Assembly: GCA_032595675.1 (NCBI GenBank)
Contig: JAVQMD010000003.1
Span: 186,001-250,000, forward strand
Reading direction: 5' to 3'
Length of the DNA: 64,000 bases
Source: Candidatus Electrothrix rattekaaiensis
GTDB lineage: Bacteria; Desulfobacterota; Desulfobulbia; Desulfobulbales; Desulfobulbaceae
Shown: in pieces, positions 1-64,000 of the stretch
Position numbering within the stretch: the stretch's first letter is position 1
Layout: the number at the start of each line of letters is the position of its first letter
Translations under genes and position numbers: made by a program
Notes under the pieces: model-generated
Databases searched by the model: none
Told to the model about the DNA's origin: nothing
The model's input: the letters and a program-made list of their open reading frames with translations, nothing else

Positions 1-2
1 GC

Positions 3-368
3 CTGCTGGTTATCCAGAATATTATCTATTTCTCCTGCGAAACCATCCCCTCCAAGGTGTATGAATATCTCCTGACCGGACGCCCGATCATCGGTCTGGT
101 ATATAATAATGAGGAGCTGGGCAACATGCTCACAGAACATGGTCATCAGGCTGTGCCAGCCGATAATGTTCAGGACATTGCCGAGGCTGTTGAAAAAATT
201 CTGGATGATTTTATACAGGAGGAACAAAACGGAAATCGCCCGGCAATGACCGGAAAAAAATCCGACAGCCTCCCGACCGTTGCGGATGCCGTGCGAAAAC
301 TCATCGCATTGACTAAAGAAACTGAAGGGACTGAAAAGGCTGAGGGGAAGACTGTAACATGTTGCTGA
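3..368 (+). CDS. Glycosyltransferase, C-terminal part (runs off left edge)
   Basis: The frame is open from base 3, so the gene starts outside the window. The visible ~121 residues begin inside a GT-B fold C-terminal domain. A segment reading PSKVYEYLLTGRPIIGLV matches the acceptor/nucleotide-sugar site of GT4-type transferases (usual form K-x-Y-E-Y-x-x-x-G-x-P). The rest is a terminal helix and a charged tail. The stop overlaps the next glycosyltransferase by 10 bp, so the two are translationally coupled, probably in a surface-polysaccharide or LPS operon. The donor and acceptor sugars cannot be told from this fragment. Confidence 0.75.
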   Translation: MLVIQNIIYFSCETIPSKVYEYLLTGRPIIGLVYNNEELGNMLTEHGHQAVPADNVQDIAEAVEKILDDFIQEEQNGNRPAMTGKKSDSLPTVADAVRKLIALTKETEGTEKAEGKTVTCC

Positions 369-1549
369 ACAGTAAACGCATCCTGATTATCAAGCCCAGT
401 TCGTTGGGGGACATCGTGCATACCCTGCCGGTTGCCCATGCCATCAAACGCTGTTTTCCCAACTGCTTTATCGGCTGGATTGTCCAACACGCCTTTGCCC
501 CTTTATTGCAAGCAGATAACAGCATTGACGCTGTCTACCCTATTCAAATCCCTTCTACCAGCGACCCGCAGGCAGGTCGCTGGGCATGGCTCAAGGCCTT
601 CAAGGCAACAGTCGGTACCCTGCATAAAGTACACAGGGAATTTCAGCAGAAGCCGTACGATCTGATCCTTGACCTGCATGCCTCCTTTCGCAGCGGCCTA
701 CTGGGGCGCACTAACCCTGGTGGTCGGCGAGTGGGATTCAGCCAAGCCAAAGAGCTGAATCCCTTTTTTCAAGAGCACCTCATTGATATCCCCAAGACAA
801 CAGAGCATGCTCAGGATAAAAATTTGCTGTTCTGCACCTATCTGGGGATCAAGGTAGCGGATGAGGATTTTCATCTCTGCACTGATGAAGAAGATCGTCA
901 GGTTATACGGCAATTCCTGCAGCCTCTTCTTCGATCCCATACGGTTACTGAGGCTACTGATCCCTCTCCCCTGATTTATGCCAATCCCGCAGCACGCTGG
1001 CAGACAAAATTTTGGCCGATTGAGTATTGGGCCGCTCTCGCCGATAAACTGCATGAGCAAGGTGTACCGTTGGTATTCGGCGGGAGCCCGCAGGACACGG
1101 AGTATATTACCTCCATCGCTCACTTGATGAAGACAGACCAGATCATTGCAGCTGGTCGCCTGACGCTTCCCCAATCAGCTGCTCTGATCCAGCAGGCCTC
1201 CCTCTATATCGGCCTTGATTCCGGGCCGATGCACATAGCAGCCCTAGCACGCACACCGGTGGTTGCTCTTTTTGGCCCTACCCATCCGAGCAGAGTCGGC
1301 CCCTATAATCCGGGAGGAAGCAAGCATCGAATTAAGCATCGAATTATCCGGGCAGAGGGGCTTAACTGCCTGGAATGCAGAAAGCGCAGCTGCTCACATT
1401 GCTCCTGCATGCGCAAGATCTCCCCGGAAATGGTCTACGAAGCAGCGATTTCCCTTTTACACTTAGGTCTCACCCCTAGGAAAGCGAGGAGAGTATCCGA
1501 AGAGCAGCAGAAGCAGAACCGAAAAACAAACTCCCATGACATATCATGA
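359..1549 (+). CDS. Glycosyltransferase family 9 (heptosyltransferase-like)
   Basis: This 396-residue protein has the hallmarks of ADP-heptose:LPS heptosyltransferases. The N-terminus reads ILIIKPSSLGDIVHTLPV, and the C-terminal half has GLDSGPMHIAALARTPVVAL followed by FGPTHPSRVGPY, the family 9 donor-binding region. It would add heptose to the inner core of LPS on the cytoplasmic side of the inner membrane. A Cys-rich stretch near residues 340-352 (CLECRKRSCSHCSC) resembles the Cys-rich tail seen in some family members. Upstream and downstream glycosyltransferases overlap it, indicating one core-oligosaccharide operon. The exact WaaC/WaaF/WaaQ subtype is not assignable by eye. Confidence 0.88.
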   Translation: MLLNSKRILIIKPSSLGDIVHTLPVAHAIKRCFPNCFIGWIVQHAFAPLLQADNSIDAVYPIQIPSTSDPQAGRWAWLKAFKATVGTLHKVHREFQQKPYDLILDLHASFRSGLLGRTNPGGRRVGFSQAKELNPFFQEHLIDIPKTTEHAQDKNLLFCTYLGIKVADEDFHLCTDEEDRQVIRQFLQPLLRSHTVTEATDPSPLIYANPAARWQTKFWPIEYWAALADKLHEQGVPLVFGGSPQDTEYITSIAHLMKTDQIIAAGRLTLPQSAALIQQASLYIGLDSGPMHIAALARTPVVALFGPTHPSRVGPYNPGGSKHRIKHRIIRAEGLNCLECRKRSCSHCSCMRKISPEMVYEAAISLLHLGLTPRKARRVSEEQQKQNRKTNSHDIS

Positions 1550-2336
1550 AATGAAGGTCAGCCTCATTATAACCACCTATAACTGGAAAGACGCCTTAGA
1601 GCTTTCTTTGCTGAGTGGACTAAGCCAAAAAGAAAAACCCGTCGAGATCGTTGTTGCCGATGACGGCTCAAGGCCGGATACAGGAAAAATGATTGCAGCG
1701 ATTGCTGCACACTCACCTATCCCAGTGATCCACTCCTGGCAAGAGGATAATGGATTCAGGCTTTCAGCAAGCCGGAATAAAGCGATAGCAAAGACATCTG
1801 GTGATTACATCGTCCTGATTGACGGCGATATTATTATGGAAGAGCATTTTATTGCCGACCATATCCATTTCGCCCAACCTGGCTGCTTTGCCCAGGGAAC
1901 CAGAGTACTCCTCAAGGAAGGGTTGTCAGAAGAGGTATTGGCCCGAAAAAAAATGCCAGAAACCCTCTGTAAGAAAGGGGTTGAAAACAGAAAAAACTGC
2001 TTACGCTCGGCTTTTCTCTCGCGCTTGATCTCTTTTAAAAATCGGGGAATGAACGGGGTCAGAACCTGCAATTTTGCCTTTTGGCGCGAGGATGCCCTTG
2101 CGGTTAACGGCTTTAATGAAGATTTTATCGGCTGGGGCAGAGAAGACTCAGAATTTACGGCAAGGCTTCTGAATTACGGACTCATGCGCAGAAGTGTTAA
2201 ATTCAACGCCTTGGCTTACCATCTCTATCACTCAAGAAATGACCGCAGCCATTTACTAAAGAATGACCGGCTGCTGGAGGAAACCATTGAACAAAAGAGA
2301 ACATGGTGCGAAAAGGGAGTAAATGCATATCTATAA
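1536..2336 (+). CDS. Glycosyltransferase family 2 (two-part GT2/galactosyltransferase type)
   Basis: The 266-residue protein opens with VSLIITTYNWKDALELSLLS and has VVADDGSRPDT (nucleotide-binding Asp pair) and LIDGDIIME (DxD-type metal site). The C-terminal part, with NFAFWREDALAVNGFNEDF then GWGREDSEFTARL, is the acceptor-side 'GWGxED' module of this GT2 subgroup. A start at 1551 (MKVSLI) is an alternative because it places the first strand at the N-terminus. It overlaps the upstream heptosyltransferase by 14 bp and is the last gene of the operon, ending before a strong terminator. It likely acts on LPS core or another surface glycan. Confidence 0.85.
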   Translation: MTYHEMKVSLIITTYNWKDALELSLLSGLSQKEKPVEIVVADDGSRPDTGKMIAAIAAHSPIPVIHSWQEDNGFRLSASRNKAIAKTSGDYIVLIDGDIIMEEHFIADHIHFAQPGCFAQGTRVLLKEGLSEEVLARKKMPETLCKKGVENRKNCLRSAFLSRLISFKNRGMNGVRTCNFAFWREDALAVNGFNEDFIGWGREDSEFTARLLNYGLMRRSVKFNALAYHLYHSRNDRSHLLKNDRLLEETIEQKRTWCEKGVNAYL

Positions 2337-2416
2337 GCTATAAGCATCCCTCACCTTCTCCTTTTATATCCCCTTCGCTTTTATTTTATCGGCTGCGTTC
2401 GTATAAAACCTCGTAG

Positions 2417-2444
2417 AAAACCACCCCGTCCGGGGGTGGTTTTT
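2417..2444. terminator. Bidirectional intrinsic terminator
   Basis: An inverted repeat AAAACCACCCCG / CGGGGGTGGTTTT with a very short loop lies between two convergent glycosyltransferase genes. It has A-runs on one side and T-runs on the other, so it can terminate both strands. Confidence 0.85.
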
Positions 2445-3246
2445 ATTCTTTTCGTAACAGAGGAGAATCAGGCGGCTGCCAATTTTCTTCCAACTCATGC
2501 AGCTTGGCATATTTGTACCAAGTCCCTTCAAAATTACCGATCGCAATAACAACTCCAGGCCAGCCATCTAAGATGCCCTTTTTCAGGATGTACATGTGAA
2601 AAAAGGACCATAGGCCACGCCCGAAGGCCTTGAGCATCCCACCACGCCGCCCACGCTGTTGCAATTTTTCAGCCCCCAAGGTGGAATATCGGTTTGCCTT
2701 ACGTGCAACCTCTTCCAAATTTTTATAGGGAAACTGCCAGATGGGATGACGGAGATAACCCACCGGTTTGTCGGAACGTATGGCATATTCCTCATGCACC
2801 GGATCATCTGTTTTAAAATGTAAGGCACCTTTTCGAAAAAGCTGGGGCTGACGGTAATCTGGATAGAAGCCTGAATGTTTGATCCAACGCCCCATGAAAT
2901 AATTTCGCCGGGGAATATAATAAGCATCCGCCGGATTGGCTTGAGCAACTGTAGCCAGAATTTCGTCCCGAGCCTCTGGGGTGCAACGTTCATCCGCATC
3001 CAAGGAAAAAATCCAGTCATGTGTGCAGGATGCCATAGCCCGATTCCGCAAATCACCAAAACCACAAAAGGTAATCTGCTCGACCCGAGCACCCATTTCT
3101 GTGGCAATGGCAGCAGTCTCATCTTCACTATATGAATCAGCTAAGATGATTTCATCTGCCCAGAGCACGGAATTAAGAGCGGAACGAATCTTATCAGCCT
3201 CGTTCCACGCAATAATATAGACAGAAATCCTGTTCATCCTGTTCAT
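2443..3246 (-). CDS. Glycosyltransferase family 2, WaaE/KdtX-like
   Basis: The 267-residue protein starts RISVYIIAWNEADKIRSAL, then ADEIILADSYSEDET and DWIFSLDADER (the DxD-like metal site), the pattern of the WaaE/KdtX group of LPS-core beta-1,4-glucosyltransferases. The middle part (HSGFYPDYRQPQLFRKG) is typical of this subfamily. The C-terminus has a hydrophobic amphipathic stretch (GLWSFFHMYILKKGILDGWPG) that may hold it at the inner membrane. The stop lies inside the terminator hairpin. It overlaps the start side of the PilB-like gene's stop by 4 bp, so the two minus-strand genes are probably cotranscribed. Confidence 0.85.
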   Translation of the reverse strand: MNRMNRISVYIIAWNEADKIRSALNSVLWADEIILADSYSEDETAAIATEMGARVEQITFCGFGDLRNRAMASCTHDWIFSLDADERCTPEARDEILATVAQANPADAYYIPRRNYFMGRWIKHSGFYPDYRQPQLFRKGALHFKTDDPVHEEYAIRSDKPVGYLRHPIWQFPYKNLEEVARKANRYSTLGAEKLQQRGRRGGMLKAFGRGLWSFFHMYILKKGILDGWPGVVIAIGNFEGTWYKYAKLHELEENWQPPDSPLLRKE

Positions 3247-5498
3247 CGCATACGCGGGGGAATGGTGGGTTTCTGAGTTCTTTTTCCGCCAGCAAGCTGG
3301 ATAACAATATTATTGGTCTTGCGCAGTCGCTTGGTCATGGTTTTAAAAAGCTTTCTCGCAATCTCAGGGTACTGTTCAATGAGCTCGTTCAGTTTGTCGC
3401 CCGGATATCGTTTTATCTTGCAACGCCCGATGGAGACAACCGAAGCATACCTCGCCTCATTCATGATACAAGCCATTTCCCCAAAATACTCTCCGGGCTC
3501 GGTTATTTCAGCAATTTTCTTCCCCTGCTTGAGCACCCCGACTTTTCCTCGGACAAGTTGATAAAAATTCCTATCATCCTCATTTCCTTCCTGGATGATA
3601 ACATCGCCGTCCTCATATTCTTCAACATCTGGATTGACCAAATAGGCAGGCAGCGTGTCTCCATGTGCTACGGTTCGACGTAACACCTCATCAATACTGG
3701 TCACTCCCTGAAGTGTCTTCTTAATAGCCGCCTGCCTGAGAGGAACCATCCCTGCTTGGACGGCAACCTTACGAAGCTGTTCTTCCGGCACCTCAGCCTG
3801 AATAGCCTGACCTACTTCCTCGGTAACCTCTAACAGTTCAAAAAAACCTACCCGACCCTTATATCCAAGACCATTACAGACAGCACAACCCTTGGCCTCG
3901 TAGAGCTGAAAGCCTTCTGCATCAATCTGTTCCTCAGTATAACCGATATTAAGCAAGTATGGCCGCTCATAGGTGGCAGGCTGCTTACATTTTGCACAGA
4001 GCCTTCGGCCCAAACGCTGCGCCAGAACCATGGTCAGAGATCCCGCCAACAGATACGGCGGAATACCGATATCCACCATACGACCGACAGTTGAGGGAGA
4101 ATCGTTGGTATGAAGGGTGCTGAAAACCAAATGGCCGGTCATAGCGGCCTTCATGGCAATCTCCGCTGTACTGATATCACGGATCTCACCAACCATGATG
4201 ATGTCGGGATCCTGACGAAGAAAGGCCTTAAGCGCAGCAGGAAAGGTCATGCCAACTTCAACGTTGACATTGACCTGATTAATGCCTTTAAAATTGAACT
4301 CCACCGGATCCTCTGCTGTCAGGATTTTGATATCCTCACTGTTCAGGGAATTCAATGCCGAGTAAAGAGTAACTGTCTTCCCGGAACCGGTGGGTCCGGT
4401 AACCAGAAGCAATCCTTGAGGACTAGACAGACATTTTTTCAGGATCTCAAATGTTTCCGGCTCGAAACCGAGTTTAGTCAAATCGACATTAAGGGAACCC
4501 TTATCCAGAATACGAAGAACAGTACCTTCGCCATGAAGCAAAGGCAGGGTAGACACACGGAAATCCACCGCCTTATTGCGCCCTAAACGAATACTGATAC
4601 GTCCATCCTGCGGGATTCGACGCTCGGTAATATTCAAATCAGCCAGAATTTTCAAACGGGCGATCAGAGCGTTTTTAATGGTCAGGGGAAGGTTCATGGA
4701 CTTAAACAGGGAACCGTCTTTGCGGTAGCGGACCTGCATAGTCTTTTCAAAGGGTTCGATATGAATATCGCTGACCCCGTCCTGCACCGCCTTGATCAGG
4801 ATACCGTTCACCAGCTTGATGATCGGCGCGTCATTGGCGGAAAATTGCCCGGCCATGCCTTCATCGTCATCGCTGCTGTCTTCAAATTCAAACTCATCAG
4901 CAACATCGGAAACCAAGGCACCCCAGTCCTCGACCTGTTCGACCTGAACATCCTGATCTTCGTCTTCACTGAAAAAAGACTTATACTCCTCCTCGTCAAT
5001 CTTGTAGTAAGTTTTGTAAGCCTCTATAATATCTTTAGCCGTGGAGACGCAAACATCAAGCCCCTTCTTCACCACATTTTGCAGCTCTTCCACCTCAAGG
5101 ACATCGGTGGGCTCGGCCATAGTGACCTGCAAAGTATCACCAGCAATCCTGAGTGGAAAGGCGAGATACTTCTTCGCTGTCTCATAAGGAACCAGTTGAA
5201 GAGCATCCTGACTCGGCGGCTCCTCAGCAATATTCACCATGGTGTAATTATGCTGCCGACTGAGAAAATTAGGGATCGTATCGGATTCGATGGTTCCGTT
5301 CTCAACCAGAATTTTCCCTAACCTTTCACCGTTCTTCTTGTTAATACCCTTGGCGTTATTGAACTCTGCCGCTGTGATATAGCCCGCCTTTTGCAGCAAT
5401 TCACCAATCTTGAGTTTGCCTGCCCCTGATTGATCCTTAACAGTTCGCTTCAGAGAGGCTTTATGTGCTGCTTTAGGGTCCGTTGTTTTTTTTACCAT
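3243..5498 (-). CDS. PilB/GspE-type secretion ATPase with C-terminal cyclic-nucleotide-binding domain
   Basis: A type IV pilus or type II secretion assembly ATPase. An N-terminal MshEN-like region (residues ~20-165) is followed by the catalytic core: Walker A GPTGSGKTVTLY, an Asp box (ILTAEDPVEF), Walker B-like DPDIIMVGEIRD, a His box (STLHTNDSPST), and a tetracysteine zinc site (CAKC ... CAVC). The last ~120 residues form a cyclic-nucleotide-binding domain, with GDVIIQEGNEDDRNFYQLVRG then PGEYFGEMACI. That is an unusual fusion for this family and suggests that c-di-nucleotide or cNMP sensing controls assembly. The start is placed at the ATG at 5498; an upstream GTG at 5525 is possible. No pilin or platform gene lies nearby. 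Confidence 0.9.
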   Translation of the reverse strand: MVKKTTDPKAAHKASLKRTVKDQSGAGKLKIGELLQKAGYITAAEFNNAKGINKKNGERLGKILVENGTIESDTIPNFLSRQHNYTMVNIAEEPPSQDALQLVPYETAKKYLAFPLRIAGDTLQVTMAEPTDVLEVEELQNVVKKGLDVCVSTAKDIIEAYKTYYKIDEEEYKSFFSEDEDQDVQVEQVEDWGALVSDVADEFEFEDSSDDDEGMAGQFSANDAPIIKLVNGILIKAVQDGVSDIHIEPFEKTMQVRYRKDGSLFKSMNLPLTIKNALIARLKILADLNITERRIPQDGRISIRLGRNKAVDFRVSTLPLLHGEGTVLRILDKGSLNVDLTKLGFEPETFEILKKCLSSPQGLLLVTGPTGSGKTVTLYSALNSLNSEDIKILTAEDPVEFNFKGINQVNVNVEVGMTFPAALKAFLRQDPDIIMVGEIRDISTAEIAMKAAMTGHLVFSTLHTNDSPSTVGRMVDIGIPPYLLAGSLTMVLAQRLGRRLCAKCKQPATYERPYLLNIGYTEEQIDAEGFQLYEAKGCAVCNGLGYKGRVGFFELLEVTEEVGQAIQAEVPEEQLRKVAVQAGMVPLRQAAIKKTLQGVTSIDEVLRRTVAHGDTLPAYLVNPDVEEYEDGDVIIQEGNEDDRNFYQLVRGKVGVLKQGKKIAEITEPGEYFGEMACIMNEARYASVVSIGRCKIKRYPGDKLNELIEQYPEIARKLFKTMTKRLRKTNNIVIQLAGGKRTQKPTIPPRMR

Positions 5499-5972
5499 AA
5501 TATCTCGGGAAAAAATTCCGGTCACAGGAATAAATTACAAAGCTACTTCTTCAGGGATACATCATCATTAATTATTATTATGATGATTAGTGAATAAACT
5601 TCATGAAGGACACCTTGCCATCCCCTGTGACTTTTTTTCATAGGAGGACATATCTTATAATTTCTTTACTGAGGAATAGTCCGTATTTTTTTGTTATGCC
5701 GTGTCAATCGCTCACTTTTTAAGTACTTTTTCAAACTACTATTTTTTACTTTACTACAATTTACTACAAAAAAAAACGAGCCAAAAGTAATTTTCCCTCT
5801 TGCTCTGTTTTTTTCATAAAATTATGATGGATACAAAATGAGTACAGGAGTAGGCTCAGCCCTATGTCTTCAACATACTGAGCTCACCTCCTGCCGCTGC
5901 CACTGTCTGTTACCAGCAGCCACCGGCGAACATCAACAATATAACAACGGTCTCTTTATTCTGCAAGACTGC
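5499..5972. other. Non-coding AT-rich region between two leftward genes
   Basis: The stretch is AT-rich with homopolymers and short repeats such as TTTACTACAA and CATCATTAATTATTATTATGATGATT (an imperfect palindrome near 5560-5590). It should hold the promoter of the PilB-like gene and the terminator of the metallophosphoesterase gene. No supported gene was found. Confidence 0.5.
5776..5814 (-). terminator. Probable terminator of the metallophosphoesterase gene
   Basis: On the minus strand, an imperfect stem (ACAGAGCAAGAG against CTTTTGGCTCGT) is followed by nine T residues. It resembles the better hairpins at 7194-7229 and 9370-9405 in sequence. Confidence 0.5.
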
Positions 5973-7091
5973 TTATCTTCTCACCGGCGCGACATAATTT
6001 CGACTGTGCAACCTGATCAGGGCGATTTCACCGCGCTGCCAGAGGCGCATTCTCGGTCCCCAAGTTCCTGTACCCCGGCAGACAAACAGATTCATATCCT
6101 CAATCGTATATTGACCACCAAGAAAAGGATAGAGGGTGCGGACCAAAGAGTTAAAGGGCCAAATTTGCCCATTATGGGTGTGTCCAGAGAGCATAAGACT
6201 GACTCCGCTAACAGCGGCCTGTTCAACCAACCAGGGTGTATGGGACAGGAGAACGGTTGCCCCGGCAGGTCGATCAGTCAGGGCACGAGTGAGGTTATCC
6301 TGCCCGTTCCCTCCCCGACGACGAGAGGAGGTCAGATCATCAATCCCGGCAAGCACCAACCCATCAGCCAGCTTCGTCCATTCATTACTGAGCAGGCGGA
6401 TACCAGACGCCGCCAGGATTGTTCCGGCATGATCAGGGCGACCCGGACGCACGGTATCATGATTTCCCCGCACTGCAAAGACACCCAGTGGGGCGGAAAG
6501 CTGCCGCAGAACTGGAGGCAGTGCCTCGGAATCACTGCTCCGTTCAAATAGATCACCAACCAGAACGATGCAGTCCGGTTTCAGGGCCTGCACCTGTTGG
6601 ACGCGGGCATTGAGCCAAGCCGCATCCAGCAGCATTTCTCCAATATGCAGATCCGATAACACAGCAATTGTGGTACCGTCCAAATCAGCCGGCAACCCAC
6701 TGACAGCGGTTTCATACTGCTCAACAGCCGGAGGGCGCAGGCCTTGTACATGAGCTATCAGCGTCAGGAAGACTCCGCAGGCCAAAGCAATCATGCGGAT
6801 ACGAAGCACAACTGCCCGGGACAGGAGAAAACCAAAGCCGCTGATCAGATCGGCAATAAGTAAGGGCACGGCAAACAGGAACAGACTGCCCATCCACTGC
6901 ATCCCTGCAACTTCGAGCAGCTCTGCCGCCAGACCGCCCTCCCGCCTGTGGATAATCCGCCCAAGGAGGAAGATCAGCCAGAGCACTATGCTGAAAGCTA
7001 TCAATATCTTTCGACTCCCCTGCCGGAAGAAAGGCAGGGAGACCAACCTCATAAACACATAAAGATGCAGAACGGTTACCAGACAGGTCAA
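5973..7091 (-). CDS. Membrane-anchored metallophosphoesterase (YkuE/YaeI-like)
   Basis: The N-terminal ~125 residues contain about four hydrophobic helices. The rest is a calcineurin-like phosphoesterase with the full set of metal ligands: SDLHIGE, VGDLFE, RGNHD, LSHTP and SGHTHNGQ. The 372-residue length and architecture match the YkuE/YaeI group. Some of these hydrolyse UDP-2,3-diacylglucosamine or other phosphoesters at the membrane, so a lipid-related role is plausible but not shown. The gene appears monocistronic, with a hairpin both upstream and downstream. Confidence 0.87.
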   Translation of the reverse strand: MTCLVTVLHLYVFMRLVSLPFFRQGSRKILIAFSIVLWLIFLLGRIIHRREGGLAAELLEVAGMQWMGSLFLFAVPLLIADLISGFGFLLSRAVVLRIRMIALACGVFLTLIAHVQGLRPPAVEQYETAVSGLPADLDGTTIAVLSDLHIGEMLLDAAWLNARVQQVQALKPDCIVLVGDLFERSSDSEALPPVLRQLSAPLGVFAVRGNHDTVRPGRPDHAGTILAASGIRLLSNEWTKLADGLVLAGIDDLTSSRRRGGNGQDNLTRALTDRPAGATVLLSHTPWLVEQAAVSGVSLMLSGHTHNGQIWPFNSLVRTLYPFLGGQYTIEDMNLFVCRGTGTWGPRMRLWQRGEIALIRLHSRNYVAPVRR

Positions 7092-7193
7092 TACGGTTCC
7101 GAAAAATGAAATAGCACCCTCCTTATCTGTTAAAATATTCTCAGAGACGATACCGGAACTATACCCGCAAAAATATCATCTTACCACAAAACA

Positions 7194-7229
7194 AAACGGG
7201 CCGAAAGAATTCCTCCCTCCGGCTCGTTG
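7194..7229 (-). terminator. Terminator-like hairpin upstream of the GH13 gene
   Basis: AACGGGCCG pairs with CGGCTCGTT (one G-U) around a CCTCCCT-containing loop. On the minus strand it is followed by a T-rich tail (TTTTGTTTTG). It closely resembles the 9370-9405 terminator, but no minus-strand gene ends here. It may stop antisense transcription or be a relic. Confidence 0.4.
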
Positions 7230-7421
7230 CCTGTTCAATATGCAGACAGGAGTGCTTCACAAAGCGTCCCCTGCGGCAGGGCTAGAACACGCCGGAGAAA
7301 ATGGAGAAAAAAAAGGGAGATTGCCGTTTTTTGACGCAAGGGCACGGAAGATCAGTTATGCTGGCGGATGGCGGACAACTGGCCGGGATATCCGGTCTCA
7401 CAACCACAATGGAGGAGAACG

Positions 7422-9293
7422 ATGAATTTGATGCCGCTGGAAAAACTTGGTCCCAGTGAGCTGCCGGGCAGCCGGGTTCAGTTTGGTCTGTATCTGCCTT
7501 GGGTCTCGGCAAAGGACGGCAACCGGCTTTGGCTGAAGGTTATTCATGAGCAAGACCAATTCTTGCAGCATGTTCAGCCGAAGCTCTTCGAGCTTTCCCA
7601 TGCTCCTGACCCGGTGTACAGCGACTACTGGCACAGGGAGATTACCATTGATTCGGCGGACAGGTCGCATCCCTCCTCCGCCTGGGGACAGCCCGGACGC
7701 TATGTGTACCGCTTCATGCTGCAAAACCCTTCAGTACAGCATGAAATTGACTGGATCATTGACCCCTTTGCCCGCGAATTCGGCGTAGGCAAGCTCTCTG
7801 CCTTCACATTGGGATATAAGAAGTATGAGTGGAGCAGCGGCGAAGCAAACTGGAAAACCCCGAAGCTGTCTGATTTGGTGGTTTACGAGATCATGATCTC
7901 CGAGTTCGGCGGTAGTCTTGACGGTGCAATCGAAAAGCTCGGTTATCTTGCTGATCTCGGCATCAACTGCTTAGAGATCATGCCGGTGTCCAATACTTCC
8001 GACACCATTGACTGGGGATTTCTGCCTATCGGTTATTTCGGGGTGGATGAACGTTTCGGCAAACGCCGCAACATGCAGCGGCTTGTTGACGAAGCGCATA
8101 AGCTGGGAATAGCCGTGATCTTTGATACGGTGTACGGCCATACCGGCCCTCTTTTTCCCTATGCGTATGTGTATCAAGAACTGGGATATCATGACAATCC
8201 ATTTATCGGGCCTTTTGCTCAGGATCTTTTCAGTGATCTCGGCAGAAGCACAGATTATAATCGCCAGATCACCTGTGATTTCTTTTATACTGTCAATCAG
8301 CATTGGCTGGACTGTTATCATGTGGACGGCTTCCGCTATGACTGTGTGCCGAATTACGATGACGGCGCGACCGGAGTCGGCTATGCCAATTTAGTGTACA
8401 GTACCTATCAGTTCGTTAAAGACAAAATGAAGCAGGAGGGCGGATACTGGCGGCGTTTTGAGAACGGTCAGGATCTCACCCTGATTCAGTGCGCGGAACA
8501 GCTGCAGCGACCGATGGAGATTGTTGCAACGACTTACAGTAACTGCACCTGGCAGAACGGGACGCTTGATGCTGCGAAACATGTTGCTCAGGGCAATAGA
8601 GATGCCGTTACGGACCTCGGTTTCCGGCTCGGTCTGACAGGCTATCCCGAAACTGCGCAGCACAATGCCGACATCCTGCCAAAAAGTGCATTGCAGTACA
8701 TCGAGAACCATGACCATTCGCGCTTCATCTGCAACTTTAGCTGGATGGATCAGAAGGACCTGCTACGGTCCGGCGACCGCTCCCAATGGTACAAGCTGCA
8801 ACCCTACATCATCGGCCTGCTCACCGCCAAAGGAATTCCCGTGTTATGGGAGGGACAGGAAATCGGGGAGAATTATTTTTTGCCGGACCAAGGGGAGGGG
8901 CGAGTGAAGCTGCTGCGACCGGTGCGCTGGGAGTATTTCTATGACCAGACAGGCAAGGCAATGATCGCTCTTTTCCGCAAGATGCTGGCGTTGCGGAAAA
9001 GCTGCGCTGAATTCAGAGAGGGGGATTATTATTTCCACAACCATTATGAAAACTACCAGTCCAAGGGCGTACTGCTCTTCCACCGCAGGCTCGGCTCCGT
9101 TCTCAGTCTGGTGGTGCTGAATTTCAGCGATCAGGAACAATGGGTTCCGTCTTCTTTTGCGCTGGGCGGCAATTATCAGGAAATGCTGCACGGAGCGGAT
9201 GACCCGGCTCTTCATATCGGGCAGGTGAGTGCCGGAGAGACAAAATGGCTACAAGTGCCCGGCAACTACGGCAGAGTGTGGCGGACTGTCTAA
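7422..9293 (+). CDS. GH13-family alpha-glucan-acting enzyme (branching-enzyme/trehalohydrolase-like layout)
   Basis: A 623-residue alpha-amylase superfamily protein. It has an N-terminal beta-domain (residues ~1-140) of the CBM48/isoamylase-N type. In the (beta/alpha)8 barrel, region II reads VDGFRYD with nucleophile Asp307, region III CAEQ with acid/base Glu359, and region IV ENHDHSRF with Asp431. Region I is atypical (FDTVYGHT instead of DxxxNH). A C-terminal beta-sandwich follows. The ATG at 7422 has a strong Shine-Dalgarno sequence (GGAGGAGAACG); the frame is open further upstream without one. The layout suggests glycogen or trehalose metabolism, but the reaction cannot be fixed from motifs. 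It stands alone, convergent with fhs. Confidence 0.85.
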   Translation: MNLMPLEKLGPSELPGSRVQFGLYLPWVSAKDGNRLWLKVIHEQDQFLQHVQPKLFELSHAPDPVYSDYWHREITIDSADRSHPSSAWGQPGRYVYRFMLQNPSVQHEIDWIIDPFAREFGVGKLSAFTLGYKKYEWSSGEANWKTPKLSDLVVYEIMISEFGGSLDGAIEKLGYLADLGINCLEIMPVSNTSDTIDWGFLPIGYFGVDERFGKRRNMQRLVDEAHKLGIAVIFDTVYGHTGPLFPYAYVYQELGYHDNPFIGPFAQDLFSDLGRSTDYNRQITCDFFYTVNQHWLDCYHVDGFRYDCVPNYDDGATGVGYANLVYSTYQFVKDKMKQEGGYWRRFENGQDLTLIQCAEQLQRPMEIVATTYSNCTWQNGTLDAAKHVAQGNRDAVTDLGFRLGLTGYPETAQHNADILPKSALQYIENHDHSRFICNFSWMDQKDLLRSGDRSQWYKLQPYIIGLLTAKGIPVLWEGQEIGENYFLPDQGEGRVKLLRPVRWEYFYDQTGKAMIALFRKMLALRKSCAEFREGDYYFHNHYENYQSKGVLLFHRRLGSVLSLVVLNFSDQEQWVPSSFALGGNYQEMLHGADDPALHIGQVSAGETKWLQVPGNYGRVWRTV

Positions 9294-9369
9294 GAATTTA
9301 ATACTGCGCTACCTTGTCAAAGCCTACAATGTCCATTCCTATGCTCCTGTTGTTTGCCTGCTCAAAAGA

Positions 9370-9405
9370 AAACGGGCCGAAAGGATTCCTCCTTCCGGCC
9401 CGTTT
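9370..9405. terminator. Bidirectional terminator between GH13 gene and fhs
   Basis: A near-perfect 16-bp stem, AAACGGGCCGAAAGGA against TCCTTCCGGCCCGTTT, with a ~4-nt loop sits between convergent genes. Confidence 0.88.
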
Positions 9406-9433
9406 ATGTACCCGATGACTATGAACGCGCGGT

Positions 9434-11197
9434 TTAGAAGACGCCCTTCACCTTACCGGTCTCGGTGTCCACATCAATGCGACGGTACGCCGGATCAGAG
9501 GCCGTACCCGGCATCAGACTGATGGCACCGGCAACCGGCACGACAAAGCCTGCGCCCTTATAGGTGAGGATGTCGCGGATAGGCAATGTCCATCCCTTGG
9601 GCGTTCCTTTGAGGGAAGGATCATGGGACAGCGAGAGATGGGTCTTGACCATACAAGTGGTCATCTCCTTCATCTCGGGATCCGCTTCCATTCGTTTTAG
9701 TTTAGCAGCCGCTTCCGGTGAGTAGCTTACACCGTCGCCACCGTACACCTCTTTGACAATCAGTTCGATACGCTCGGACAACGGGGTATCCAGATCATAG
9801 AGGAACTTAAAGTCGTTGGGTTCTTCACAGGCATCGGCAACTGCATCAGCGAATTCCAAAGCACCCTCACCACCGTGCTCCCAATGACGGGACAGGGCCA
9901 CGCGGGCACCGGCAGCCTCGGAGAGACGGCGAACCGCTGCAATCTCGTTGTCCGTATCAGTGTAAAAGGCGTTGATACAAACCACCGGATTGATTCCGGC
10001 CTTCTTGACGGTCTCAATGTGGTGAATAAGGTTTGCGCATCCCTCTTCAACCCAGCCCACATTCTCACCCTCATACTCTTTGGGCATCGGTTTACCCGGA
10101 ACCGGGATCGGTGCGCCGCCGTGGCACTTGAGTGCCCTGATGGTAGCAACAACAACCGCACAGTTGGGCTTGAGGCCGGAGTAACGGCATTTGAGGTTCC
10201 AGAATTTCTCAAAACCGATGTCCGCACCAAAGCCGGACTCGGTGACGTTATAGTCAGCCAACTTCAGACCAACGCGATCGGCAATAACTGAGGACTGACC
10301 AATGGCGATATTAGCAAAGGGGCCAGCATGAACAACAACGGGCTGGCCTTCCAAGGTCTGCATCAGGTTGGGGTTGATGGCGTCGACCATCCAAGCAGTC
10401 ATTGCGCCTGCAACTTCCAGATCTTCCGTGGTGATCGGACGATCCTGCTTATCATAGGCAACCACGATCTTACCAATACGCTCGCGCATATCTTTCAGAT
10501 CCTTGGCAATGGACAGAATAGCCATGATCTCGGAGCTGACTGCAATGGCAAAGCTGGACTGCATGGTCATGCCGTCCATCTTGCCGCCCTGGCCGATGGT
10601 GATATTGCGCAGGGCCTGGGCGCAGTAATCCATGATCCAGTTGAACTCCACCTTTTTGGGATGGATATCCAGCCGTCTCAGCTTCCGCATGGCCAGCTGC
10701 TCGTCCGTGTAGTTGCACTCATGCTGCATCCGGGCGGTCAGAGCCACCATGCCTAGGTTATGAGCATTCATGATGGCGTTGATATCGCCGGTCATACCCA
10801 GAGAAAACGGGGTCAGGGGAATACACTGGGCCAAACCGCCGCCTGCTGCGGAACCCTTGATATTCATGGTCGGGCCGCCAGAAGGCTGGCGGATAGCACC
10901 GACAACAGACTTGCCGCGCTTACCCAGGCCCTGCACCAAACCCATTGCGCAGGTGGACTTCCCTTCACCCAGCGGGGTCGGAGAAATAGCTGTTACGTCA
11001 ACATATTTTCCGTCCGGCTTGTCTTTCAGCCGATCAAGGATCTTGCGGTAGTCCAGCTTGGCCAAGTAATGACCGTGCGGCAGCAGCTCTTCTTTTTCCA
11101 GTCCGAGCTGTTCGCCCAACTCGTACACTGTTTTCATCCGGCTTTCCGCCTCTTCGGCGATTTCCCAGTCAGCATGTTTGGTCGGATCTAAAACCAT
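9434..11197 (-). CDS. fhs: Formate-tetrahydrofolate ligase
   Basis: A 587-residue cytoplasmic enzyme that activates formate onto tetrahydrofolate with ATP, entering the methyl branch of the Wood-Ljungdahl and one-carbon pathways. Family marks are the P-loop variant TPLGEGKST near residue 75, the [19 protein letters not shown] stretch, [12 protein letters not shown], and [19 protein letters not shown] in the C-terminal half. It is full length. A sulfate reducer of this type could use it for acetate oxidation or CO2 fixation. It is transcribed alone, with a long upstream gap. Confidence 0.97.
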
Positions 11198-11622
11198 GAT
11201 GGGTCTCCTGTAAAGTTGAATATTTAAAGGTTACGAATAATTAAATCAGAGAGCGGACACAACCGGAAAATGAGGGCTCAGAGGCATAGTTGACACGTAA
11301 AAAAGCCTGAGCAGTGCATCCTGCACAGAAAAGAAATATTTATTTTATCGTTTTTAGAACCTATTGTCAATATATTAGTCAACATGCTCACATTACTGTA
11401 CAAGCAATAAAACATTTTTGTGAAAAATTAATCAGGTAAAAACAGATGGAAAACGCTGCTGAAAATCCTTCTGCAGCGGGATCATCACTTCTCGCATGGA
11501 GGGTTCTGCATCTTTGATAAAGTCCTTTTCATGAGAGAAAAAAGGGAATATAGTCTTCCCGGTTACACAGCTTCGTTCTACAGAATATCTGCCATTTTCA
11601 ACAAAAAGGACGTGATAACAAG
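11198..11622. other. Divergent intergenic region
   Basis: 425 bp between fhs (leftward) and the ThyX-like gene (rightward). It becomes increasingly AT-rich from about 11330, marking the left edge of the AT-rich accessory block. Both genes' promoters should lie here. No ORF or RNA could be supported. Confidence 0.45.
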
Positions 11623-12936
11623 GTGAAAGTAATTATCAACGACGAATTCGATCCCGAATCATCAGCTATGATGCAAGCACTTTACAGTCGCTCATCAGCA
11701 AGTGTAGAAAAACATATTGAACAGGTCAAAAAGACCGGTTCTTCAAATTTCATGAAGAGCTATTACGTGGGCTACGGACATGCTTCAATCGGAGACTGTG
11801 GAGCAACAACGCTTTTTCTAGAGGGTGTTTCTATATTGGCCGCAAAAGCTATACAGGATAATCCGCTTTATTCCGGTCAGGAAACTTCGACAAGATATAT
11901 TGATTTTTCCAGCCAGCCCCTAATTGACCCTGTAAGCACGGAAGAATCCCAAGAAATACTAAAAGATTGGATAAAATTTTACACAACTTCAACTAGAGTT
12001 GTTCGATCATACTTGAAAGATCGCTTCCCACTAGAACAAGGACAGCGACCTAATATATGGGACAAAGCTATAAATGCAAGGGGGTTTGACATCCTCAGAG
12101 GCTTTCTTCCAGCCGGAGCAACCACTCAATTATCTTGGAGCACGAATTTAAGACAGGCATATGACAAGCTTTGTCAGCTAAAATTTCACCCTCTGGATGA
12201 AGTGCGTTTCATTGCTGAGGCAGCATTGAAAAAACTTTCGATAAAATACCCTAGCAGTTTTTCCCATACGCAAAAGGACGAAGCGGAAAAATATTACAGC
12301 CGGTTTTCTAAAAAAATTCATTATTCATCCTACACACCATCGCTATCAGAAGGAGATTTTCTTTGCAGGACAGATATTGATAACAAGCTACTGGAGAATG
12401 AAGAGCATGAAGTTATAGGGCTACGCCCAAAAGGAGCTTTACTCCCAAGGTATATCTCAAAATATGGTCGATACAACTGTATGTTTTTACTTGATTATGG
12501 AAGCTACCGAGATTTACAAAGACACAGAAATGGTCTTTGTAGATTACCCGTCCTTACAACTAACTACGGCTTTAATCAATGGTATTTAAACCATCTGCCT
12601 AACGAACTTTGCAGTCAAGCTAACTTATTAATAAAAAAACAATTTTGCAGGATCAAAGAGCTAGTCGAAAAACACAACCTTTCTTCAGCAGAAACACAGT
12701 ATTACATTCCAATGGGATCGAATATTGTTTGCGAGCTAGTCTATGACCTTCCCGAGATGGTTTATGTTGTCGAACTCAGATCTAGCTCAACAGTTCACCC
12801 TACCTTGCGAAAGGTCGCACATAACATGTATAATACTTTAAAAAATAACCACCCTGCTCTCAAAATTCACGCAGATTTAAGTAAAGATAAATTCGAGGTT
12901 AAACGAGGTTTGCAGGATATTGAAAAGATCAACTGA
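11623..12936 (+). CDS. ThyX superfamily protein with two flavin-dependent thymidylate-synthase-like halves
   Basis: The 437-residue protein is about twice the usual ThyX length. The first half has YVGYGHASIGD and SGQETSTRYIDF, similar to the ThyX substrate/FAD-binding segment. The second half has the ThyX-type arginine motif DLQRHRNGLCRLP (Arg300-His301-Arg302) and a late VELRSSSTVHPTLR segment that matches the ThyX C-terminal signature. The catalytic Ser spacing of a canonical RHRxxSxxxxSxR is not clearly kept, so activity on dUMP is doubtful. GTG is the apparent start. Codon use is AT-rich compared with fhs. It faces a radical SAM/membrane-protein operon 48 bp away. Confidence 0.75.
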   Translation: MKVIINDEFDPESSAMMQALYSRSSASVEKHIEQVKKTGSSNFMKSYYVGYGHASIGDCGATTLFLEGVSILAAKAIQDNPLYSGQETSTRYIDFSSQPLIDPVSTEESQEILKDWIKFYTTSTRVVRSYLKDRFPLEQGQRPNIWDKAINARGFDILRGFLPAGATTQLSWSTNLRQAYDKLCQLKFHPLDEVRFIAEAALKKLSIKYPSSFSHTQKDEAEKYYSRFSKKIHYSSYTPSLSEGDFLCRTDIDNKLLENEEHEVIGLRPKGALLPRYISKYGRYNCMFLLDYGSYRDLQRHRNGLCRLPVLTTNYGFNQWYLNHLPNELCSQANLLIKKQFCRIKELVEKHNLSSAETQYYIPMGSNIVCELVYDLPEMVYVVELRSSSTVHPTLRKVAHNMYNTLKNNHPALKIHADLSKDKFEVKRGLQDIEKIN

Positions 12937-12984
12937 AAATAAGGAGGCTCGGTGGTCATCTGTAAAGTGAAAAAGACAAGTTGG

Positions 12985-13740
12985 TTAGACTATTTTTTTG
13001 CAAAAATTTGAATCTTCCCAAAGCTTCAAAAAGTAATCGGAATAATATTTGGCACCTTTTGAATCTGGCCTGTATTCATATGCAATGGTCTGTTGACTTG
13101 GTGTTTCATAGTGAAACGGACCAATGTAAACATAGTTATCAACTTTTTGATACATATCTTGAGGTAAACTGTCATAGGTTTTAACCTCAATTGTCCCTCT
13201 TTTTTTCTGGGACTTTACTCTTTCCGCCCAACTAATAAGTTCTGCTATTGAATTTCTAATTTGTCCTGGTGGCTCCTTTTCTTCCAGCTCTCTTTGGGCG
13301 ACATATTGACTGTCGGGAGCGATTGTCAGGATTCGAATTGACCGACCTTTTTCGATCTTATCTTCAAGAAGTTGTTTCTTGGCAGCTAAAAAATTCTTCA
13401 TGCCAAATGCAACAATGTCCATTCCGTCTTTCATGTTATCAAGCTTTTCGTTTATCTCGTAGTTAAGAGCTGATCGCACCTCAATATTCTTCAATCCCCA
13501 GTTGTCAATAACACGCCGTGCCTCTTTATCATCATTTAAATACCACGTCATGATAAAAGAAATTATAGATGTTGCTATTATTGAACAGCCAACACTAATT
13601 AGAATGTTTTGAATCGCACTTCGTGGAATACAAAAAAATGTACCTGTTTTTTCTGTTTCGATAATTATGCCAATGGCCGAAAAAGCGAAGCCAATCAAAA
13701 ATATTAACGAGTTTAGAATGGTTATAGTTTTAAATTTCAT
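12985..13740 (-). CDS. Two-TM protein with degenerate phospholipase-D-like cytoplasmic domain
   Basis: Residues ~8-30 and ~43-67 form two membrane helices. The cytoplasmic part (residues ~80-251) has a pattern I recognise from PLD-fold domains without a clear HKD motif: MDIVAFGMKNFL, then a helix, then GRSIRILTIAPDSQYV, a variable helix, IEVKTYDSLP, VDNYVYIGPF and a final YFLKLWED. Such domains occur as sensors or effectors in bacterial signalling and conflict systems. The gene starts 5 bp after the radical SAM gene, so the two are one operon. Function is unknown. Confidence 0.6.
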   Translation of the reverse strand: MKFKTITILNSLIFLIGFAFSAIGIIIETEKTGTFFCIPRSAIQNILISVGCSIIATSIISFIMTWYLNDDKEARRVIDNWGLKNIEVRSALNYEINEKLDNMKDGMDIVAFGMKNFLAAKKQLLEDKIEKGRSIRILTIAPDSQYVAQRELEEKEPPGQIRNSIAELISWAERVKSQKKRGTIEVKTYDSLPQDMYQKVDNYVYIGPFHYETPSQQTIAYEYRPDSKGAKYYSDYFLKLWEDSNFCKKIV

Positions 13741-13745
13741 TTTTT

Positions 13746-14516
13746 TCAGTCTCCAAAGATCTGAAAACTATTCTCATAAACAGTAGTGTACTGCTGCAAT
13801 ATATTTTTCACATTAAAATATTCTCTTGTTTCCGATTCCACCAAAATATAACTGTTGCTGACAACCGCTTTATTTCCTTTTGTACCAGGAGAGGATACAA
13901 ATAATTTTCCCAAGATTACAGGAAGAGAAATACACTGCAATATCTTAACAATTTCTGGCAAGCTTTTCAAAGTCGTGTCTCCAAGAAAAGGTTTTATATA
14001 AATCGCAACATTAAAACCGTTCTCATGCAAAACTTTAATAGATTCAATTCGCTGACGCAAAGAACTTGTACCTTTCTCCATTACTGATATTTCATTAGCA
14101 ACTGGTATGCTTATTAAGAAATACAAATAACTCTTATCTAAAGAGTATATTTCCTCAAGATCAATTGAATTAACAGCCTGCTTCGTTGACAGGGTAACTC
14201 TATATTTATTCTGATTCAAAAAAGTCATAATTTTTTTTGTATGATGCTTTGAATAAGCATCCCACGGATCACTATAACAACCAAAAGAAGCAAGTGTATC
14301 ATCAGGCTTCCAGATAGTTTTTAAATTTTTCCCTATAACTCTTATTATATCAGCAGGTTGTATTTGTTTTGCAATTTTCCCTCTCGGAATACCAATTCTA
14401 TCTAAATAGCAATAGTTACATCGTGCAAGACACCCTACGCGACTATTAATAAATAGTCGTTTTTTATTATAAAAAAGAAAATTATTTTCACCTATTATAC
14501 CCGAAGATTCCTTCAT
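13746..14516 (-). CDS. Radical SAM protein, spore-photoproduct-lyase-like
   Basis: The 256-residue protein has the radical SAM cluster Cys29-x3-Cys33-x2-Cys36 (VGCLARCNYCYLD). Downstream, FGCYSDPWDAYSKHH and YRVTLSTKQAV are typical of the SPL-like branch, where a T(D)P(W/Y) stretch follows the SAM site. It lacks the length of true spore photoproduct lyase. It is the first gene of a two-gene operon with the two-TM protein. The substrate is unknown; a nucleic-acid substrate is an inference from the SPL-like features and the neighbouring ThyX-like gene. The DNA is clearly AT-rich. Confidence 0.72.
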   Translation of the reverse strand: MKESSGIIGENNFLFYNKKRLFINSRVGCLARCNYCYLDRIGIPRGKIAKQIQPADIIRVIGKNLKTIWKPDDTLASFGCYSDPWDAYSKHHTKKIMTFLNQNKYRVTLSTKQAVNSIDLEEIYSLDKSYLYFLISIPVANEISVMEKGTSSLRQRIESIKVLHENGFNVAIYIKPFLGDTTLKSLPEIVKILQCISLPVILGKLFVSSPGTKGNKAVVSNSYILVESETREYFNVKNILQQYTTVYENSFQIFGD

Positions 14517-15084
14517 TATACTTTTACCTTTAAGAAAGATCGCTCGCAGGTCAAGGCATCATCATTTAAGCAATCAAAGAATAAAATCTGTCTGATCCTT
14601 TTCCCGATCAATCAGGGCCGCCCCGACCGCATTACCCACTTCATAATGATCGGGAAATCAAACCATTGTCCATTCCTCGGCAGACAGCTTCCACCGCTCA
14701 ATCCGGCAAAGAACTTGCTTGCTCTCTTTTTTGGAGAAACGTACAGACAACTATCGTATGTTCACGGAAAGTTCAAGGGGAAAGAATACGGGGGCGGCTT
14801 TTTCGAGGCGGCGTGAAGTAAGAAAAACGGTGGAGTCGAACCACGATCCCGCAAGACTGCGGACAGCCCGCAGTAAGTGTCTTTCGCTTCTTCTTCTTTC
14901 TGTCAAAAGTGGTTTTCTGTTTACTTTTCATTCAAAATCGTTAACATCTGACACGGATACAATAAACATTCAGCTTTCCATGTTTGCCCCTTTCATATCC
15001 TGATAGGAGTAAATAATACTAAATAATGCTAATGCGGGCTGCGATCAATACAGGGAATAGAATGTACCTAGCGAAAGAAGGAAT
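14517..15084. other. Region of gene debris, no intact gene
   Basis: 568 bp between the two radical SAM genes. It contains an HyuA-type gene fragment (14574-14657). It also has a short open stretch around 14695-14814 that could be decayed coding sequence but matches nothing I recognise. At about 14816-14895 there is a tRNA-like T-arm sequence. The promoter of the next gene must lie at the right end. Confidence 0.5.
14574..14657 (-). pseudogene. C-terminal fragment of a HyuA-type hydantoinase/oxoprolinase gene
   Basis: On the minus strand 27 codons plus a stop read FPDHYEVGNAVGAALIDREK, then DQTDFIL. They align with the C-terminus of the intact HyuA-type protein encoded at 20132-21841 (FPEHYEVGNAVGAALISREN). 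A TGA stop lies in frame immediately upstream and the rest of the gene is absent, so this is a relic of a paralogue or of an old duplication. Confidence 0.8.
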
Positions 15085-15972
15085 ATGAATAAATTAAAAG
15101 GAATGATCCAGCTTACTGTATTTACACTGAAACGGAAACTGTTTGGAACGAGGTATATCGCAGAGTTTGATGTTACTGATGCCTGTAATCTCAGGTGTGA
15201 GCATTGTTATCACTTTAATGGGAAAAGCGATTTTGTGAAAGAGACTCTTCCTATCGCACAATGGAAAAAACGATTGAATAACCTCTATCGATCCGGAATC
15301 CGAGTGGTTCTGTTAGTAGGCGGTGAACCTGCTTTACGACCAGACGTTTTGATGTTGGCGGACAAAATTTTCCCCTTTGTGTATATTATCACGAATGGAA
15401 CCATAAAAATTTCTGCGGAATTTAAACATCCTCTGTATGTATCTGTTGATGGCGTTGAGAAAACCAATGATACGATACGAGGCCAGGGCGTTTTTTCAAA
15501 AATTTTAGAAAATTATTCTGGTGATAGCCGGGTCATCATTAATATGACAGTCAACGGTCAAAATTACACTGAACTTGAACAGGTGGTGCGTACGTCTCTG
15601 GAGCACAATTTTACAGGCGTTATCTGCAATATCTATATGCCTAAAACAGGGGATGACAAGCACACCGACCCCATGGTTCTTACAAAGGGTCTACGTAAAG
15701 AGATTCTCCAGGAGCTTCGAAGAGTAAAATCGCACTACCCGAACAACTTTTTGCTGAGTGATGGGATGCTCAGATGGTATGAAAAAACCGACCACCGAGG
15801 GTGGTGCTACTGGGGCGATGAGGTGCTCCATTTTGATGCTTCATGGAACCCTAGACGATGCTTCGGAGATAAAGCCGATTGTTCAAATTGCGGGTGTTTT
15901 GCAGGAGCGTTCTATAGCAATCTGACAGCACTGCGAGAGTCAAAAGAAAGGCGAAAAATAGGATTTCTGTAA
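15085..15972 (+). CDS. Radical SAM protein with C-terminal cysteine cluster
   Basis: A 295-residue radical SAM enzyme with Cys34-x3-Cys38-x2-Cys41 (TDACNLRCEHCYHF), the VGGEPALRPD glycine motif and YVSVDGVEKTNDTIRG. The C-terminus has a second set of cysteines (CFGDKADCSNCGCF), which probably binds an auxiliary Fe-S cluster in the manner of SPASM/twitch proteins. An AAGGAAT ribosome site precedes the ATG. The neighbours give no peptide substrate. It could be a peptide-modifying or cofactor enzyme. Confidence 0.78.
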   Translation: MNKLKGMIQLTVFTLKRKLFGTRYIAEFDVTDACNLRCEHCYHFNGKSDFVKETLPIAQWKKRLNNLYRSGIRVVLLVGGEPALRPDVLMLADKIFPFVYIITNGTIKISAEFKHPLYVSVDGVEKTNDTIRGQGVFSKILENYSGDSRVIINMTVNGQNYTELEQVVRTSLEHNFTGVICNIYMPKTGDDKHTDPMVLTKGLRKEILQELRRVKSHYPNNFLLSDGMLRWYEKTDHRGWCYWGDEVLHFDASWNPRRCFGDKADCSNCGCFAGAFYSNLTALRESKERRKIGFL

Positions 15973-16089
15973 AAAATAAAAAAGTACGAGAGTATAACAT
16001 CAAGAAAAAAAAATCATGAACACAGATCAGTTCGATGGTCTGAATTTGGTTTGATAGAAGGCGAATTGCTCACATGCCTCGCGTAACGA

Positions 16090-16326
16090 TTACAACGTCA
16101 CGTTGCAGGCTTAATATGCCTCATATGAAGTTTACAATGCCACGTTGTAAGCTTCACATGGCCTATTGTAAGCTTACAATGACTTGATGTACGCTTCATA
16201 TGGCCCGTTGTAAACGTACAATGCCTCAATGTGAGCTTCTCATGACACGTTGCACGCTTTACATGATCCATTGTAAACAAACAATGCCGTATTGTAAGCT
16301 TTACGCGCCGCATATGAAGCCTGCAA
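16090..16326. repeat. Degenerate array of about eleven 21-bp units with palindromic cores
   Basis: Successive units of 21 bp (one or two of 20 or 22) each contain a variant of the palindrome CATTGTAAGCTTACAATG, for example TTGTAAGCTTCACATG and TTGTAAACGTACAATG. The period equals two turns of B-DNA. A minus-strand translation has a 7-residue period (units such as LTIRHCK, LTIGHVK, LTTWHCK). A similar period occurs at 30491-30868 and 51006-51110. Confidence 0.75.
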
Positions 16327-16333
16327 TGGAGTG

Positions 16334-16361
16334 CTTAATTGGGGTCTGTCCCTAATTTGCT
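16334..16361. repeat. REP-like palindrome
   Basis: AATTGGGG-TCTGT-CCCTAATT is a short hairpin of a kind I associate with REP/RAYT-related sequences ('GGGGTCTGTCCC'). Only one copy was noticed in the window and no transposase is adjacent. Confidence 0.35.
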
Positions 16362-16439
16362 ATTTATTACAACATTCCGAGGGCAAGCACCCGTTTCAGC
16401 ACAACAGGCCTTGTTACAGATCAGACTTACAGATCAAAC

Positions 16440-17000
16440 TTACGGTTCAGACCTTTTGAGATATTTCCTGTAAATATTAACAGACTCCCTGTCCAGCCAC
16501 CTGCTGAATACTTCAAAAAAGGTAACTTCTTTTCTGATCAGATAAAAAACACAGAGCAACAGCAGAGAGAGCAAGGTTACATCATTCTGCCAGGCATCCA
16601 GCGCCCACTGGCCTGACCAAACAAGGGCAAAATCTGCATCAAAGGGGTAGAAATAATAGAGAGGCCATTGATATCCATCTGGCCCCTTTGCCCCGATCAG
16701 ATCACAAAATATATGGAAATGAACCACTGCAAAGGAGACGAGCCAGACAGTTATCTTTTGGGATTTTGAGAAAAAACTCGCCAAGAGCGCAAAGAGAAAA
16801 GCAGAGACAATACTGTGCCCCAGCTTATGGTGATATTCTATAAAATACCCGGTTGTGCCGGTAAACTCATCAATAATCAGCCCGAGCCCGTCAAGATCAG
16901 GAGCAACGCCTGTTAAGGCAACCACGGCTCGCTCTCTGCGACCTTGGAGAAAGTTGACAGCACTGGTCCAGCTGACCAGCAAATGCGTTCCAGGATACAT
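16440..17000 (-). CDS. YdjM-like membrane-bound metal-dependent hydrolase
   Basis: The 186-residue protein opens with MYPGTHLLVSW, then VALTGVAPDLDGLG and YFIEYHHKLGHSIVSAF, and later AVVHFHIFCDLIGAKG. These His/Asp clusters (HLL, APDLD, HHKLGHS, HIFCDL) between hydrophobic helices define the LexA-binding, inner-membrane-associated putative hydrolase family (YdjM, PF04307). About four membrane segments are visible. The physiological substrate is not known for the family. It is a single gene within the AT-rich island. Confidence 0.82.
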   Translation of the reverse strand: MYPGTHLLVSWTSAVNFLQGRRERAVVALTGVAPDLDGLGLIIDEFTGTTGYFIEYHHKLGHSIVSAFLFALLASFFSKSQKITVWLVSFAVVHFHIFCDLIGAKGPDGYQWPLYYFYPFDADFALVWSGQWALDAWQNDVTLLSLLLLCVFYLIRKEVTFFEVFSRWLDRESVNIYRKYLKRSEP

Positions 17001-17100
17001 TACCTTTTGAATGTCCTCTTGGAGGCAGTGTCAGAAAACGAAATTTTTCTGATTTTTTTCCAGTAAAGAGCTTGCCCGCTCTCCTTTTGGTGAGACATTT

Positions 17101-18390
17101 TCATCTAAACATAAATTTATTAAATTCATTTAAGTATCTTGGGTCTGGCCATAAATCTTCTGATTGAGGTAAACGGCTTCGATGGATAGGGCCAACTATT
17201 GCTATATATTCTTTAAGATCAAAGCCGTACTCTTTAGATTCTTTTTTTATATTATCCGGTATACTGATAATATATTTTCTCTCTGAGTTATCATAATCAA
17301 GCTTGATTACCCCAGAGTCGAATGCCCAATGACATTGTTTATTAATACATATTCCATTTGCAACAGAATTTATATCATACATTGCCCAAGGTAGTATATG
17401 AGCTGCATCTACTCCAGCTGATCCTGTCGATTTCATTTGGGTGTGGATCTTTTGCTTCGACGGTCACGAAAAGTCAGTTAGTTAGTTACGGGCACCATGG
17501 TATTTTTTCTAATAAAATCAATGGTAGTTGTTTTAAAAGAGCCACACCCATTTCATTTTAGGGAGTTTTTGACCAGTAAACATGCATGTTTCCCTGTACG
17601 ATGCTCGTATATTTTGTCGGAATTTTGAAGCGTTACCTCCACGAACAGCTACTTTCCTCCACTGTTTTACAGTCTCAATTCTTGCTAATTGTGGAGATTG
17701 ATCATCTTCAAGGCCAAAAGATTTTCCTAGTATTATTCGAGATGTTTCTTTATGACTATTATTTTGTTCAACCTCTGTTAACGCCTCAATTTTTTCGAGA
17801 GGATCGTAAATTATCTCAAGATGATTTGCTATAGCTCGGGCAGATTTTTCAACTATTTTGAAATTAACGTCATTCGCATAAAAACTTTTTTTATGATTGC
17901 GAAGCAAAGTGGCTAACTCAGAGTCTATTTTTTCGACTGCCTTCCATATCTCTATTATCCTTGACAATCTTTCGATAAAATCGACATGTTGTTCTAGTCC
18001 GCTGTAGCTAGCAAGGAGTATGTCAGTAGGTCGGATAATAACTTTATCCGGCATAACTGAGCTGATATCTATTTTAATAACTGTAATGGAATAAGATTCA
18101 AAGGATATCAGTGTATCTCCGCCTGTCGTCTTGAATTCTCTCTTTGGTTTTGGTAGCAAGAGCAGGCTTGCTATTAAACGATAAAGGTGCGTAGTTGTTT
18201 CTTGTTCATCAAGCTTGATTCGAGGCTTTCCTTGCCTTTTATCAGCCCTGGCGCGACCAGGGATTATTAAATTAGGTGTAATTTCATAGTACAGCTCTTT
18301 GTTGAATATATCCGACGCGGTGTATTCTCCCTGGCTTCCAGCTAATTCGTAAACACCGCGTCCTCCACCAGTTCTGAGTGCTATTCTCAT
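17101..18390 (-). pseudogene. HNH restriction endonuclease split by a MITE
   Basis: The first exon-like part (18390 to about 17550) encodes ~280 residues. It ends in FRQNIRASYRETCMFTGQKLP, the first half of an HNH nuclease fold with its first Cys. The rest (17436-17101) continues with STGSAGVDAAHILPWAMYD and NGICINKQCHWAFDSGVI, the catalytic His and later His/Asp of the same domain. Between them lies a 111-bp element that brings a TAA stop. Removing the element plus one target copy (120 bp) rejoins the two parts in frame as a ~391-residue protein. The gene starts 1 nt after the DNA methyltransferase stop, so the pair was a type II restriction-modification operon. Confidence 0.88.
17439..17549. 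mobile_element. MITE with 16-bp terminal inverted repeats and 9-bp target duplication
   Basis: The element begins GGGTGTGGATCTTTTG and ends with the reverse complement of GGGTGTGGCTCTTTTA (14 of 16 matching). It is flanked by perfect copies of ATTTCATTT at 17430-17438 and 17550-17558. It could also be read as 112 bp with 8-bp duplications. It has no coding capacity. No full-length partner element is visible in this window. Confidence 0.85.
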
Positions 18391-18391
18391 T

Positions 18392-19663
18392 TTATTGTTG
18401 GCATTGAAGGTGATATAATGCTTCGGATAAAGGATGAAATAATTTTCGGCCTTGCTTGTTAACTCTTCTTAGAATTCCTTTTGCTGCATTTGGAGATAAA
18501 AAGTATTTTAGGTCTGGCCGTTCTTTATCTAGGGCGTTTACTAAAAGAGAGGGAATTGGATTTTGAGGCATTTGTGAAACTGGTCCCATTATGCATTCGT
18601 TTCTTTCTAGTACCCCGGCACTAGCCCATTTAATTTTTGGAGCATCTGTATGGCTTGTAACTTTGGGTAGCTTTATTTTGCTTGAGCCTGAGCTCCCAAG
18701 TTTTGGCGTGCTTACAGCAAATCTTTCTATGCCAAGTGATGTTGTGTTCACGGTCGGGGAAATTTCATAGAATTTTTTTTCTACTCTTTTACCTATCCAT
18801 TCAACAACGGGCACAGATACAGCGTTTCCTATGGCTTTATATCGAAGGCTATCAATTTTTTCTTTTGATATTTTGAGATTTTGGTCAGGCTTTGTCCATC
18901 CTACTGGAAGCCCTTGTATTCTTTCACATTCAGTGGGCGTTAGTCGCCTAACTTCATTTTGATAAGTCACATAGGATCTGCTCCAGTCTGTTCCGGTATG
19001 TCGACCTGACGTTGCTGCTAAGCAAAAAGCTACTTCTGGAACGGTTGCCCCTGTAAATTGACATTTGGTTGGTCGAAGAAATCCTTCACGTGGTTTTTCA
19101 GGCTTCTTGCAATTTCCTTCTTCAAATAGTACATGATATGCGTTATCCGGTGATCCTTTCCAAGCGCAAATAAATACCCGTGGCCTTGACTGCGGGGCAC
19201 CGAAATAACGAGTGTTCAATATCCTCCAAGCTACTCCGTAGCCAAGGCTAGTGAGAGATTGAAGGATGACGGCAAAGTCTTTTCCGTCATGAGAATTGAG
19301 CAATCCCGAAACGTTTTCCATGATTATAATTTGCGGGCGTTTGGCTTTGATTAAATCGACAAAAGGATAAAATAGTCCTGTGTTTTTTCCTTTTAATCCA
19401 TCTCTTCCAAGCCATCCACGAGCAACTGAGACATCTTGACATGGAAACCCTCCGCACCATATATCTGTATTCGGTATAAGAGATGCTTCTAACTGATTTA
19501 TATCGAAATGCTTTTTAGTTTTTGGCCAGTGATTTTTCAAGATTTCAATGCAAAACGGATCTTTTTCACATTGAAAGACGGTTTTAATTCCAGCTTGTTC
19601 AAATCCTAACTCAAATCCGCCTATTCCTGAAAAAAAAGAGGCGCATTGCATGGTGTTTTTCAT
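18392..19663 (-). CDS. DNA (cytosine-5)-methyltransferase with extended C-terminus
   Basis: Motif I is FFSGIGGFELGFEQAG, motif IV FPCQDVSVA with catalytic Cys75, motif VI ENVSGLL, motif VIII QSRPRVF and motif X YKAIGNAVSVPVVEW. The target-recognition part is short, between motifs VIII and X. After motif X there are ~120 extra residues of unknown role. All key residues are present, so the enzyme is probably active even though its partner nuclease downstream is split. The recognition sequence cannot be read from the protein. Its coding sequence is AT-rich, like the rest of the island, consistent with horizontal acquisition. Confidence 0.93.
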   Translation of the reverse strand: MKNTMQCASFFSGIGGFELGFEQAGIKTVFQCEKDPFCIEILKNHWPKTKKHFDINQLEASLIPNTDIWCGGFPCQDVSVARGWLGRDGLKGKNTGLFYPFVDLIKAKRPQIIIMENVSGLLNSHDGKDFAVILQSLTSLGYGVAWRILNTRYFGAPQSRPRVFICAWKGSPDNAYHVLFEEGNCKKPEKPREGFLRPTKCQFTGATVPEVAFCLAATSGRHTGTDWSRSYVTYQNEVRRLTPTECERIQGLPVGWTKPDQNLKISKEKIDSLRYKAIGNAVSVPVVEWIGKRVEKKFYEISPTVNTTSLGIERFAVSTPKLGSSGSSKIKLPKVTSHTDAPKIKWASAGVLERNECIMGPVSQMPQNPIPSLLVNALDKERPDLKYFLSPNAAKGILRRVNKQGRKLFHPLSEALYHLQCQQ

Positions 19664-19827
19664 GGTGTAACTAATATATAACGTTTTGTTTTATGTCAAT
19701 GGATCAGGTATAGATATGAATTTTTTATTGGGAATAGGAGACGTGGGCAACAAGGGACGTACCCCGTTAAACTTGATGAGTCAAATTACTCAAGAGAACA
19801 AGTGACATAAGGGATGTTGGATACAGC

Positions 19828-20091
19828 TTATGCCGCCGTATCCAATTCGGTTTTACCTTTGGAGTTCTCGATATCCCAAATGATCGTATCAGAACTGAAG
19901 TCCTGCTCATTCGGCCACATAATGCCGCGATGAGCGGGGCGGACAAGTTTGAAATATGCTTCGTCCCTGAGATCCTTGAATGCGGTTCCTTTCAGATAGG
20001 GCTTCACGTCAAATATCCCGGATACTCCGCTGCTGGTGCGAATTTCTATTTTGTAGTCTTTAAGCGGAACAGCTTTGATAACAGTATCCAT
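19828..20091 (-). CDS. DUF2442-family small protein
   Basis: An 87-residue protein. The sequence DYKIEIRTSSGVSGIFDV, then PYLKGTAFKDLRD and RGIMWPNEQDFSSDTI, is the typical DUF2442 layout: a short beta-rich domain ending in W-P-(N/D)-x-x-D-x-x-x-(D/E). Many members sit beside DUF4160 genes in toxin-antitoxin-like pairs, but no partner is present here. It lies 40 bp downstream of the HyuA-type gene in the same direction, so it may be cotranscribed. Function unknown. Confidence 0.8.
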   Translation of the reverse strand: MDTVIKAVPLKDYKIEIRTSSGVSGIFDVKPYLKGTAFKDLRDEAYFKLVRPAHRGIMWPNEQDFSSDTIIWDIENSKGKTELDTAA

Positions 20092-20131
20092 TCTTTTCTC
20101 TCAAGGATTATGCCAGCAGGGAAAAACCTAC

Positions 20132-21841
20132 TTAAAACAGCCGCGCACCATCATTTTCCCGGCTGATCAAAGCCGCCCCAACCGCATTACCCACCTCATA
20201 ATGCTCAGGAAAACGGACAGTGGTGTGCAAACGCTCAGCCACGGCAGGCAGGAAACAGCGTGCCGCCGCACCAATCCCGATAATCGGCACCTTAACTGCA
20301 ACCCGAAGAGAAAACAACTCATTATCCATGCTGCTCAGGAAGGGCGCAGCCTCGACATCCTGCCAGACCTTACGCCCGAGATAATCAAGAATGATGCCCT
20401 CAATGGTCTTTTCCGCTTCCGCCACCACCTGAAGACAGAGGGCCTCAATACTCATATCCAAAGAGGCGGCCAAGGCTCGTGCCCCGTGCTCGGCCTGTTC
20501 CTTGCTGCCGATATCCAGTTTACCCAGGACATGCAGGGCATCGGTCGGTGTGAAACCGGCCATCCTGACCTGCTGGAGATAGGCCAAACGCTCCAACCGT
20601 TTTTCAAGAAGGATCCCGGACAGGCCGGTCTGTTGCGTCAGCGTTTCCAAGTTAGCCGGACCATGTTCCCGGAGACAGAAGAGGATTTCATCCTCACTGA
20701 CAACCTCATCGCTCAATCCCTCAACCGGCAAAACCACGGCATTACGCAGCCCGCAACCCAGCCATTGCTCAGGATCTGGAACATCCTCAGTCATACAGAG
20801 CGGCTGAACCCTGGTTGCTTCCAGGCGAATCTTCAGACGCTGTATACAACCGCCCCCCTCCAAGGAACAGTCCTGATCCGAAGAGCAGATCACATGGGAA
20901 TCCCCGCCGCCTGCTGCGGTATACATATCAATGGCCTCCACATGGGTGCGCCACTGCCCGATCCGGCAGCCTTCATCGCTCAGGACCGGATGCCCGTCCC
21001 GGATCATGCAGACATCCGTGGTTGTGCCGCCCACATCAACAATCAGGGCCGTGGGCTCTCCAGCTGTACAGCCGAAACGGGCCGTGGCAGCAGGCCCGCT
21101 GGCCATCGTGATCGCGGCCCGCCGGACAGCTGTGTCCAGCCCTGCCCCTTTACCGTTCCCGCAGATAATGGTCACCGGACAATTCAAGCCCGCATTAAGC
21201 ATGGAAATCTTGATAGAGGAAAGAAAGCTGATCATCAGGGGCATGAGTTTAGCGTGCAGACAGGCGGTGGCCGCGCGAGCCCGCATACCCGGATTATCAC
21301 TGACCTGATGGGAGCAAAAGACCGGCTTGGGATCAATCATGGTGATGGCCTCTTCCGCCACCAGCTCATGGGTCGGGTTTTTGATAGACATGCCACCGCA
21401 GACCGCATAGCTGTCCACCTCGTTCTTGAGCCCATGCACCGAATCAACTAGGCCCTCAATATCTAGGGGTTCATCCTCTTCCCCGGTGATCTTATGACCG
21501 CCTTTCAAAAAAATATTCGCGGTGATAGGGAGCTTGAAATGACGAACATAACCGAAGACCAGCAGCCCCACTCGCGCACCCCGGTCTTCAACCACGGCAT
21601 TAGTGGCCAAGGTGGTGGACACGGAAAGCCCGATAATGTCTTCCGGGGCAATATCCGAAGCAAGCAGTTTTTTCAGCACCCGACCAACACCGATCCCTAG
21701 GTTATGATGGGTGGTCGGCTCCTTGGCCGAATGCACCACTTCAAGGGTGGCATCATCAAGGAGAACCCCGTCGGTGCAGGTGCCTCCAGTATCTATACCG
21801 ATGCGGTAACATCGGACGTATTCTCTTACCAGCTTGCCCAT
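20132..21841 (-). CDS. Hydantoinase/oxoprolinase family protein (HyuA-like)
   Basis: A 569-residue ASKHA-fold ATPase. RIGIDTGGTCTDGVLLD at the N-terminus is the phosphate-1 loop, LSVSTTLATNAVVEDRG is the HyuA signature, and ALIVDVGGTTTDVCMI is the phosphate-2 loop. It matches the HyuA half of ATP-dependent hydantoinases and 5-oxoprolinases; the HyuB partner is absent here. Single-subunit relatives also occur near methanogenesis or one-carbon genes, so the substrate is open. A decayed copy of its C-terminus lies at 14574-14657. Confidence 0.88.
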   Translation of the reverse strand: MGKLVREYVRCYRIGIDTGGTCTDGVLLDDATLEVVHSAKEPTTHHNLGIGVGRVLKKLLASDIAPEDIIGLSVSTTLATNAVVEDRGARVGLLVFGYVRHFKLPITANIFLKGGHKITGEEDEPLDIEGLVDSVHGLKNEVDSYAVCGGMSIKNPTHELVAEEAITMIDPKPVFCSHQVSDNPGMRARAATACLHAKLMPLMISFLSSIKISMLNAGLNCPVTIICGNGKGAGLDTAVRRAAITMASGPAATARFGCTAGEPTALIVDVGGTTTDVCMIRDGHPVLSDEGCRIGQWRTHVEAIDMYTAAGGGDSHVICSSDQDCSLEGGGCIQRLKIRLEATRVQPLCMTEDVPDPEQWLGCGLRNAVVLPVEGLSDEVVSEDEILFCLREHGPANLETLTQQTGLSGILLEKRLERLAYLQQVRMAGFTPTDALHVLGKLDIGSKEQAEHGARALAASLDMSIEALCLQVVAEAEKTIEGIILDYLGRKVWQDVEAAPFLSSMDNELFSLRVAVKVPIIGIGAAARCFLPAVAERLHTTVRFPEHYEVGNAVGAALISRENDGARLF

Positions 21842-22321
21842 TTATTTGAAACGAATCAGAAAGAATAGTTAAAATCAGGATGAATTGACAAAAACAGTGT
21901 ATAGTAAACCAGCTGGCAAGGATTGTCCAGTGCGGACTGAATATCTCATGACAACTTACTGTTAATAATCATATTTCAATCCTTTTACCGTACCCTGTCC
22001 GGGTAAACAGTGATTACGCCAATCTCACCGTCCTAATCCGTGGTAGCTACAACGAAAGAACAATGGATATCCCGGAAGGATAAATACAGCTGAAACAGTA
22101 AGGTTACTTCATAAAATTCCTCTAAAGAAAGGGGTGACATATGTTTTTTTTTCCCGTATACTGCACATTATAAAATATAATAAATACTGCTCTGAACAAG
22201 CGAGGCACCAAGGTACAGCTCCATGTCGCAACTGATCCAGCACGCCTCCTTCCCTAAAAAAAATCCATACAGAACAAAACAGATGGATTGTCCATCTGAC
22301 AATAACCCAAGGAGGTAATAA
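21842..22321. other. Divergent intergenic region
   Basis: 480 bp between the HyuA-type gene (leftward) and the FecR-like gene (rightward). It contains a TTGACA element near 21886 and AT-rich stretches but no assignable promoter pair. A 10-codon ORF with a good ribosome site (AAAGAAAGGGG) begins at 22141; it may be chance. No RNA gene is supported. Confidence 0.4.
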
Positions 22322-23464
22322 ATGAAAAAACGCTCTTTACTGACAACAGGAATCGTCACCCTATTCCTTGTTGCCGGAAGCACGAGTGCCTTTGCCGGTC
22401 TTGCTGGCATTATTGCCCAAGGCGACTTTTCCGTGTACAAAAAAGGCAAATTAGCTGGCAAGATGTCCGGCACCACTCCTGTCGCCGAAGAATCCTTGCT
22501 TGTCTGTGAGGGCAATTGCCTGATCAAAACAAAAGGTATTGCTCTTGTCGTACAGGATGGAACAGAGATGGCTGTCAAAAGAAGCCAAGATCAATTCAAC
22601 CTGATGGTTATGAACGGACTGGTTGATTTTTCTCTGACAGAGCAGGCTGGCAAAGTAGCTTTCTACACCGCAGACGGTCAGCACACCGTTGGTGACCCTA
22701 TGTTTAATGCGAGCACAGAGGATGCTGTTCGCGGCTATATGCAGACTGCTGATGACGGTCGTGCTCGGGTAGGACTTCATGATGGTCGCATGGTCTTCAG
22801 CACAGGCGAAGGGGCTAAAACGGTTAACAGCAACGAGTACATCTTGCTGAAAGCTGAGCCCGAAGTTAATTCCTCCATCCCAGGAGTCAGTGCTTCTGAA
22901 TTAGGTCCTGGTGCCGGTGGTTGTTGGTACTGTGGTTGGTTTACTCAAAGCACGCTTTTCACCTCCTGTGCAGTTGTCACTGCTACCACAACTATAGTGG
23001 TAAGCAAATCCAAAGGATCAGGTAAGAATCCCTATAAACCAAAAGGGTCAAAAGGCTCAAAAGGCAATTCCGGTAACGGGACAACTGTAATCAAAAAAAC
23101 AACGACGACCACAACACCAACCGGAACGACCACCACGACCACCAAAACAAAGACGAAAACAAAAACTACAACTTCCACCCAGGTAACGAACCCTTGGCCT
23201 CCCAAGGGGGGATCAAAAGGTGGAACAGTAGGGCCTTGGCCTCCCAGGACAGGATCAAAATGGCCGCCCAAGGGGGGATCACAATGGCCACCCAAAGGAT
23301 CAAAAGGCGGAACAGTAGGGCCTTGGCAACCGCTTCCTCCCCCTCCTTGGCAACCATGCCCAACATGTCCGCCGCCCATAGTGAGGCCACCACTGCCCTG
23401 CCCAACATGTCCACCGCCCATAGTGAAACCACCCTGCTGCCCCCCGCCCAGTCCTTCTATGTAA
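22322..23464 (+). CDS. Secreted FecR-like protein with Thr-rich and Trp-Pro-Pro-Lys tails
   Basis: A strong ribosome site (AAGGAGG) precedes the ATG. A signal peptide (residues 1-25, cut after AFA) is followed by a FecR-like beta domain (~26-190, with LLVCEGNCLIKTKGIALVVQ and VRGYMQTADDGRARVGL). Next come a Cys/Trp patch with a hydrophobic stretch (~200-230), a Lys/Gly/Ser-rich linker, a Thr run, five WPP(K/R) motifs, and a C-terminus with two CPTCPPPIV repeats. FecR domains in such proteins are often extracytoplasmic. The tail looks suited to the cell envelope or to binding. There is no FecI sigma factor nearby. Confidence 0.8.
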   Translation: MKKRSLLTTGIVTLFLVAGSTSAFAGLAGIIAQGDFSVYKKGKLAGKMSGTTPVAEESLLVCEGNCLIKTKGIALVVQDGTEMAVKRSQDQFNLMVMNGLVDFSLTEQAGKVAFYTADGQHTVGDPMFNASTEDAVRGYMQTADDGRARVGLHDGRMVFSTGEGAKTVNSNEYILLKAEPEVNSSIPGVSASELGPGAGGCWYCGWFTQSTLFTSCAVVTATTTIVVSKSKGSGKNPYKPKGSKGSKGNSGNGTTVIKKTTTTTTPTGTTTTTTKTKTKTKTTTSTQVTNPWPPKGGSKGGTVGPWPPRTGSKWPPKGGSQWPPKGSKGGTVGPWQPLPPPPWQPCPTCPPPIVRPPLPCPTCPPPIVKPPCCPPPSPSM

Positions 23465-23495
23465 CGCGGGGAAGAAGCATCACCTGAGCAGAAAA

Positions 23496-23532
23496 AAGGG
23501 GTACCGGGTCATCTCGGTACCCCCTTCTTTTT
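23496..23532 (+). terminator. Intrinsic terminator after the FecR-like gene
   Basis: AAGGGGTACCG pairs with CGGTACCCCCTT (one bulged C) and is followed by CTTTTTTG. Confidence 0.88.
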
Positions 23533-23643
23533 TGCCTCTGCTGATAAAAATCCTTCATGCCCCCTCTTCACCCTGAGTCTCAAACTGGTTGAAAAAAAAT
23601 ATCCTACTCTAACTGACTCCCTCTCATTTTCCTCCGCCTTCTC

Positions 23644-25014
23644 ATGACGTACAACAGAAACGCCCTTATTATCGCCGGAACCCATTCCGGCTGCGGAAAA
23701 ACCACGGTCACTCTCGGGCTCATGGCAGCCTTCAAGCAGCGCGGCATGACTGTCCAGCCCTTTAAATGCGGTCCGGACTTTATCGATCCCAGCCTGCATC
23801 TCCTCATGACAGATCAGATTTCACGTAATCTGGATGTACGGATGTGCGGCTCCGATTATGTCCGCCGCCTCTTCCATACCCATGCGCCTATGACAGGAGA
23901 TCCTCCTCATGAAACGATATCAGTGATCGAAGGGGTGATGGGCCTATTTGATGGCGGCCAAGGCTCAGCTGCAACATTAGCCCGACTCCTTAATCTCCCT
24001 GTCCTCCTAGTGGTGGATGTGCGTTCCGCAGCAGAAAGTGTGGCTGCTATGGTCAAAGGCTTTGAGACCCTTGACTCGAAAATACAGATAGCGGGTGTGA
24101 TTTTCAACAGGGTAGGCAGTGAGCAACATGTGCAAATGATCAGCGATGCGGTCAGTAAACATTGTCAGGCTAAAATTATCGGGGCCTTGCCCAAAGACAA
24201 GTTGATCGCCCTACCCTCCCGTCATCTCGGGCTGCACATGGGCACCGAGATTGAACTCAACCGACAACGCCTGATTGAGCTTATGGAAGAGCATCTCAAC
24301 CTGGATCTGCTTCTTGAAATTGCGCAACAGGTCGAACTGGAGACTGAACATCAGGAGGAGACAGAAAGACTTCCAGCGTCATCAGGTACAGCTCAAGTAC
24401 GCCTCGGTGTTGCCCGTGACAAGGCCTTTTGCTTTTATTATCAGGATAATTTGGACATGCTGGAAAAAGAAGGGGCGGAACTGATTATCTTCAGCCCTCT
24501 CCATGATGCGAACCTGCCGGAGAATCTTGACGGCCTGTATCTGGGCGGCGGTTATCCCGAACTCCATGCCGAGACCTTAGCAGCCAACGCCTCCATGCGA
24601 GCCGAGATCCAGGCCTTTTCACGTTCCGGCAAACCGGTCTATGCCGAGTGCGGCGGTTTCATGTACCTGACTGAAGCTATTATCACCGCAGATGGCAGGC
24701 AACATCCTATGGCAGGGGTTTACCCCGTAATTTCAAGAATGCAGAAGGGCTTGCGCAGGCTGGGCTATCGGCAGGCGAAGATGCAGACCGAGACCATCCT
24801 CGGTACCGCAGGCAGCTATTGTTACGGGCACGAATTTCACTACTCAGCCATCAATACAATGCCGGACGAGATCAAACGAGGCTATGTGCTGGACGACGGG
24901 CGGACGGAAGGCTTTCTCAAAGACAATACCCTGGCAGGCTATGTCCACCTCCATTGGGGCAGAACCCCGGAGGCGGCCCGTTATTTTGTGCAGAGGATGC
25001 GTGCGATGCGATAA
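23644..25014 (+). CDS. cbiA: Cobyrinate a,c-diamide synthase
   Basis: A 456-residue enzyme that amidates the a and c side chains of (hydrogeno)cobyrinate with glutamine and ATP. The P-loop is AGTHSGCGKTTVTLGL, followed by KCGPDFIDPSLH. The C-terminal class I amidotransferase has YLGGGYPELHAE, the nucleophile Cys in YAECGGFMYL and GHEFHYS, with the last His near the end (VHLHWG). It is full length. The anaerobic (CbiA) or aerobic (CobB) name depends on the pathway; an anaerobe suggests CbiA. No other cobalamin gene or cobalamin riboswitch is seen nearby. Confidence 0.95.
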   Translation: MTYNRNALIIAGTHSGCGKTTVTLGLMAAFKQRGMTVQPFKCGPDFIDPSLHLLMTDQISRNLDVRMCGSDYVRRLFHTHAPMTGDPPHETISVIEGVMGLFDGGQGSAATLARLLNLPVLLVVDVRSAAESVAAMVKGFETLDSKIQIAGVIFNRVGSEQHVQMISDAVSKHCQAKIIGALPKDKLIALPSRHLGLHMGTEIELNRQRLIELMEEHLNLDLLLEIAQQVELETEHQEETERLPASSGTAQVRLGVARDKAFCFYYQDNLDMLEKEGAELIIFSPLHDANLPENLDGLYLGGGYPELHAETLAANASMRAEIQAFSRSGKPVYAECGGFMYLTEAIITADGRQHPMAGVYPVISRMQKGLRRLGYRQAKMQTETILGTAGSYCYGHEFHYSAINTMPDEIKRGYVLDDGRTEGFLKDNTLAGYVHLHWGRTPEAARYFVQRMRAMR

Positions 25015-25038
25015 GACACAGGGGGCAATCCAATCCCT

Positions 25039-25758
25039 TCACGGTTCCTGCACCTCAAGAGAAAAACAGAGATGCCCGAACCGCTGCTCGATATAATCAA
25101 GCAGTGTGTAGATAAGCAGGACAACACCGATCATCTCCAGGAACTCCTCAATCGTATACAACACGGTATAGGTGATAGTATAATAGCCGTGCAGCTCGGC
25201 CTCTCTTCCGCCGAGCATATCAAACCCTGCAGCCCCGGTAAGAAAGATAATCGCGGAAAGGATCAAAAGAACCATTGTCTTGCGAGGAAGGCGAAGAATA
25301 AAGCGAAAATAGAGCAGTCCCAGGATGCCCATCAGGATGCTGTAAGGAATAATCCAGGGAAAATAGAGCAATCCGCTTGCCTCAAGAATTCCTGTTGATT
25401 TGATGTATCCTTCTGTGTAATCACCCAGTCTCTCATGCAGGATAAAAGTTTCATCCAGGGAGAGAAAGAGAAAAACAGCGGCAAGACCAAGCCAGTACCT
25501 GCGCTTCCTTCCCTGCTTTTCCTCTAACGAGAAGATGCAGAAAAAGAGAAGGGAGGAGAAAAAGAGGGCGAAGCCTGAATATAAGGAAGGGATATTCTTC
25601 TCTATATCCAGATCAACATATCCTGTAATGTTCGTCAATTCCTGATTCCCGGTATAGAAAAGAACTGCCTGAGCTATACTGTGCAGCACGGTCACCAGAA
25701 TGACAAATGCCAGGAACAAAAAAGCTGTTTCGCGGGGATGAATTTTCAGTTGAAACAT
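25039..25758 (-). CDS. Hypothetical six-TM membrane protein
   Basis: A 239-residue protein with about six hydrophobic helices (residues ~12-32, 60-76, 87-103, 130-148, 160-176, 200-221). Acidic/polar motifs between them include SLDETFILHERLGDYTEGY, with a possible D-E-x-x-x-x-H-E metal site. I do not recognise the family with certainty. It is convergent with cbiA (24 bp apart). A decayed N-terminal copy with part of the cbiA tail lies at 27111-27413. Confidence 0.7.
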   Translation of the reverse strand: MFQLKIHPRETAFLFLAFVILVTVLHSIAQAVLFYTGNQELTNITGYVDLDIEKNIPSLYSGFALFFSSLLFFCIFSLEEKQGRKRRYWLGLAAVFLFLSLDETFILHERLGDYTEGYIKSTGILEASGLLYFPWIIPYSILMGILGLLYFRFILRLPRKTMVLLILSAIIFLTGAAGFDMLGGREAELHGYYTITYTVLYTIEEFLEMIGVVLLIYTLLDYIEQRFGHLCFSLEVQEP

Positions 25759-25939
25759 GGCGGAGCCGTAACCTGAAAGTAATTGAAAGGGAAAAAGAAC
25801 CGTTTATACCGATACCGACATTGAGCGGGTTTAAAAAGAGAACATATATCCTGATCTGTGGCACCAATGCAGTTAAATCACGTTAATGATATAATCAATA
25901 TACTGATATCGCAATATTAAAATCGCAATAAAAACCTGC

Positions 25940-25972
25940 CGAAAAATCCAACCCAGCGGGTTGGATTTTTCG
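25940..25972 (-). terminator. Perfect 15-bp stem terminator
   Basis: CGAAAAATCCAACCC - AGC - GGGTTGGATTTTTCG lies just downstream of the leftward Gly/Tyr-rich gene that ends at 26011. Confidence 0.85.
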
Positions 25973-26010
25973 AATATTGTCATGCTATTGTCATGCATCA
26001 GCACGTTTAA

Positions 26011-26307
26011 TCATCGGCCTCTGTATTCATACCGATCATCACCGTAGTAACGCCCGCCGTAATTGCCGCGATATTCATATCTGCTGCCGCGCTCGTATCC
26101 ACTGCCGCGATACCCGTTGTAAGGTCCTCCGTAATTGCCGCGATATTCGTATCTGCTGCCATATCCATTACCGTATCCGCCGCCGTAGTATCCGCCGCCG
26201 TATCCGCTACCGTATCCACTACCGTATCCGCTGCCGTGGGCAGTTGCAAATAAGCCAAGTACGAAAAACGAACCGATCAGGGTTAGGGCTGCTGTTGTCT
26301 TTTTCAT
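26011..26307 (-). CDS. Secreted Gly/Tyr/Arg-rich low-complexity protein (copy 1)
   Basis: A 98-residue protein with signal peptide MKKTTAALTLIGSFFVLGLF, cut near TAHG. It is followed by GSGYGSGYGSGYGGGYYGGG and then RYEYRGNYGG repeats. About four fifths of the mature part is Gly, Tyr, Arg or Ser. The signal region is almost identical to the neighbour at 26463-26840, so the two arose by duplication. The composition is typical of disordered, phase-separating or surface-coating proteins. No enzyme domain is visible. Confidence 0.8.
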   Translation of the reverse strand: MKKTTAALTLIGSFFVLGLFATAHGSGYGSGYGSGYGGGYYGGGYGNGYGSRYEYRGNYGGPYNGYRGSGYERGSRYEYRGNYGGRYYGDDRYEYRGR

Positions 26308-26462
26308 GGGTGCAAAACTCCGTCTGTGATATTCTTGTATAAGGTTGCTTTTGTTTACGAGATAAGAACTGAGAGCAAATATTATGCTGTTATAAGCAGG
26401 TGTTCATCTGCTCGCAATAAGGTGTTTCAGTCAAACTTATTCTGTTAACATATTGTTATCAC

Positions 26463-26840
26463 CTACTGACCGGTGCTGGTCGTAGGCGCAGTGTTCGTGG
26501 TTGAATCGGTCGGTGCCGGTGTTGGTGCCGGTGCCGGTTGGCGTTCAGTTCCGCGATACCGATCATCATAGTAACGCCTGTCTCCGCGATAACGATCATC
26601 GTAGTAACGACTGTCTCCGCGATAACGATCATCGTAGTAACGTCCGTTGCCGCGATACCGATCATCGTAGTAACGCCCTCCGCCGCGATATTCGTAGCGG
26701 CTGCCATATCCATTGCCATATCCGCCGCCGTAGTATCTGCTGCCGTATCCGCTGCCATATCCACTGCCGTGGGCAGTTGCAAATAATCCAAGTACGAAAA
26801 ACGAACTGATCAGGGTTAGGGCTGCTGTTGTCTTTTTCAT
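26463..26840 (-). CDS. Secreted Gly/Tyr/Arg-rich protein (copy 2) with RYYDDRYRG repeats
   Basis: A 125-residue paralogue of the 26011-26307 protein. The signal peptide is followed by GSGYGSGYGSRYYGGGYGNG, then four tandem repeats of RYYDDRYRG(D/N)x (30-bp DNA units, 26560-26690). The tail is Pro/Ala/Thr-rich (APAPTPAPTDSTTNTAPTTS), which looks like a wall- or surface-spanning linker. Alternating Arg and Asp around paired Tyr residues suggests self-association. Function unknown. Confidence 0.8.
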   Translation of the reverse strand: MKKTTAALTLISSFFVLGLFATAHGSGYGSGYGSRYYGGGYGNGYGSRYEYRGGGRYYDDRYRGNGRYYDDRYRGDSRYYDDRYRGDRRYYDDRYRGTERQPAPAPTPAPTDSTTNTAPTTSTGQ

Positions 26841-27532
26841 GGGTGGTAAACCTCCGTCTGTGATAATGATTGAAGCAATTTCCTCTTGTTTATGATTCTA
26901 CAATAACAAAGAAAAGGTTAACGGAAGATGAACCAAAGATTAACCGAAGATTAATAAGAAAAAAATTTTCGCTTTTTTATGTTGCCATGAAAAATATTTC
27001 TTTTGAGAGACCACTGATTGGTTGCCAGATTGGCATTGCTCATTTTTCAACAGCACGAAAAGCTTCCAGAAAAAAGGGAGGCAATAGGCGGAAATATTGG
27101 TATGATTGTATCATTAGACGACGGGCGGGCAGAAGGCTTTCTCAAAGAGAGCAGGGAACAAAGCAGGATCGCAAAAGCCGAATAAAATGACGGGATATCC
27201 TTTTCAATACCCAGATCAATATAGTCTGTAATCTTGATCGGTTCCTGGTTCCCTGTGGAGAAAAAAAACGTCAGCGCGATACTGTGCAGCACGGTCAGCG
27301 AGATAATGATCGCCAGAAAAAACAGGGCAGTCTTCTTCGAAGAAAATTTTAACTGAAATATAGGCGAGAGAAGCAAACTGAAAATAATTGAAAGAAAAAA
27401 AAGAACAGTTTATGGTAGCCTATAGAATACAAGCGAGCAACGCAATATATTGCTCCCCTGAAATACACTCTCTGCCACAGATTCTTTTGTCGCACGGCAG
27501 GGCATCACCACCTACTGTATGCATACAAAACC
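26841..27532. other. Intergenic region with a duplicated-gene relic
   Basis: 692 bp between the second Gly/Tyr-rich gene and the ATPase gene. The first part (about 26870-27000) is AT-rich with no gene. The right half carries the relic at 27111-27413. The ATPase gene's promoter should be near 27420-27530; no clear ribosome site precedes its ATG. Confidence 0.6.
27111..27413. pseudogene. Internally deleted copy of the cbiA tail and membrane-protein N-terminus
   Basis: Bases ~27113-27150 match the cbiA C-terminal coding stretch near 24890-24922 (GACGACGGGCGG ... GGCTTTCTCAAAGA). They abut, after a deletion, a minus-strand copy of the first ~60 codons of the 25039-25758 membrane protein (27376 leftward: LTVLHSIALTFFFSTGNQEP against VTVLHSIAQAVLFYTGNQEL). 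Similarity continues upstream of the start to about 27413. The frame runs out of homology after FAILLCSLL. Confidence 0.8.
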
Positions 27533-28867
27533 ATGGTCCACCTGAACCAAGATATTTCCATCTGGGAGGCCAAGAGCCGACTGGCCTTTAATGAACCGCT
27601 TAAACCCGGTGATCCGCTCTTTGTCGAGACTGACTCGGCCCGGGGGGATTTCAACCTCAAGCGGCTCTACCGGGAACTGAACGTGGACAATCAGGGCATT
27701 GCCCATAGCAAACCTGCTGCGCCCCCTAAGCAATACACCCTTTTTACCGGTCATCGCGGTTGCGGCAAAAGCACTGAGTTGCTCCGCATTGCTGACTATC
27801 TCCACCACCCGGATCGCTATTACGTTATCCATCTTGACTGTCTGGAAAAGCTGGACATCAACAATCTCAAATATTCAGACGTGCTCTTGGCCTTGGCAGC
27901 GGCCCTGCTGAAACAGCTGGAACAAGAAGACGGCATTATCATTGATCAGGTTTTTCTGACCCGGCTGGAGAGCTGGTTCAAAGAACGGGTAGAGGTTCAC
28001 AGCGACTTAAAGGAGTTTGCTGCTGAAGTCAAGGCTGGGGTCAAGATGCACACTGGCCTGCCCTGGCTGGGCAAGCTGTTTGGGGAGCTGACCAATAAAA
28101 TCAATATTGGTTCAACCTATCGGGAAGAGTTGCGCCTGGTGGTGCGCAATAACTTTACGGAATTTGCCGATGCCTTCAACCAACTCATCCGGGCTGGTGA
28201 AGAAAAGATCCGGGCTGCCGGTAAGGGACAACGCATCCTCTTTACCGTGGACGGCACCGACCGCCTGGATCAGGAAGATGCACCCAAATTCTTTATCGAG
28301 GATGTCCACCAACTCACCCAGATCAACGGCCTGTTCATCTACTGCGCCCCTATCCATCTCCTCCATCAGGACAACTGCCTCACGGCCAGCTTTAACCAGC
28401 CTTTCCGCCTGCCCATGCTCAAGGTGCGGGATCGGAACGGGGAAGATATCCCGGAAAACATCGCGGTGATGCGGGAACTGGCCCTGCGCCGGGTGCCGAA
28501 ACAGCTCTTTGATGAGATCGACACCGTGGATTATCTGGTTCGTTACAGCGGCGGTCATCCACGGGATCTGCTCCGCCTCCTCAATGTGGCGATTAATTAT
28601 GCGGATGAGGAACGCATTGACCGGGCAGCAGCGGAAAAGGCGGTCAAGCAGGTGGCCAATGAGTATCGCCGTTTTATCAACACGGAAGACTATACCCGGC
28701 TGGTTCAGATTGACCTGCACCCGGATGCGCCGGATGATTTCACGGATGAACAGAGCAGCTTGATGCTCTATAACCTGATCCTGCTGGAGTACAACGATTA
28801 TTTTTGGAAGAGCCACCCGCTGATCACCACCCTGCCCGGTTATAAGAAGATGGAGGCTTCCGGGTAA
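27533..28867 (+). CDS. AAA/STAND-like P-loop ATPase
   Basis: The 444-residue protein has Walker A FTGHRGCGKSTELLR (residues ~73-87), a Walker B-like strand ILFTVDGTDRLDQ, and a late VRYSGGHPRDLLRLLNVAI segment of the sensor/winged-helix type seen in STAND-like and KAP-like NTPases. The N-terminal ~60 residues (DISIWEAKSRLAFNEPL) are variable. It is followed with no gap (TAA then ATG) by a TPR protein, indicating a strict two-gene operon. The arrangement resembles signalling or defence ATPases with a separate ligand-sensing partner; this is inference. No clear ribosome site was seen. Confidence 0.75.
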   Translation: MVHLNQDISIWEAKSRLAFNEPLKPGDPLFVETDSARGDFNLKRLYRELNVDNQGIAHSKPAAPPKQYTLFTGHRGCGKSTELLRIADYLHHPDRYYVIHLDCLEKLDINNLKYSDVLLALAAALLKQLEQEDGIIIDQVFLTRLESWFKERVEVHSDLKEFAAEVKAGVKMHTGLPWLGKLFGELTNKINIGSTYREELRLVVRNNFTEFADAFNQLIRAGEEKIRAAGKGQRILFTVDGTDRLDQEDAPKFFIEDVHQLTQINGLFIYCAPIHLLHQDNCLTASFNQPFRLPMLKVRDRNGEDIPENIAVMRELALRRVPKQLFDEIDTVDYLVRYSGGHPRDLLRLLNVAINYADEERIDRAAAEKAVKQVANEYRRFINTEDYTRLVQIDLHPDAPDDFTDEQSSLMLYNLILLEYNDYFWKSHPLITTLPGYKKMEASG

Positions 28868-30487
28868 ATGAGCGGGTCAGGACAGAAGAACTGGCAGGTG
28901 CAGGCCGAGCATTCCGGCAGCCTGATCCGTTTGCAGAACCTGATCCAACGGGGCAGCGGCTCTTGCCTGCTTATCCTGCAACAGAACCGGCCCTTGTATC
29001 GGGACAGGTTGATCGAATTTCTCGGGCAGGATAACAGCCAGGTGCTGAACCTGAAAGAGCTGGGCGGGTTCGAGGCATTTGAGGCGGAGTTGGAAAAAGG
29101 AGAACAGGGCCGGATTCTCCATCTGATCAATCTGGAAAGTCTGGGGGAGAAAAAGCAGCAGGCCTTTTTCAAGGGCCTGAACTACCACCGGGAACATATC
29201 GCCCGAACCTGCGCCGGTATCCTGGCCTTCTGGCTGCCTGAACCGCTGGTGCGGGAGATGGCCTTGCAGGCCGCTGACTTCTGGGCCTGGCGGGAACAGG
29301 TGCTGGATTTCACGGTGCCGGTTGAGCCGGTGGAGCGGATGGCCTTTGATTGGGTCAAAAGCTCGAACATGGAAGCGCAGGGCAAGCTGGAGCGGATCAA
29401 AGAGATTGAGGCATTTCTTGCCCACGCTGCGGAACAGCCATCGTTAATTACTGCCGACCTGAAACGGGAATTGGGTAATCTTTACGAATCAATCGGGGAG
29501 TACGGCAAGGCCGAGCAGATGCTCAATGAGGCGATTGCGGAGTTTAGAGAGTTGGACGAAGTTGAAGCCCAAGCCGTTACCCAACGTGACTTAGCCGACC
29601 TCATGTTTGCTCAGGGTGATCCTGATACTACGTTATGTATTCTCAAAGAAAAAGTGCTCCCTGTCTTCCACAAACTTCATAATGGGATAGAAGAGGCAGA
29701 AACTAAGGATCGAATAGCAGATATATTTCAGCAGCGCGGTGAATTGGATCAAGCCCTTAACATTCGATACCAAGAGATACTTCCAATCCTTGAACGGCTT
29801 GGTGATGTTGGCAACAAAGCCGTCACTATGGGCAAGATTGCCGACATACTTCAGGACAGAGGAGAACTTGACAAGGCTCTGGAAATCCGACAGCAGGAAG
29901 AACTCCCGGTCTATGAACGACTCGGTGATGTGCGATCAAAAGCCGTCACTATGGGGTATATCGCCGATATACTCCAGGCCAGAGGAGAACTTGATAAGGC
30001 TCTGGAAATCCGGCAGCAGGAACAACTTCCGATCTTTGAACGACTCGGTGATGTGCGATCAAAAGTCGTCACTATGGGGAGGATAGCCGACATACTCAAG
30101 GACAGAGGAGAACTTGACAAGGCTCTTGATATTCGCAGAAACGAACAACTCCCGGTCTATGAACGACTCGGTGATGTGCGATCAAAAGCCGTCACAATGG
30201 GGTATATCGCCGATATACTCCAGGCAAGAGGAGAACTTGACAAGGCTCTGGAAATCCGGCAGCAGGAAGAACTCCCGGTCTTTGAACGCCTCGGCGATGT
30301 GCGCGAACTCTTGCTTTGCCGTACTAAGATCGCACTTCTGCTGCATGAAATGGATACAGAGACCAATAAGGAAAAAATTGAGAAACTGCTCCGCCTCGCC
30401 GTGGCCGATGCCAAACGCCTCAAGCTGCCCCGCGAGACAGAGTGGATTGAAAACATTATGAAGGACATGCAGATCAAACCGCAATAA
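28868..30487 (+). CDS. TPR-repeat protein with iSTAND-like N-terminal domain
   Basis: The 539-residue protein's first ~150 residues resemble an inactive STAND-type domain: a strand-rich LLILQQNRPLYRDRLIEFL, then RILHLINLESLG, then GILAFWLPEPLVREMALQAA and DFWAWREQVLDF. A helical region and about seven TPR-like units follow (~residues 190-480). Several are nearly identical at DNA level, with GDVRSKAVTMGYIADILQAR then GELDKALEIRQQEELPV. It is directly coupled to the upstream ATPase. Recent repeat amplification suggests a fast-evolving sensor. Function unknown. Confidence 0.78.
   Translation: MSGSGQKNWQVQAEHSGSLIRLQNLIQRGSGSCLLILQQNRPLYRDRLIEFLGQDNSQVLNLKELGGFEAFEAELEKGEQGRILHLINLESLGEKKQQAFFKGLNYHREHIARTCAGILAFWLPEPLVREMALQAADFWAWREQVLDFTVPVEPVERMAFDWVKSSNMEAQGKLERIKEIEAFLAHAAEQPSLITADLKRELGNLYESIGEYGKAEQMLNEAIAEFRELDEVEAQAVTQRDLADLMFAQGDPDTTLCILKEKVLPVFHKLHNGIEEAETKDRIADIFQQRGELDQALNIRYQEILPILERLGDVGNKAVTMGKIADILQDRGELDKALEIRQQEELPVYERLGDVRSKAVTMGYIADILQARGELDKALEIRQQEQLPIFERLGDVRSKVVTMGRIADILKDRGELDKALDIRRNEQLPVYERLGDVRSKAVTMGYIADILQARGELDKALEIRQQEELPVFERLGDVRELLLCRTKIALLLHEMDTETNKEKIEKLLRLAVADAKRLKLPRETEWIENIMKDMQIKPQ
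29790..30305 (+). repeat. Tandem 120-bp coding repeats
   Basis: Units starting near 29790, 29910, 30030, 30150 and 30270 repeat nearly unchanged (GAACGACTCGGTGATGTGCG and following). They encode 40-residue TPR-like units, and high nucleotide identity points to recent expansion. Confidence 0.85.
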
Positions 30488-30490
30488 GCA

Positions 30491-30868
30491 ACGGATGTTC
30501 ATTTGCCCATCACGGACATTCGCGAAGAGATTACGGACATTCGTTATGAGCTTTTACATGTCCGTTATAAGGTTGCGAACATCGCTTACCAACAAACGGA
30601 TGTTCATTTGCTCATCACGGACGTTCGCGGAGAGATTACGGACATTCGTTATGAGCTTTTGCATGTCCGTTATAAGGTTGCGAACATCGCTTACCAATAA
30701 ACGGATGTTCATTTGCTCATCACGGACGTTCGCGGAGAGGTTACCGACGTTCGTTATCAGCTTTTGCATGTCCGTTACAAGGTTACGGACATTGCTTACC
30801 AACAAACGGATGTCCATTTGCTCGTTACGGACGTTCGTAAATAGATCGCAGATGTTCGTTATCGCAAA
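30491..30868. repeat. Array of eighteen 21-bp units, five-unit higher-order period
   Basis: The array starts 3 bp after the TPR gene's stop. Each unit is 21 bp and most begin ACGGA(C/T)(A/G)TT or a variant; the core ACGGACGTTCGT is nearly palindromic. Every five units (105 bp) the same order of variants recurs (about three and a half copies). The plus strand translates as heptads (ITDIRYE, LLHVRYK, VANIAYQ, TDVHLLI) broken by stops at 30698-30700 and 30841-30843. The minus strand is open across it (heptads such as LITDMQK, LITNVRN). It has no unique spacers, so it is not a CRISPR array. Confidence 0.85.
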
Positions 30869-31007
30869 ACAGTCCTTGCACAGGAAGAAAGACTTCTTCA
30901 ACACGAACAAAAAGTTCCTTGTTGTCAAAGAACAGAAATTCAGCAACAACCAAAGGAACAGAAAAAAGACCGTATAACGTCCATCCCCAACAAAAGAGGA
31001 AAACACC

Positions 31008-31427
31008 ATGAAAAAACTGCTGTTGTTCTGCACCTGCCTGCTCATGCTCACCGCCTGCGCCCAAACTCCCCAGCAGGAGGACTTTCCCCAGACTTTCGAG
31101 CTGCAACCCAAGGCATCCAAAAAGGTGAACAAGGATCTCACCATCCGTTTCAACACGGTTCTTGAGGACTCCCGCTGCCCCACCGACGTACAATGCCCCT
31201 GGGAGGGTAATGCAGAAATCCTGCTGGAGTTGAGCGGCGGCGATCTGGCAACCGTACATCTGAACACCGGGGGCATGTTTCCCCGCACCGAGGTCTATAA
31301 CGGCTACACCATCACCCTGGATGATCTGAAACCCCACCCTGTTGAAGGCGAGAGCATTGCGGAGAACGACTATGCTGCTGTGCTCTCTATTGACGTGGAG
31401 ACGGCTGAGGACTCCTCCACCCCCTAA
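31008..31427 (+). CDS. Small lipoprotein
   Basis: A 139-residue lipoprotein whose signal ends in the lipobox LTAC (lipidated Cys16). A ribosome site (AGAGGAAAA) precedes the ATG. The mature domain is beta-rich and contains DSRCPTDVQCPWEGNAEI, a motif I have seen in short bacterial lipoproteins of unknown function. The two Cys (RCP and QCP) likely form a disulfide. It ends in an acidic, Ser/Thr tail. It is located at the outer or inner membrane facing the periplasm. Confidence 0.82.
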   Translation: MKKLLLFCTCLLMLTACAQTPQQEDFPQTFELQPKASKKVNKDLTIRFNTVLEDSRCPTDVQCPWEGNAEILLELSGGDLATVHLNTGGMFPRTEVYNGYTITLDDLKPHPVEGESIAENDYAAVLSIDVETAEDSSTP

Positions 31428-31522
31428 GCATTCCTCCTCTTTCTCTCTACAATAAGACCGGGCCTGCCTCTGTGCGATCCCGGTCGAACACTGCCTCGCC
31501 TCATTTGTCTACATTCAAGACC

Positions 31523-32719
31523 ATGATGAAACGCTTCTCTCTACTCTGCCTGCTTTTAGCCTGTTGCACCGCATCCCTGCTTCCGGCCCACGAACTGCAC
31601 CTGAAAAATGATCGCATCATCACCACCAATAATGTCTGGCGGGAAGGAGATACTGTGCATTATGAACAGTACGGCGGCACCATTTCTATCCCCTATAGCA
31701 GGGTCAAGGGCGTGGTCTACGATACTCCTCAGAAGGAGGAAGGCGAGGCTACCGAGCAGCAGGCGGAACAGGCACCTGTGGGACAGGTTTCCCCCGAGAA
31801 AAACCTCACTGCAAGACTGAACAAGGCCCTGTCACCCAAAACCCCTGTGGAACAGGCATCCATGTGTACCCTTTCCGTCAAGACCGCTGCCGGGTTCGGT
31901 TCCGGCTTTTTCATTTCTAATGATGGCTATATCATCACCAATAAACATGTGGTACGGGGCAGCGAAAGGCAATTCAAGCAGGTTGAGGAAAATATTGCGC
32001 AAAGCCGCCAAAACCTCCGGCAGTATAAACGTTCTCTGGACACAGCCTCGAAACGGCAAAAGAGCTATCGAGACGATTTGGTGGAAAAAGAGACTCTGTT
32101 AAAGAAACTGAAAAAAGCAGGAAGGATCGACAGGGCGTATTTTAAAGCCAAACAACGGGAACTGCATGATGCGGAACAGCTCCTTCAGGAGGAGGAAAAA
32201 CGCTTCGCCACAGCAAAAAAGAAATATCGGGCTGCGAAACGTAGCTTTGACAAAGAGGCGGAGAAGTTTCATCGCAGCCGACGAAAATTGGCCGGACAAG
32301 GCAGTTTCACCATCATCCTGGCTGATGAGACCGAGCTGTATGCCGACCTCTATCGCGTCAGCGACAAGCATGACTTGGCCCTGCTCAAGATCAGCGGTTA
32401 TAAGACCCCATTCCTTCAGCCTGTTCAAGAAAAAGATCTGGTTCAGGGACAGAAGGTCTTTGCGGTGGGCAGCCCTGCGGATCTCAGCTTAAAAAACACC
32501 GTGACCTCGGGGATCCTGTCCGCTTTTCGCGATAATTTCATCCAGACCAATGCCCAGATCTATCCCGGTAATAGCGGCGGCCCCTTGATTGACAGCAAAG
32601 GCCGAGTGATCGGGGTGAATACCAAAAAACTCCTTACCCGTAAATTTGAAGGGCTGGGCTTTGCTATTCCTATACGCATTGTATTTGCCGAGTTTGAGGA
32701 TTATCTCTCCTTAAACTAG
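31523..32719 (+). CDS. HtrA/DegP-type trypsin-like protease with coiled-coil insertion
   Basis: The signal peptide is RFSLLCLLLACCTASLLPA. The start is placed at 31523 (31526 also possible), because upstream codons give no signal peptide. The catalytic His142 is in YIITNKHVV, Asp284 in KHDLALLKI and Ser351 in YPGNSGGPLID. A charged Lys/Arg/Glu-rich coiled coil of ~110 residues lies between His and Asp. No PDZ domain follows; the protein ends soon after the protease fold (398 residues). The N-terminus has LKNDRIITTNNVWREGDTV, a small beta motif. It is secreted to the periplasm. Confidence 0.87.
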   Translation: MMKRFSLLCLLLACCTASLLPAHELHLKNDRIITTNNVWREGDTVHYEQYGGTISIPYSRVKGVVYDTPQKEEGEATEQQAEQAPVGQVSPEKNLTARLNKALSPKTPVEQASMCTLSVKTAAGFGSGFFISNDGYIITNKHVVRGSERQFKQVEENIAQSRQNLRQYKRSLDTASKRQKSYRDDLVEKETLLKKLKKAGRIDRAYFKAKQRELHDAEQLLQEEEKRFATAKKKYRAAKRSFDKEAEKFHRSRRKLAGQGSFTIILADETELYADLYRVSDKHDLALLKISGYKTPFLQPVQEKDLVQGQKVFAVGSPADLSLKNTVTSGILSAFRDNFIQTNAQIYPGNSGGPLIDSKGRVIGVNTKKLLTRKFEGLGFAIPIRIVFAEFEDYLSLN

Positions 32720-33250
32720 CGGAAAAGGGTACAGAAGAGCCTATCTCCTTCCGAATCGAATCAGCAGGACAGAGCAGCTACCAGCCCTTCTCCGCCCGAT
32801 TCTGCCCGGAACTTCCTCCATCCTTCTTGTTTTTCACAGAGTGCATCGCGCTACATCTCCACAGCTTGTGGATATCCACCAGCCTGCCGCTGTCGTCATT
32901 GCGGATCATATCCCGGAGTGCATCATAATCATTGATGATTCTCGGTAATTTTACGGGAGATCGTGGGACTACGGAGGTTGAGAGAGGAATTTTTTAGGAT
33001 TCGAACCTGTGACCCCGAGCTGTAACCCGCATCACTGCACGGTTTGATTTTTGAGGTGTGATACCGATATGAGTGCCTTTTTCATATTTCAGTAGAAACA
33101 ACTGAGAAAAAACAAGTCTTTTTTCTACTTTTTTCAAAAAAAATAGTTTAAACTTAAAAAAAGAGAGTTGCTTATTCATAACGTTGGGTGTAGAAAATGG
33201 GTTCTTCTGGAGCCTCCATTTTTCTATCAGGAAATCAACAAGCCAACATT
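32720..33250. other. Intergenic region with a possible coding relic
   Basis: 531 bp. A minus-strand open stretch from about 32965 to 32776 reads like coding sequence (PRIINDYDALRDMIRNDDSG, then GRLVDIHKLWRCSAM) but has no start or recognised family; it may be a relic. The sequence at 32996-33015 resembles a tRNA T-arm on the minus strand, without a complete tRNA. The rest is AT-rich and presumably promoter-bearing. Confidence 0.4.
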
Positions 33251-34213
33251 ATGAAGAAAATAATACTTCCCGCAAAAGTTTTTGAATTTTCTCTGTTTGA
33301 TTTTATTTGCACGCTTGGAGATGCAAGTGATGCTGATCGCATTCAGGTAGACTTTCAGCTAGTCAACTTTTATGTGCCATCAGCAATAGTTGCTTTACTT
33401 ACAAGGTTTCATTTTTGGCTTGCTCAAGGCAAAGAGGTTTCTATTCTAAACCATAGTAGTTGTTCTGCTTACAGCTATTTGCAGAGGATGGATTTTTTCA
33501 AGCAATGCGGCTTGACACTTGAAGAAGATTTTCAACGGCATCCGGCTAAAGGTCGTTTCGTTCCTTTACGGGAAATCACACATGATACAGAAACGCTTTC
33601 CACCGAGATTGCGACCTGTATGGAGCCGAAACAAGCAGAATTAGACGATATTGAACAGACTGGCCTTTTCGATTATTTCGAATACTCAATAAGTGAACTG
33701 GCAAATAACTGCGTTCAGCATGGATGCCGTAATGGGAGAAATTCCAAGGCGTTTGCCTTTGCCCAATATGCCCCTTCTGGAGATAACGTAAGGGTTGCGA
33801 TTGCAGACACTGGGGTAGGGATAAGGAACAGTTTTGAAGGTTCAGAATACTACTCTCCTGAGCTTGATGATATGGGAGCCATTAGGAAAGCACTAGAGCC
33901 TAATGTGTCATGTGCAACGCATCTGTATGCCTGGGGTTCTTCTCCCAATATGGGGGTAGGCTTGACCCTGCTTTGGGACACTGTAGAAAAATTAGGAGGG
34001 CAGTTTCTAATTGTATCAGGAGAAGGATTTCTATCCAGTTCAGAAGGAGAACAGCTTTTAAGTAAAGAGAATGCGTTTGATGGAACATTGTGCAGCTTCA
34101 TGTTTTCAAGAGAAAACTTTTCTAACTTCAAAGACCATCATTCACTTTTGATGAAATCAAAAACTGATCTTGGCTTAGTCAAAGAAAACAGAATTGGAGG
34201 GACTTTCGAATGA
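33251..34213 (+). CDS. GHKL-type ATPase (histidine-kinase-like ATP-binding protein)
   Basis: A 321-residue protein from the ATG at 33251 (an in-frame ATG at 33197 would add 18 residues). The ATP site has the N-box ELANNCVQHG, G1 IADTGVGIR and G2 NMGVGLTLLWDTV. There is no HisKA domain or phospho-acceptor His, and the N-terminal half is of an unrecognised type. It overlaps the following STAS-like gene by 4 bp. Paired GHKL ATPase and STAS-like proteins suggest an anti-sigma/anti-anti-sigma style switch. Confidence 0.78.
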   Translation: MKKIILPAKVFEFSLFDFICTLGDASDADRIQVDFQLVNFYVPSAIVALLTRFHFWLAQGKEVSILNHSSCSAYSYLQRMDFFKQCGLTLEEDFQRHPAKGRFVPLREITHDTETLSTEIATCMEPKQAELDDIEQTGLFDYFEYSISELANNCVQHGCRNGRNSKAFAFAQYAPSGDNVRVAIADTGVGIRNSFEGSEYYSPELDDMGAIRKALEPNVSCATHLYAWGSSPNMGVGLTLLWDTVEKLGGQFLIVSGEGFLSSSEGEQLLSKENAFDGTLCSFMFSRENFSNFKDHHSLLMKSKTDLGLVKENRIGGTFE

Positions 34214-34521
34214 AAGATGTTATTTATATAGAAAATCGCTTTGGGAAATTGTGCGCAAACGGTGATAACGCATTGGCATTCCTTCAGGATGAGGTTATAC
34301 CTTTAATACATGAAGGAAAAGATATAGCTTTTGATTTTATGGGAGTGAGAAATATGAACAGCTCGTTCTCGAATGCATTGTTTGCTAATCTGGTGATGCA
34401 GGAAGGGGTTGAAGTTTTGGGCCATGTAACTTTTAAGAACTGCAATTCCAATATTAAGGCGTTGGTTAATGCCGCCTTGGATTTTGGTTATTCAAAGTTG
34501 CCTATGGCAGAAGCTTGCTAG
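34210..34521 (+). CDS. STAS-like protein (DUF4325-type)
   Basis: A 103-residue protein with the beta-alpha pattern of STAS-like DUF4325: IAFDFMGVRNMNSSFSNALF, with Ser near the position that is phosphorylated in SpoIIAA-type proteins, then VTFKNCNSNIKALVNAAL. It overlaps the GHKL-ATPase gene by 4 bp and ends before a strong terminator. A partner-switch role is inferred from the pairing. Confidence 0.72.
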   Translation: MKDVIYIENRFGKLCANGDNALAFLQDEVIPLIHEGKDIAFDFMGVRNMNSSFSNALFANLVMQEGVEVLGHVTFKNCNSNIKALVNAALDFGYSKLPMAEAC

Positions 34522-34550
34522 AACGTAGCATTATGTCGGTTGTTTTTTTG

Positions 34551-34586
34551 CCGGGTGCGTCCGTGTGACGTGACCCGGTTTTTTTT
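34551..34586 (+). terminator. Intrinsic terminator after the GHKL/STAS pair
   Basis: CCGGGT ... CGTC / GACG ... ACCCGG stem followed by eight T residues. It closely resembles the terminator at 52299-52333. Confidence 0.9.
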
Positions 34587-34801
34587 ACTGAAGTTGATTG
34601 AATAATTTTATTGTGTCGCAATGAAATTATGGTAGTCCCTGCAAAACAGTGCAGGTAAGTAAAAATCATTTTTGGGAACAATAGGGGACGAGAAATAAAA
34701 AAGGGCCACCAGCTTATGCCTGTTTTATCTTCTCCCCTCATCACGATAAGCCGAGATGCGCAGGTTCACCTCTTCTTTCCCGCAGACCTTACGGTAGACT
34801 G

Positions 34802-35299
34802 TTAACGCAAAAACAGCCTGCCGAGATCAGAATTCGAACTCGAAACACCAACCTCCTCAGCAAAGGCAAGCAGATCCTCGGTCGTGCAATTGACGGAACT
34901 CTCACGGTACCCTTCCGCCACATCAGCCACCTCCTGCCGGATAAAACGCACCAGAGCTTGAGCGACACGCTCTTTGAACGCATCATCCTGCCGCTGATCA
35001 ATCCGTTCACAAAATGTACAATACCTCTGCCAATTATAGATACTGCGCTGTGGACCTCGATAGATCCCGAGATCTCGGTTATCCGGCAGTAAATCGCGCA
35101 ACACGATCTGCTGACAACGCTCCAGAGCCGCCTCCTGCAAAAGCCGCTGTTCGCTTTCACTCAAGAGCAGGCCAGGGCCGTCCTGATCTTCGGTCAGATA
35201 GTAGAGCGAGGAATGATAGGCTATCTCAGGGAGTTCTCCCGAGTCCCTGAGAAGAAAGATCTCGTCTTCTACAATACTGCGTCTGTCCTGCTCAATCAT
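34802..35299 (-). CDS. Hypothetical protein at the end of the hemA operon
   Basis: A 165-residue soluble, acidic, mostly helical protein (SESEQRLLQEAALERCQQIV, then FKERVAQALVRFIRQEVADV). No family is recognised. It starts 3 bp after hemA stops, on the same strand, so it is a true operon member. Four Cys occur in scattered positions (CQQ, CTFCE, NCTT), of which CTFC could bind metal. Expression with hemA suggests a link with tetrapyrrole synthesis, which is inference. Confidence 0.65.
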   Translation of the reverse strand: MIEQDRRSIVEDEIFLLRDSGELPEIAYHSSLYYLTEDQDGPGLLLSESEQRLLQEAALERCQQIVLRDLLPDNRDLGIYRGPQRSIYNWQRYCTFCERIDQRQDDAFKERVAQALVRFIRQEVADVAEGYRESSVNCTTEDLLAFAEEVGVSSSNSDLGRLFLR

Positions 35300-35302
35300 T
35301 CC

Positions 35303-36601
35303 TCAGCCGTCATCCTTTTGACATTGTTCAGATTGTTCGTTGAGTTGAAACAGCGTGCGGACCTGCATGATCCGTTCAGACTGATCCACACAACCGTGGT
35401 CCGTTTTCAGGTACTGCATAGGATGATGCAGCATTTTTCCGACAATGGAAGAGGCCATTCGTTCAATGCATTTCCGTTCCTGAGCACCAATGCCGTTGAG
35501 CCGGGGCAAAGTTTTGGCCAACTCGGTCTGGCAGATAGATTCAGCAACCGCTCTGAGATCGACAATGGTCGGTGTCACCTCCATCCCATCAAGCCAATGC
35601 TGAAACTTCAAGGTTTCTTCTTCAACAATGCGTTGGGCCTTGACCGCCTCTTTGTCCCGCTGCTCGCGATTCATCTCGACGACATTATTCAAATCATCAA
35701 TATCATAGAGATAAATATTTTCCAAGCTATTGATCTCAGGGTCCAAATCACGGGGAACCGCAATATCAATAAAGAAAAGCGGTCTGTTTCGGCGTCGGGA
35801 CATAAGAGGAACAATATCCTTTTTGAAGAGAACGATCCCTTGAGCTCCTGTTGAGCTGATAAGAATATCAACATCAAGAAGTTGCTCAACCACTTCATCC
35901 AGACCGACGGCCCTGCCCTTAAAACGGGCAGCGAGTTTCATGGCTCGTTCCAGCGTACGATTGGCGACCACGACCTCCTGAATCCCCTGGCCCACCAGAT
36001 GCTCTGCAGCAAGCTCAGCCATCTCACCAGCCCCGATCAGCATGACTCGTTTACCTCGGAGATCACCGAAAATCTTCCGACCTAATTCCACTGCTGCATA
36101 GGAAATAGAGACCGCATTGGCCCCGATCCGAGTTTCCGTCCGCACCCGTTTGGCCACAGAAAAAGACTTATGCAGCAACTTGTTAATAATCAACCCTGCT
36201 GTTTTCTGCTCCGCAGCATGCCGAAAAGCCTCTTTCAACTGACCGAGAATCTGGGACTCACCCACAATCATGGAATCCAGGCTGGAGGAAACCATGAACA
36301 GATGCCGTATAGCCTCCTCGTTCTCATAGACATAGAAACAGCCAGCGACCTCTTCACGGCTCACCTTGCCAGCAAAGAGTAGGTCAAGCACCTCGCGACG
36401 CATCTGTTCTGGATCTTGACAAATGAACAGAACCTCCACCCGATTGCAGGTGGAAAGGAGATAATATTCCTTGAGTCCGTCCAGCTCCCGCAACTTTTCC
36501 AGCGGCTCAGCATAGCCCCCGGTGAGTGCCATCTTCTCACGTATCTCCAGAGGAGTTTTCTTATGGTTCACTCCAAGGAGAACTATGGAATCATGCCCCA
36601 T
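35303..36601 (-). CDS. hemA: Glutamyl-tRNA reductase
   Basis: A 432-residue enzyme that reduces glutamyl-tRNA to glutamate-1-semialdehyde, first step of the C5 route to tetrapyrroles. It has LGVNHKKTPLEIREK, the catalytic Cys in LLSTCNRVEVL, the SMIVGESQILGQLK motif, an NADPH site (KRVMLIGAGEMAELAA) and a C-terminal dimerisation domain. It overlaps the HemX-like gene by 11 bp and continues into a small unknown gene. Confidence 0.97.
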   Translation of the reverse strand: MGHDSIVLLGVNHKKTPLEIREKMALTGGYAEPLEKLRELDGLKEYYLLSTCNRVEVLFICQDPEQMRREVLDLLFAGKVSREEVAGCFYVYENEEAIRHLFMVSSSLDSMIVGESQILGQLKEAFRHAAEQKTAGLIINKLLHKSFSVAKRVRTETRIGANAVSISYAAVELGRKIFGDLRGKRVMLIGAGEMAELAAEHLVGQGIQEVVVANRTLERAMKLAARFKGRAVGLDEVVEQLLDVDILISSTGAQGIVLFKKDIVPLMSRRRNRPLFFIDIAVPRDLDPEINSLENIYLYDIDDLNNVVEMNREQRDKEAVKAQRIVEEETLKFQHWLDGMEVTPTIVDLRAVAESICQTELAKTLPRLNGIGAQERKCIERMASSIVGKMLHHPMQYLKTDHGCVDQSERIMQVRTLFQLNEQSEQCQKDDG

Positions 36602-37403
36602 GTGTCGGTCCCCCGCTTAATACAAACCAGAAGGTCAATAGAACCGCACAAAAGGCGATCACGGTTATCCAGGCAGCCCGCCGCCCCCGCCAGCCCATAG
36701 TGAAACGCTGATGCATAAGCCCTGCGTAAAAAAGCCAGGTTATCATGGCACAGACGACCTTAGGGTTCCATTGCCAAGGACGGCCACCCCATATCTGCCG
36801 AGCCCAGATATATCCGGCAAACATGCCCAAGGTCATCAAGGGAAAACCAATACTGATACAGTGCTGATTCAACTTATCCAGGGCATCCAGAGAAGGCAGG
36901 CGGGAGAAAAAAAAGCCAAAGCGCTTCTGCTTCAACTCCCGCTCCTGGAGCAGATACATAATCCCGCCAATGGCAGCCAAAGCCAGGAAGGCATCAGCAA
37001 TAATAGAAATGGAGGCATGTACAGGCAGCAGCCATGACCGCATCTCAGGGGGCAGAGGAAGGATCTCCCGAGAGGCCAACGAAGATGCCAGCATCAGCAG
37101 CAGGACAATAATTGAGGTAAAGGTTCCGGAATTTTTTACAGTATATCGCCAACGAAAAGAAAGGTGGCAGCAAGCGATTGACCAAGCAAAGAAGGAAATT
37201 GTCTCGTGAATACTGGTAATAGGGGTATGCCCGGCCTCTATATAGCGAAAAATAATATTAAGAGTATGCAGAGAAGCGGCAATAATAAAACTAATACGTG
37301 CAACATTTCTTATCTGGTTCTTCTGGCTGAAAAAAAAGACTGTATAAATGACAGCAGTAACAAAATAGGCAGCAAAACCAGCTTGAAAAAGCAGATAGCT
37401 CAT
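36591..37403 (-). CDS. HemX/CcsA-type membrane protein
   Basis: A 270-residue protein with about eight membrane helices. The signature IWARQIWGGRPWQWNPKVV is the Trp-rich segment of the cytochrome c assembly (CcsA/ResC) family. Conserved His in the GHTPITSIHETISFF and LPVHASISI segments could bind haem. Placed directly before hemA, it matches the HemX type, which influences HemA levels in some bacteria, rather than a full cytochrome c maturation system (no CcsB nearby). Confidence 0.88.
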   Translation of the reverse strand: MSYLLFQAGFAAYFVTAVIYTVFFFSQKNQIRNVARISFIIAASLHTLNIIFRYIEAGHTPITSIHETISFFAWSIACCHLSFRWRYTVKNSGTFTSIIVLLLMLASSLASREILPLPPEMRSWLLPVHASISIIADAFLALAAIGGIMYLLQERELKQKRFGFFFSRLPSLDALDKLNQHCISIGFPLMTLGMFAGYIWARQIWGGRPWQWNPKVVCAMITWLFYAGLMHQRFTMGWRGRRAAWITVIAFCAVLLTFWFVLSGGPTHGA

Positions 37404-38077
37404 CGGGGTTTCGTCTCTTTTTCTGTGAGTTCACGAAGATCAAAATGTATATCAGGGCCGAGGACAGTATCAAGGTGCTGCGACAGTCGTTCCCATTGCT
37501 CACCTCGTATCCAGTGAATTATATCCTCATGGAGAATATTTTGGAATACTCTTTTCCGATCAGTACCGTCTGTAGAAGCGTCGTTACAAATTCGTGCCCT
37601 GAGGCGAGACATCAGGCGCAGTAAAATCGCGTACTCATCTCCGTACCTTTTTTCCAAGTCCTGACGTATTTTTGCTGCCAAGGCAGGGCTGGTTCCATTG
37701 GTGGAGACAGCGATGTTTAAACTCTCTCTTTGGACAACAGCTGGTATCTGGAAATCGCAGAGATCCGGGGCATCGGCCACATTGACCAGCATTCCTGCCT
37801 GCTGGGCATCCCGAACAACAGCTCCCTGAACGGCCCGATTATCAGTAGCAGCAAACACCAGCAGGGCACCGTCAAGATCCCCGCACTGATAGCCCCTCTT
37901 CCGCCACTCAACAGAAGTATTCGCTGTAAGATCAGACAACACCTCGGTAAGTTGCGGGCTAATGATCCGCACAGAGGCGTGAGCGTTGAACAGAGAAAGA
38001 ACTTTACGTTCCGCCACGTTACCGCCGCCCACAACAACACAGAGTTTTCCTGCGATATTTAAGCTGATATGATACAC
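37400..38077 (-). CDS. Precorrin-2 dehydrogenase / sirohydrochlorin ferrochelatase-like
   Basis: A 225-residue CysG-N/Met8/SirC-type protein. The NAD site is KLCVVVGGGNVAERKVLSLF, then LLVFAATDNRAVQ and VNVADAPDLCDFQIPAVVQR; STNGTSPALAAKIRQDLE is the chelatase-region motif. It dehydrogenates precorrin-2 to sirohydrochlorin, on the way to sirohaem and, in sulfate reducers, haem via the alternative route. It overlaps the HemX gene by 4 bp, in one operon with hemA. Confidence 0.92.
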   Translation of the reverse strand: MYHISLNIAGKLCVVVGGGNVAERKVLSLFNAHASVRIISPQLTEVLSDLTANTSVEWRKRGYQCGDLDGALLVFAATDNRAVQGAVVRDAQQAGMLVNVADAPDLCDFQIPAVVQRESLNIAVSTNGTSPALAAKIRQDLEKRYGDEYAILLRLMSRLRARICNDASTDGTDRKRVFQNILHEDIIHWIRGEQWERLSQHLDTVLGPDIHFDLRELTEKETKPR

Positions 38078-38096
38078 AGCAAAAGAAAAGGAATGA

Positions 38097-38789
38097 TCAA
38101 CGGGGAGTCAAACGAGTCAGCAGAATCTCTTTCTCCTGGTCCAAGCTTTTCAGGACTCGTTTTGAGGCGGAAATCGCATACTCTTTTTCCGCCAATTGCA
38201 GAAAAGGATGAACAGATTTTCTTTTCATATCATGGGCGAGATAAACAACACCGTTCGGCTTTAAGGCTCGGCGAAGAACAGCAAGCAGGGGCTGAAAAAA
38301 CTCCTCTCGAAACAGCACCTCTGCACCGAGGATAATATCATAGCGTTCCATTTCCGGTGGATCCAGCCAGTCCAAAAGGGAGAACTCAACCTGATCCAGC
38401 TTTGAGGCCGCTGCACTGACCCTGCCGAAATCAAGAATTATCTCCTCATAATCACTCAAGGTAACAGAGCAGCCCAAGGCTGCTGCGGTCAGACCGGGAG
38501 CACCAAGCCCGGCACCGAGCTCAAGCACTGTTGTCCCTGGAGAAGGACGTAAATTCACCATAAAACGAGAAAGTACAACAGCTGCTTCCCAGAGGCGTAC
38601 CCAAAAAGGGAATTCCGAGGGATTTTTCAGAGGGTCCTTGCCTTCCAACATCTGTTCAATATCAGTGATCTTCAACAGGTGTAATTGAAGATCATCTTCG
38701 AGCTTCAACGATTCAAAGCCCACTCGATACTGCTGTTTGATGCTCTGGTAAAGCTCCTGAGTTTCAGCGGGGAGCGTCTGCGGATCCAT
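38097..38789 (-). CDS. Class I SAM methyltransferase (METTL21/PF10294-like)
   Basis: A 231-residue protein from the ATG at 38789, which has an AAGAGAA ribosome site; the upstream extension is basic and unlikely. Motif I is VLELGAGLGAPGLTAAALG, then VTLSDYEEIIL, and DIILGAEVLFREEFF near motif IV. The FWVRLWEAAVVLSRFM lead-in is the (W)xxW-x-A-xxLa pattern of the lysine-methyltransferase-like family 16. It is 19 bp before the precorrin-2 dehydrogenase gene, so it probably opens the tetrapyrrole operon. The target is unknown. Confidence 0.82.
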   Translation of the reverse strand: MDPQTLPAETQELYQSIKQQYRVGFESLKLEDDLQLHLLKITDIEQMLEGKDPLKNPSEFPFWVRLWEAAVVLSRFMVNLRPSPGTTVLELGAGLGAPGLTAAALGCSVTLSDYEEIILDFGRVSAAASKLDQVEFSLLDWLDPPEMERYDIILGAEVLFREEFFQPLLAVLRRALKPNGVVYLAHDMKRKSVHPFLQLAEKEYAISASKRVLKSLDQEKEILLTRLTPR

Positions 38790-38876
38790 ATTATTCTCTT
38801 TTTTAACGACCACCCGTAGCGATACAAGTATTCCGTACAAGAAAATACAGGTGTCGTGGTTTTCCCGATAAAAAAA

Positions 38877-38914
38877 GAAAAGCCGACAGCGCATGGACGC
38901 TATCGGCTTTTTTC
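38877..38914 (-). terminator. Terminator of the small secreted-protein gene
   Basis: AGCCGACAGCG pairs with CGCTATCGGCT (one mismatch). On the minus strand it is followed by TTTTCTTTTTTT. Confidence 0.85.
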
Positions 38915-38966
38915 ATGAAAAAGTCAAAGATCTTGCTACGTTTCCAAGAAAGATCTTTTGCTGTAT

Positions 38967-39179
38967 CTAGCAGCCTTCAATAACTTTTTTCTTCGCTACT
39001 TTAACCTTTACGTTGTCACCATCTTTCAGCTCGGCATCCTTATCGCATTCCATGGTTACGGTGGCTTTTTCGCCCTCAACCGCAACTGTTTTCACTGTAC
39101 ATTTCTCTGTTTTAGCGAAAGCGGTACCAATACAAAAAGCAAAGGCTGTTACCATCAGGGCTGCAACTATTTTCTTCAT
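38967..39179 (-). CDS. Small secreted protein
   Basis: A 70-residue protein with a clear signal peptide (MKKIVAALMVTAFAFCIGTA, cut after AFA). The mature ~47 residues form a beta-rich domain: KCTVKTVAVEGEKATVTMEC, then DNVKVKVAKKKVIEGC. Three Cys are present in the mature part. The pattern resembles short periplasmic OB-like or ExtJ-type proteins, but I do not assign a function. It has its own terminator and probably its own promoter. Confidence 0.78.
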   Translation of the reverse strand: MKKIVAALMVTAFAFCIGTAFAKTEKCTVKTVAVEGEKATVTMECDKDAELKDGDNVKVKVAKKKVIEGC

Positions 39180-39271
39180 GATAATCTCCTGAAATATATT
39201 ACAAATATAAGTTTAAAAATATTAATAATCTGTACTGTAAACTGTTCTCAATCTCTTGTCAACACGAAAAA

Positions 39272-39874
39272 TTACTTATCCGACCCCTCTGTTTTCGTGT
39301 CCTTTTCGCTTTTCTTCACCTTTTCAATCTTCTTCGCCTTTTCAATCTTCTTCGCCTTTTCAATCTTTTTCACCTCTACCTTTTGCGGAATAACCTCTTC
39401 GATATCCTGCTTCAGAAGCTCGTGCGAAACATATCCAGCATAGGACCGTATCATCTTTCCATCATGCCCGACCAAGAAAGAGGTGGGAATCCCTGTCACC
39501 CCGCCAAAGCCGCTCACAACCTCGCTGTCCGCCATTAAAACGGGATAGTTGATCTTGTCATGCTCGACAAGATCATTGACGACACCTCCATCTCCCTCGT
39601 CAAGAGAAAGACCAAGAACGGAAAATCCTTTAGCAGCCAGATCTTTCTGGAGCTGAATAAGAGAAGGAATTTCCTGGCGACACGGAGGACACCAAGTTGC
39701 AAAAAAGGTCACCAGCAAAACCTTGCCCTTAAAGTCGTCACTGCTGATATCTTTCCCGTCCACAGCGGAAGGTAATGTAAAATCGGGCATAGGTGTCGCC
39801 AGCACTCTACCGCTCAGAGCCAGCAACAAAATAGTACACATAACGAACGTCTTTTTCGTAATGATTGAATTCAT
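39272..39874 (-). CDS. TlpA/ResA-type periplasmic thioredoxin with Lys/Glu-rich tail
   Basis: The ATG at 39874 has a ribosome site (AGGAGA) 6 nt upstream and gives a signal peptide ending near RVLA. The thioredoxin fold (residues ~28-160) has the active site FATWCPPCRQE, the cis-Pro in VTGIPTSFLV and VLLVTFFATW before the Cys pair. It is likely a periplasmic reductase, for example for cytochrome c apoprotein or oxidised thiols. The C-terminus carries tandem KKIEKA repeats (18-bp DNA units) followed by KKSEKDTKTEGSDK, a basic extension unusual for the family. Confidence 0.88.
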   Translation of the reverse strand: MNSIITKKTFVMCTILLLALSGRVLATPMPDFTLPSAVDGKDISSDDFKGKVLLVTFFATWCPPCRQEIPSLIQLQKDLAAKGFSVLGLSLDEGDGGVVNDLVEHDKINYPVLMADSEVVSGFGGVTGIPTSFLVGHDGKMIRSYAGYVSHELLKQDIEEVIPQKVEVKKIEKAKKIEKAKKIEKVKKSEKDTKTEGSDK

Positions 39875-40226
39875 GAACATCTCCTGCATGATATATTTTG
39901 ACGCGTAATGAGAATCAGCTCGACTTTTTTGTTTATATCAGTATTTATATCTATCCTCATGAATTTGTCAACAAAGATATCCGATTTACGCCCTCTTACA
40001 AAGAAAAATATCCTCCGCGCAAAACCGCACAAAACCGCACAAACAAGGGCTTCAATGGGGGTACTTCAATTACGCTTCCCTTCTAAAAACCATTGCTTCT
40101 TTACAAGGTTTTGTGTAATGGTTACATGTTATTCTTTGAAAGCCGTGTCGCCCTGTTCCTGCTCGTCGATATGGATAAATGATGCTTTAAAATTTTCTCT
40201 TTTCACTTGGACCCTCTCTGTATCCT
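39875..40226. other. Divergent intergenic region
   Basis: 352 bp between the leftward thioredoxin gene and rightward surA. It contains a short AAAACCGCAC direct repeat near 40020 and no gene. Promoters for both flanking genes are expected here. Confidence 0.4.
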
Positions 40227-41210
40227 ATGAAAATAAGTTGGTTATATATATTGCTGACCTTTTTATCCGTCATGCATGTACCTGTTGCCCAATCTGATAT
40301 TATCGATTCCAGTGTTGCAGTAGTTAACGAAGATGTTATTACGCTTTCTGATATCAACAAAATCGGCAAAGCGATTTTCCGACAAATCGCAGAGGAAGCT
40401 CCGCCTGAACAGCGAGAGGAAGCACTGAAACAGGCACGAAAAAAAATTATAACACAGCTTATTGAAAATAAACTGCTCACACAACAAGCTACCGCACTTC
40501 ATATTTCAGTTGCTGAACCAGAAATTGATCGCGCACAGGAGCAGGTGCTGCAACGAAACGGTTTTTCAAGCGAAGATTTTAAGGCCGAATTAAAAAAAAT
40601 GGGGCTGAATCAAGCCCAATACCGAGAGACCCTTCGAGACCAGATCCTTCGCAGTAAGTTGATTAACTATGAAGTACGCTCTAAGGTCGTTATCCCAGAC
40701 GAAGAAATACAGAAATATTTTGAGCAGCAATATAGTGAGACCAAAGCAGAAGGATATTATCTTTTACAGCTTGGTGTATCTTGGGCCGATACGGCTAAAA
40801 CCTCCAACGTGCTGACTGCGAAGGAAGCTGCTCGCAAACAGGTTGAGGCGGCACATAACCTCGCCAAACAAGGGGTAAAATTCAAAGATCTTGCCCGCCA
40901 ATACTCAAATTTACCCTCTGCTGCGGATGGTGGTGACTTGGGCTTCTTTAAAAAGAACGAGATGGCAGCGTACATGCGAGACGCAGTAACAGCACTGCAA
41001 CCTGGAGCAATCAGCCCTATCATTGAACGTCCTGACAGCTATATGTTTTTCAAAATTCTGTCGAACGGACAGGAAGAAGGTAAAGATAGAGTGCTTGACG
41101 AAAATATGAAAGAAGAAATTCGCAATAAACTGTATAAACAGGAAGCAGAAGAACGCTACAAAAAATGGCTGGAAAAAATACGGAGCGAGGCATATATTAA
41201 AATTCTCTAA
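40227..41210 (+). CDS. surA: SurA-like periplasmic chaperone / peptidyl-prolyl isomerase
   Basis: A signal peptide (residues 1-23) is followed by the SurA N-domain (VAVVNEDVITLSDINKIGK, then LIENKLLTQQATALHISV, then ALQISV-type helices). One parvulin domain follows (~residues 170-275: YYLLQLGVSW, FKDLARQYSNLPSAADGGDL, GFFKKNEM). The protein is 327 residues, near the size of single-parvulin SurA forms. It assists outer-membrane protein folding in the periplasm. A gene for a RodZ-like protein and recO follow on the same strand. Confidence 0.9.
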   Translation: MKISWLYILLTFLSVMHVPVAQSDIIDSSVAVVNEDVITLSDINKIGKAIFRQIAEEAPPEQREEALKQARKKIITQLIENKLLTQQATALHISVAEPEIDRAQEQVLQRNGFSSEDFKAELKKMGLNQAQYRETLRDQILRSKLINYEVRSKVVIPDEEIQKYFEQQYSETKAEGYYLLQLGVSWADTAKTSNVLTAKEAARKQVEAAHNLAKQGVKFKDLARQYSNLPSAADGGDLGFFKKNEMAAYMRDAVTALQPGAISPIIERPDSYMFFKILSNGQEEGKDRVLDENMKEEIRNKLYKQEAEERYKKWLEKIRSEAYIKIL

Positions 41211-41310
41211 TTGCCGTAAAAAATCAAAAAAAGGGAGGGGGCACGGACTACTTTCCCTGCCCTGCACGCAATATACGGGAAAACCAATAACTTTAAATGA
41301 CAAACAGTTA

Positions 41311-42024
41311 ATGACCAAACAAAAAACGAGTGATTCACAAGATACCAGAGAAACACTGGAAGAGCACACTCCTCATCAGGATCATAAGGAAAGCGAAAAC
41401 CTGCCGATCGGCAAGCTCCTGCGTCAGGTACGCGAAAAAAAGGCTTTGACGATCCATGATATCTCGCAAGAAACAAATATTTCTTCTTCCAACCTGACCT
41501 CCATTGAGCAGGGCAACTATAATGGGCTGCCAGCAGACACCTTTATCCGAGGACAGATAATTATTTACGCCCAATTTCTCGATATTGACGGAAAAGAGGC
41601 GGCACGTTTATTTTTTGAAGAACGATCTCAACATTTAACACGCAAAGAAAGTAACCCATTCAATCAAAAGGAAAAGGGACTGTCTACCAAGCAGCTCGCT
41701 GAACCAGCCCATATTTCATCCGCAACTTGGGCAGTCAGTCTTCTTTTACTGATTATAACCTTTCTTATCGTTTTCAGCTGGTATACAGACTGGAATCCTT
41801 TCGCATATTACTCCGAACAGGAGTCGACTCAAGTCAGTGCCACCACTACGGCAGCTCATCGGACCAAGCCTGAACCAAGGCCTGATGCTGATATGCTCCC
41901 CAACAGCAATACACTTGAAGAGGCTGTAACACCTTCAGTTACGGTGCCTATCCCGGCAACAGCGCAAGAAAAGCTTGAAGCAACCGACAGCGATACCGTT
42001 AAGCAGGATACCGCTTCAGAGTAG
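41311..42024 (+). CDS. RodZ-like HTH-transmembrane protein
   Basis: A 237-residue protein. An N-terminal helix-turn-helix (residues ~30-95: LPIGKLLRQVREKKALTIHD, then SNLTSIEQGNYNGLPADTFI) is of the RodZ/HTH_25 type, followed by one TM helix (AVSLLLLIITFLIVFSWY). A short Ser/Thr/Pro-rich periplasmic tail takes the place of RodZ's beta domain. RodZ links MreB to the cell wall; a truncated form would bind DNA or MreB from the membrane. It lies between surA and recO (5 bp before recO). Confidence 0.78.
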   Translation: MTKQKTSDSQDTRETLEEHTPHQDHKESENLPIGKLLRQVREKKALTIHDISQETNISSSNLTSIEQGNYNGLPADTFIRGQIIIYAQFLDIDGKEAARLFFEERSQHLTRKESNPFNQKEKGLSTKQLAEPAHISSATWAVSLLLLIITFLIVFSWYTDWNPFAYYSEQESTQVSATTTAAHRTKPEPRPDADMLPNSNTLEEAVTPSVTVPIPATAQEKLEATDSDTVKQDTASE

Positions 42025-42029
42025 CTGGC

Positions 42030-42845
42030 TTGTCGCACCAAACCTGCCGTACCGGATGCATTGTCCTGAAAAATGTTGATTTTGGCGAATCGGACAGAAT
42101 TATCACCCTGTACAGCCCGGATAGAGGTCGCTTTACTGCTATTGCCAAGGGAGCAAAACGCTCGCAAAAACGGTTTGTCAACAAACTGGAAGAGTTTTCT
42201 CTGCTTAATATCAGCTACCGACCAGCCAAATATAGCCGCCTCCATTTTCTCTGTGAGGCGGAGTTGAAAGAAGCCTTTATCTCCCTACGAACCGATTGGC
42301 AACGATATTGTGCGGCGATACTGGCTAATGAACTCGTCCTCCGTTTTACCGGAGAGCATGATCCGGACCGTCGAATTTTCTCCTTACTCCACTGGCTCCT
42401 GGAATCTCTTCACCACGGAGCTTCTCCCCTGCCTACTGTTGTTTTTTTTCACCTTCACCTGCTTGATGCTTGCGGTTACCGACCCCGGCTGGAGCACTGT
42501 GCTACCTGCTCCTGCTCTCTGGATAAAATCAGGGTGCTCAATTTTGCCCTTCAGCCAGGCAACGGCACCCTTCTTTGTAGCCGTTGCAGCGGCAATCCCG
42601 ACCGCTCACGCTTCACCCTTTCGCTGCAAAGCCTCAAGTTCCTCCAAACAGCCCAGGGCATGACAACCAAGCAAATGCACCGTTTGCAGATGCCTAAAAA
42701 CGTTGCCTCTGAATGCCTGTATGTTTTATACAGCTACTCTAAATACCTTCTGCAATGCGACATCCATTCCTGGAGCTTTCTGTCCCAAATAACAGGTAAA
42801 CAAAGCAAACGAAATAGGGGCAAAACAAATATCTCAGAGGCATGA
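42030..42845 (+). CDS. recO: DNA repair protein RecO
   Basis: A 271-residue RecO with TTG start. The N-terminal OB fold (GCIVLKNVDFGESDRIITLY, then RGRFTAIAKGAKRSQKRFVN) is followed by helices and a zinc site (CATCSCS ... LCSRCSG). It loads RecA with RecF and RecR onto gapped DNA. It follows the RodZ-like gene after 5 bp and is probably cotranscribed with it. Confidence 0.9.
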   Translation: MSHQTCRTGCIVLKNVDFGESDRIITLYSPDRGRFTAIAKGAKRSQKRFVNKLEEFSLLNISYRPAKYSRLHFLCEAELKEAFISLRTDWQRYCAAILANELVLRFTGEHDPDRRIFSLLHWLLESLHHGASPLPTVVFFHLHLLDACGYRPRLEHCATCSCSLDKIRVLNFALQPGNGTLLCSRCSGNPDRSRFTLSLQSLKFLQTAQGMTTKQMHRLQMPKNVASECLYVLYSYSKYLLQCDIHSWSFLSQITGKQSKRNRGKTNISEA

Positions 42846-42912
42846 TCAACACTGATCACAACGTACTCCCCGATTGAGACCACCTCTCTATACGCTTCTA
42901 CGCTTCTACGCT

Positions 42913-43518
42913 TCACTTCTTTTTCTTAAAGCTCTTCTCATTCCCTTTCAACAGTCGCCCGATATTCTCATGATGCTTGATCCAGATCATAACAACGACA
43001 AAACTAGCGAGTAAAAGCTTCCACGTCGGTTCTGTGAAAAAATAAAGGCAAGGCAAAACCACAGCTGAAGCCAACAAAGAGCCGAGGGAGACAAACCCGG
43101 TGGCAACAACAGTGGCGATAAAAACAGCTAAGCTGATGAGAACCACTTTGGGGGCCAAATAGAGAAAAACACCGAGGCCGGTGGCCACCCCCTTCCCTCC
43201 CTTAAAACCGAGATAGATCGGAAACATATGCCCGACCACCGCAGCCGCACCACAAAGGGCAATCACCACATGACGATCCGGAGTATCGCCAAGCAGCAGC
43301 CCAGCAAAAAACATGGGCAGATACCCTTTTGCGCAATCAAGGAGAAAGGTTAAGAACCCGAGCTTCTTACCCAGCAGGCGGGAAACATTGGTGGCACCGA
43401 TATTTTTACTGCCCTGCTCACGAATATTCACTCCTCGACCACGGGACAGCAGAAGACCAAAGGGAATAGCACCAATGAGGTAGGAAACTATGATCATGAA
43501 AAAATGAAAAAAATGCAT
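42913..43518 (-). CDS. plsY: Glycerol-3-phosphate acyltransferase PlsY
   Basis: A 201-residue membrane protein with motifs IGAIPFGLLLSR, GSKNIGATNVSRLLGKK and FKGGKGVATGLGVFL. It acylates glycerol-3-phosphate with acyl-phosphate, the first step of phospholipid synthesis, and has five membrane helices and a Lys-rich C-terminus. It follows a small conserved gene with 1-bp overlap. It is convergent with recO. Confidence 0.95.
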   Translation of the reverse strand: MHFFHFFMIIVSYLIGAIPFGLLLSRGRGVNIREQGSKNIGATNVSRLLGKKLGFLTFLLDCAKGYLPMFFAGLLLGDTPDRHVVIALCGAAAVVGHMFPIYLGFKGGKGVATGLGVFLYLAPKVVLISLAVFIATVVATGFVSLGSLLASAVVLPCLYFFTEPTWKLLLASFVVVMIWIKHHENIGRLLKGNEKSFKKKK

Positions 43519-43715
43519 TATCGTCTGTTCAGGTTACATGCAGAGGTTTGACCAAGGGCTGTTATCAGATTTCTAAAAAAGAGAGCTGCATCCTTGTCAC
43601 CGGGATGACGCTGTTCCTTTTCTTCATACATGGAAAACAGGCGGGTCAGAACGTGCATTGCATCTTCTTCAGTCAGGTCGCCCAAGTGCTCCCAAGCTTC
43701 GTTTGATGAGCTCAT
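43518..43715 (-). CDS. Small acidic protein upstream of plsY
   Basis: A 65-residue soluble protein (AWEHLGDLTEEDAMHVLTRL, then FSMYEEKEQRHPGDKDAALFF), predicted mostly helical. I do not recognise the family. Its stop codon overlaps the plsY start by one base, so it is translationally coupled with plsY. The size and composition are consistent with a small helical regulator, but nothing is shown. Confidence 0.6.
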   Translation of the reverse strand: MSSSNEAWEHLGDLTEEDAMHVLTRLFSMYEEKEQRHPGDKDAALFFRNLITALGQTSACNLNRR

Positions 43716-43896
43716 ATTTTTTATAAGATTTCAGCAGTTGATGAAAATCACCGGGTCACCGGCAGGAAGGATATTTTTTATATCTTCTTCTTTTTCAGGA
43801 GAAAGTCAAGCGTACAAAGAGAGAGACAAGGATATTTTTTATTGATACCAGCATGCAATCACCCTTAAATATACACCAAATCCATACATACCCATC

Positions 43897-44610
43897 ATGA
43901 AACAGCCACGGGATAAAAAACGACAAGGAAAAATCGCTCTTTTGCTGGTTGCAGCAGCCCTCGCAGTTCTTTTCATTGTTTTTGACGGGAAAGAATACCT
44001 GAGCCTAACCTTTCTCAAATCCAGTCTCCGGCTCTTACAGAGCTTCTATACGGAGCATCAGCTACTCACCATTGCTGGCTACATGGTGCTCTACATCCTT
44101 ATCACGGCCCTGTCCTTGCCCGGTGCCTTGATCATGAGCCTAGGCGGGGGAGCCCTGTTCGGGCTTTGGCTCGGCTTCCTCCTGGTTTCTTTTGCCAGCA
44201 CCATCGGAGCAACCCTTGCCTTCCTCGCAGCACGTTTCCTTTTTAAGGATGCGATCCAAAACCGGTTCGGGGAAAAACTGGGGGCTATCAATAAGGGGAT
44301 TGAGCAGGACGGGGCCTTTTATCTCTTTACCCTGCGCCTAGTCCCTGTCTTCCCATTTTTTATCATCAATTTGGTCATGGGACTGACCCCCATCCGCGCA
44401 GCGGTCTTTTATCTGGTCAGTCAGGTCGGTATGCTTCCTGGAACCCTGGTCTATGTCAATGCGGGTACCCAGCTCGGTAGGATTAAATCTGCAAGCGGCA
44501 TCTTATCACCGGGCCTGCTGTTCTCCTTTGCCTTGCTCGGTGTTTTTCCACTGGTGGCAAAAAAACTCGTTGAATTATTCAAAAAGAAAAACATCAAACG
44601 AAATGCATAA
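43897..44610 (+). CDS. TVP38/TMEM64 (DedA-superfamily) membrane protein
   Basis: A 237-residue protein with about six membrane segments and the SNARE-associated/VTT domain: LPGALIMSLGGGALFGLWLG, then ARFLFKD, LRLVPVFPFFIINLVMGLTP and GMLPGTLVYVNAGTQLG. Relatives have lipid-scramblase or transport roles at the inner membrane; the substrate is unknown. It stands alone, convergent with the MMPL gene (16 bp apart). Confidence 0.87.
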   Translation: MKQPRDKKRQGKIALLLVAAALAVLFIVFDGKEYLSLTFLKSSLRLLQSFYTEHQLLTIAGYMVLYILITALSLPGALIMSLGGGALFGLWLGFLLVSFASTIGATLAFLAARFLFKDAIQNRFGEKLGAINKGIEQDGAFYLFTLRLVPVFPFFIINLVMGLTPIRAAVFYLVSQVGMLPGTLVYVNAGTQLGRIKSASGILSPGLLFSFALLGVFPLVAKKLVELFKKKNIKRNA

Positions 44611-44626
44611 GGTACTTCTACGCAGC

Positions 44627-47600
44627 TCAGCCCTCCTTCCTCCCCACCATCCAGATCAGCTCCCGATTCACCGCTGACACCTCATTGACAACAACCGTAA
44701 AACCTGCCTCTTGCATAAAGGTTGCCATTTTATCAGCAGCACGATAGTAGGCCCGACCGCCTGCAAACCTGATTCGCCCGTCTTCCAGATACCAATTCCA
44801 CGAGAGCTTACCAGAGGGACGGATAACAAAACGGGTTACCAGGATACCATTTTCGCCAAGAGCCGCAAAGCTGTTGCGCAGCACCGCCGCTGCTGTTTCA
44901 TCATCCAGATAATGGAACATATCCAGCAGGAGAACAAGATCAGCCGGGCGTGGAACAGTCGGAAGATCCGGGGCATAACCGCAGACCGCCCGCCCCTGTC
45001 CGGCAAAGGCGATAGTGGCGGAACGTATCCGTTCAGAATCAGGATCAATACCAAAAACCTCGGCCCCGGTACATTGCTCAAGGCACCAGCAGGCTGGAAC
45101 CCCGTAACCGCAGCCGATATCAATGACCGTCCTGATGTCCCCCTGCCCTTGCTGGCCACGGGTGAGCATGTCCGGCAAATCGGCAAACATGGGATCGTAG
45201 CGCAGCTTAAAGCGGGCAAACATTCTCGTGTACGCCTCTAATGCTCTGTAACGATGGCGGACACGGACGTCCACATCCCTGCCCGCGAGATCGCCCTGTT
45301 GATCAGAAAAAAGAAAGCGATCCAGCAAAGGCGGCAAAAGCAGGAAGGTGCCGAGCAGAGAATAGCCGATACCAAGAAAGGAGGTGATACCGATGCTGCG
45401 AAGGACAGCATGATCGGCAAAGCACAGCACGCCGAATCCGATCAGAGTTGAGGCCCCGGCCATGAACACGGCTGTTCGCACCAAGGCATAGGAAGGATGG
45501 GCAATGTCCCGATAGCGTTGATGCGCCCGGACGCAGAAAACCGAATAATCAACCCCCATCCCTAGGATAACAATGGAAAGCATGAGTGCCGGAATATCCA
45601 GTGGATGACCGATAAGGCGCAGGGTGCCCAAGGTGCAGACATAGGCGAAAAAAAGCGGCAGCAGGGTAAGCAGGGTTTGACGCAGATCAAGATAAAAAAG
45701 GGCCAACAGTACGGCCACGCTGACCGCAATAATCACCAGCATCCGAGTAAAGGTGGTAAACAGAATCTCTGACAACCGTTCTGTGAAGTAATTCGCATCA
45801 AAGATACTGGCATCCTGACCGTAGCGTTGCATCAACCTAGGGGCCTGGTAGTTTTCTCCGGGAATCAGGGTAAGGAACTGGAGCAGACCAGCCTGCTCGG
45901 TATCCTTGGTGATTCCGAGCAACTCGTAAAACTTCTCAGGTACCTCAGTATGATCTACGGATTCCGATGCAGGAGCCTGGAGCTGAGTAAAAAAGGCGGA
46001 AAAGGCGGTAGGGGCAAAACCGAGTTCCCCACCGATTTTGTTCAATTCTTCCTGAACCTGTTCCACTCGTTCGTCGGTCCAGAATGTCCGCCAAGATGTT
46101 AAATTCTCCGTTGCCCGTTCTTGCCCCGGAAAGAGCATGGACGGGACAAAGGCCCCACTCAGTACATCATCCCGGACATCCTCCTCCACCTTGGCAAGAA
46201 GCTGATCATTATTGCTTTGCAGCTCTGCAAGGGAGCCTGCGGAGCGCATCAGGATAACCCGCTCATTCATATCTCCCCATACCTGGGTAAACAGGGCATC
46301 AGCCGCCTGGGTCTCAATACTCATGGTATTCATACTGCGTAGATCCACATGAAATTGGGGCTTGGCAAAAAAGGCCAGCCCGCCAAAGAGCAGCAGGGCC
46401 GCAACAGCCCCTGGTTTCCCGGTGCGATACAGATGATCAACCAAACGACGAAGCAGCAGGGGTCGGGTATGTTCCGAAGCTGGCATGGTTGGTAAGATCC
46501 AGGGAAAGACCGTATGGACAAAGAGGTAGGAGAACAAAATACCCAAAGCCGTAAACTGACCGAGCTGAACAAAGATTGGAAAGCCACTCCTGCTGAGAAT
46601 GAGAAAGGCGCAGATCGAGGTAACAACCGCCATCAGGGCAATGGCCCGCACCTCATGGGAAACCTCTTTTCCCTTGGTTGCTTGGCGGCGATCCAAAAAT
46701 AAAAGATAGGCAATACCGTGATCCACCGTAATGGAGATAAGAGCTCCGCCAAAGCCCAGCACCATGATGGAGATGGTGGAATGAAGCAGAGAATAGACAA
46801 ACAGGGCCGCACCAGTTCCGGCAAGGGCCGGGACAAAGGCCAACAGGCCGATCAGGGGGCGGGGAAAGGCAAAATAAAGCAGCAGGGCAATTCCCACAGT
46901 GGCTAGGACTAGGGCTAGGTTCACATCATGACGGATAATCTCCTCATTATCCAAGGCTGCCCGATAGGCCCCCACCGGGGTCAGCTGCATCTCCTCATCA
47001 GGGTATTGCCGGACAAGTTCCTGCTCAGCCTGGGCAAGCAGTTGGGAAAGCTGGCGAGCCGAGGCCGTGTCTGTTCCTGACGACTTGGGCCGGGCCGTGA
47101 CCAGAAGATGATGCTCATCCTTGGAAAGCAGGCTCCCCTGATAGAAACGGGAGTTGAGCGAAGGCGCAAGCGGGGCCATACGGGCCAGGACAAGATCCTT
47201 GAGACCGAGAGGGTCCATACCCATGAATTCTGCTTGGCCGATCCCTTCCATGCCACTGAGATCCTGGTACAGCTTGCGAAGACGTTGGGCGATCTGATCC
47301 GGCTCCAGGAGCGGAGCGACCTTACTCTCCAGCTCTTCCTCAGTAAAAAGCCAAGGCAGATTACGGGCCGTATGCAGAGCCAGCTCTGGAATCAAAGAAC
47401 CTAGGGAATCGGTGCCAACCTGGGCGAACAGGCCGCTCTTTTCCAGCTTGTCTTCCAGATCTCTGCCGATTTCCACCAAACGATCAGGATCAGCCTTGGC
47501 GAGCATGAGATCCACAGCGATCTGATCGTGGATAGGATGCTGCTCAAAGATATGAAGCCCGTCAGCAATAATTTTCTCTTGCAAGGGCAGAGAGCGAACC

Positions 47601-47692
47601 ACGTCCGTATCAATATGCACACGCAACAGCCCCAGAGCAGTCAACGCGGCAATCACGCAGGAAACAACAACAAGATTTCTATAATTGATCAT
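44627..47692 (-). CDS. MMPL/RND exporter fused to a SAM methyltransferase
   Basis: A 1021-residue protein. The first ~800 residues are an MMPL-type RND transporter with two sets of TM helices around large periplasmic loops (TM clusters at ~residues 255-430 and ~640-800). GFGGALISITVDHGIAYLLF and VILGMGVDYSVFCVRAHQRY are the RND TM4/TM10 motifs with the Asp pair. The C-terminal ~200 residues are a class I methyltransferase: VIDIGCGYGVPACWCLEQ, then VFGIDPDSERI, then LVLLLDMFHYLDD. Similar fusions occur in lipid- or aryl-polyene-type clusters. It overlaps the GT25 gene by 4 bp (ATGA). Confidence 0.9.
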   Translation of the reverse strand: MINYRNLVVVSCVIAALTALGLLRVHIDTDVVRSLPLQEKIIADGLHIFEQHPIHDQIAVDLMLAKADPDRLVEIGRDLEDKLEKSGLFAQVGTDSLGSLIPELALHTARNLPWLFTEEELESKVAPLLEPDQIAQRLRKLYQDLSGMEGIGQAEFMGMDPLGLKDLVLARMAPLAPSLNSRFYQGSLLSKDEHHLLVTARPKSSGTDTASARQLSQLLAQAEQELVRQYPDEEMQLTPVGAYRAALDNEEIIRHDVNLALVLATVGIALLLYFAFPRPLIGLLAFVPALAGTGAALFVYSLLHSTISIMVLGFGGALISITVDHGIAYLLFLDRRQATKGKEVSHEVRAIALMAVVTSICAFLILSRSGFPIFVQLGQFTALGILFSYLFVHTVFPWILPTMPASEHTRPLLLRRLVDHLYRTGKPGAVAALLLFGGLAFFAKPQFHVDLRSMNTMSIETQAADALFTQVWGDMNERVILMRSAGSLAELQSNNDQLLAKVEEDVRDDVLSGAFVPSMLFPGQERATENLTSWRTFWTDERVEQVQEELNKIGGELGFAPTAFSAFFTQLQAPASESVDHTEVPEKFYELLGITKDTEQAGLLQFLTLIPGENYQAPRLMQRYGQDASIFDANYFTERLSEILFTTFTRMLVIIAVSVAVLLALFYLDLRQTLLTLLPLFFAYVCTLGTLRLIGHPLDIPALMLSIVILGMGVDYSVFCVRAHQRYRDIAHPSYALVRTAVFMAGASTLIGFGVLCFADHAVLRSIGITSFLGIGYSLLGTFLLLPPLLDRFLFSDQQGDLAGRDVDVRVRHRYRALEAYTRMFARFKLRYDPMFADLPDMLTRGQQGQGDIRTVIDIGCGYGVPACWCLEQCTGAEVFGIDPDSERIRSATIAFAGQGRAVCGYAPDLPTVPRPADLVLLLDMFHYLDDETAAAVLRNSFAALGENGILVTRFVIRPSGKLSWNWYLEDGRIRFAGGRAYYRAADKMATFMQEAGFTVVVNEVSAVNRELIWMVGRKEG

Positions 47693-48504
47693 TTTGAGAA
47701 AGAGTAAAGAAGCAGGGCGAGCAGGAGCAGGGTGAGTGCATGGGAGAGCAAGAGCGGCACCTTATGATTTTGGTACAGCTCGTTCATCTTCTGGATAAAG
47801 GGCAGACCTCCGAAAAGCCGCCGGGCCTGATCAATACGCAGGGTCTCATTATCTGTCCCTTCCAGGCCCTGAAAGGAGCAGAGCGGATAGAGGGCATAAA
47901 AATGTTCCCTATACTGCGCACGGTTATATTGCTGCAAGAGCATATCATAGGGAACATCCCGCCATTCCTCCTGAACCAGCTGCTCAGCAAAAGATTGATG
48001 CACGGCATAGGCGTGGGAAAGACAGCGGTAGCGGATCTGGACCAGATGCCTCTCCTTGGTTCTCCTGCTCCCGTTGGTGATACAGCCGAGGAACAGGGCC
48101 TTCCAGTCGGCCTCCTTTTCCAGAGAAATACAGGCTTCGCGCAAGGTGCGGGGATCAAAACGCTGAAAAAAAACATCGTCCTCAAAAATGAGGATATTGG
48201 TCGCGTTTCCCCGAAGTCCTTTGCGCAGGCAGAGCAGATGAGACTCAAAGATCCCCTTTTCCGGGGACAAAGGATGCTTTTCCACCAGGACGAACTCGAC
48301 CCGGTCCAGCAGGCCGACCGCAGCAAATTCCTGCCGGGCTGCGGCTCTCCTATCCTCCCGCTCACACAGGGAGATGCAGTAAATCCTGTCAAAAAAGGCC
48401 CAGCAATCGAATTGGACAAATTGGACAGCGTGTTTCACCGCCTCAGGACGGTTCTCTGTTGAATACCGGGCTGTTTTTATGTATTTTATAAGAAAGAAAA
48501 GCAA
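47689..48504 (-). CDS. Glycosyltransferase family 25 protein
   Basis: A 271-residue protein. DRIYCISLCEREDRRAAARQ, then HLLCLRKGLRGNATNILIFEDDVFF (the EDD metal site) and FLGCITNGSRRTKERHLVQI, match the GT25 (LPS beta-1,4-galactosyltransferase-like) family. A hydrophobic C-terminus (LLLSHALTLLLLALLLYSF) may anchor it at the inner membrane. It is coupled to the MMPL-methyltransferase gene, so it may glycosylate whatever lipid that protein exports. Confidence 0.85.
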   Translation of the reverse strand: MLFFLIKYIKTARYSTENRPEAVKHAVQFVQFDCWAFFDRIYCISLCEREDRRAAARQEFAAVGLLDRVEFVLVEKHPLSPEKGIFESHLLCLRKGLRGNATNILIFEDDVFFQRFDPRTLREACISLEKEADWKALFLGCITNGSRRTKERHLVQIRYRCLSHAYAVHQSFAEQLVQEEWRDVPYDMLLQQYNRAQYREHFYALYPLCSFQGLEGTDNETLRIDQARRLFGGLPFIQKMNELYQNHKVPLLLSHALTLLLLALLLYSFSK

Positions 48505-48536
48505 GTGACGACTTAACAGTATAATACGAGAAGAGA

Positions 48537-49595
48537 TTATTCAATATTCCTTACCAGCTCCTCAATATTGGGAACTTGCTTATCCAATTGCGACTGGTTC
48601 ACGGTTATTTTTTTACCGGCCACTTCTTTTTGACCCGCTGTCAATTTTGAAATGGGAATTCCCAAAGCTCCTGAAACCACAGATGCCGTATTGGCATCAT
48701 TTACTTCATATTGAAACATCTGCTGAAATGAACGCTTTCCTGAAGGCCTGGATACACTTTCGGGGTGAAGGCAAAAAGAGGCCGGGTTGGACAACCATAC
48801 ATCCCATATTTCCTCCCCGATCTCATGAACAATTGTTTTAAATGCAGATGCAGACGAACTGTTCATCTGGGTTAATCGATTACCGATATACATATATATC
48901 TGCGGCAAGGACATTCTATGGCGTTGTGAATTAAGAAAAAATTCAGATTGCAGCTCACCTTTACGTCTTCTTGCGCCATAGATGAGAGAAAGCACTGCTC
49001 TGACCGCCCGTTGTGAAGAACCGTCTGCTGAAAAGGGAACAAGCAGTCGTTCAGATGCTGTCAACGCCAACTCGGTATAGATGCTGAAACTCGGGTTGCA
49101 ATCAATAAAAATACAAGTATCTTCCTGATTCCATGCTCTTTCGACATCAGTGATCAAATCTCTGACCCAGAGATGGACAATCCGCCATGCGTCCTGCGGG
49201 CCGGGATTGGTTGCACCGTAAACCCGTGATGATTGCAGTTCCAACAATTCGTCTCCGACAACCAGATAGAGATTATCTGTGATGGTAGAATTTAATTCGG
49301 AAACATGAGTAAGGTAATCAGCTCCTGAGTTAGGAGAGACATAGGGGCTCAAAATTCTATCGTCAATATATCCGGCGATCGTTTTCCTCGACGTATCAGC
49401 ATGTATTCGGTTCAAGCGTCTTTCACCGTCAAACATGCCTCCTAACAGCATCGACGAGGCATTGGCCTGCGGACAGAGGTCAATAACCAGGACTTTTTTT
49501 TCTATATTCTGACGGGCGTACTCGGATGCGAGCTGAAATGTAAGATAGCTTTTTCCGACCCCGCCTTTATTATTCCAAATAGCATATATTGCCAT
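48537..49595 (-). CDS. ParA-family ATPase
   Basis: A 352-residue protein with deviant Walker A WNNKGGVGKSYLTFQLA at the N-terminus, LVIDLCPQANAS (Walker A' region) and TCIFIDCNPSFSI (Walker B). It is longer than chromosomal Soj/ParA and has no ParB partner nearby; the C-terminal ~120 residues are variable. A strong ribosome site (GGAGGA) precedes the ATG. It may position a protein complex or be a plasmid relic. It is an orphan gene between unrelated genes. Confidence 0.85.
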   Translation of the reverse strand: MAIYAIWNNKGGVGKSYLTFQLASEYARQNIEKKVLVIDLCPQANASSMLLGGMFDGERRLNRIHADTSRKTIAGYIDDRILSPYVSPNSGADYLTHVSELNSTITDNLYLVVGDELLELQSSRVYGATNPGPQDAWRIVHLWVRDLITDVERAWNQEDTCIFIDCNPSFSIYTELALTASERLLVPFSADGSSQRAVRAVLSLIYGARRRKGELQSEFFLNSQRHRMSLPQIYMYIGNRLTQMNSSSASAFKTIVHEIGEEIWDVWLSNPASFCLHPESVSRPSGKRSFQQMFQYEVNDANTASVVSGALGIPISKLTAGQKEVAGKKITVNQSQLDKQVPNIEELVRNIE

Positions 49596-49687
49596 GTTTT
49601 TCTCCTCCGTATTAATGAATCACCTCTTCGAAGCATCTTCCGGTAAAGAATACACGAATTTTATCTATTACTGTTACTATTTTTAAT

Positions 49688-50053
49688 ATGACGCAAATGA
49701 TCAGACAGGGAATCAAAAAAATCGGTGCAACCGAGTATGTACGCTCCGCCATTGCGGAACAGGCCGACCTGTCCGCCTTTAAGGAAAAACCCACGCCGAC
49801 AATCCTTGCCGGTGTCTTTGCCATCACCTTCAGCTTTGTTCTGGGCTGGCCCGCTGTGGCCCTGTGCGGCCTGCTCTCCGTCAGAATGCACAACCCGTGG
49901 ATCGCTGCGATAGGTGGCCCACTGGTCTACGGACTTTCCCATCTCGTCTTTATGCTCGGCATGTATCTTTCCGGTGGGACCTATTCCCTGATCTTTCTCC
50001 GCTGGTTCACCAGGGTTTCTATGGAACGTCTGCTGAACTGGGCAGAGAAATAA
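49688..50053 (+). CDS. Hypothetical two-TM protein
   Basis: A 121-residue protein with two hydrophobic helices (ILAGVFAITFSFVLGWPAVA and IAAIGGPLVYGLSHLVFMLG) and a Tyr/Trp-rich C-terminus (YSLIFLRWFTRVSMERLLNW). I do not recognise a family. Its end overlaps the leftward methyltransferase gene by 35 bp, so the two are convergent. ATG at 49697 is an alternative start. Confidence 0.62.
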   Translation: MTQMIRQGIKKIGATEYVRSAIAEQADLSAFKEKPTPTILAGVFAITFSFVLGWPAVALCGLLSVRMHNPWIAAIGGPLVYGLSHLVFMLGMYLSGGTYSLIFLRWFTRVSMERLLNWAEK

Positions 50054-50873
50054 GGCACAGATCTCTCCGCTCTCCCAGATTGGCCTCCACCTCAAGACGC
50101 ATCATCTCGACATGCACATGCCCCTTGCTGTCCACGGGATGTTCTGCAAGATACCTGTCAACAAGCTCCGTGATAAAGGCCTCTCTGCGCTCAACCGGAA
50201 CTCGTTCCGTATAGGGCAACCAAGTGGTGCGCAGCCAGCCCTCCAATCCGGCCCGATCTGGATACGACATGTCCTTGGCAATGAGCTCAACCCGGACAGG
50301 ATGTAGCCCTATCTCCTTGAGCCAAGCTCTATACAGGACAGGTTCATGGAAGCCGTAAGGAAAGGTGAAGTCTGTAAAATACTGCTGCCATTCTTCCGCG
50401 ACAATGAGCTCGTCAAGGACGGCAAGGATCAAGGCCGCATTGCCTTTCCCGGCCATCTGCAAGAGAATACGCCCCTCCAGCTTTAAGGCCCTACTGATGC
50501 CGATCAGCACTGGGCGATGATCTTGCAGCCAATGCAGGGCGGCATTGGAAAAAATAACGTCAAACTCTGCCTCATAGGCCAGTTCTCTGGCGTCCCGCTG
50601 TTGGAATGAAATATTGGGATACTTTGCCCAAGGAAATTCTTGTCGGGCCAGTGCCAGCATGTCCTCGGAACTGTCCACACCGAGGATCTCACCGTCCGGC
50701 AGGTGTTCGGCAATTTCTGCTGTTATCTTGCCGTCACCGCAGCCGATATCCAACACAGCCTCATAGCCTTGGAGATCCAGTTTACTGATCAGCTCTCTGG
50801 CCCACTCCTGCTGCGCAGAGGAATGCCGGGCATAGTCTTCTGCATTCCAGCTATATTGCTTTTCTTCTGACAT
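50019..50873 (-). CDS. Class I SAM methyltransferase (trans-aconitate methyltransferase-like)
   Basis: A 285-residue protein from the ATG at 50873. WNAEDYARHSSAQQEWAREL, then motif I AVLDIGCGDGKITAEIA, GVDSSEDMLALA, and FDVIFSNAALHWLQDHRPVL (the N-A-A-L-H-W pattern of Tam-type enzymes), then ILLQMAGKGN. Tam methylates trans-aconitate in E. coli, but relatives act on varied small molecules or malonyl-ACP (BioC), so the substrate is open. It overlaps the convergent two-TM gene. Confidence 0.83.
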   Translation of the reverse strand: MSEEKQYSWNAEDYARHSSAQQEWARELISKLDLQGYEAVLDIGCGDGKITAEIAEHLPDGEILGVDSSEDMLALARQEFPWAKYPNISFQQRDARELAYEAEFDVIFSNAALHWLQDHRPVLIGISRALKLEGRILLQMAGKGNAALILAVLDELIVAEEWQQYFTDFTFPYGFHEPVLYRAWLKEIGLHPVRVELIAKDMSYPDRAGLEGWLRTTWLPYTERVPVERREAFITELVDRYLAEHPVDSKGHVHVEMMRLEVEANLGERRDLCLISLPSSADVP

Positions 50874-51328
50874 AGTTTTTTTTCGCACAATGACTCGTTA
50901 TCTCCGGTACAGCTTGGCGGGTTGAATCAGCCGAAGCGGCACAGAAAAACCTATCTCTGCTGTTTTAAAATATCTTTTCTTTGTTAGAAACACCTTTTTG
51001 TCGATCTCGAATGCCTCATTCTAAACCTCGACAGGCTCATTGTAAATTATAAATGGGTTGCGTGCCGTTTCGGGAGCTTTGTTTCAAGCTTGAAACGAGG
51101 TGTGCTCTCGTCCGGCCTGCGATAACTTTTCACCCATAAAAAACACCAAGTGTTTACTTTTTACACAAGTTCTGATTGTATATTAACGAGGGAGAAAGTT
51201 ACGTATCAGGCGAGTGACATTCCTCTGATATCTCTTTGAAAAAACATAGTAACGAAAGGACAGCGCAAAACATTGATAAATAGGCGGGAGCTGCATCTCA
51301 TATTTAAAGAAGCTACGAGGAAATCGCT
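50874..51328. other. Intergenic region with a short 21-bp-period stretch
   Basis: 455 bp between the Tam-like gene and the TAXI gene. It contains the weak repeat at 51006-51110. From 51150 on it is plain AT-rich sequence with the TAXI gene's likely promoter (a GAGGAA ribosome site precedes 51329). No gene is supported. Confidence 0.5.
51006..51110. repeat. Short degenerate 21-bp-period stretch with palindrome
   Basis: Five 21-bp steps. The first two (CTCGAATGCCTCATTCTAAAC and the following one) share about 15 of 21 bases. The last steps carry a perfect 16-bp palindrome, GTTTCAAGCTTGAAAC, at 51081-51096. It is related in period and style to the arrays at 16.1 and 30.5 kb but is less regular. 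Confidence 0.5.
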
Positions 51329-52243
51329 ATGACAACATTTCACCCCTGTAAAGCCACTTCTCTATTTACAGTCATCATGTGCCTATTCACCTTTTCCTCA
51401 GTTCAGTCCGCTGAATTAAGCATAGGAACAGGCGGAAAAAAAGGAACATATTTTCAAATAGGTTCTGATATTTCCACGTTGGCGAGACAACATGGACTTG
51501 AACTAGAAGTACAGGAATCAAAAGGCTCACTGGATAATATCAGCAAAATCCATGAAAATAAATACAAGCATATAGGTATTGTGCAATCAGACATCTTAGA
51601 ATACCTCCAATCGTCCAATGACTATAAGCTACGGGAAAAAGCTAAAAACATACAAATGATTACACCTCTCTACAATGAAGAAGTGCATATCTTAGCCCGC
51701 ACTTCTATAAGAGACCTTTCAGGACTGAACGGCAAAAAGATTTCAATAGGGTCGGAAAAAAGCGGTACAGCAATTACCGCATCTCTTTTATTGAAGAAAT
51801 CAAGAGTTACCCCAAGCGAGATTGTTTACACAAATGCCGAGCAAGCACTGAGCGCACTCCGCTCAAAGAAAATAGATGCGATGATGTATGTTTCTGGATA
51901 TCCAGTCAGCCTTTTTTCACAAATTGTTGCTGCTGATAAATTACACCTCGTCCCAATAATGGGTCGACCGATTGAAGGCTCCTATATCATGTCCTGCATA
52001 CCGGCAGGAACCTACAAGTGGCAGGAGAATATTGTACCGACAATTGCTGTAAAAGCTGTCCTTGCAGGATATGACTATGATGAAAAGCAGCAACACTCAA
52101 GAGACATATGTGAAATCGATAAAATTATACACTCCAACTTTGATTGGCTGAAAAAAAACGGGCACTCGAAATGGAGCAATGTGCGATTGAATGATAGATT
52201 AGCAGGCTGGGAAAAAAATCAATGTATTGATGATGCGCCATGA
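51329..52243 (+). CDS. TAXI-family TRAP transporter solute-binding protein
   Basis: A 304-residue protein with a signal peptide (ends SVQSA). LSIGTGGKKGTYFQIGSDIS is the TAXI N-terminal motif, followed by GIVQSDILEY, LARTSIRDLSGLNGKKISIG and SGTAITASLLLKK. It would bind a small carboxylate such as glutamate in the periplasm. No TRAP membrane subunit (DctQM) is next to it, so it either works with a distant one or acts as a sensor. It ends before a strong terminator. Confidence 0.88.
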   Translation: MTTFHPCKATSLFTVIMCLFTFSSVQSAELSIGTGGKKGTYFQIGSDISTLARQHGLELEVQESKGSLDNISKIHENKYKHIGIVQSDILEYLQSSNDYKLREKAKNIQMITPLYNEEVHILARTSIRDLSGLNGKKISIGSEKSGTAITASLLLKKSRVTPSEIVYTNAEQALSALRSKKIDAMMYVSGYPVSLFSQIVAADKLHLVPIMGRPIEGSYIMSCIPAGTYKWQENIVPTIAVKAVLAGYDYDEKQQHSRDICEIDKIIHSNFDWLKKNGHSKWSNVRLNDRLAGWEKNQCIDDAP

Positions 52244-52298
52244 TAGCCAATTCAGCTTCCCTGTAGTACTCGACAAAAAGCAAAGCCCCCCTCTCTCA

Positions 52299-52333
52299 CC
52301 GGGTTCGTGCTACGCACGTGACCCGGTTTTTTT
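52299..52333 (+). terminator. Intrinsic terminator after the TAXI gene
   Basis: CCGGGT-CGTGC pairs with GCACG-ACCCGG, followed by TTTTTTT. It is nearly the same as the 34551-34586 terminator. An IS66-type element is inserted 12 bp downstream. Confidence 0.9.
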
Positions 52334-52373
52334 CTTTCCCTCATAGTAACTACTCAGCCAGCCGCCAAGCCTC

Positions 52374-53882
52374 TTGACAAAATCAATGGGTGAAGATTAT
52401 TCTGTTGTTATGAATTTCAGTATTCCCGATCATAAAGCAATCCGCAAGGCCTTCGCGGAAGGAGAAGAAGCGGTTGTTACGCTGTTCGACAGCGTAACCG
52501 TACAGGTTGAAGAACTTGCCGCTCAGTTGGAAAAGCAGGCCGGAATGTTGAAGGATTTGCAGGCCCGACTGTCGAAAAACAGCCGCAACAGCGGGAAACC
52601 GCCTTCAAGCGACGGATACAACAAACCGAACAGAACGAACAGCCTGAGAAAACCCGGTCAAAAGCCGAACGGCGGGCAGCCCGGTCATAAGGGGCATACT
52701 CTTGAGCGGTCAGAAACCCCGGATCATACAGCAACGCATAAACCTGACGAATGTACAAACTGCCGGACGTCGCTTGAGGACGTCTCCGCCGTCGGAGAGG
52801 AGGAACGGCAGGTTTATGATATTCCGGCGATTCGAATTGAAGTAACCGCGCACCGGGCGGAAATAAAGATCTGTCCTGGATGCGGAACTGAAAACCGGGG
52901 TGAATTCCCGGAAAGCGTCAAACGGGGCGTTAGATATGGCACAGGGGTAAAGACATGGGCCGCGTATTTCGGGAATCAGCATCATATTCCGCTTGAACGC
53001 ACCGCACAAATTATTGAGGATCTGACCGGGCACGGAATTTCGGAGGGTTCGCTGCTCAAGGCTTCCGAAGAGCTTTCCGAGTGCGTTCGGCCCTCGACCG
53101 AGGCAACTGCGGAGCTTCTCCGTAATGCTGAGGTTCTGAATGCGGACGAAACCGGACTGCGTGTCAAAGGAAAACTTCATTGGCTGCATGTCGCTTCGTC
53201 GGACCTGCTCACTCATTATAACGTGCATGAAAAGCGAGGAAAAGAAGCGATGGATGCAGCTGGCATCCTCAGCGAATTCAAAGGCAAGATGGTGCATGAT
53301 CACTTGAAATCGTACTTCGGATATAAAAAATGCCGTCATGGGCTGTGCAACTCGCACCACCTTCGCGAGCTTGAATTCATAGGCAAACAGTATGAACAGG
53401 CATGGACCGGAGACATGGCCGACCTGCTGCTTGAGATAAAAGAGGCGGTCGAAAAACTGAAGCCGGATCGGGACAGTTTTGGCTCGGAAGAAATCGAAAA
53501 CTTCGAGCGAAGGTACGATGAAATCGTCTGCCGGGGCTTCGCGGACAATCCCTTCACTCCGCCGAAAGAGAAAAAAAGAGGCCGGGTGAAGAAAACCCCG
53601 CCGCTCAACCTTTTAACAAGGCTTCGGGATTACAAAGCGGAGACCCTCGCCTTCATGTACGATTTTCGGGTGCCGTTTGATAACAACGCAGCGGAAAGGG
53701 ATGTGCGCATGATGAAGGTCAAGCAGAAGGTTTCGGGCTGCTTCCGAACTTTTGAAGGTGCGGAACGATTCGCCTGTATCCGGGGATATATCTCCACGGC
53801 CCGTAAGAATTCCCAGAATATTTTTGAGGCGATCAGAGATGCTTTCCTCGGAAATCCTTTTATTCCCGACGCAGCAGCATAA
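52374..53882 (+). CDS. tnpC: IS66-family transposase (TnpC)
   Basis: The 502-residue transposase has an N-terminal zinc-finger region (SLRKPGQKPNGGQPGHKGHT, DECTNCRTSLEDV, KICPGCGTENRG), an N-terminal coiled coil (~25-70), and a DDE-type core (NADETGLRVKGKLHWLHVAS; HDHLKSYFGYKKCRHGLC; the last acidic motif FDNNAAERDVRMMKVKQKVS). The frame is uninterrupted. A later ATG at 52410 is a possible start, but the IS leaves room for 52374. It is functional as far as can be seen. Confidence 0.94.
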   Translation: MTKSMGEDYSVVMNFSIPDHKAIRKAFAEGEEAVVTLFDSVTVQVEELAAQLEKQAGMLKDLQARLSKNSRNSGKPPSSDGYNKPNRTNSLRKPGQKPNGGQPGHKGHTLERSETPDHTATHKPDECTNCRTSLEDVSAVGEEERQVYDIPAIRIEVTAHRAEIKICPGCGTENRGEFPESVKRGVRYGTGVKTWAAYFGNQHHIPLERTAQIIEDLTGHGISEGSLLKASEELSECVRPSTEATAELLRNAEVLNADETGLRVKGKLHWLHVASSDLLTHYNVHEKRGKEAMDAAGILSEFKGKMVHDHLKSYFGYKKCRHGLCNSHHLRELEFIGKQYEQAWTGDMADLLLEIKEAVEKLKPDRDSFGSEEIENFERRYDEIVCRGFADNPFTPPKEKKRGRVKKTPPLNLLTRLRDYKAETLAFMYDFRVPFDNNAAERDVRMMKVKQKVSGCFRTFEGAERFACIRGYISTARKNSQNIFEAIRDAFLGNPFIPDAAA

Positions 53883-53897
53883 AAAGTAAAAAACAGG

Positions 53898-53935
53898 AAA
53901 GGCCGTTTTCATCACTCCTGAAAGCGGCCTTTTTT
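53898..53935 (+). terminator. Terminator inside the IS66-type element
   Basis: AAAGGCCGTTTTC pairs with GAAAGCGGCCTTT (one G-U), followed by TTTT, just after the transposase gene and before the right inverted repeat. Confidence 0.85.
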
Positions 53936-54230
53936 ATTGGGCTGAGTAGTTACCCCTCATAACTCGAACTTCAGCCCACCTTCTGATCCCCCCCCAGCTC
54001 TTCTCTTTTCTCAATTTCCTCATCATCCCAACCTCTTCTTCTTGCTTCCATCTGATCTCCATCCTCTGTGTAAAAAAAATTGTACCTCAATACCAATTAT
54101 GATATTATATAGAAAAGGATTACTATTTTCTCATGCGATGCGGTCGCAAATAATCCTACTCAATAACCATATAAAAAAAGAAACTATGGCCTTATTTTTT
54201 TGATAGAGATTGATGCAAAAGGAGTTCGAA

Positions 54231-54650
54231 ATGAGTGTAAAAATAAAAAAACGTAAACAGGAACGAATCAATTTAATTGACTATATTGCAATCTTCATGG
54301 AAGATTGCTGCAACTATACTGGAACATTAAAAGAAATATCTCTTAACGGTTTAAGAGTGAACATTTGCCCCATAGGCTCGCAAATCATGGCAACGTCGCC
54401 TTCTTTACGAGATTATAAGCCATCGACTTGGCGCAAAAGAAAGTTCCGAATTGTTGTTTCCGAAAACATGCTCAGTAAGGAGGGGAAAGCAACATCTTAT
54501 CCCAGGCTAAAAAATACGACCTACACGGTGACAGCATATCCACGCTGGCAACGAAAAGAAAATAATTTAATCGAAGTTGGATTTGAAATTCCAGAGAGTT
54601 CTGCTGACTGGAAGCTCTTTGTACAACAAAGAATATCAGACCCTCATTAG
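54231..54650 (+). CDS. PilZ-domain protein
   Basis: A 140-residue protein from the ATG at 54231, which has a ribosome site AAGGAG 6 nt upstream. The N-terminus reads KKRKQERINLIDYIAIFMED, where R-K-Q-E-R matches the RxxxR motif, then TLKEISLNGLRVNI, where ISLNG fits the (D/N)xSxxG motif. Both are c-di-GMP-binding elements of PilZ. It would be a small standalone c-di-GMP receptor. It stands alone and its codon use is AT-rich. Confidence 0.75.
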   Translation: MSVKIKKRKQERINLIDYIAIFMEDCCNYTGTLKEISLNGLRVNICPIGSQIMATSPSLRDYKPSTWRKRKFRIVVSENMLSKEGKATSYPRLKNTTYTVTAYPRWQRKENNLIEVGFEIPESSADWKLFVQQRISDPH

Positions 54651-54990
54651 GTGAAGGCACCCAAGTTATCGAACTGATATTCCCGACCTCATAACACGAT
54701 ATCCCAAACACCGTAACTTTCCCCTGGGAGGGGTCACATTTTTCCTTCCGCCACAATAAAAAAAGTTTTTTTGGAATAAAATAACCTTATCAATGAGATA
54801 CATTCCATCACAAAAAGATTGACGTGGACATTCAAGTATGATTTCTTGATATATATATCAACTTATCGTATTGAGCTTTATTCAAACATTATAAACTTAA
54901 AAGTGCTCCCCCGGGCATGCGGCTAGGACCAAACTTCGAAGTAACAGTGACGCACACCTCATGTTCCCCAGAAGCTTAATTTACAGAAAA
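54651..54990. other. AT-rich non-coding stretch
   Basis: 340 bp between the PilZ gene and the Cys/Lys-rich gene. It contains a TATATATAT-type run near 54855 and the likely promoter of the next gene. No gene is supported. Confidence 0.4.
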
Positions 54991-55497
54991 ATGAAAAAAG
55001 AAAATACGTTACAATTAAAAAATGAAGAGGATTATAATCAAAAAATTATTCAATTAATATACTCATGCCCTTGCAATCAAAAAAAAATAACTTGCCCGCT
55101 AGGGGATATAAGAACAAAAGATTTTAAAAAAAAAATAAAGTGGTTAAAAAGCCTATCGTTAGCCACAAAAAAAACAATATATGAGTACCATTTGATATGC
55201 TATCTCAAAAAAAAATCAACAACAAAAGAATTATTTCTCAATACACATCAAGAAAAAAATATAAATATCATAGTATCTGACAAATCCAAAAGCATGGCAT
55301 CAAAATGCAAAAAAAAAATATCTTGCCTAGAAAAAAAAGGGGGGGGGATTTGCCACGCAAAAAAATGCATCCTTGAGTCAGCACTCTACGTAATATTTAA
55401 TAATCAAGAATGCTGTAATTACCATTATTCAATTGGTGGGAACTCTTTTTGTGGCTGCCCTGTACGCAAAGAAATTTTCAAAAAATATAAAGTATAG
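54991..55497 (+). CDS. Hypothetical Cys/Lys-rich protein from very AT-rich DNA
   Basis: About 168 residues from the ATG at 54991 (frame open from 54961). The N-terminal part has CPCNQKKITCPLGDIRTKDF, a CxC...CPLxxIR pattern that I associate with a small uncharacterised family of sulfate-reducer proteins, followed by helical KKKIKWLKSLSLATKKTIYE. The C-terminal half has further Cys (SCLEKKGGGICHAKKC, CCNYHYS, CGCP). The DNA has long A runs and far lower GC than the neighbours. Metal binding or DNA binding is possible; no function is assigned. Confidence 0.55.
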   Translation: MKKENTLQLKNEEDYNQKIIQLIYSCPCNQKKITCPLGDIRTKDFKKKIKWLKSLSLATKKTIYEYHLICYLKKKSTTKELFLNTHQEKNINIIVSDKSKSMASKCKKKISCLEKKGGGICHAKKCILESALYVIFNNQECCNYHYSIGGNSFCGCPVRKEIFKKYKV

Positions 55498-55502
55498 AAC
55501 GC

Positions 55503-56966
55503 TTACGCACCCTGCGGAGGTTGCTGCCCGTTCATCTCCTTATACAGCTTCAAGGCCATCATCCCGACAACCAGCACCCCGGAAACCAAGACCACCCAGA
55601 GTAACCAACGACGCCAAGGCAATTCCTCAGCAGCTTGAAGCCTTGCCTCGCCCCCGAGGATTTTCTGTGGCCCAGCCTGTGCAGGCGCAACCAGCTTTTT
55701 TTCACGCTCCGGATCAACGGCCTTGAGAAGGCGATCCACTTGGGAGCGTGCTGCTCCCAAACCGGCACGTCCGTAGGCCACAGTGTACGGTTTCTCTCCC
55801 TGCGCCAGAAAAAGCAGTTGGCCGGGCAACCAGCCCAATTCCAGAGTCGGAGCCTGATGAATACCGCTGTTGTCCGCAAGCTCCAGCAGCCAATACCGGT
55901 CAGTGGTGCGGTTAATGGCGAGCTTCTCACTCTCCATGTCAACCTCTTCAACGGTCAGCCGATAGGCCAGCAAGGAGGCCCGTCGCTTCCAGGAGACTTT
56001 TTCATCCGTTCTGGAAAACACCGCGATCTGAGACAGGGAATTCTGTTCCGGCAGGAGGATTTTGAGCTGATCTACCGGAAAAAAACCTTTGCTGTCATAC
56101 AGATATCTCGCTGCCCCCTGCTCGGTTGCAGGTAGGGCTTTACCGGCCAGCGTAAGCACCGTGCGAGGATGAACTTGCTCTTCCCTATTATATCCAGCCT
56201 TAACCGCAGTTAATCTCATTCCTTCTTTGCCGACAGGCCAAGACAGACGGAGGTAGGTCTTTTGATGAATGCCTCGGGGCACAATAATCCTATTGCGGAA
56301 CAGGGTATGACCACCGAAACGAAGTTCCGCCAAAGCCGCCGACTGGACCTGTACATGCCAGTTATTCAAATCATCACTGCTGTCCAATCGTACCGAGGTG
56401 GAAAACTGCTCCCCCTGTCCTTCCCAGGCAAGCTCAAGCCAGTCCGCAGGCTGCTCCAAGCCACTGGTATCGAGGATATAGGCTGTAACGACCTCGCTAC
56501 TTTTCCCAGAAGCATCCTGGCGAATATCAATAATGGTTCCTTGGCTGTTGGTGGCGATGTGGAGATCAGGAGGAGAGCTGCCGGTCCCCTGCGTATCGTT
56601 GAGCAGAGGAAAAAAGGGCAAAGCCTGTGCCGGTCGTTTTGTCTCCTTGCTGACCTGGGGTCGGAGGAGATGAGCCACTGTATGGCTGGCGTTAAACACC
56701 CGCAGGTCGCCGAGGTCCGCTCTGGTACAGCCCTGATAAACAGCCGCCGGTATATTCAGACCGTAAATGGCATTATTGCCGCTGATTGACAGGTCCATGC
56801 CGTAGGCAAAATCATCGCGCTGCAAGGGTCGGTTGTCATCACTTCCACCGGCTTGAACAGGAGTACTGCATATAAGGATAAGGAATAGGATAAAAAGTAG
56901 GAGCAATTCATGAATTGCCCCTACAGTACCGGCAAAATCTACCATAACCTTTTGTAACAATTTCAT
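55503..56966 (-). CDS. DUF3999-family membrane-associated protein
   Basis: A 487-residue protein. A hydrophobic N-terminal signal/anchor (LLLLFILFLILICSTPVQA) is followed by a large beta-rich periplasmic region (YGLNIPAAVYQGCTRADLGD near residue 70) and a C-terminal TM helix (LLWVVLVSGVLVVGMMALKL). This matches DUF3999, which normally partners DUF2339. The two genes overlap by 4 bp here, supporting a common membrane complex of unknown function. Confidence 0.82.
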   Translation of the reverse strand: MKLLQKVMVDFAGTVGAIHELLLLFILFLILICSTPVQAGGSDDNRPLQRDDFAYGMDLSISGNNAIYGLNIPAAVYQGCTRADLGDLRVFNASHTVAHLLRPQVSKETKRPAQALPFFPLLNDTQGTGSSPPDLHIATNSQGTIIDIRQDASGKSSEVVTAYILDTSGLEQPADWLELAWEGQGEQFSTSVRLDSSDDLNNWHVQVQSAALAELRFGGHTLFRNRIIVPRGIHQKTYLRLSWPVGKEGMRLTAVKAGYNREEQVHPRTVLTLAGKALPATEQGAARYLYDSKGFFPVDQLKILLPEQNSLSQIAVFSRTDEKVSWKRRASLLAYRLTVEEVDMESEKLAINRTTDRYWLLELADNSGIHQAPTLELGWLPGQLLFLAQGEKPYTVAYGRAGLGAARSQVDRLLKAVDPEREKKLVAPAQAGPQKILGGEARLQAAEELPWRRWLLWVVLVSGVLVVGMMALKLYKEMNGQQPPQGA

Positions 56967-59764
56967 GATACCTCCTCCTGTTCGATCCGCGCAGGGGGTA
57001 AGGGAGCAAAATAGCCGATGATCATTAGCAGAACACCGACGGCTAAAAAGGAGACAATTCGTTCCACAGTACCGCTGTTCGCCAGATCAACCAAGAAAAG
57101 CTTAATCACTGTAATCCCGACCAACCCTGCCCCGATCAACCAAAGGACACGGTTTTTCAAACGATGGGCTGTTACCATCAGAATCAAAGAAAGTGCGCTC
57201 CAGAAAATGGAAACCGCAGCCTGATACAGGCGGGAGTCAAACATGGCATCCGCAACAAAGGGCACCTCGCCGAAATGATGGACAGAACGGGCCAGGGCCG
57301 CATTAAGCCAAAGGAAAGCTGTTGCTCCGCCCGGAACAGTAAAAAAACGCAACGGAATCCGGGCTCCGACATAGTTCCGGCGCAGCAGCAGCCAACGGCA
57401 AATAATGAGGAACACTATCAGCTGACTCAGCTCCAGCGGATTGAAAAACGGAACAAAGGGTAAGGGCGCGGCATTGCCCGGACTGCGCAGCGCACTGATC
57501 ACCAGCCAGAGCCAGAGCAGAACCGCGATCACGCCTGATCCCTGCTTCTGATACTGCGCGGCATAATCGGAAAGCGGCCAATACCGGTTAAGGTGACTGC
57601 TCTGCACAAGCTGAAGCAGGGCAAGTGGAACCAAGGCCCAGACAATCAGCTCCCAGGTATCGTGCCGACCTCCGAAAACGCGCACCATCCAGACAGCTTC
57701 GGAAGTCAGGACAAGGACAAACAGAAGGTAGCCACCGATATGGGTGAAACAGAGAAGCCGCTCGGAGAGCAGGCCACGGCCTTGAGACAGGCAGTAATGG
57801 AGTAGACCGAAAGTGACAGGCCAGACCAGCCAGCCCAGTTGGGCAAAAAGATGTTTGCCCGGATAAAAAAAGCCCTGCAGAATCGTATCCGGTACAAGAC
57901 ATACCATGAGCGGCAGCAGAAGCAAGCTCGGCCAAGCCGCTATGGGCCAGGAAATCCTTCTCGCTAGGGTCATCATGACGGCACAGCTCAATCCGGCCAG
58001 GAGCAGGACTGCATAATCATGATAAAAATAAGGAACCTGATACCCCAGTTCATCAATGCCTGCTCCGAACCACCAGATAATGCCCCAGAAAAAGAGGAGG
58101 TAATGGTGATATCGTTCCAAGCTGCGCAGATTATCGGCCCGGTACAGGTACCAGGAGGAAAACAGGGCGGACAGGCTGACGATGACAGCACCGGAATAGG
58201 TACCGTTGAACAGCAGGATACGCTCGTCATAGACATGGCCTGCTGTCAGGAAAAATATACCGGCAGCCAGTTGAAGCAGCAAACCAAAATTCCGGGGAAG
58301 TATCCGGTTCTGCCGCACGCCCAGCCAGATAAGAGCTGCTCCTTCCATAGCCCAAGTCACAGCTGTCCATCTGCCGCTTAGGGCCAGGGGCACAGCCAGA
58401 GTGACAAAGACGATGCCCAGGGCGAGAAAGGCCTCGGTCAGGGTGCGCATCCCCTGTCGCAGCCGCTCATTGCCCTTATTCCAGAGAAAGCGTGCCAAAC
58501 CAATATAAAACAGACTGACCAGCAGCGCACTGATTGCCAGCCCGTATTGTATATCCTTGACCAAGGCTGTCTGGAGAGAAAAGCAGATAATCGGGGTTCC
58601 GAAAACTAGGGTGCCGTCCACATAGCCACGTAATTTAGGAGGCTGGCGAAAGGCAAACAACACCCCGATAAAGGTGAACATCAAAAAGAAAAGGACAAGG
58701 AAGGGTTCTGTAGAGGCGAAATAGCGGGCCTTATAGCTGCTCACCCCCCAAAAACTACCGATCCCCAGAGTGAAGAAAAAACCGAGCAAATTCAGCTCCC
58801 GCCAAGCCTTAAACCAAGCAATGATCAGGATACCGGCATTAAGCAAGGCATAATAACTGAACAGAGCCACATGGTTGCCGCTGCCGCTGGAAAGTAGGAC
58901 CGGGGCCAAAAAACCGCCAGTTGCCCCGAACAGGGCAAGCGACTTGGCATCCTGGAGCAAGGCTAGGGCCGCAGAGGTGCAGACCAATCCCAGCATCAAG
59001 GCAAAAGCCAAGGCCGCCGGTAACAGATGGTATAACTTAAACGCTGCAAAAACATCAAGAAACAACAGGCCGATCCCGCCACCCTGCATCAACAGGGCAA
59101 AACCGCTTCGTTGCAGCCGCAAGTGCCAACCAAAGAGCAGCATGGCAATCCCTGCCAAGGCCACACCCAGCAGGCGCAACTCAAGAGGTAACATGCTGTG
59201 GTCGGCAGCATATTTAAGGAGAAAAGAAACCCCGAAGAAAAGAACCAGCAGGCCCACTCGCAACACCACATTACCCTGGGTGAAAAATCTCTGCACATAG
59301 GCGATTGCCCGTTCAACCGGATCAGATGTCGGCGACGCACTGGGGGGTGGTGGGGGAGTAACAAAGGAAGGATTACTTACCGGCTTATCAGGAGAAGCCT
59401 GAAGCCTTCCCGGGCGGCTCCGCTCCTGCTCGCTCTGCTTTTCCTCTACTTTATCATCGAGTGCGTCGTCCGCTGTTGTCTCAACCGGAGTAAATATTAC
59501 CTCCGACTTTGCAGCTTCAGCTTTCTGATAAGCTTGATGAACTGCGCTCTGTTCCTTCTGCTCCTTTATCGGAGAGTCAGCAGCAGCGACAGGTTGTTCA
59601 GGTGCTTTTTCAAAAGAGCGGAGCAGAGCTTCATGCTTCTCCAGTCGCTTTTCCATGCGTTTGAGCAGCTTTTTCTGTGCCGAGGTTCTGACCAGGAGAA
59701 ATACCAGTGCGATCCCGACAAACAGAATACCGCCAATAATGATAATGATGATCGTTTCGATCAT
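56963..59764 (-). CDS. DUF2339-family polytopic membrane protein
   Basis: A 933-residue protein. An N-terminal TM helix (IIIIIIGGILFVGIALVFLL), then a coiled coil and a Pro/Ser-rich disordered region (~30-160), lead to about 25 further membrane helices. GNVVLRVGLLVLFFGVSFLL and FALLMQGGGIGLLFLDVFAA are typical of the family. It is encoded immediately before the DUF3999 gene. Function unknown; the pair is widespread in Gram-negative bacteria. Confidence 0.85.
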   Translation of the reverse strand: MIETIIIIIIGGILFVGIALVFLLVRTSAQKKLLKRMEKRLEKHEALLRSFEKAPEQPVAAADSPIKEQKEQSAVHQAYQKAEAAKSEVIFTPVETTADDALDDKVEEKQSEQERSRPGRLQASPDKPVSNPSFVTPPPPPSASPTSDPVERAIAYVQRFFTQGNVVLRVGLLVLFFGVSFLLKYAADHSMLPLELRLLGVALAGIAMLLFGWHLRLQRSGFALLMQGGGIGLLFLDVFAAFKLYHLLPAALAFALMLGLVCTSAALALLQDAKSLALFGATGGFLAPVLLSSGSGNHVALFSYYALLNAGILIIAWFKAWRELNLLGFFFTLGIGSFWGVSSYKARYFASTEPFLVLFFLMFTFIGVLFAFRQPPKLRGYVDGTLVFGTPIICFSLQTALVKDIQYGLAISALLVSLFYIGLARFLWNKGNERLRQGMRTLTEAFLALGIVFVTLAVPLALSGRWTAVTWAMEGAALIWLGVRQNRILPRNFGLLLQLAAGIFFLTAGHVYDERILLFNGTYSGAVIVSLSALFSSWYLYRADNLRSLERYHHYLLFFWGIIWWFGAGIDELGYQVPYFYHDYAVLLLAGLSCAVMMTLARRISWPIAAWPSLLLLPLMVCLVPDTILQGFFYPGKHLFAQLGWLVWPVTFGLLHYCLSQGRGLLSERLLCFTHIGGYLLFVLVLTSEAVWMVRVFGGRHDTWELIVWALVPLALLQLVQSSHLNRYWPLSDYAAQYQKQGSGVIAVLLWLWLVISALRSPGNAAPLPFVPFFNPLELSQLIVFLIICRWLLLRRNYVGARIPLRFFTVPGGATAFLWLNAALARSVHHFGEVPFVADAMFDSRLYQAAVSIFWSALSLILMVTAHRLKNRVLWLIGAGLVGITVIKLFLVDLANSGTVERIVSFLAVGVLLMIIGYFAPLPPARIEQEEVS

Positions 59765-59923
59765 GTCCGCTGTCCTCTCCTCTTCTTGCAGTTCTCAGGA
59801 AAACGGAGCTGATCCGCCTGCCTCCTCATTGTCTTCCTACTCTTCCTACTATACCAGAAATGACTGCCTGACCGGAACCTTGTTTTTCTCTCCAACCACC
59901 GCCCTCTCCGATCCTGACAGACC

Positions 59924-62080
59924 TCATCGCTCGTTGCGCAAAGAGAGAGCAATTCGCCGCCGTTGCTGATCCACTTCCAGCACCCGCACCGTCACCTGCT
60001 GCCCCACCTTGACCACCTCAGCAGGGTCTTTAACAAAGCGATCCGCCAATTGGCTGATATGGATCAATCCGTCCTGATGCACCCCGATATCGACAAAGGC
60101 ACCGAATTGGGTAACATTGGTAATGATACCGGGCAGACGCATTTCCTCGACCAGATCATCTATGGAATGCACCCCGTCGGCAAAGGCAAAGGCGGAAAAC
60201 TCCTGACGCGGATCACGACCGGGTCGGGCCAGTTCCTCCAGGATATCCCGTAGAGTAGGCAGGCCGAGCGAGTCGATCCCTGCTGTTTTCTGAACATATT
60301 GTTGCAGATCAATCCGGTCCCGTAGCTCCTTTTTCTTCATCAGCTCGCTGATCGTGCAGCCTGCATCGGTAGCCATCTTTTGCACCACAGCATAACGTTC
60401 CGGGTGGACAGCGGAATTATCCAGAGGATTTTTTGCACCGTGAATGCGGAGAAAACCCGCGCACTGTTCAAAGGCTTTAGCCCCCAGCCGGGGCACCTTA
60501 AGCAGCTGCTTTCGACTTGTAAAGGGTCCATGCTCATCCCGCCAGCCAATGATCTTGGCAGCCAATCCTGCTCCCAAGCCCGAAACATAGGCAAGCAATT
60601 CCAGAGAACCGCTGTTCACCTCCACCCCGACCGTGTTGACGCAATGCATGACCACGTCATCCAGGGCCTTTTTCAGGGCTGCCTGATTGACATCATGCTG
60701 ATATTGGCCCACCCCGATGGAGGCGGGATCAAGCTTGACCAACTCAGCCAGGGGATCCTGAAGACGACGACCGATGGAGACCGCACCCCGCACCGTGATA
60801 TCATGGTCAGGGAATTCCCGTCGGGCCGCCTCGGAAGCGGAGTAAATCGAGGCCCCGCTCTCGTTGACCAACGTGATCAGGATGTCCTTGTCCAGTCTGA
60901 GGCTGCGAACAAACTGTTCTGTCTCCCGTCCGGCAGTCCCGTTACCAATGGCAATGGCCTGAATCCGGTGTTTCTGACAGAGTTTTGTGATGGTCCGGCT
61001 TGCCTCCTCCTGCTGCTTTGTACCGTGGGTGGGATAGACCGTGGTGAAATCCAGCAACTTTCCCTGTTCGCTGAGACAAACCAACTTGGCTCCAGTGCGA
61101 AAACCCGGATCAAGGGCCAGGGCCCGTTTCTGCCCCAGGGCCGGGGCCAGCAATAATTCCCGGAGATTATCAGCAAAGACCTGAATCGCCTCCTGATCAG
61201 CCCGCTGCTTGAGCTCAGCCCGTAATTCATTTTCCAGAGAAGGCCCCAATAAGCGTTTATAGCTATCCTCTGCGGCCAAGCTCAACTGCTCACAAAACCT
61301 GCCTTGAGACGAGAATCGCCTTTTGAGCAGAGCAAGGGCGGCATCCTCATCCGGTCGAACCGCGAGGCGTAGCATCTTTTCCTCTCCTCCGCGAAACATA
61401 GCCAGTAAACGATGACTCGGGGCCTTATTGGCCGCCTCCTGCCAGTCGAAATAATCCCGGAACTTTGCCCCTTCCTCCTGCTTTTTCTTCACCACCGCAG
61501 AACGAATCACCGCCTTGTCCGCAAAGAGTCGGCGCAGGCTCGCCCGCATCTCCGCATCCTCGTTAATCCACTCCGCCATAATATCTCTTGCCCCGGCCAG
61601 AGCCTCTTCCTCTGAATGCACCTCTTTTTCTGGATCAACAAAGGCTCCCGGTTGAATTTGATTATCCTGACCGGTAAAAATTGCTCGGGCCAGCGGTTCA
61701 AGACCTTTCTCCTTTGCCGCAGAGGCCTTGGTCTTGCGTTTCTGCTTATACGGGAGAAAGATATCTTCCAAGGTGGTGAGATCTTCAGCCTTGCGCAATG
61801 AGTGCTCTAATTCAACGGTCAGTAATTCCCGAACGGTGAGAGAGTCCAGCATGGTCTGCCGCCGCTTCTCCAGGGCCGCAAGATCTGCCAGCTGATCCCG
61901 GATCGCAGCGACTTGCACTTCATCAAGGGAGCCGGTCAATTCTTTACGATACCGGGAAATAAAAGGCACGGTTGCGCCTTCTTCAAGGAGTTGGGCTGCG
62001 GCAAGCACCTGTTGAGGAGCAATGTTCAGGGTCTGTGCGATACGATGTTGACGATGATGTTTTTGTTGATCCTGGGGCAT
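59924..62080 (-). CDS. tex: Tex-like RNA-binding protein with S1 domain
   Basis: A 718-residue protein of the Tex/Spt6 family. It has an N-terminal helical domain (LEEGATVPFISRYRKELTGS), the YqgF-like core (ALALDPGFRTGAKLVCLSEQ), a helix-hairpin-helix region (GLGAGLAAKIIGWRDEHGPF) and a C-terminal S1 domain (GIITNVTQFGAFVDIGVHQD). It binds nucleic acid and influences transcription in several bacteria. It is full length and stands alone. Confidence 0.95.
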   Translation of the reverse strand: MPQDQQKHHRQHRIAQTLNIAPQQVLAAAQLLEEGATVPFISRYRKELTGSLDEVQVAAIRDQLADLAALEKRRQTMLDSLTVRELLTVELEHSLRKAEDLTTLEDIFLPYKQKRKTKASAAKEKGLEPLARAIFTGQDNQIQPGAFVDPEKEVHSEEEALAGARDIMAEWINEDAEMRASLRRLFADKAVIRSAVVKKKQEEGAKFRDYFDWQEAANKAPSHRLLAMFRGGEEKMLRLAVRPDEDAALALLKRRFSSQGRFCEQLSLAAEDSYKRLLGPSLENELRAELKQRADQEAIQVFADNLRELLLAPALGQKRALALDPGFRTGAKLVCLSEQGKLLDFTTVYPTHGTKQQEEASRTITKLCQKHRIQAIAIGNGTAGRETEQFVRSLRLDKDILITLVNESGASIYSASEAARREFPDHDITVRGAVSIGRRLQDPLAELVKLDPASIGVGQYQHDVNQAALKKALDDVVMHCVNTVGVEVNSGSLELLAYVSGLGAGLAAKIIGWRDEHGPFTSRKQLLKVPRLGAKAFEQCAGFLRIHGAKNPLDNSAVHPERYAVVQKMATDAGCTISELMKKKELRDRIDLQQYVQKTAGIDSLGLPTLRDILEELARPGRDPRQEFSAFAFADGVHSIDDLVEEMRLPGIITNVTQFGAFVDIGVHQDGLIHISQLADRFVKDPAEVVKVGQQVTVRVLEVDQQRRRIALSLRNER

Positions 62081-62423
62081 AGGAGGGTCTCAAGGAAAAT
62101 ATAGATAACGGGATAGCGATAAATCATTATGTAACCGGTTACGGTTATAACGAATTCGCTTGAGAAGGGCAAACATATATTTGACAAATGAAGTTGTCCG
62201 TTTTCTTTGCACTCAAGCGTACCTACGTGGCTGATGTAGATTCCTAACTCCGCCGACCACGTCGCGATCAGGTCGTTTGGTAAAAAAACGTGGCCTATTC
62301 CCCTTTTGCCCCGGCAATTTATCCTTGACTTTTTAGATTCACTGTGTTTGCCTTCTTCCTGCCTTAGAAGGATACAGCTCGTCAGTTCAATGCATTACAT
62401 ATACATACAGCTTGGTAGAGGTC
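62081..62423. other. Intergenic region upstream of the lipoprotein relic
   Basis: 343 bp with no supported gene. The start of the tex gene is at its left end. A run of hydrophobic codons beginning near 62306 has no homologue that I recognise. Confidence 0.4.
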
Positions 62424-62608
62424 ATGCAAAACAAAAAAAAATTTATCTCTACGTAACTCACCTATTCTTGGCCTTCGCTTTTATCATCCTTTCAGGCTGC
62501 ACACCCGAAGCGGAGACAAATAAGCAACTGATTACGGTCTGGGCGAACGCAACGTGTTCATGGATCAGGTGCAACGCTTTAATGAAAAAATATAATTACT
62601 TGAGATAA
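62424..62608 (+). pseudogene. Truncated, frameshifted copy of the lipoprotein gene at 63889
   Basis: ATG-CAA-AAC then nine A residues. One base more would restore the frame of YLYVTHLFLAFAFIILSGCT, which matches the start of the gene at 63889 (FLYVTHLFLFCALIALPGCK). The DNA CTCTACGTAACTCACCTATT occurs in both. After ETNKQLI the relic leaves homology and stops at 62608. Confidence 0.75.
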
Positions 62609-62612
62609 TATC

Positions 62613-63815
62613 ATGCAAAACCAATTGAATTTTTGCAAGTTTGTCAATGTTGGAATTTGCCATCTGTTTATCATGATGGTAATTCTGGGAAATTTAATAT
62701 TTCTCCCGGCGGACTCTCCGGCGGGAGAGTATCCCAAGGCCGATGATCTTTATGTGAACGATTATGCCCAATTGTTGACACCTGAAGATGCAGCCGGTAT
62801 TCGCACTCTGTTCACAACGCTCCGCAGTGATTGGGAAATCGAGGCGGTGGTGCTGACAATCAGTACGTTCAAAAAATATGAAACGCAGGATACCACGCTT
62901 GAAGAGTTTGCCACCAATCTTCTCAACACCTGGGGCATTGGAGACAAAGAGAAGAATAATGGGGTGTTGATCTTAGTTGCCGTGAACGACAGGAAAATGC
63001 GGATCGAACTGGGCGCGGGATATCCCGAGGGCATGGATAGGAAAATGAAAATGGTCATTGACGAGTTTATGCTGCCTCAGTTCAAACGCAATAACTACAG
63101 CCGTGGGATTTATCAAGGGGCGCGGGAAATGATTGCCGAAGTAACAGGGCGGGAGCCTGGAGATAACAGACCGCAGCCACCGGTGATGACCAATAATTGG
63201 GTTGCCGCCAACAGAACGGTGACTGCCCACAATGGGCCTAACGAGGGATTGAGGGTTCTAAGCATGATCGGCGGCGGACTGCTCTCGCTGCTCGGTCTGA
63301 TTTTCGGCGGACGCCACTATCTGCGGCGGCGCAAAAGATATTGTCCGAAGTGTCGGACAATGATGACCCGTCTGGACGAGGTTGCTGATGATGCCCGTTT
63401 AGAGGCTGGACAAATCAAAGAGGAATCAGTGAAATCTGTGGATTATGATGTCTGGCTCTGTCTGGATTGCGGCACAACGAAGGTTATCCCCTACAACAGC
63501 TGGTCTTCTTCGTATACAAAGTGTTCGCAATGCAAACGCCGTACTATGGAGGTGACACACAGAACAATCACGAGTGCCACCACAAGCTCTATCGGTAAAG
63601 GGGAAAAAACAGAGAATTGTACAAACTGCGGTTATCATCATACATCCAGATATACCATCCAGAAGATTGAAAAGTCAAGTAGTTCCGGCAGCCCTTCCGG
63701 CGGGAATTCATCCGGCAGGAGTTCTTCCAGTGGCAGTTCATCCAGCGGGAGGTCTTCCGGCGGGAGGTCTTCCGGCGGGAGGTCTTCCGGCGGCGGTGCC
63801 AGCGGATCGTGGTGA
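62613..63815 (+). CDS. TPM-domain membrane protein with Cys-rich region and Ser/Gly tail
   Basis: A 400-residue protein. A hydrophobic leader ends near SPAGEYPK. The TPM domain (residues ~38-175) has VNDYAQLLTPEDAAGIRTLF, ILVAVNDRKMRIELGAGYPE and RGIYQGAREMIAEV. After a Pro/Thr linker there is one TM helix (LSMIGGGLLSLLGLIFGG), then zinc-ribbon-like Cys pairs (CPKC, CLDC, CSQC, CTNC), and a low-complexity tail of Ser/Gly with SSGGR repeats. TPM proteins are linked to photosystem repair in plants and to membrane roles in bacteria; the function here is unknown. Confidence 0.87.
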   Translation: MQNQLNFCKFVNVGICHLFIMMVILGNLIFLPADSPAGEYPKADDLYVNDYAQLLTPEDAAGIRTLFTTLRSDWEIEAVVLTISTFKKYETQDTTLEEFATNLLNTWGIGDKEKNNGVLILVAVNDRKMRIELGAGYPEGMDRKMKMVIDEFMLPQFKRNNYSRGIYQGAREMIAEVTGREPGDNRPQPPVMTNNWVAANRTVTAHNGPNEGLRVLSMIGGGLLSLLGLIFGGRHYLRRRKRYCPKCRTMMTRLDEVADDARLEAGQIKEESVKSVDYDVWLCLDCGTTKVIPYNSWSSSYTKCSQCKRRTMEVTHRTITSATTSSIGKGEKTENCTNCGYHHTSRYTIQKIEKSSSSGSPSGGNSSGRSSSSGSSSSGRSSGGRSSGGRSSGGGASGSW

Positions 63816-63888
63816 CGAGCTGCATCTCATCAGTAAATTTCGCGGTGATGTGCTTTCGATACTACCAAATTTTTAAAGAGCAGTGCTT

Positions 63889-64000
63889 ATGCAAACCCAA
63901 AAAACATTTTTTCTCTACGTAACTCACCTATTCCTGTTCTGCGCACTCATTGCCCTTCCGGGCTGTAAACCGGAGACGGATGCGAACAAGCAACTGATTA
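63889..64000 (+). CDS. Lipoprotein, N-terminal part (runs off right edge)
   Basis: ATG at 63889 with an AAAGAG ribosome site. The signal peptide (KTFFLYVTHLFLFCALIALP) ends in a lipobox-like LPGC, then KPETDANKQLI up to the window edge. A decayed copy of its N-terminus lies at 62424-62608, so the TPM gene sits between two copies. The full product and function are outside the window. Confidence 0.72.
   Translation, partial: MQTQKTFFLYVTHLFLFCALIALPGCKPETDANKQLI

What the first reader, a model, noticed from the sequence alone, without database searches (positions are those of the whole stretch)
17101..18390. Restriction endonuclease inactivated by a 111-bp MITE, leaving an orphan-like m5C methyltransferase
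The HNH nuclease reading frame is cut exactly at a 9-bp target duplication (ATTTCATTT on both sides). The inserted element has 16-bp inverted ends and brings an in-frame stop. Taking out the element plus one target copy (120 bp) restores one continuous reading frame through the HNH domain. The adjacent methyltransferase keeps all catalytic motifs. This is a direct snapshot of restriction loss with retained methylation.
Basis: seen in the sequence. Interest (0 to 1): 0.8.

Follow-up and report, generated by a model that had tools for sequence, protein, structure and literature searches.

The report
Restriction enzyme gene split by MITE
A tiny mobile DNA element jumped into a bacterium's DNA-cutting defence gene and broke it in two while the partner gene that marks the bacterium's own DNA looks intact, and that partner carries a domain which many related genes in bacteria and phages appear to hide in a second, overlapping reading frame.

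Summary
A 111-bp element (17439-17549) lies between perfect 9-bp target duplications. The genome has 10 copies (108-111 of 111 positions identical), 9 with 9-bp duplications, and six ISKra4-family insertion sequences with nearly the same ends and 9-bp duplications. Decisive test: in 14 uninterrupted nuclease homologues the two window pieces align as one protein with exactly the expected spacing (14 of 14), each beside an m5C methyltransferase gene. The window methyltransferase is full length (69% identical end to end to its closest relative, L154). So restriction is very probably lost and modification probably retained; neither was measured. Correction: the inverted ends are 15 bp with one mismatch, not 16. 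New: the pair was not found in 7 congeners; the nuclease's N-terminal domain gave no credible Pfam or PDB match; the methyltransferase nests among ones with LlaJI/AAA/GmrSD-type partners (hybrid system). Its C-terminal domain matches a +1 overlapping frame inside 74 of 158 m5C methyltransferase genes, against 2 of 1480 synonymous shuffles: a probable overprinted gene, in-frame here.

The parts
17439..17549 (.). 111-bp MITE; 15-bp terminal inverted repeats with one mismatch
   Evidence: 10 copies in the genome, 1 in congener G001
17430..17438 (.). 9-bp target duplication, copy 1 (ATTTCATTT)
17550..17558 (.). 9-bp target duplication, copy 2 (ATTTCATTT)
17533..18390 (-). N-terminal piece of the nuclease gene (285 aa, the last 5 coded at least partly by the element); matches positions 1-283 of the 390-position family profile
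17101..17436 (-). C-terminal piece of the nuclease gene with the HNH_2 catalytic domain (111 aa); matches positions 281-388 of the profile
18392..19663 (-). m5C DNA methyltransferase, 423 aa, complete; its stop lies 1 bp before the nuclease start
18395..18748 (-). C-terminal domain of the methyltransferase (residues 306-423), homologous to a +1 overlapping frame inside other m5C methyltransferase genes
19828..20091 (-). DUF2442 gene, upstream neighbour in the same island
14595..14657 (.). 63-bp direct repeat, left edge of the island (degenerate copy of the hydantoinase gene 3' end)
20150..20212 (.). 63-bp direct repeat, right edge of the island (3' end of the hydantoinase gene, 83% identical to the left copy)

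Best explanation
A horizontally acquired Type II-like restriction-modification pair (m5C methyltransferase followed by an HNH nuclease, 1 bp apart on the minus strand) lost its nuclease when a 111-bp MITE, probably moved in trans by an ISKra4-family transposase, inserted between the first cysteine of the HNH finger and the H-N-H residues taken to be catalytic (recalled from the HNH family) and duplicated 9 bp. Translation of the N piece stops in the element's end; the HNH piece is left without its N-terminal domain. The methyltransferase upstream is untouched and can stay active without harm. Shown: the insertion, the duplications, the copy family, the insertion sequences with matching ends, uninterrupted homologues, the complete methyltransferase frame. 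Inferred: mobilisation in trans, loss of cleavage, continued methylation.
For: 10 near-identical copies, 9 of 10 with perfect 9-bp duplications, and 6 of 6 insertion sequences with 9-bp duplications. Transposase passes the NCBIfam ISKra4 model at 319.9 bits, cut-off 205; 5 of the 6 copies keep a 518-aa frame without stops. End-motif scan with one mismatch: 34 places = 20 MITE ends, 12 insertion-sequence ends, 2 singles; control pattern 1. A profile of 14 intact homologues matches the N piece at positions 1-283 (E 8e-75) and the C piece at 281-388 (E 8e-47). In 14 of 14 homologues exactly 12 residues lie between the residues matching N-piece G273 and C-piece G8, as in the window pieces. Closest homologue L154: methyltransferase 69% over residues 1-423, nuclease 61% (N) and 65% (C) in one 402-aa frame. 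No second copy of either nuclease piece found in the genome.
Against: No uninterrupted allele of the same species or genus was found: nothing like the pair's DNA was listed in the 7 congeners held, some of them incomplete (69-97% complete). No expression, methylation or cleavage data. The sixth base of the element's end (T in the 10 own copies and in G001's) differs from the insertion sequences' (C), so the genome's own insertion sequence is not its exact parent. One of 10 copies (C2:757671) lacks a duplication.
Confidence: 0.88

Rival explanations
1. The segment is a natural part of this nuclease (a family-specific insert or two separate genes), not an insertion.
For: Both pieces are open frames and the C piece begins with an ATG.
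Against: 0 of 14 homologues contain it and spacing is exact in 14 of 14; the same 111 bp sits at nine other places, eight of them with their own 9-bp duplication.
Confidence: 0.01
2. The two pieces are both made and reassemble into a working nuclease; the duplication-provided ATG restarts translation of the HNH piece.
For: ATG in frame at the start of the C piece; the H-N-H positions lie in the C piece; both frames free of further stops.
Against: No promoter-like site was listed inside the element or just before the C piece; the region has fewer such sites (4) than shuffles (mean 8.2); the split falls inside the HNH finger; no ribosome-binding site is evident by eye.
Confidence: 0.04
3. Reversible off-switch: precise excision of the MITE restores the nuclease in part of the population.
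For: Perfect 9-bp repeats flank the element; element plus one repeat is 120 bp, in frame.
Against: No empty allele seen (no population data were available); no data on ISKra4 excision here; C2:757671 has lost or never had its repeats.
Confidence: 0.05
4. The HNH protein was a modification-dependent (Type IV-like) enzyme rather than the cognate Type II partner of the methyltransferase.
For: Closest folds of the HNH part are the modification-dependent TagI (Z 13.1), VcaM4I (Z 10.8) and EcoKMcrA (Z 7.5); Foldseek ranks TagI first at E 0.004.
Against: The match covers only the HNH part. In 17 of 17 loci with the N-terminal domain the nuclease gene directly follows or faces an m5C methyltransferase gene; a cutter of that methylated motif would attack its own host.
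Confidence: 0.08

Closest known systems
Solitary (orphan) m5C methyltransferases derived from decayed R-M systems (Oliveira et al. 2014, PMC4176335; passages seen, part of the abstract among them)
   Same: Complete methyltransferase beside a broken nuclease gene.
   Different: Those authors conclude that solitary genes rarely arise by degradation in place; here the breaking event itself is visible.
Insertional inactivation by prokaryotic MITEs (review PMC10969869, passages seen: mcy of Anabaena, hns, avrA, hopX1, pyrE)
   Same: Short non-autonomous element with inverted ends and duplications splits a gene.
   Different: Target is a restriction endonuclease; 'restriction' has 0 occurrences in that review's main text.
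ISKra4-family insertion sequences (NCBIfam NF033572)
   Same: Shared terminal motif (one base different) and 9-bp duplications; the right 21 bp of the MITE match the end of congener G001's copy at 95%.
   Different: The element encodes no transposase; credible similarity to the 13 insertion-sequence stretches compared is confined to the terminal 15-22 bp.
SRA/EVE/NEco-HNH restriction endonucleases (TagI 6ghs, VcaM4I 6yex, EcoKMcrA 6ghc)
   Same: Fold of the C-terminal HNH domain.
   Different: The N-terminal domain gave no credible match, and the gene is paired with a methyltransferase.
LlaJI-type R-M systems (Pfam PF09563)
   Same: The window methyltransferase nests among methyltransferases of such loci and shares their in-frame C-terminal domain.
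   Different: Its partner is an HNH nuclease, not an AAA+/LlaJI-type pair.
PHROG families 16143 and 1008, labelled 'DNA methyltransferase'
   Same: They match proteins read from the +1 overlapping frames of methyltransferase genes (L165, L150; L149).
   Different: The label names the enclosing enzyme; the window's own domain is below the 0.001 limit in PHROGs.

Membership tests
MITE | Short, non-coding for a transposase, with terminal inverted repeats | tested here: met
   111 bp, 15-bp ends with one mismatch; apart from the end of the N piece, the only ORF of 60 aa or more that touches it is a 67-aa frame running in from flanking DNA
MITE | Target-site duplication | tested here: met
   9 of 10 own-genome copies with 9 bp; G001 copy 10 bp
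MITE | Several near-identical dispersed copies | tested here: met
   10 copies, 108-111 of 111 identical
ISKra4-mobilised element | Ends and duplication length shared with an ISKra4 insertion sequence | tested here: met
   one base different in 15; 9-bp duplications in 6 of 6 insertion sequences
ISKra4-mobilised element | Transposition in trans by that transposase | not testable with these tools
   needs a transposition assay
Type II R-M system | Modification methyltransferase with catalytic motifs | tested here: met
   PF00145 219.5 bits, TIGR00675 216.3 bits; motifs conserved against Rctr41k (motif names recalled)
Type II R-M system | Conserved adjacent nuclease partner | tested here: met
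   17 of 80 fetched methyltransferase loci carry the N domain, 14 with the same HNH and 3 with PF01844 HNH, all directly adjacent
Type II R-M system | Cleavage blocked by cognate methylation | not testable with these tools
   no biochemistry
Modification-dependent HNH endonuclease (Type IV-like) | Known modification-sensor domain (SRA, EVE, NEco) | tested here: inconclusive
   no Pfam family shared by more than 1 of 18 members; no Foldseek match at E <= 0.001, best Z 4.2
Solitary methyltransferase | No working cognate nuclease nearby | tested here: inconclusive
   the only copy of the nuclease found is split; other nuclease genes within ten genes were not systematically sought
Solitary methyltransferase | Methyltransferase active | not testable with these tools
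   needs methylation calling
Overlapping (overprinted) gene in m5C methyltransferase genes | Second frame conserved as protein beyond what the first frame imposes | tested here: met
   +1 match in 74 of 158 genes, +2 in 0; 2 of 1480 synonymous shuffles match; +1 open run beyond all 20 shuffles in 61 of 74 (+2: 8 of 74)
Overlapping (overprinted) gene in m5C methyltransferase genes | Translated product | not testable with these tools
   68 of 74 have a start codon with a Shine-Dalgarno-like stretch before the match (no null computed); needs ribosome profiling or mass spectrometry

The most novel reading that the evidence does not exclude
The C-terminal domain of the window's methyltransferase is a protein that many other m5C methyltransferase genes of bacteria and phages encode as an overprinted gene, in the +1 frame of the catalytic region. 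In the window's lineage (with LlaJI-type relatives) it has become an in-frame tail and the +1 frame is no longer unusually open. The module would be a working partner of the methyltransferase, and the window locus then records three steps: overlap resolved into a fusion, methyltransferase re-paired with an HNH nuclease of an undescribed family, and that nuclease cut off by a MITE.
Probability: 0.5. Interest if true: 0.75.

Novelty: new variant of a known kind. Interest (0 to 1): 0.52.

Why it matters
How free-standing DNA methyltransferases arise is debated: Oliveira et al. (PMC4176335, passages) infer that they rarely come from decay of R-M systems in place. This locus is a clean, apparently recent case of that route, with a defined lesion, a complete methyltransferase and an intact cousin (L154). 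The by-product may matter more: a second protein apparently overprinted in a common enzyme gene of bacteria and phages, with a natural unfused/fused comparison that makes its function testable.

Tried and rejected
Looked for an intact allele in close relatives: none; in the relatives search (57 genomes, own included) the best other methyltransferase hits are 33-38% identical over about 160 residues, and no DNA match to the pair other than the MITE was listed in 7 congeners. Searched the N piece alone in 395 genomes of the phylum, plasmids, phages, IMG/VR and the GTDB contigs: nothing but itself; single-sequence patterns were probably too strict. The C piece alone found 9 HNH proteins in 8 other genomes of the phylum; 3 of the 9 were checked and are HNH_2, one 88-aa match segment gave no Pfam family. 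They resemble the window in the HNH part only: the N piece does not match their profile significantly (E 0.26) and the spacing there differs by about two residues, so they are not used as evidence for exact contiguity. Plasmids gave none for the C piece. The methyltransferase alone in IMG/VR gave nothing. The route that worked was a two-sequence methyltransferase alignment. IMG/VR with it gave 80 loci (a capped list), none with this nuclease.

IS256-type (Transposase_mut) origin of the MITE: rejected, no such transposase found in the genome. A distant ISKra4 paralogue at C1:1304219 (35% identity) has no matching ends within 3 mismatches in the 4-kb stretch fetched. Of 8 congener stretches fetched, 7 show ends (GGGTGCGG, GGGTGAGG or AGGTGCGG) and 1 (L139) none; none has the MITE's GGGTGTGG. 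Rfam and tRNA searches gave nothing. Paper searches: MITE with restriction endonuclease gene, 0 papers with all four terms; ISKra4 with MITE, 4 papers, one opened (passages), nothing on a linked MITE; ISKra4 with target duplication, 2 papers, none opened; overlapping gene with cytosine methyltransferase, 26 papers with three of four terms, 12 listed, none by title or abstract start on this overlap, none opened. Sequence searches of solved structures found no relative of the nuclease (one search lists six hits at E 0.11 or worse, not credible).

Mended on re-check: my draft said that the other HNH-paired methyltransferases lack the C-terminal extension. That was wrong: searches show that they carry it in the +1 frame inside the gene. 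Results against the overlap reading: 72 of 158 genes show no match, plasmid records none, phage records only 17 of 50,697, and 13 of 74 genes do not exceed the shuffles in open length. In one search I labelled C-piece residue 8 as V; it is G, the count of 12 stands. In one search minus-oriented copies were not turned round and one boundary was off; one search replaces it for copies and duplications. The other joined-site ORFs (L013 115 aa, L012 97, L017 90, L018 296 with unchanged length, none of 80 aa or more at the rest) are not relied on.

Full report
What is there. On the minus strand the window holds a 423-aa m5C methyltransferase (18392-19663), then 1 bp later a nuclease gene cut in two: an N piece (17533-18390, 285 aa) and a C piece (17101-17436, 111 aa) with an HNH_2 domain (38.2 bits, cut-off 21). 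Between them lies a 111-bp element, 17439-17549, flanked by ATTTCATTT on both sides. The N frame stops at a TAA inside the element; the C frame starts at an ATG that lies in the duplication. With flanks joined in a script a single 389-aa frame covers the site.

The element is mobile. The genome (4.48 Mb in 5 contigs, unnamed) has 10 copies, 108-111 of 111 positions identical to the window's; 9 of 10 have a perfect 9-bp duplication, each a different sequence, and one (C2:757671) has none. Of 57 genomes searched, own included, only the own genome and congener G001 have a match; G001's copy has a 10-bp duplication. The window copy has one private substitution, at position 55.

A likely driver. 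A scan for the end motif with one mismatch allowed found 34 places: 20 are ends of the 10 MITEs, 12 are ends of six insertion sequences of 1693 bp (one of 1683), 2 are single; the reversed control pattern gave 1. The insertion sequence differs from the MITE by one base in the 15-bp end, has 9-bp duplications in 6 of 6 copies, and encodes a transposase that passes the ISKra4 model (319.9 bits, cut-off 205). Five copies keep a 518-aa frame without stops; the 1683-bp copy is degraded. Similarity of the MITE to 13 insertion-sequence stretches is confined to the last 15-22 bp; the best is an end of G001's copy, 95% over 21 bp. So the parent is probably a relative of that one; mobilisation in trans is an inference.

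Is it a gene broken by the element? This was the central test. A two-sequence methyltransferase alignment (window and phage Rctr41k, 45% identical) was used to scan the genome-contig collection (one genome for each of 84,980 species); the best 80 of 348 confirmed loci were kept. Of these 80, 17 carry a frame related to the N piece and 14 of the 17 also match the C piece in the same uninterrupted frame. The best, L154 (a gammaproteobacterial MAG), has a methyltransferase 69% identical over residues 1-423 and a 402-aa nuclease frame with N-piece residues 1-280 on 13-292 (61%) and C-piece residues 1-110 on 291-400 (65%). A profile of the 14 intact homologues matches the N piece at positions 1-283 of 390 and the C piece at 281-388, with E 8e-75 and 8e-47. 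In 14 of 14 homologues exactly 12 residues lie between the positions of N-piece G273 and C-piece G8, the number given by the window pieces themselves (7 + 5). None of the 14 holds the segment.

Is it an R-M pair? In 17 of 17 loci the nuclease gene directly adjoins the methyltransferase gene, in the same direction in 7 and facing it in 10. The loci were fetched by their methyltransferase, so presence within 5 kb is partly by design; immediate adjacency is not. Three of the 17 (L167, L180, L181) carry the same N-terminal domain on a different HNH, PF01844, which suggests that the N domain is the portable recognition part (inference). The HNH part of a predicted model of the L154 nuclease (pLDDT 83) is closest to TagI (Z 13.1, 112 residues, 2.5 A) and VcaM4I (Z 10.8, 111 residues, 2.5 A), both modification-dependent enzymes; Foldseek gave no match at E 0.001 or better, TagI first at 0.004. 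The N domain (residues 1-205, pLDDT 94.4, pTM 0.89, 18 sequences) gave no Foldseek match at E 0.001 or better and a best Z of 4.2, and no Pfam family shared by more than 1 of 18 members. A missing match does not prove a new fold.

How it most likely works. The element separates the N-terminal domain and the first cysteine of the HNH finger from the H, N and H taken to be catalytic, so cleavage is very probably lost (inference). The methyltransferase lies upstream and is complete; without the nuclease its loss carries no penalty, and its presence no harm, so methylation can persist as a free-standing function until it decays or is put to use. No second copy of either nuclease piece was found in the genome.

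Origin of the pair. No DNA match to the pair other than the MITE was listed in the 7 congeners held; by protein their best methyltransferase matches are 36-38% identical, in G002 only. A 5.55-kb island is bounded by 63-bp direct repeats (14595-14657, 20150-20212; 83% identical) that are the 3' end of a hydantoinase gene. In congener G003 the genes left of the island lie about 198 bp from the hydantoinase match; in G004 a relative of the YdjM gene (16361-17000) lies about 40 bp from it. So the pair was probably gained at this spot, then broken. No integrase was recognised among the eight proteins scanned.

A hybrid. A tree of 37 methyltransferase rows (catalytic part) places window and L154 together (100/95), with L155 (97/92), inside a group of 12 (100/99) of which the other 10 (L155-L164) lie next to other partners. 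Of these ten, Pfam was run on neighbours of four: L157 RE_LlaJI and AAA_5, L164 AAA_5, L155 DUF2357 with PDDEXK_7, L158 GmrSD. Nine of ten show a shared RLGK[DT]S start in the neighbouring protein by eye; the tenth (L159) was cut from the output. This points to an exchange of partners before the MITE came.

An overlapping gene, found while checking this report. The last 118 residues of the window methyltransferase match, in the 28 closest loci, two different things. In L154-L164 (11) they match an in-frame C-terminal tail. In L165-L181 (17) they match the +1 frame inside the methyltransferase gene, for example L165 5281-5625, 37% over 117 residues, E 1e-17, while the methyltransferase itself reads through 5001-5903 in another frame. 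Over 162 loci the same holds: 11 in-frame tails, 74 matches in +1 (71 inside the aligned catalytic part, 3 reaching past it), none in +2. Among 158 methyltransferase genes cut from these loci and the window: 12 in-frame (the window itself is one), 74 in +1, 0 in +2, 72 without a match. Permuting synonymous codons within each gene keeps the methyltransferase but destroys the match: 2 of 1480 permuted genes match, and in 0 of 74 genes does any permutation reach the real score. The longest +1 open run exceeds all 20 permutations in 61 of 74 genes (median 165 aa against 84), the +2 run in 8 of 74. In none of the 12 in-frame cases is the +1 run beyond its permutations. All 74 have a start codon before the match, 68 with a Shine-Dalgarno-like stretch, but no null was computed for that. 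In the three phage records opened (H39, H48, H49) and in Rctr41k only the enclosing methyltransferase is annotated over the match. PHROGs holds two families matching such frames under the label DNA methyltransferase. The best reading is an overprinted partner protein that became a C-terminal domain in the window's lineage, or the reverse; direction and function are not known. Whether it has been described elsewhere is not settled: one full-text search was made (listing only).

Against known work. MITE inactivation of genes is known (PMC10969869, passages) and so are solitary methyltransferases; Oliveira et al. (PMC4176335, passages) infer that the latter rarely come from decay in place. The MITE event itself is a well-documented new member of a known kind; the pair it broke is a new variant (undescribed nuclease family as far as Pfam and NCBIfam show, hybrid partnership, freed overlap domain).

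Noticed in passing
window 18395-18748 (-); L165 5140-5625; L150 4170-4649; L149 5637-6629: A +1-frame open reading frame of about 165 aa overlaps the catalytic region of 74 of 158 m5C methyltransferase genes and is homologous to the window methyltransferase's in-frame C-terminal domain; synonymous shuffles do not reproduce it.
   Followed up: partly
window 18392-19663 and L154-L181: Partner exchange: the window and L154 methyltransferases nest within methyltransferases whose neighbours, where checked, are LlaJI/AAA/PDDEXK/GmrSD-type genes, yet have an HNH nuclease beside them.
   Followed up: partly
window 17773-18390 (-); A3 members: The nuclease N-terminal domain (GRGEYE, GKPRIRL motifs) is a conserved module across several phyla, found on two kinds of HNH, with a confident model and no credible match in Pfam or the PDB.
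   Followed up: partly
window 14595-14657 and 20150-20212: 63-bp direct repeats made of the hydantoinase gene's 3' end bound a 5.55-kb island; in congeners G003 and G004 other genes lie close to that gene, which looks like an integration hot spot without a recognised integrase.
   Followed up: partly
window 16083-16330: Array of imperfect palindromic units (periods 21, 42, 63), with similar stretches scattered in this genome and in congeners.
   Followed up: no
L051 (G000:C1:1805885-1807567): One ISKra4 copy is 1683 bp with several stops in its transposase, a relic beside five copies with open frames.
   Followed up: no
G000:C2:757671-757781: One MITE copy lacks a target duplication, as after recombination or an imprecise event.
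   Followed up: no
G004:C1:2540929 and 3499283, G006:C1:2068358, G007:C1:1231996 and others: In congeners several ISKra4 transposase genes are split in two frames at about residue 250 or 440; frameshift or decay was not examined.
   Followed up: no
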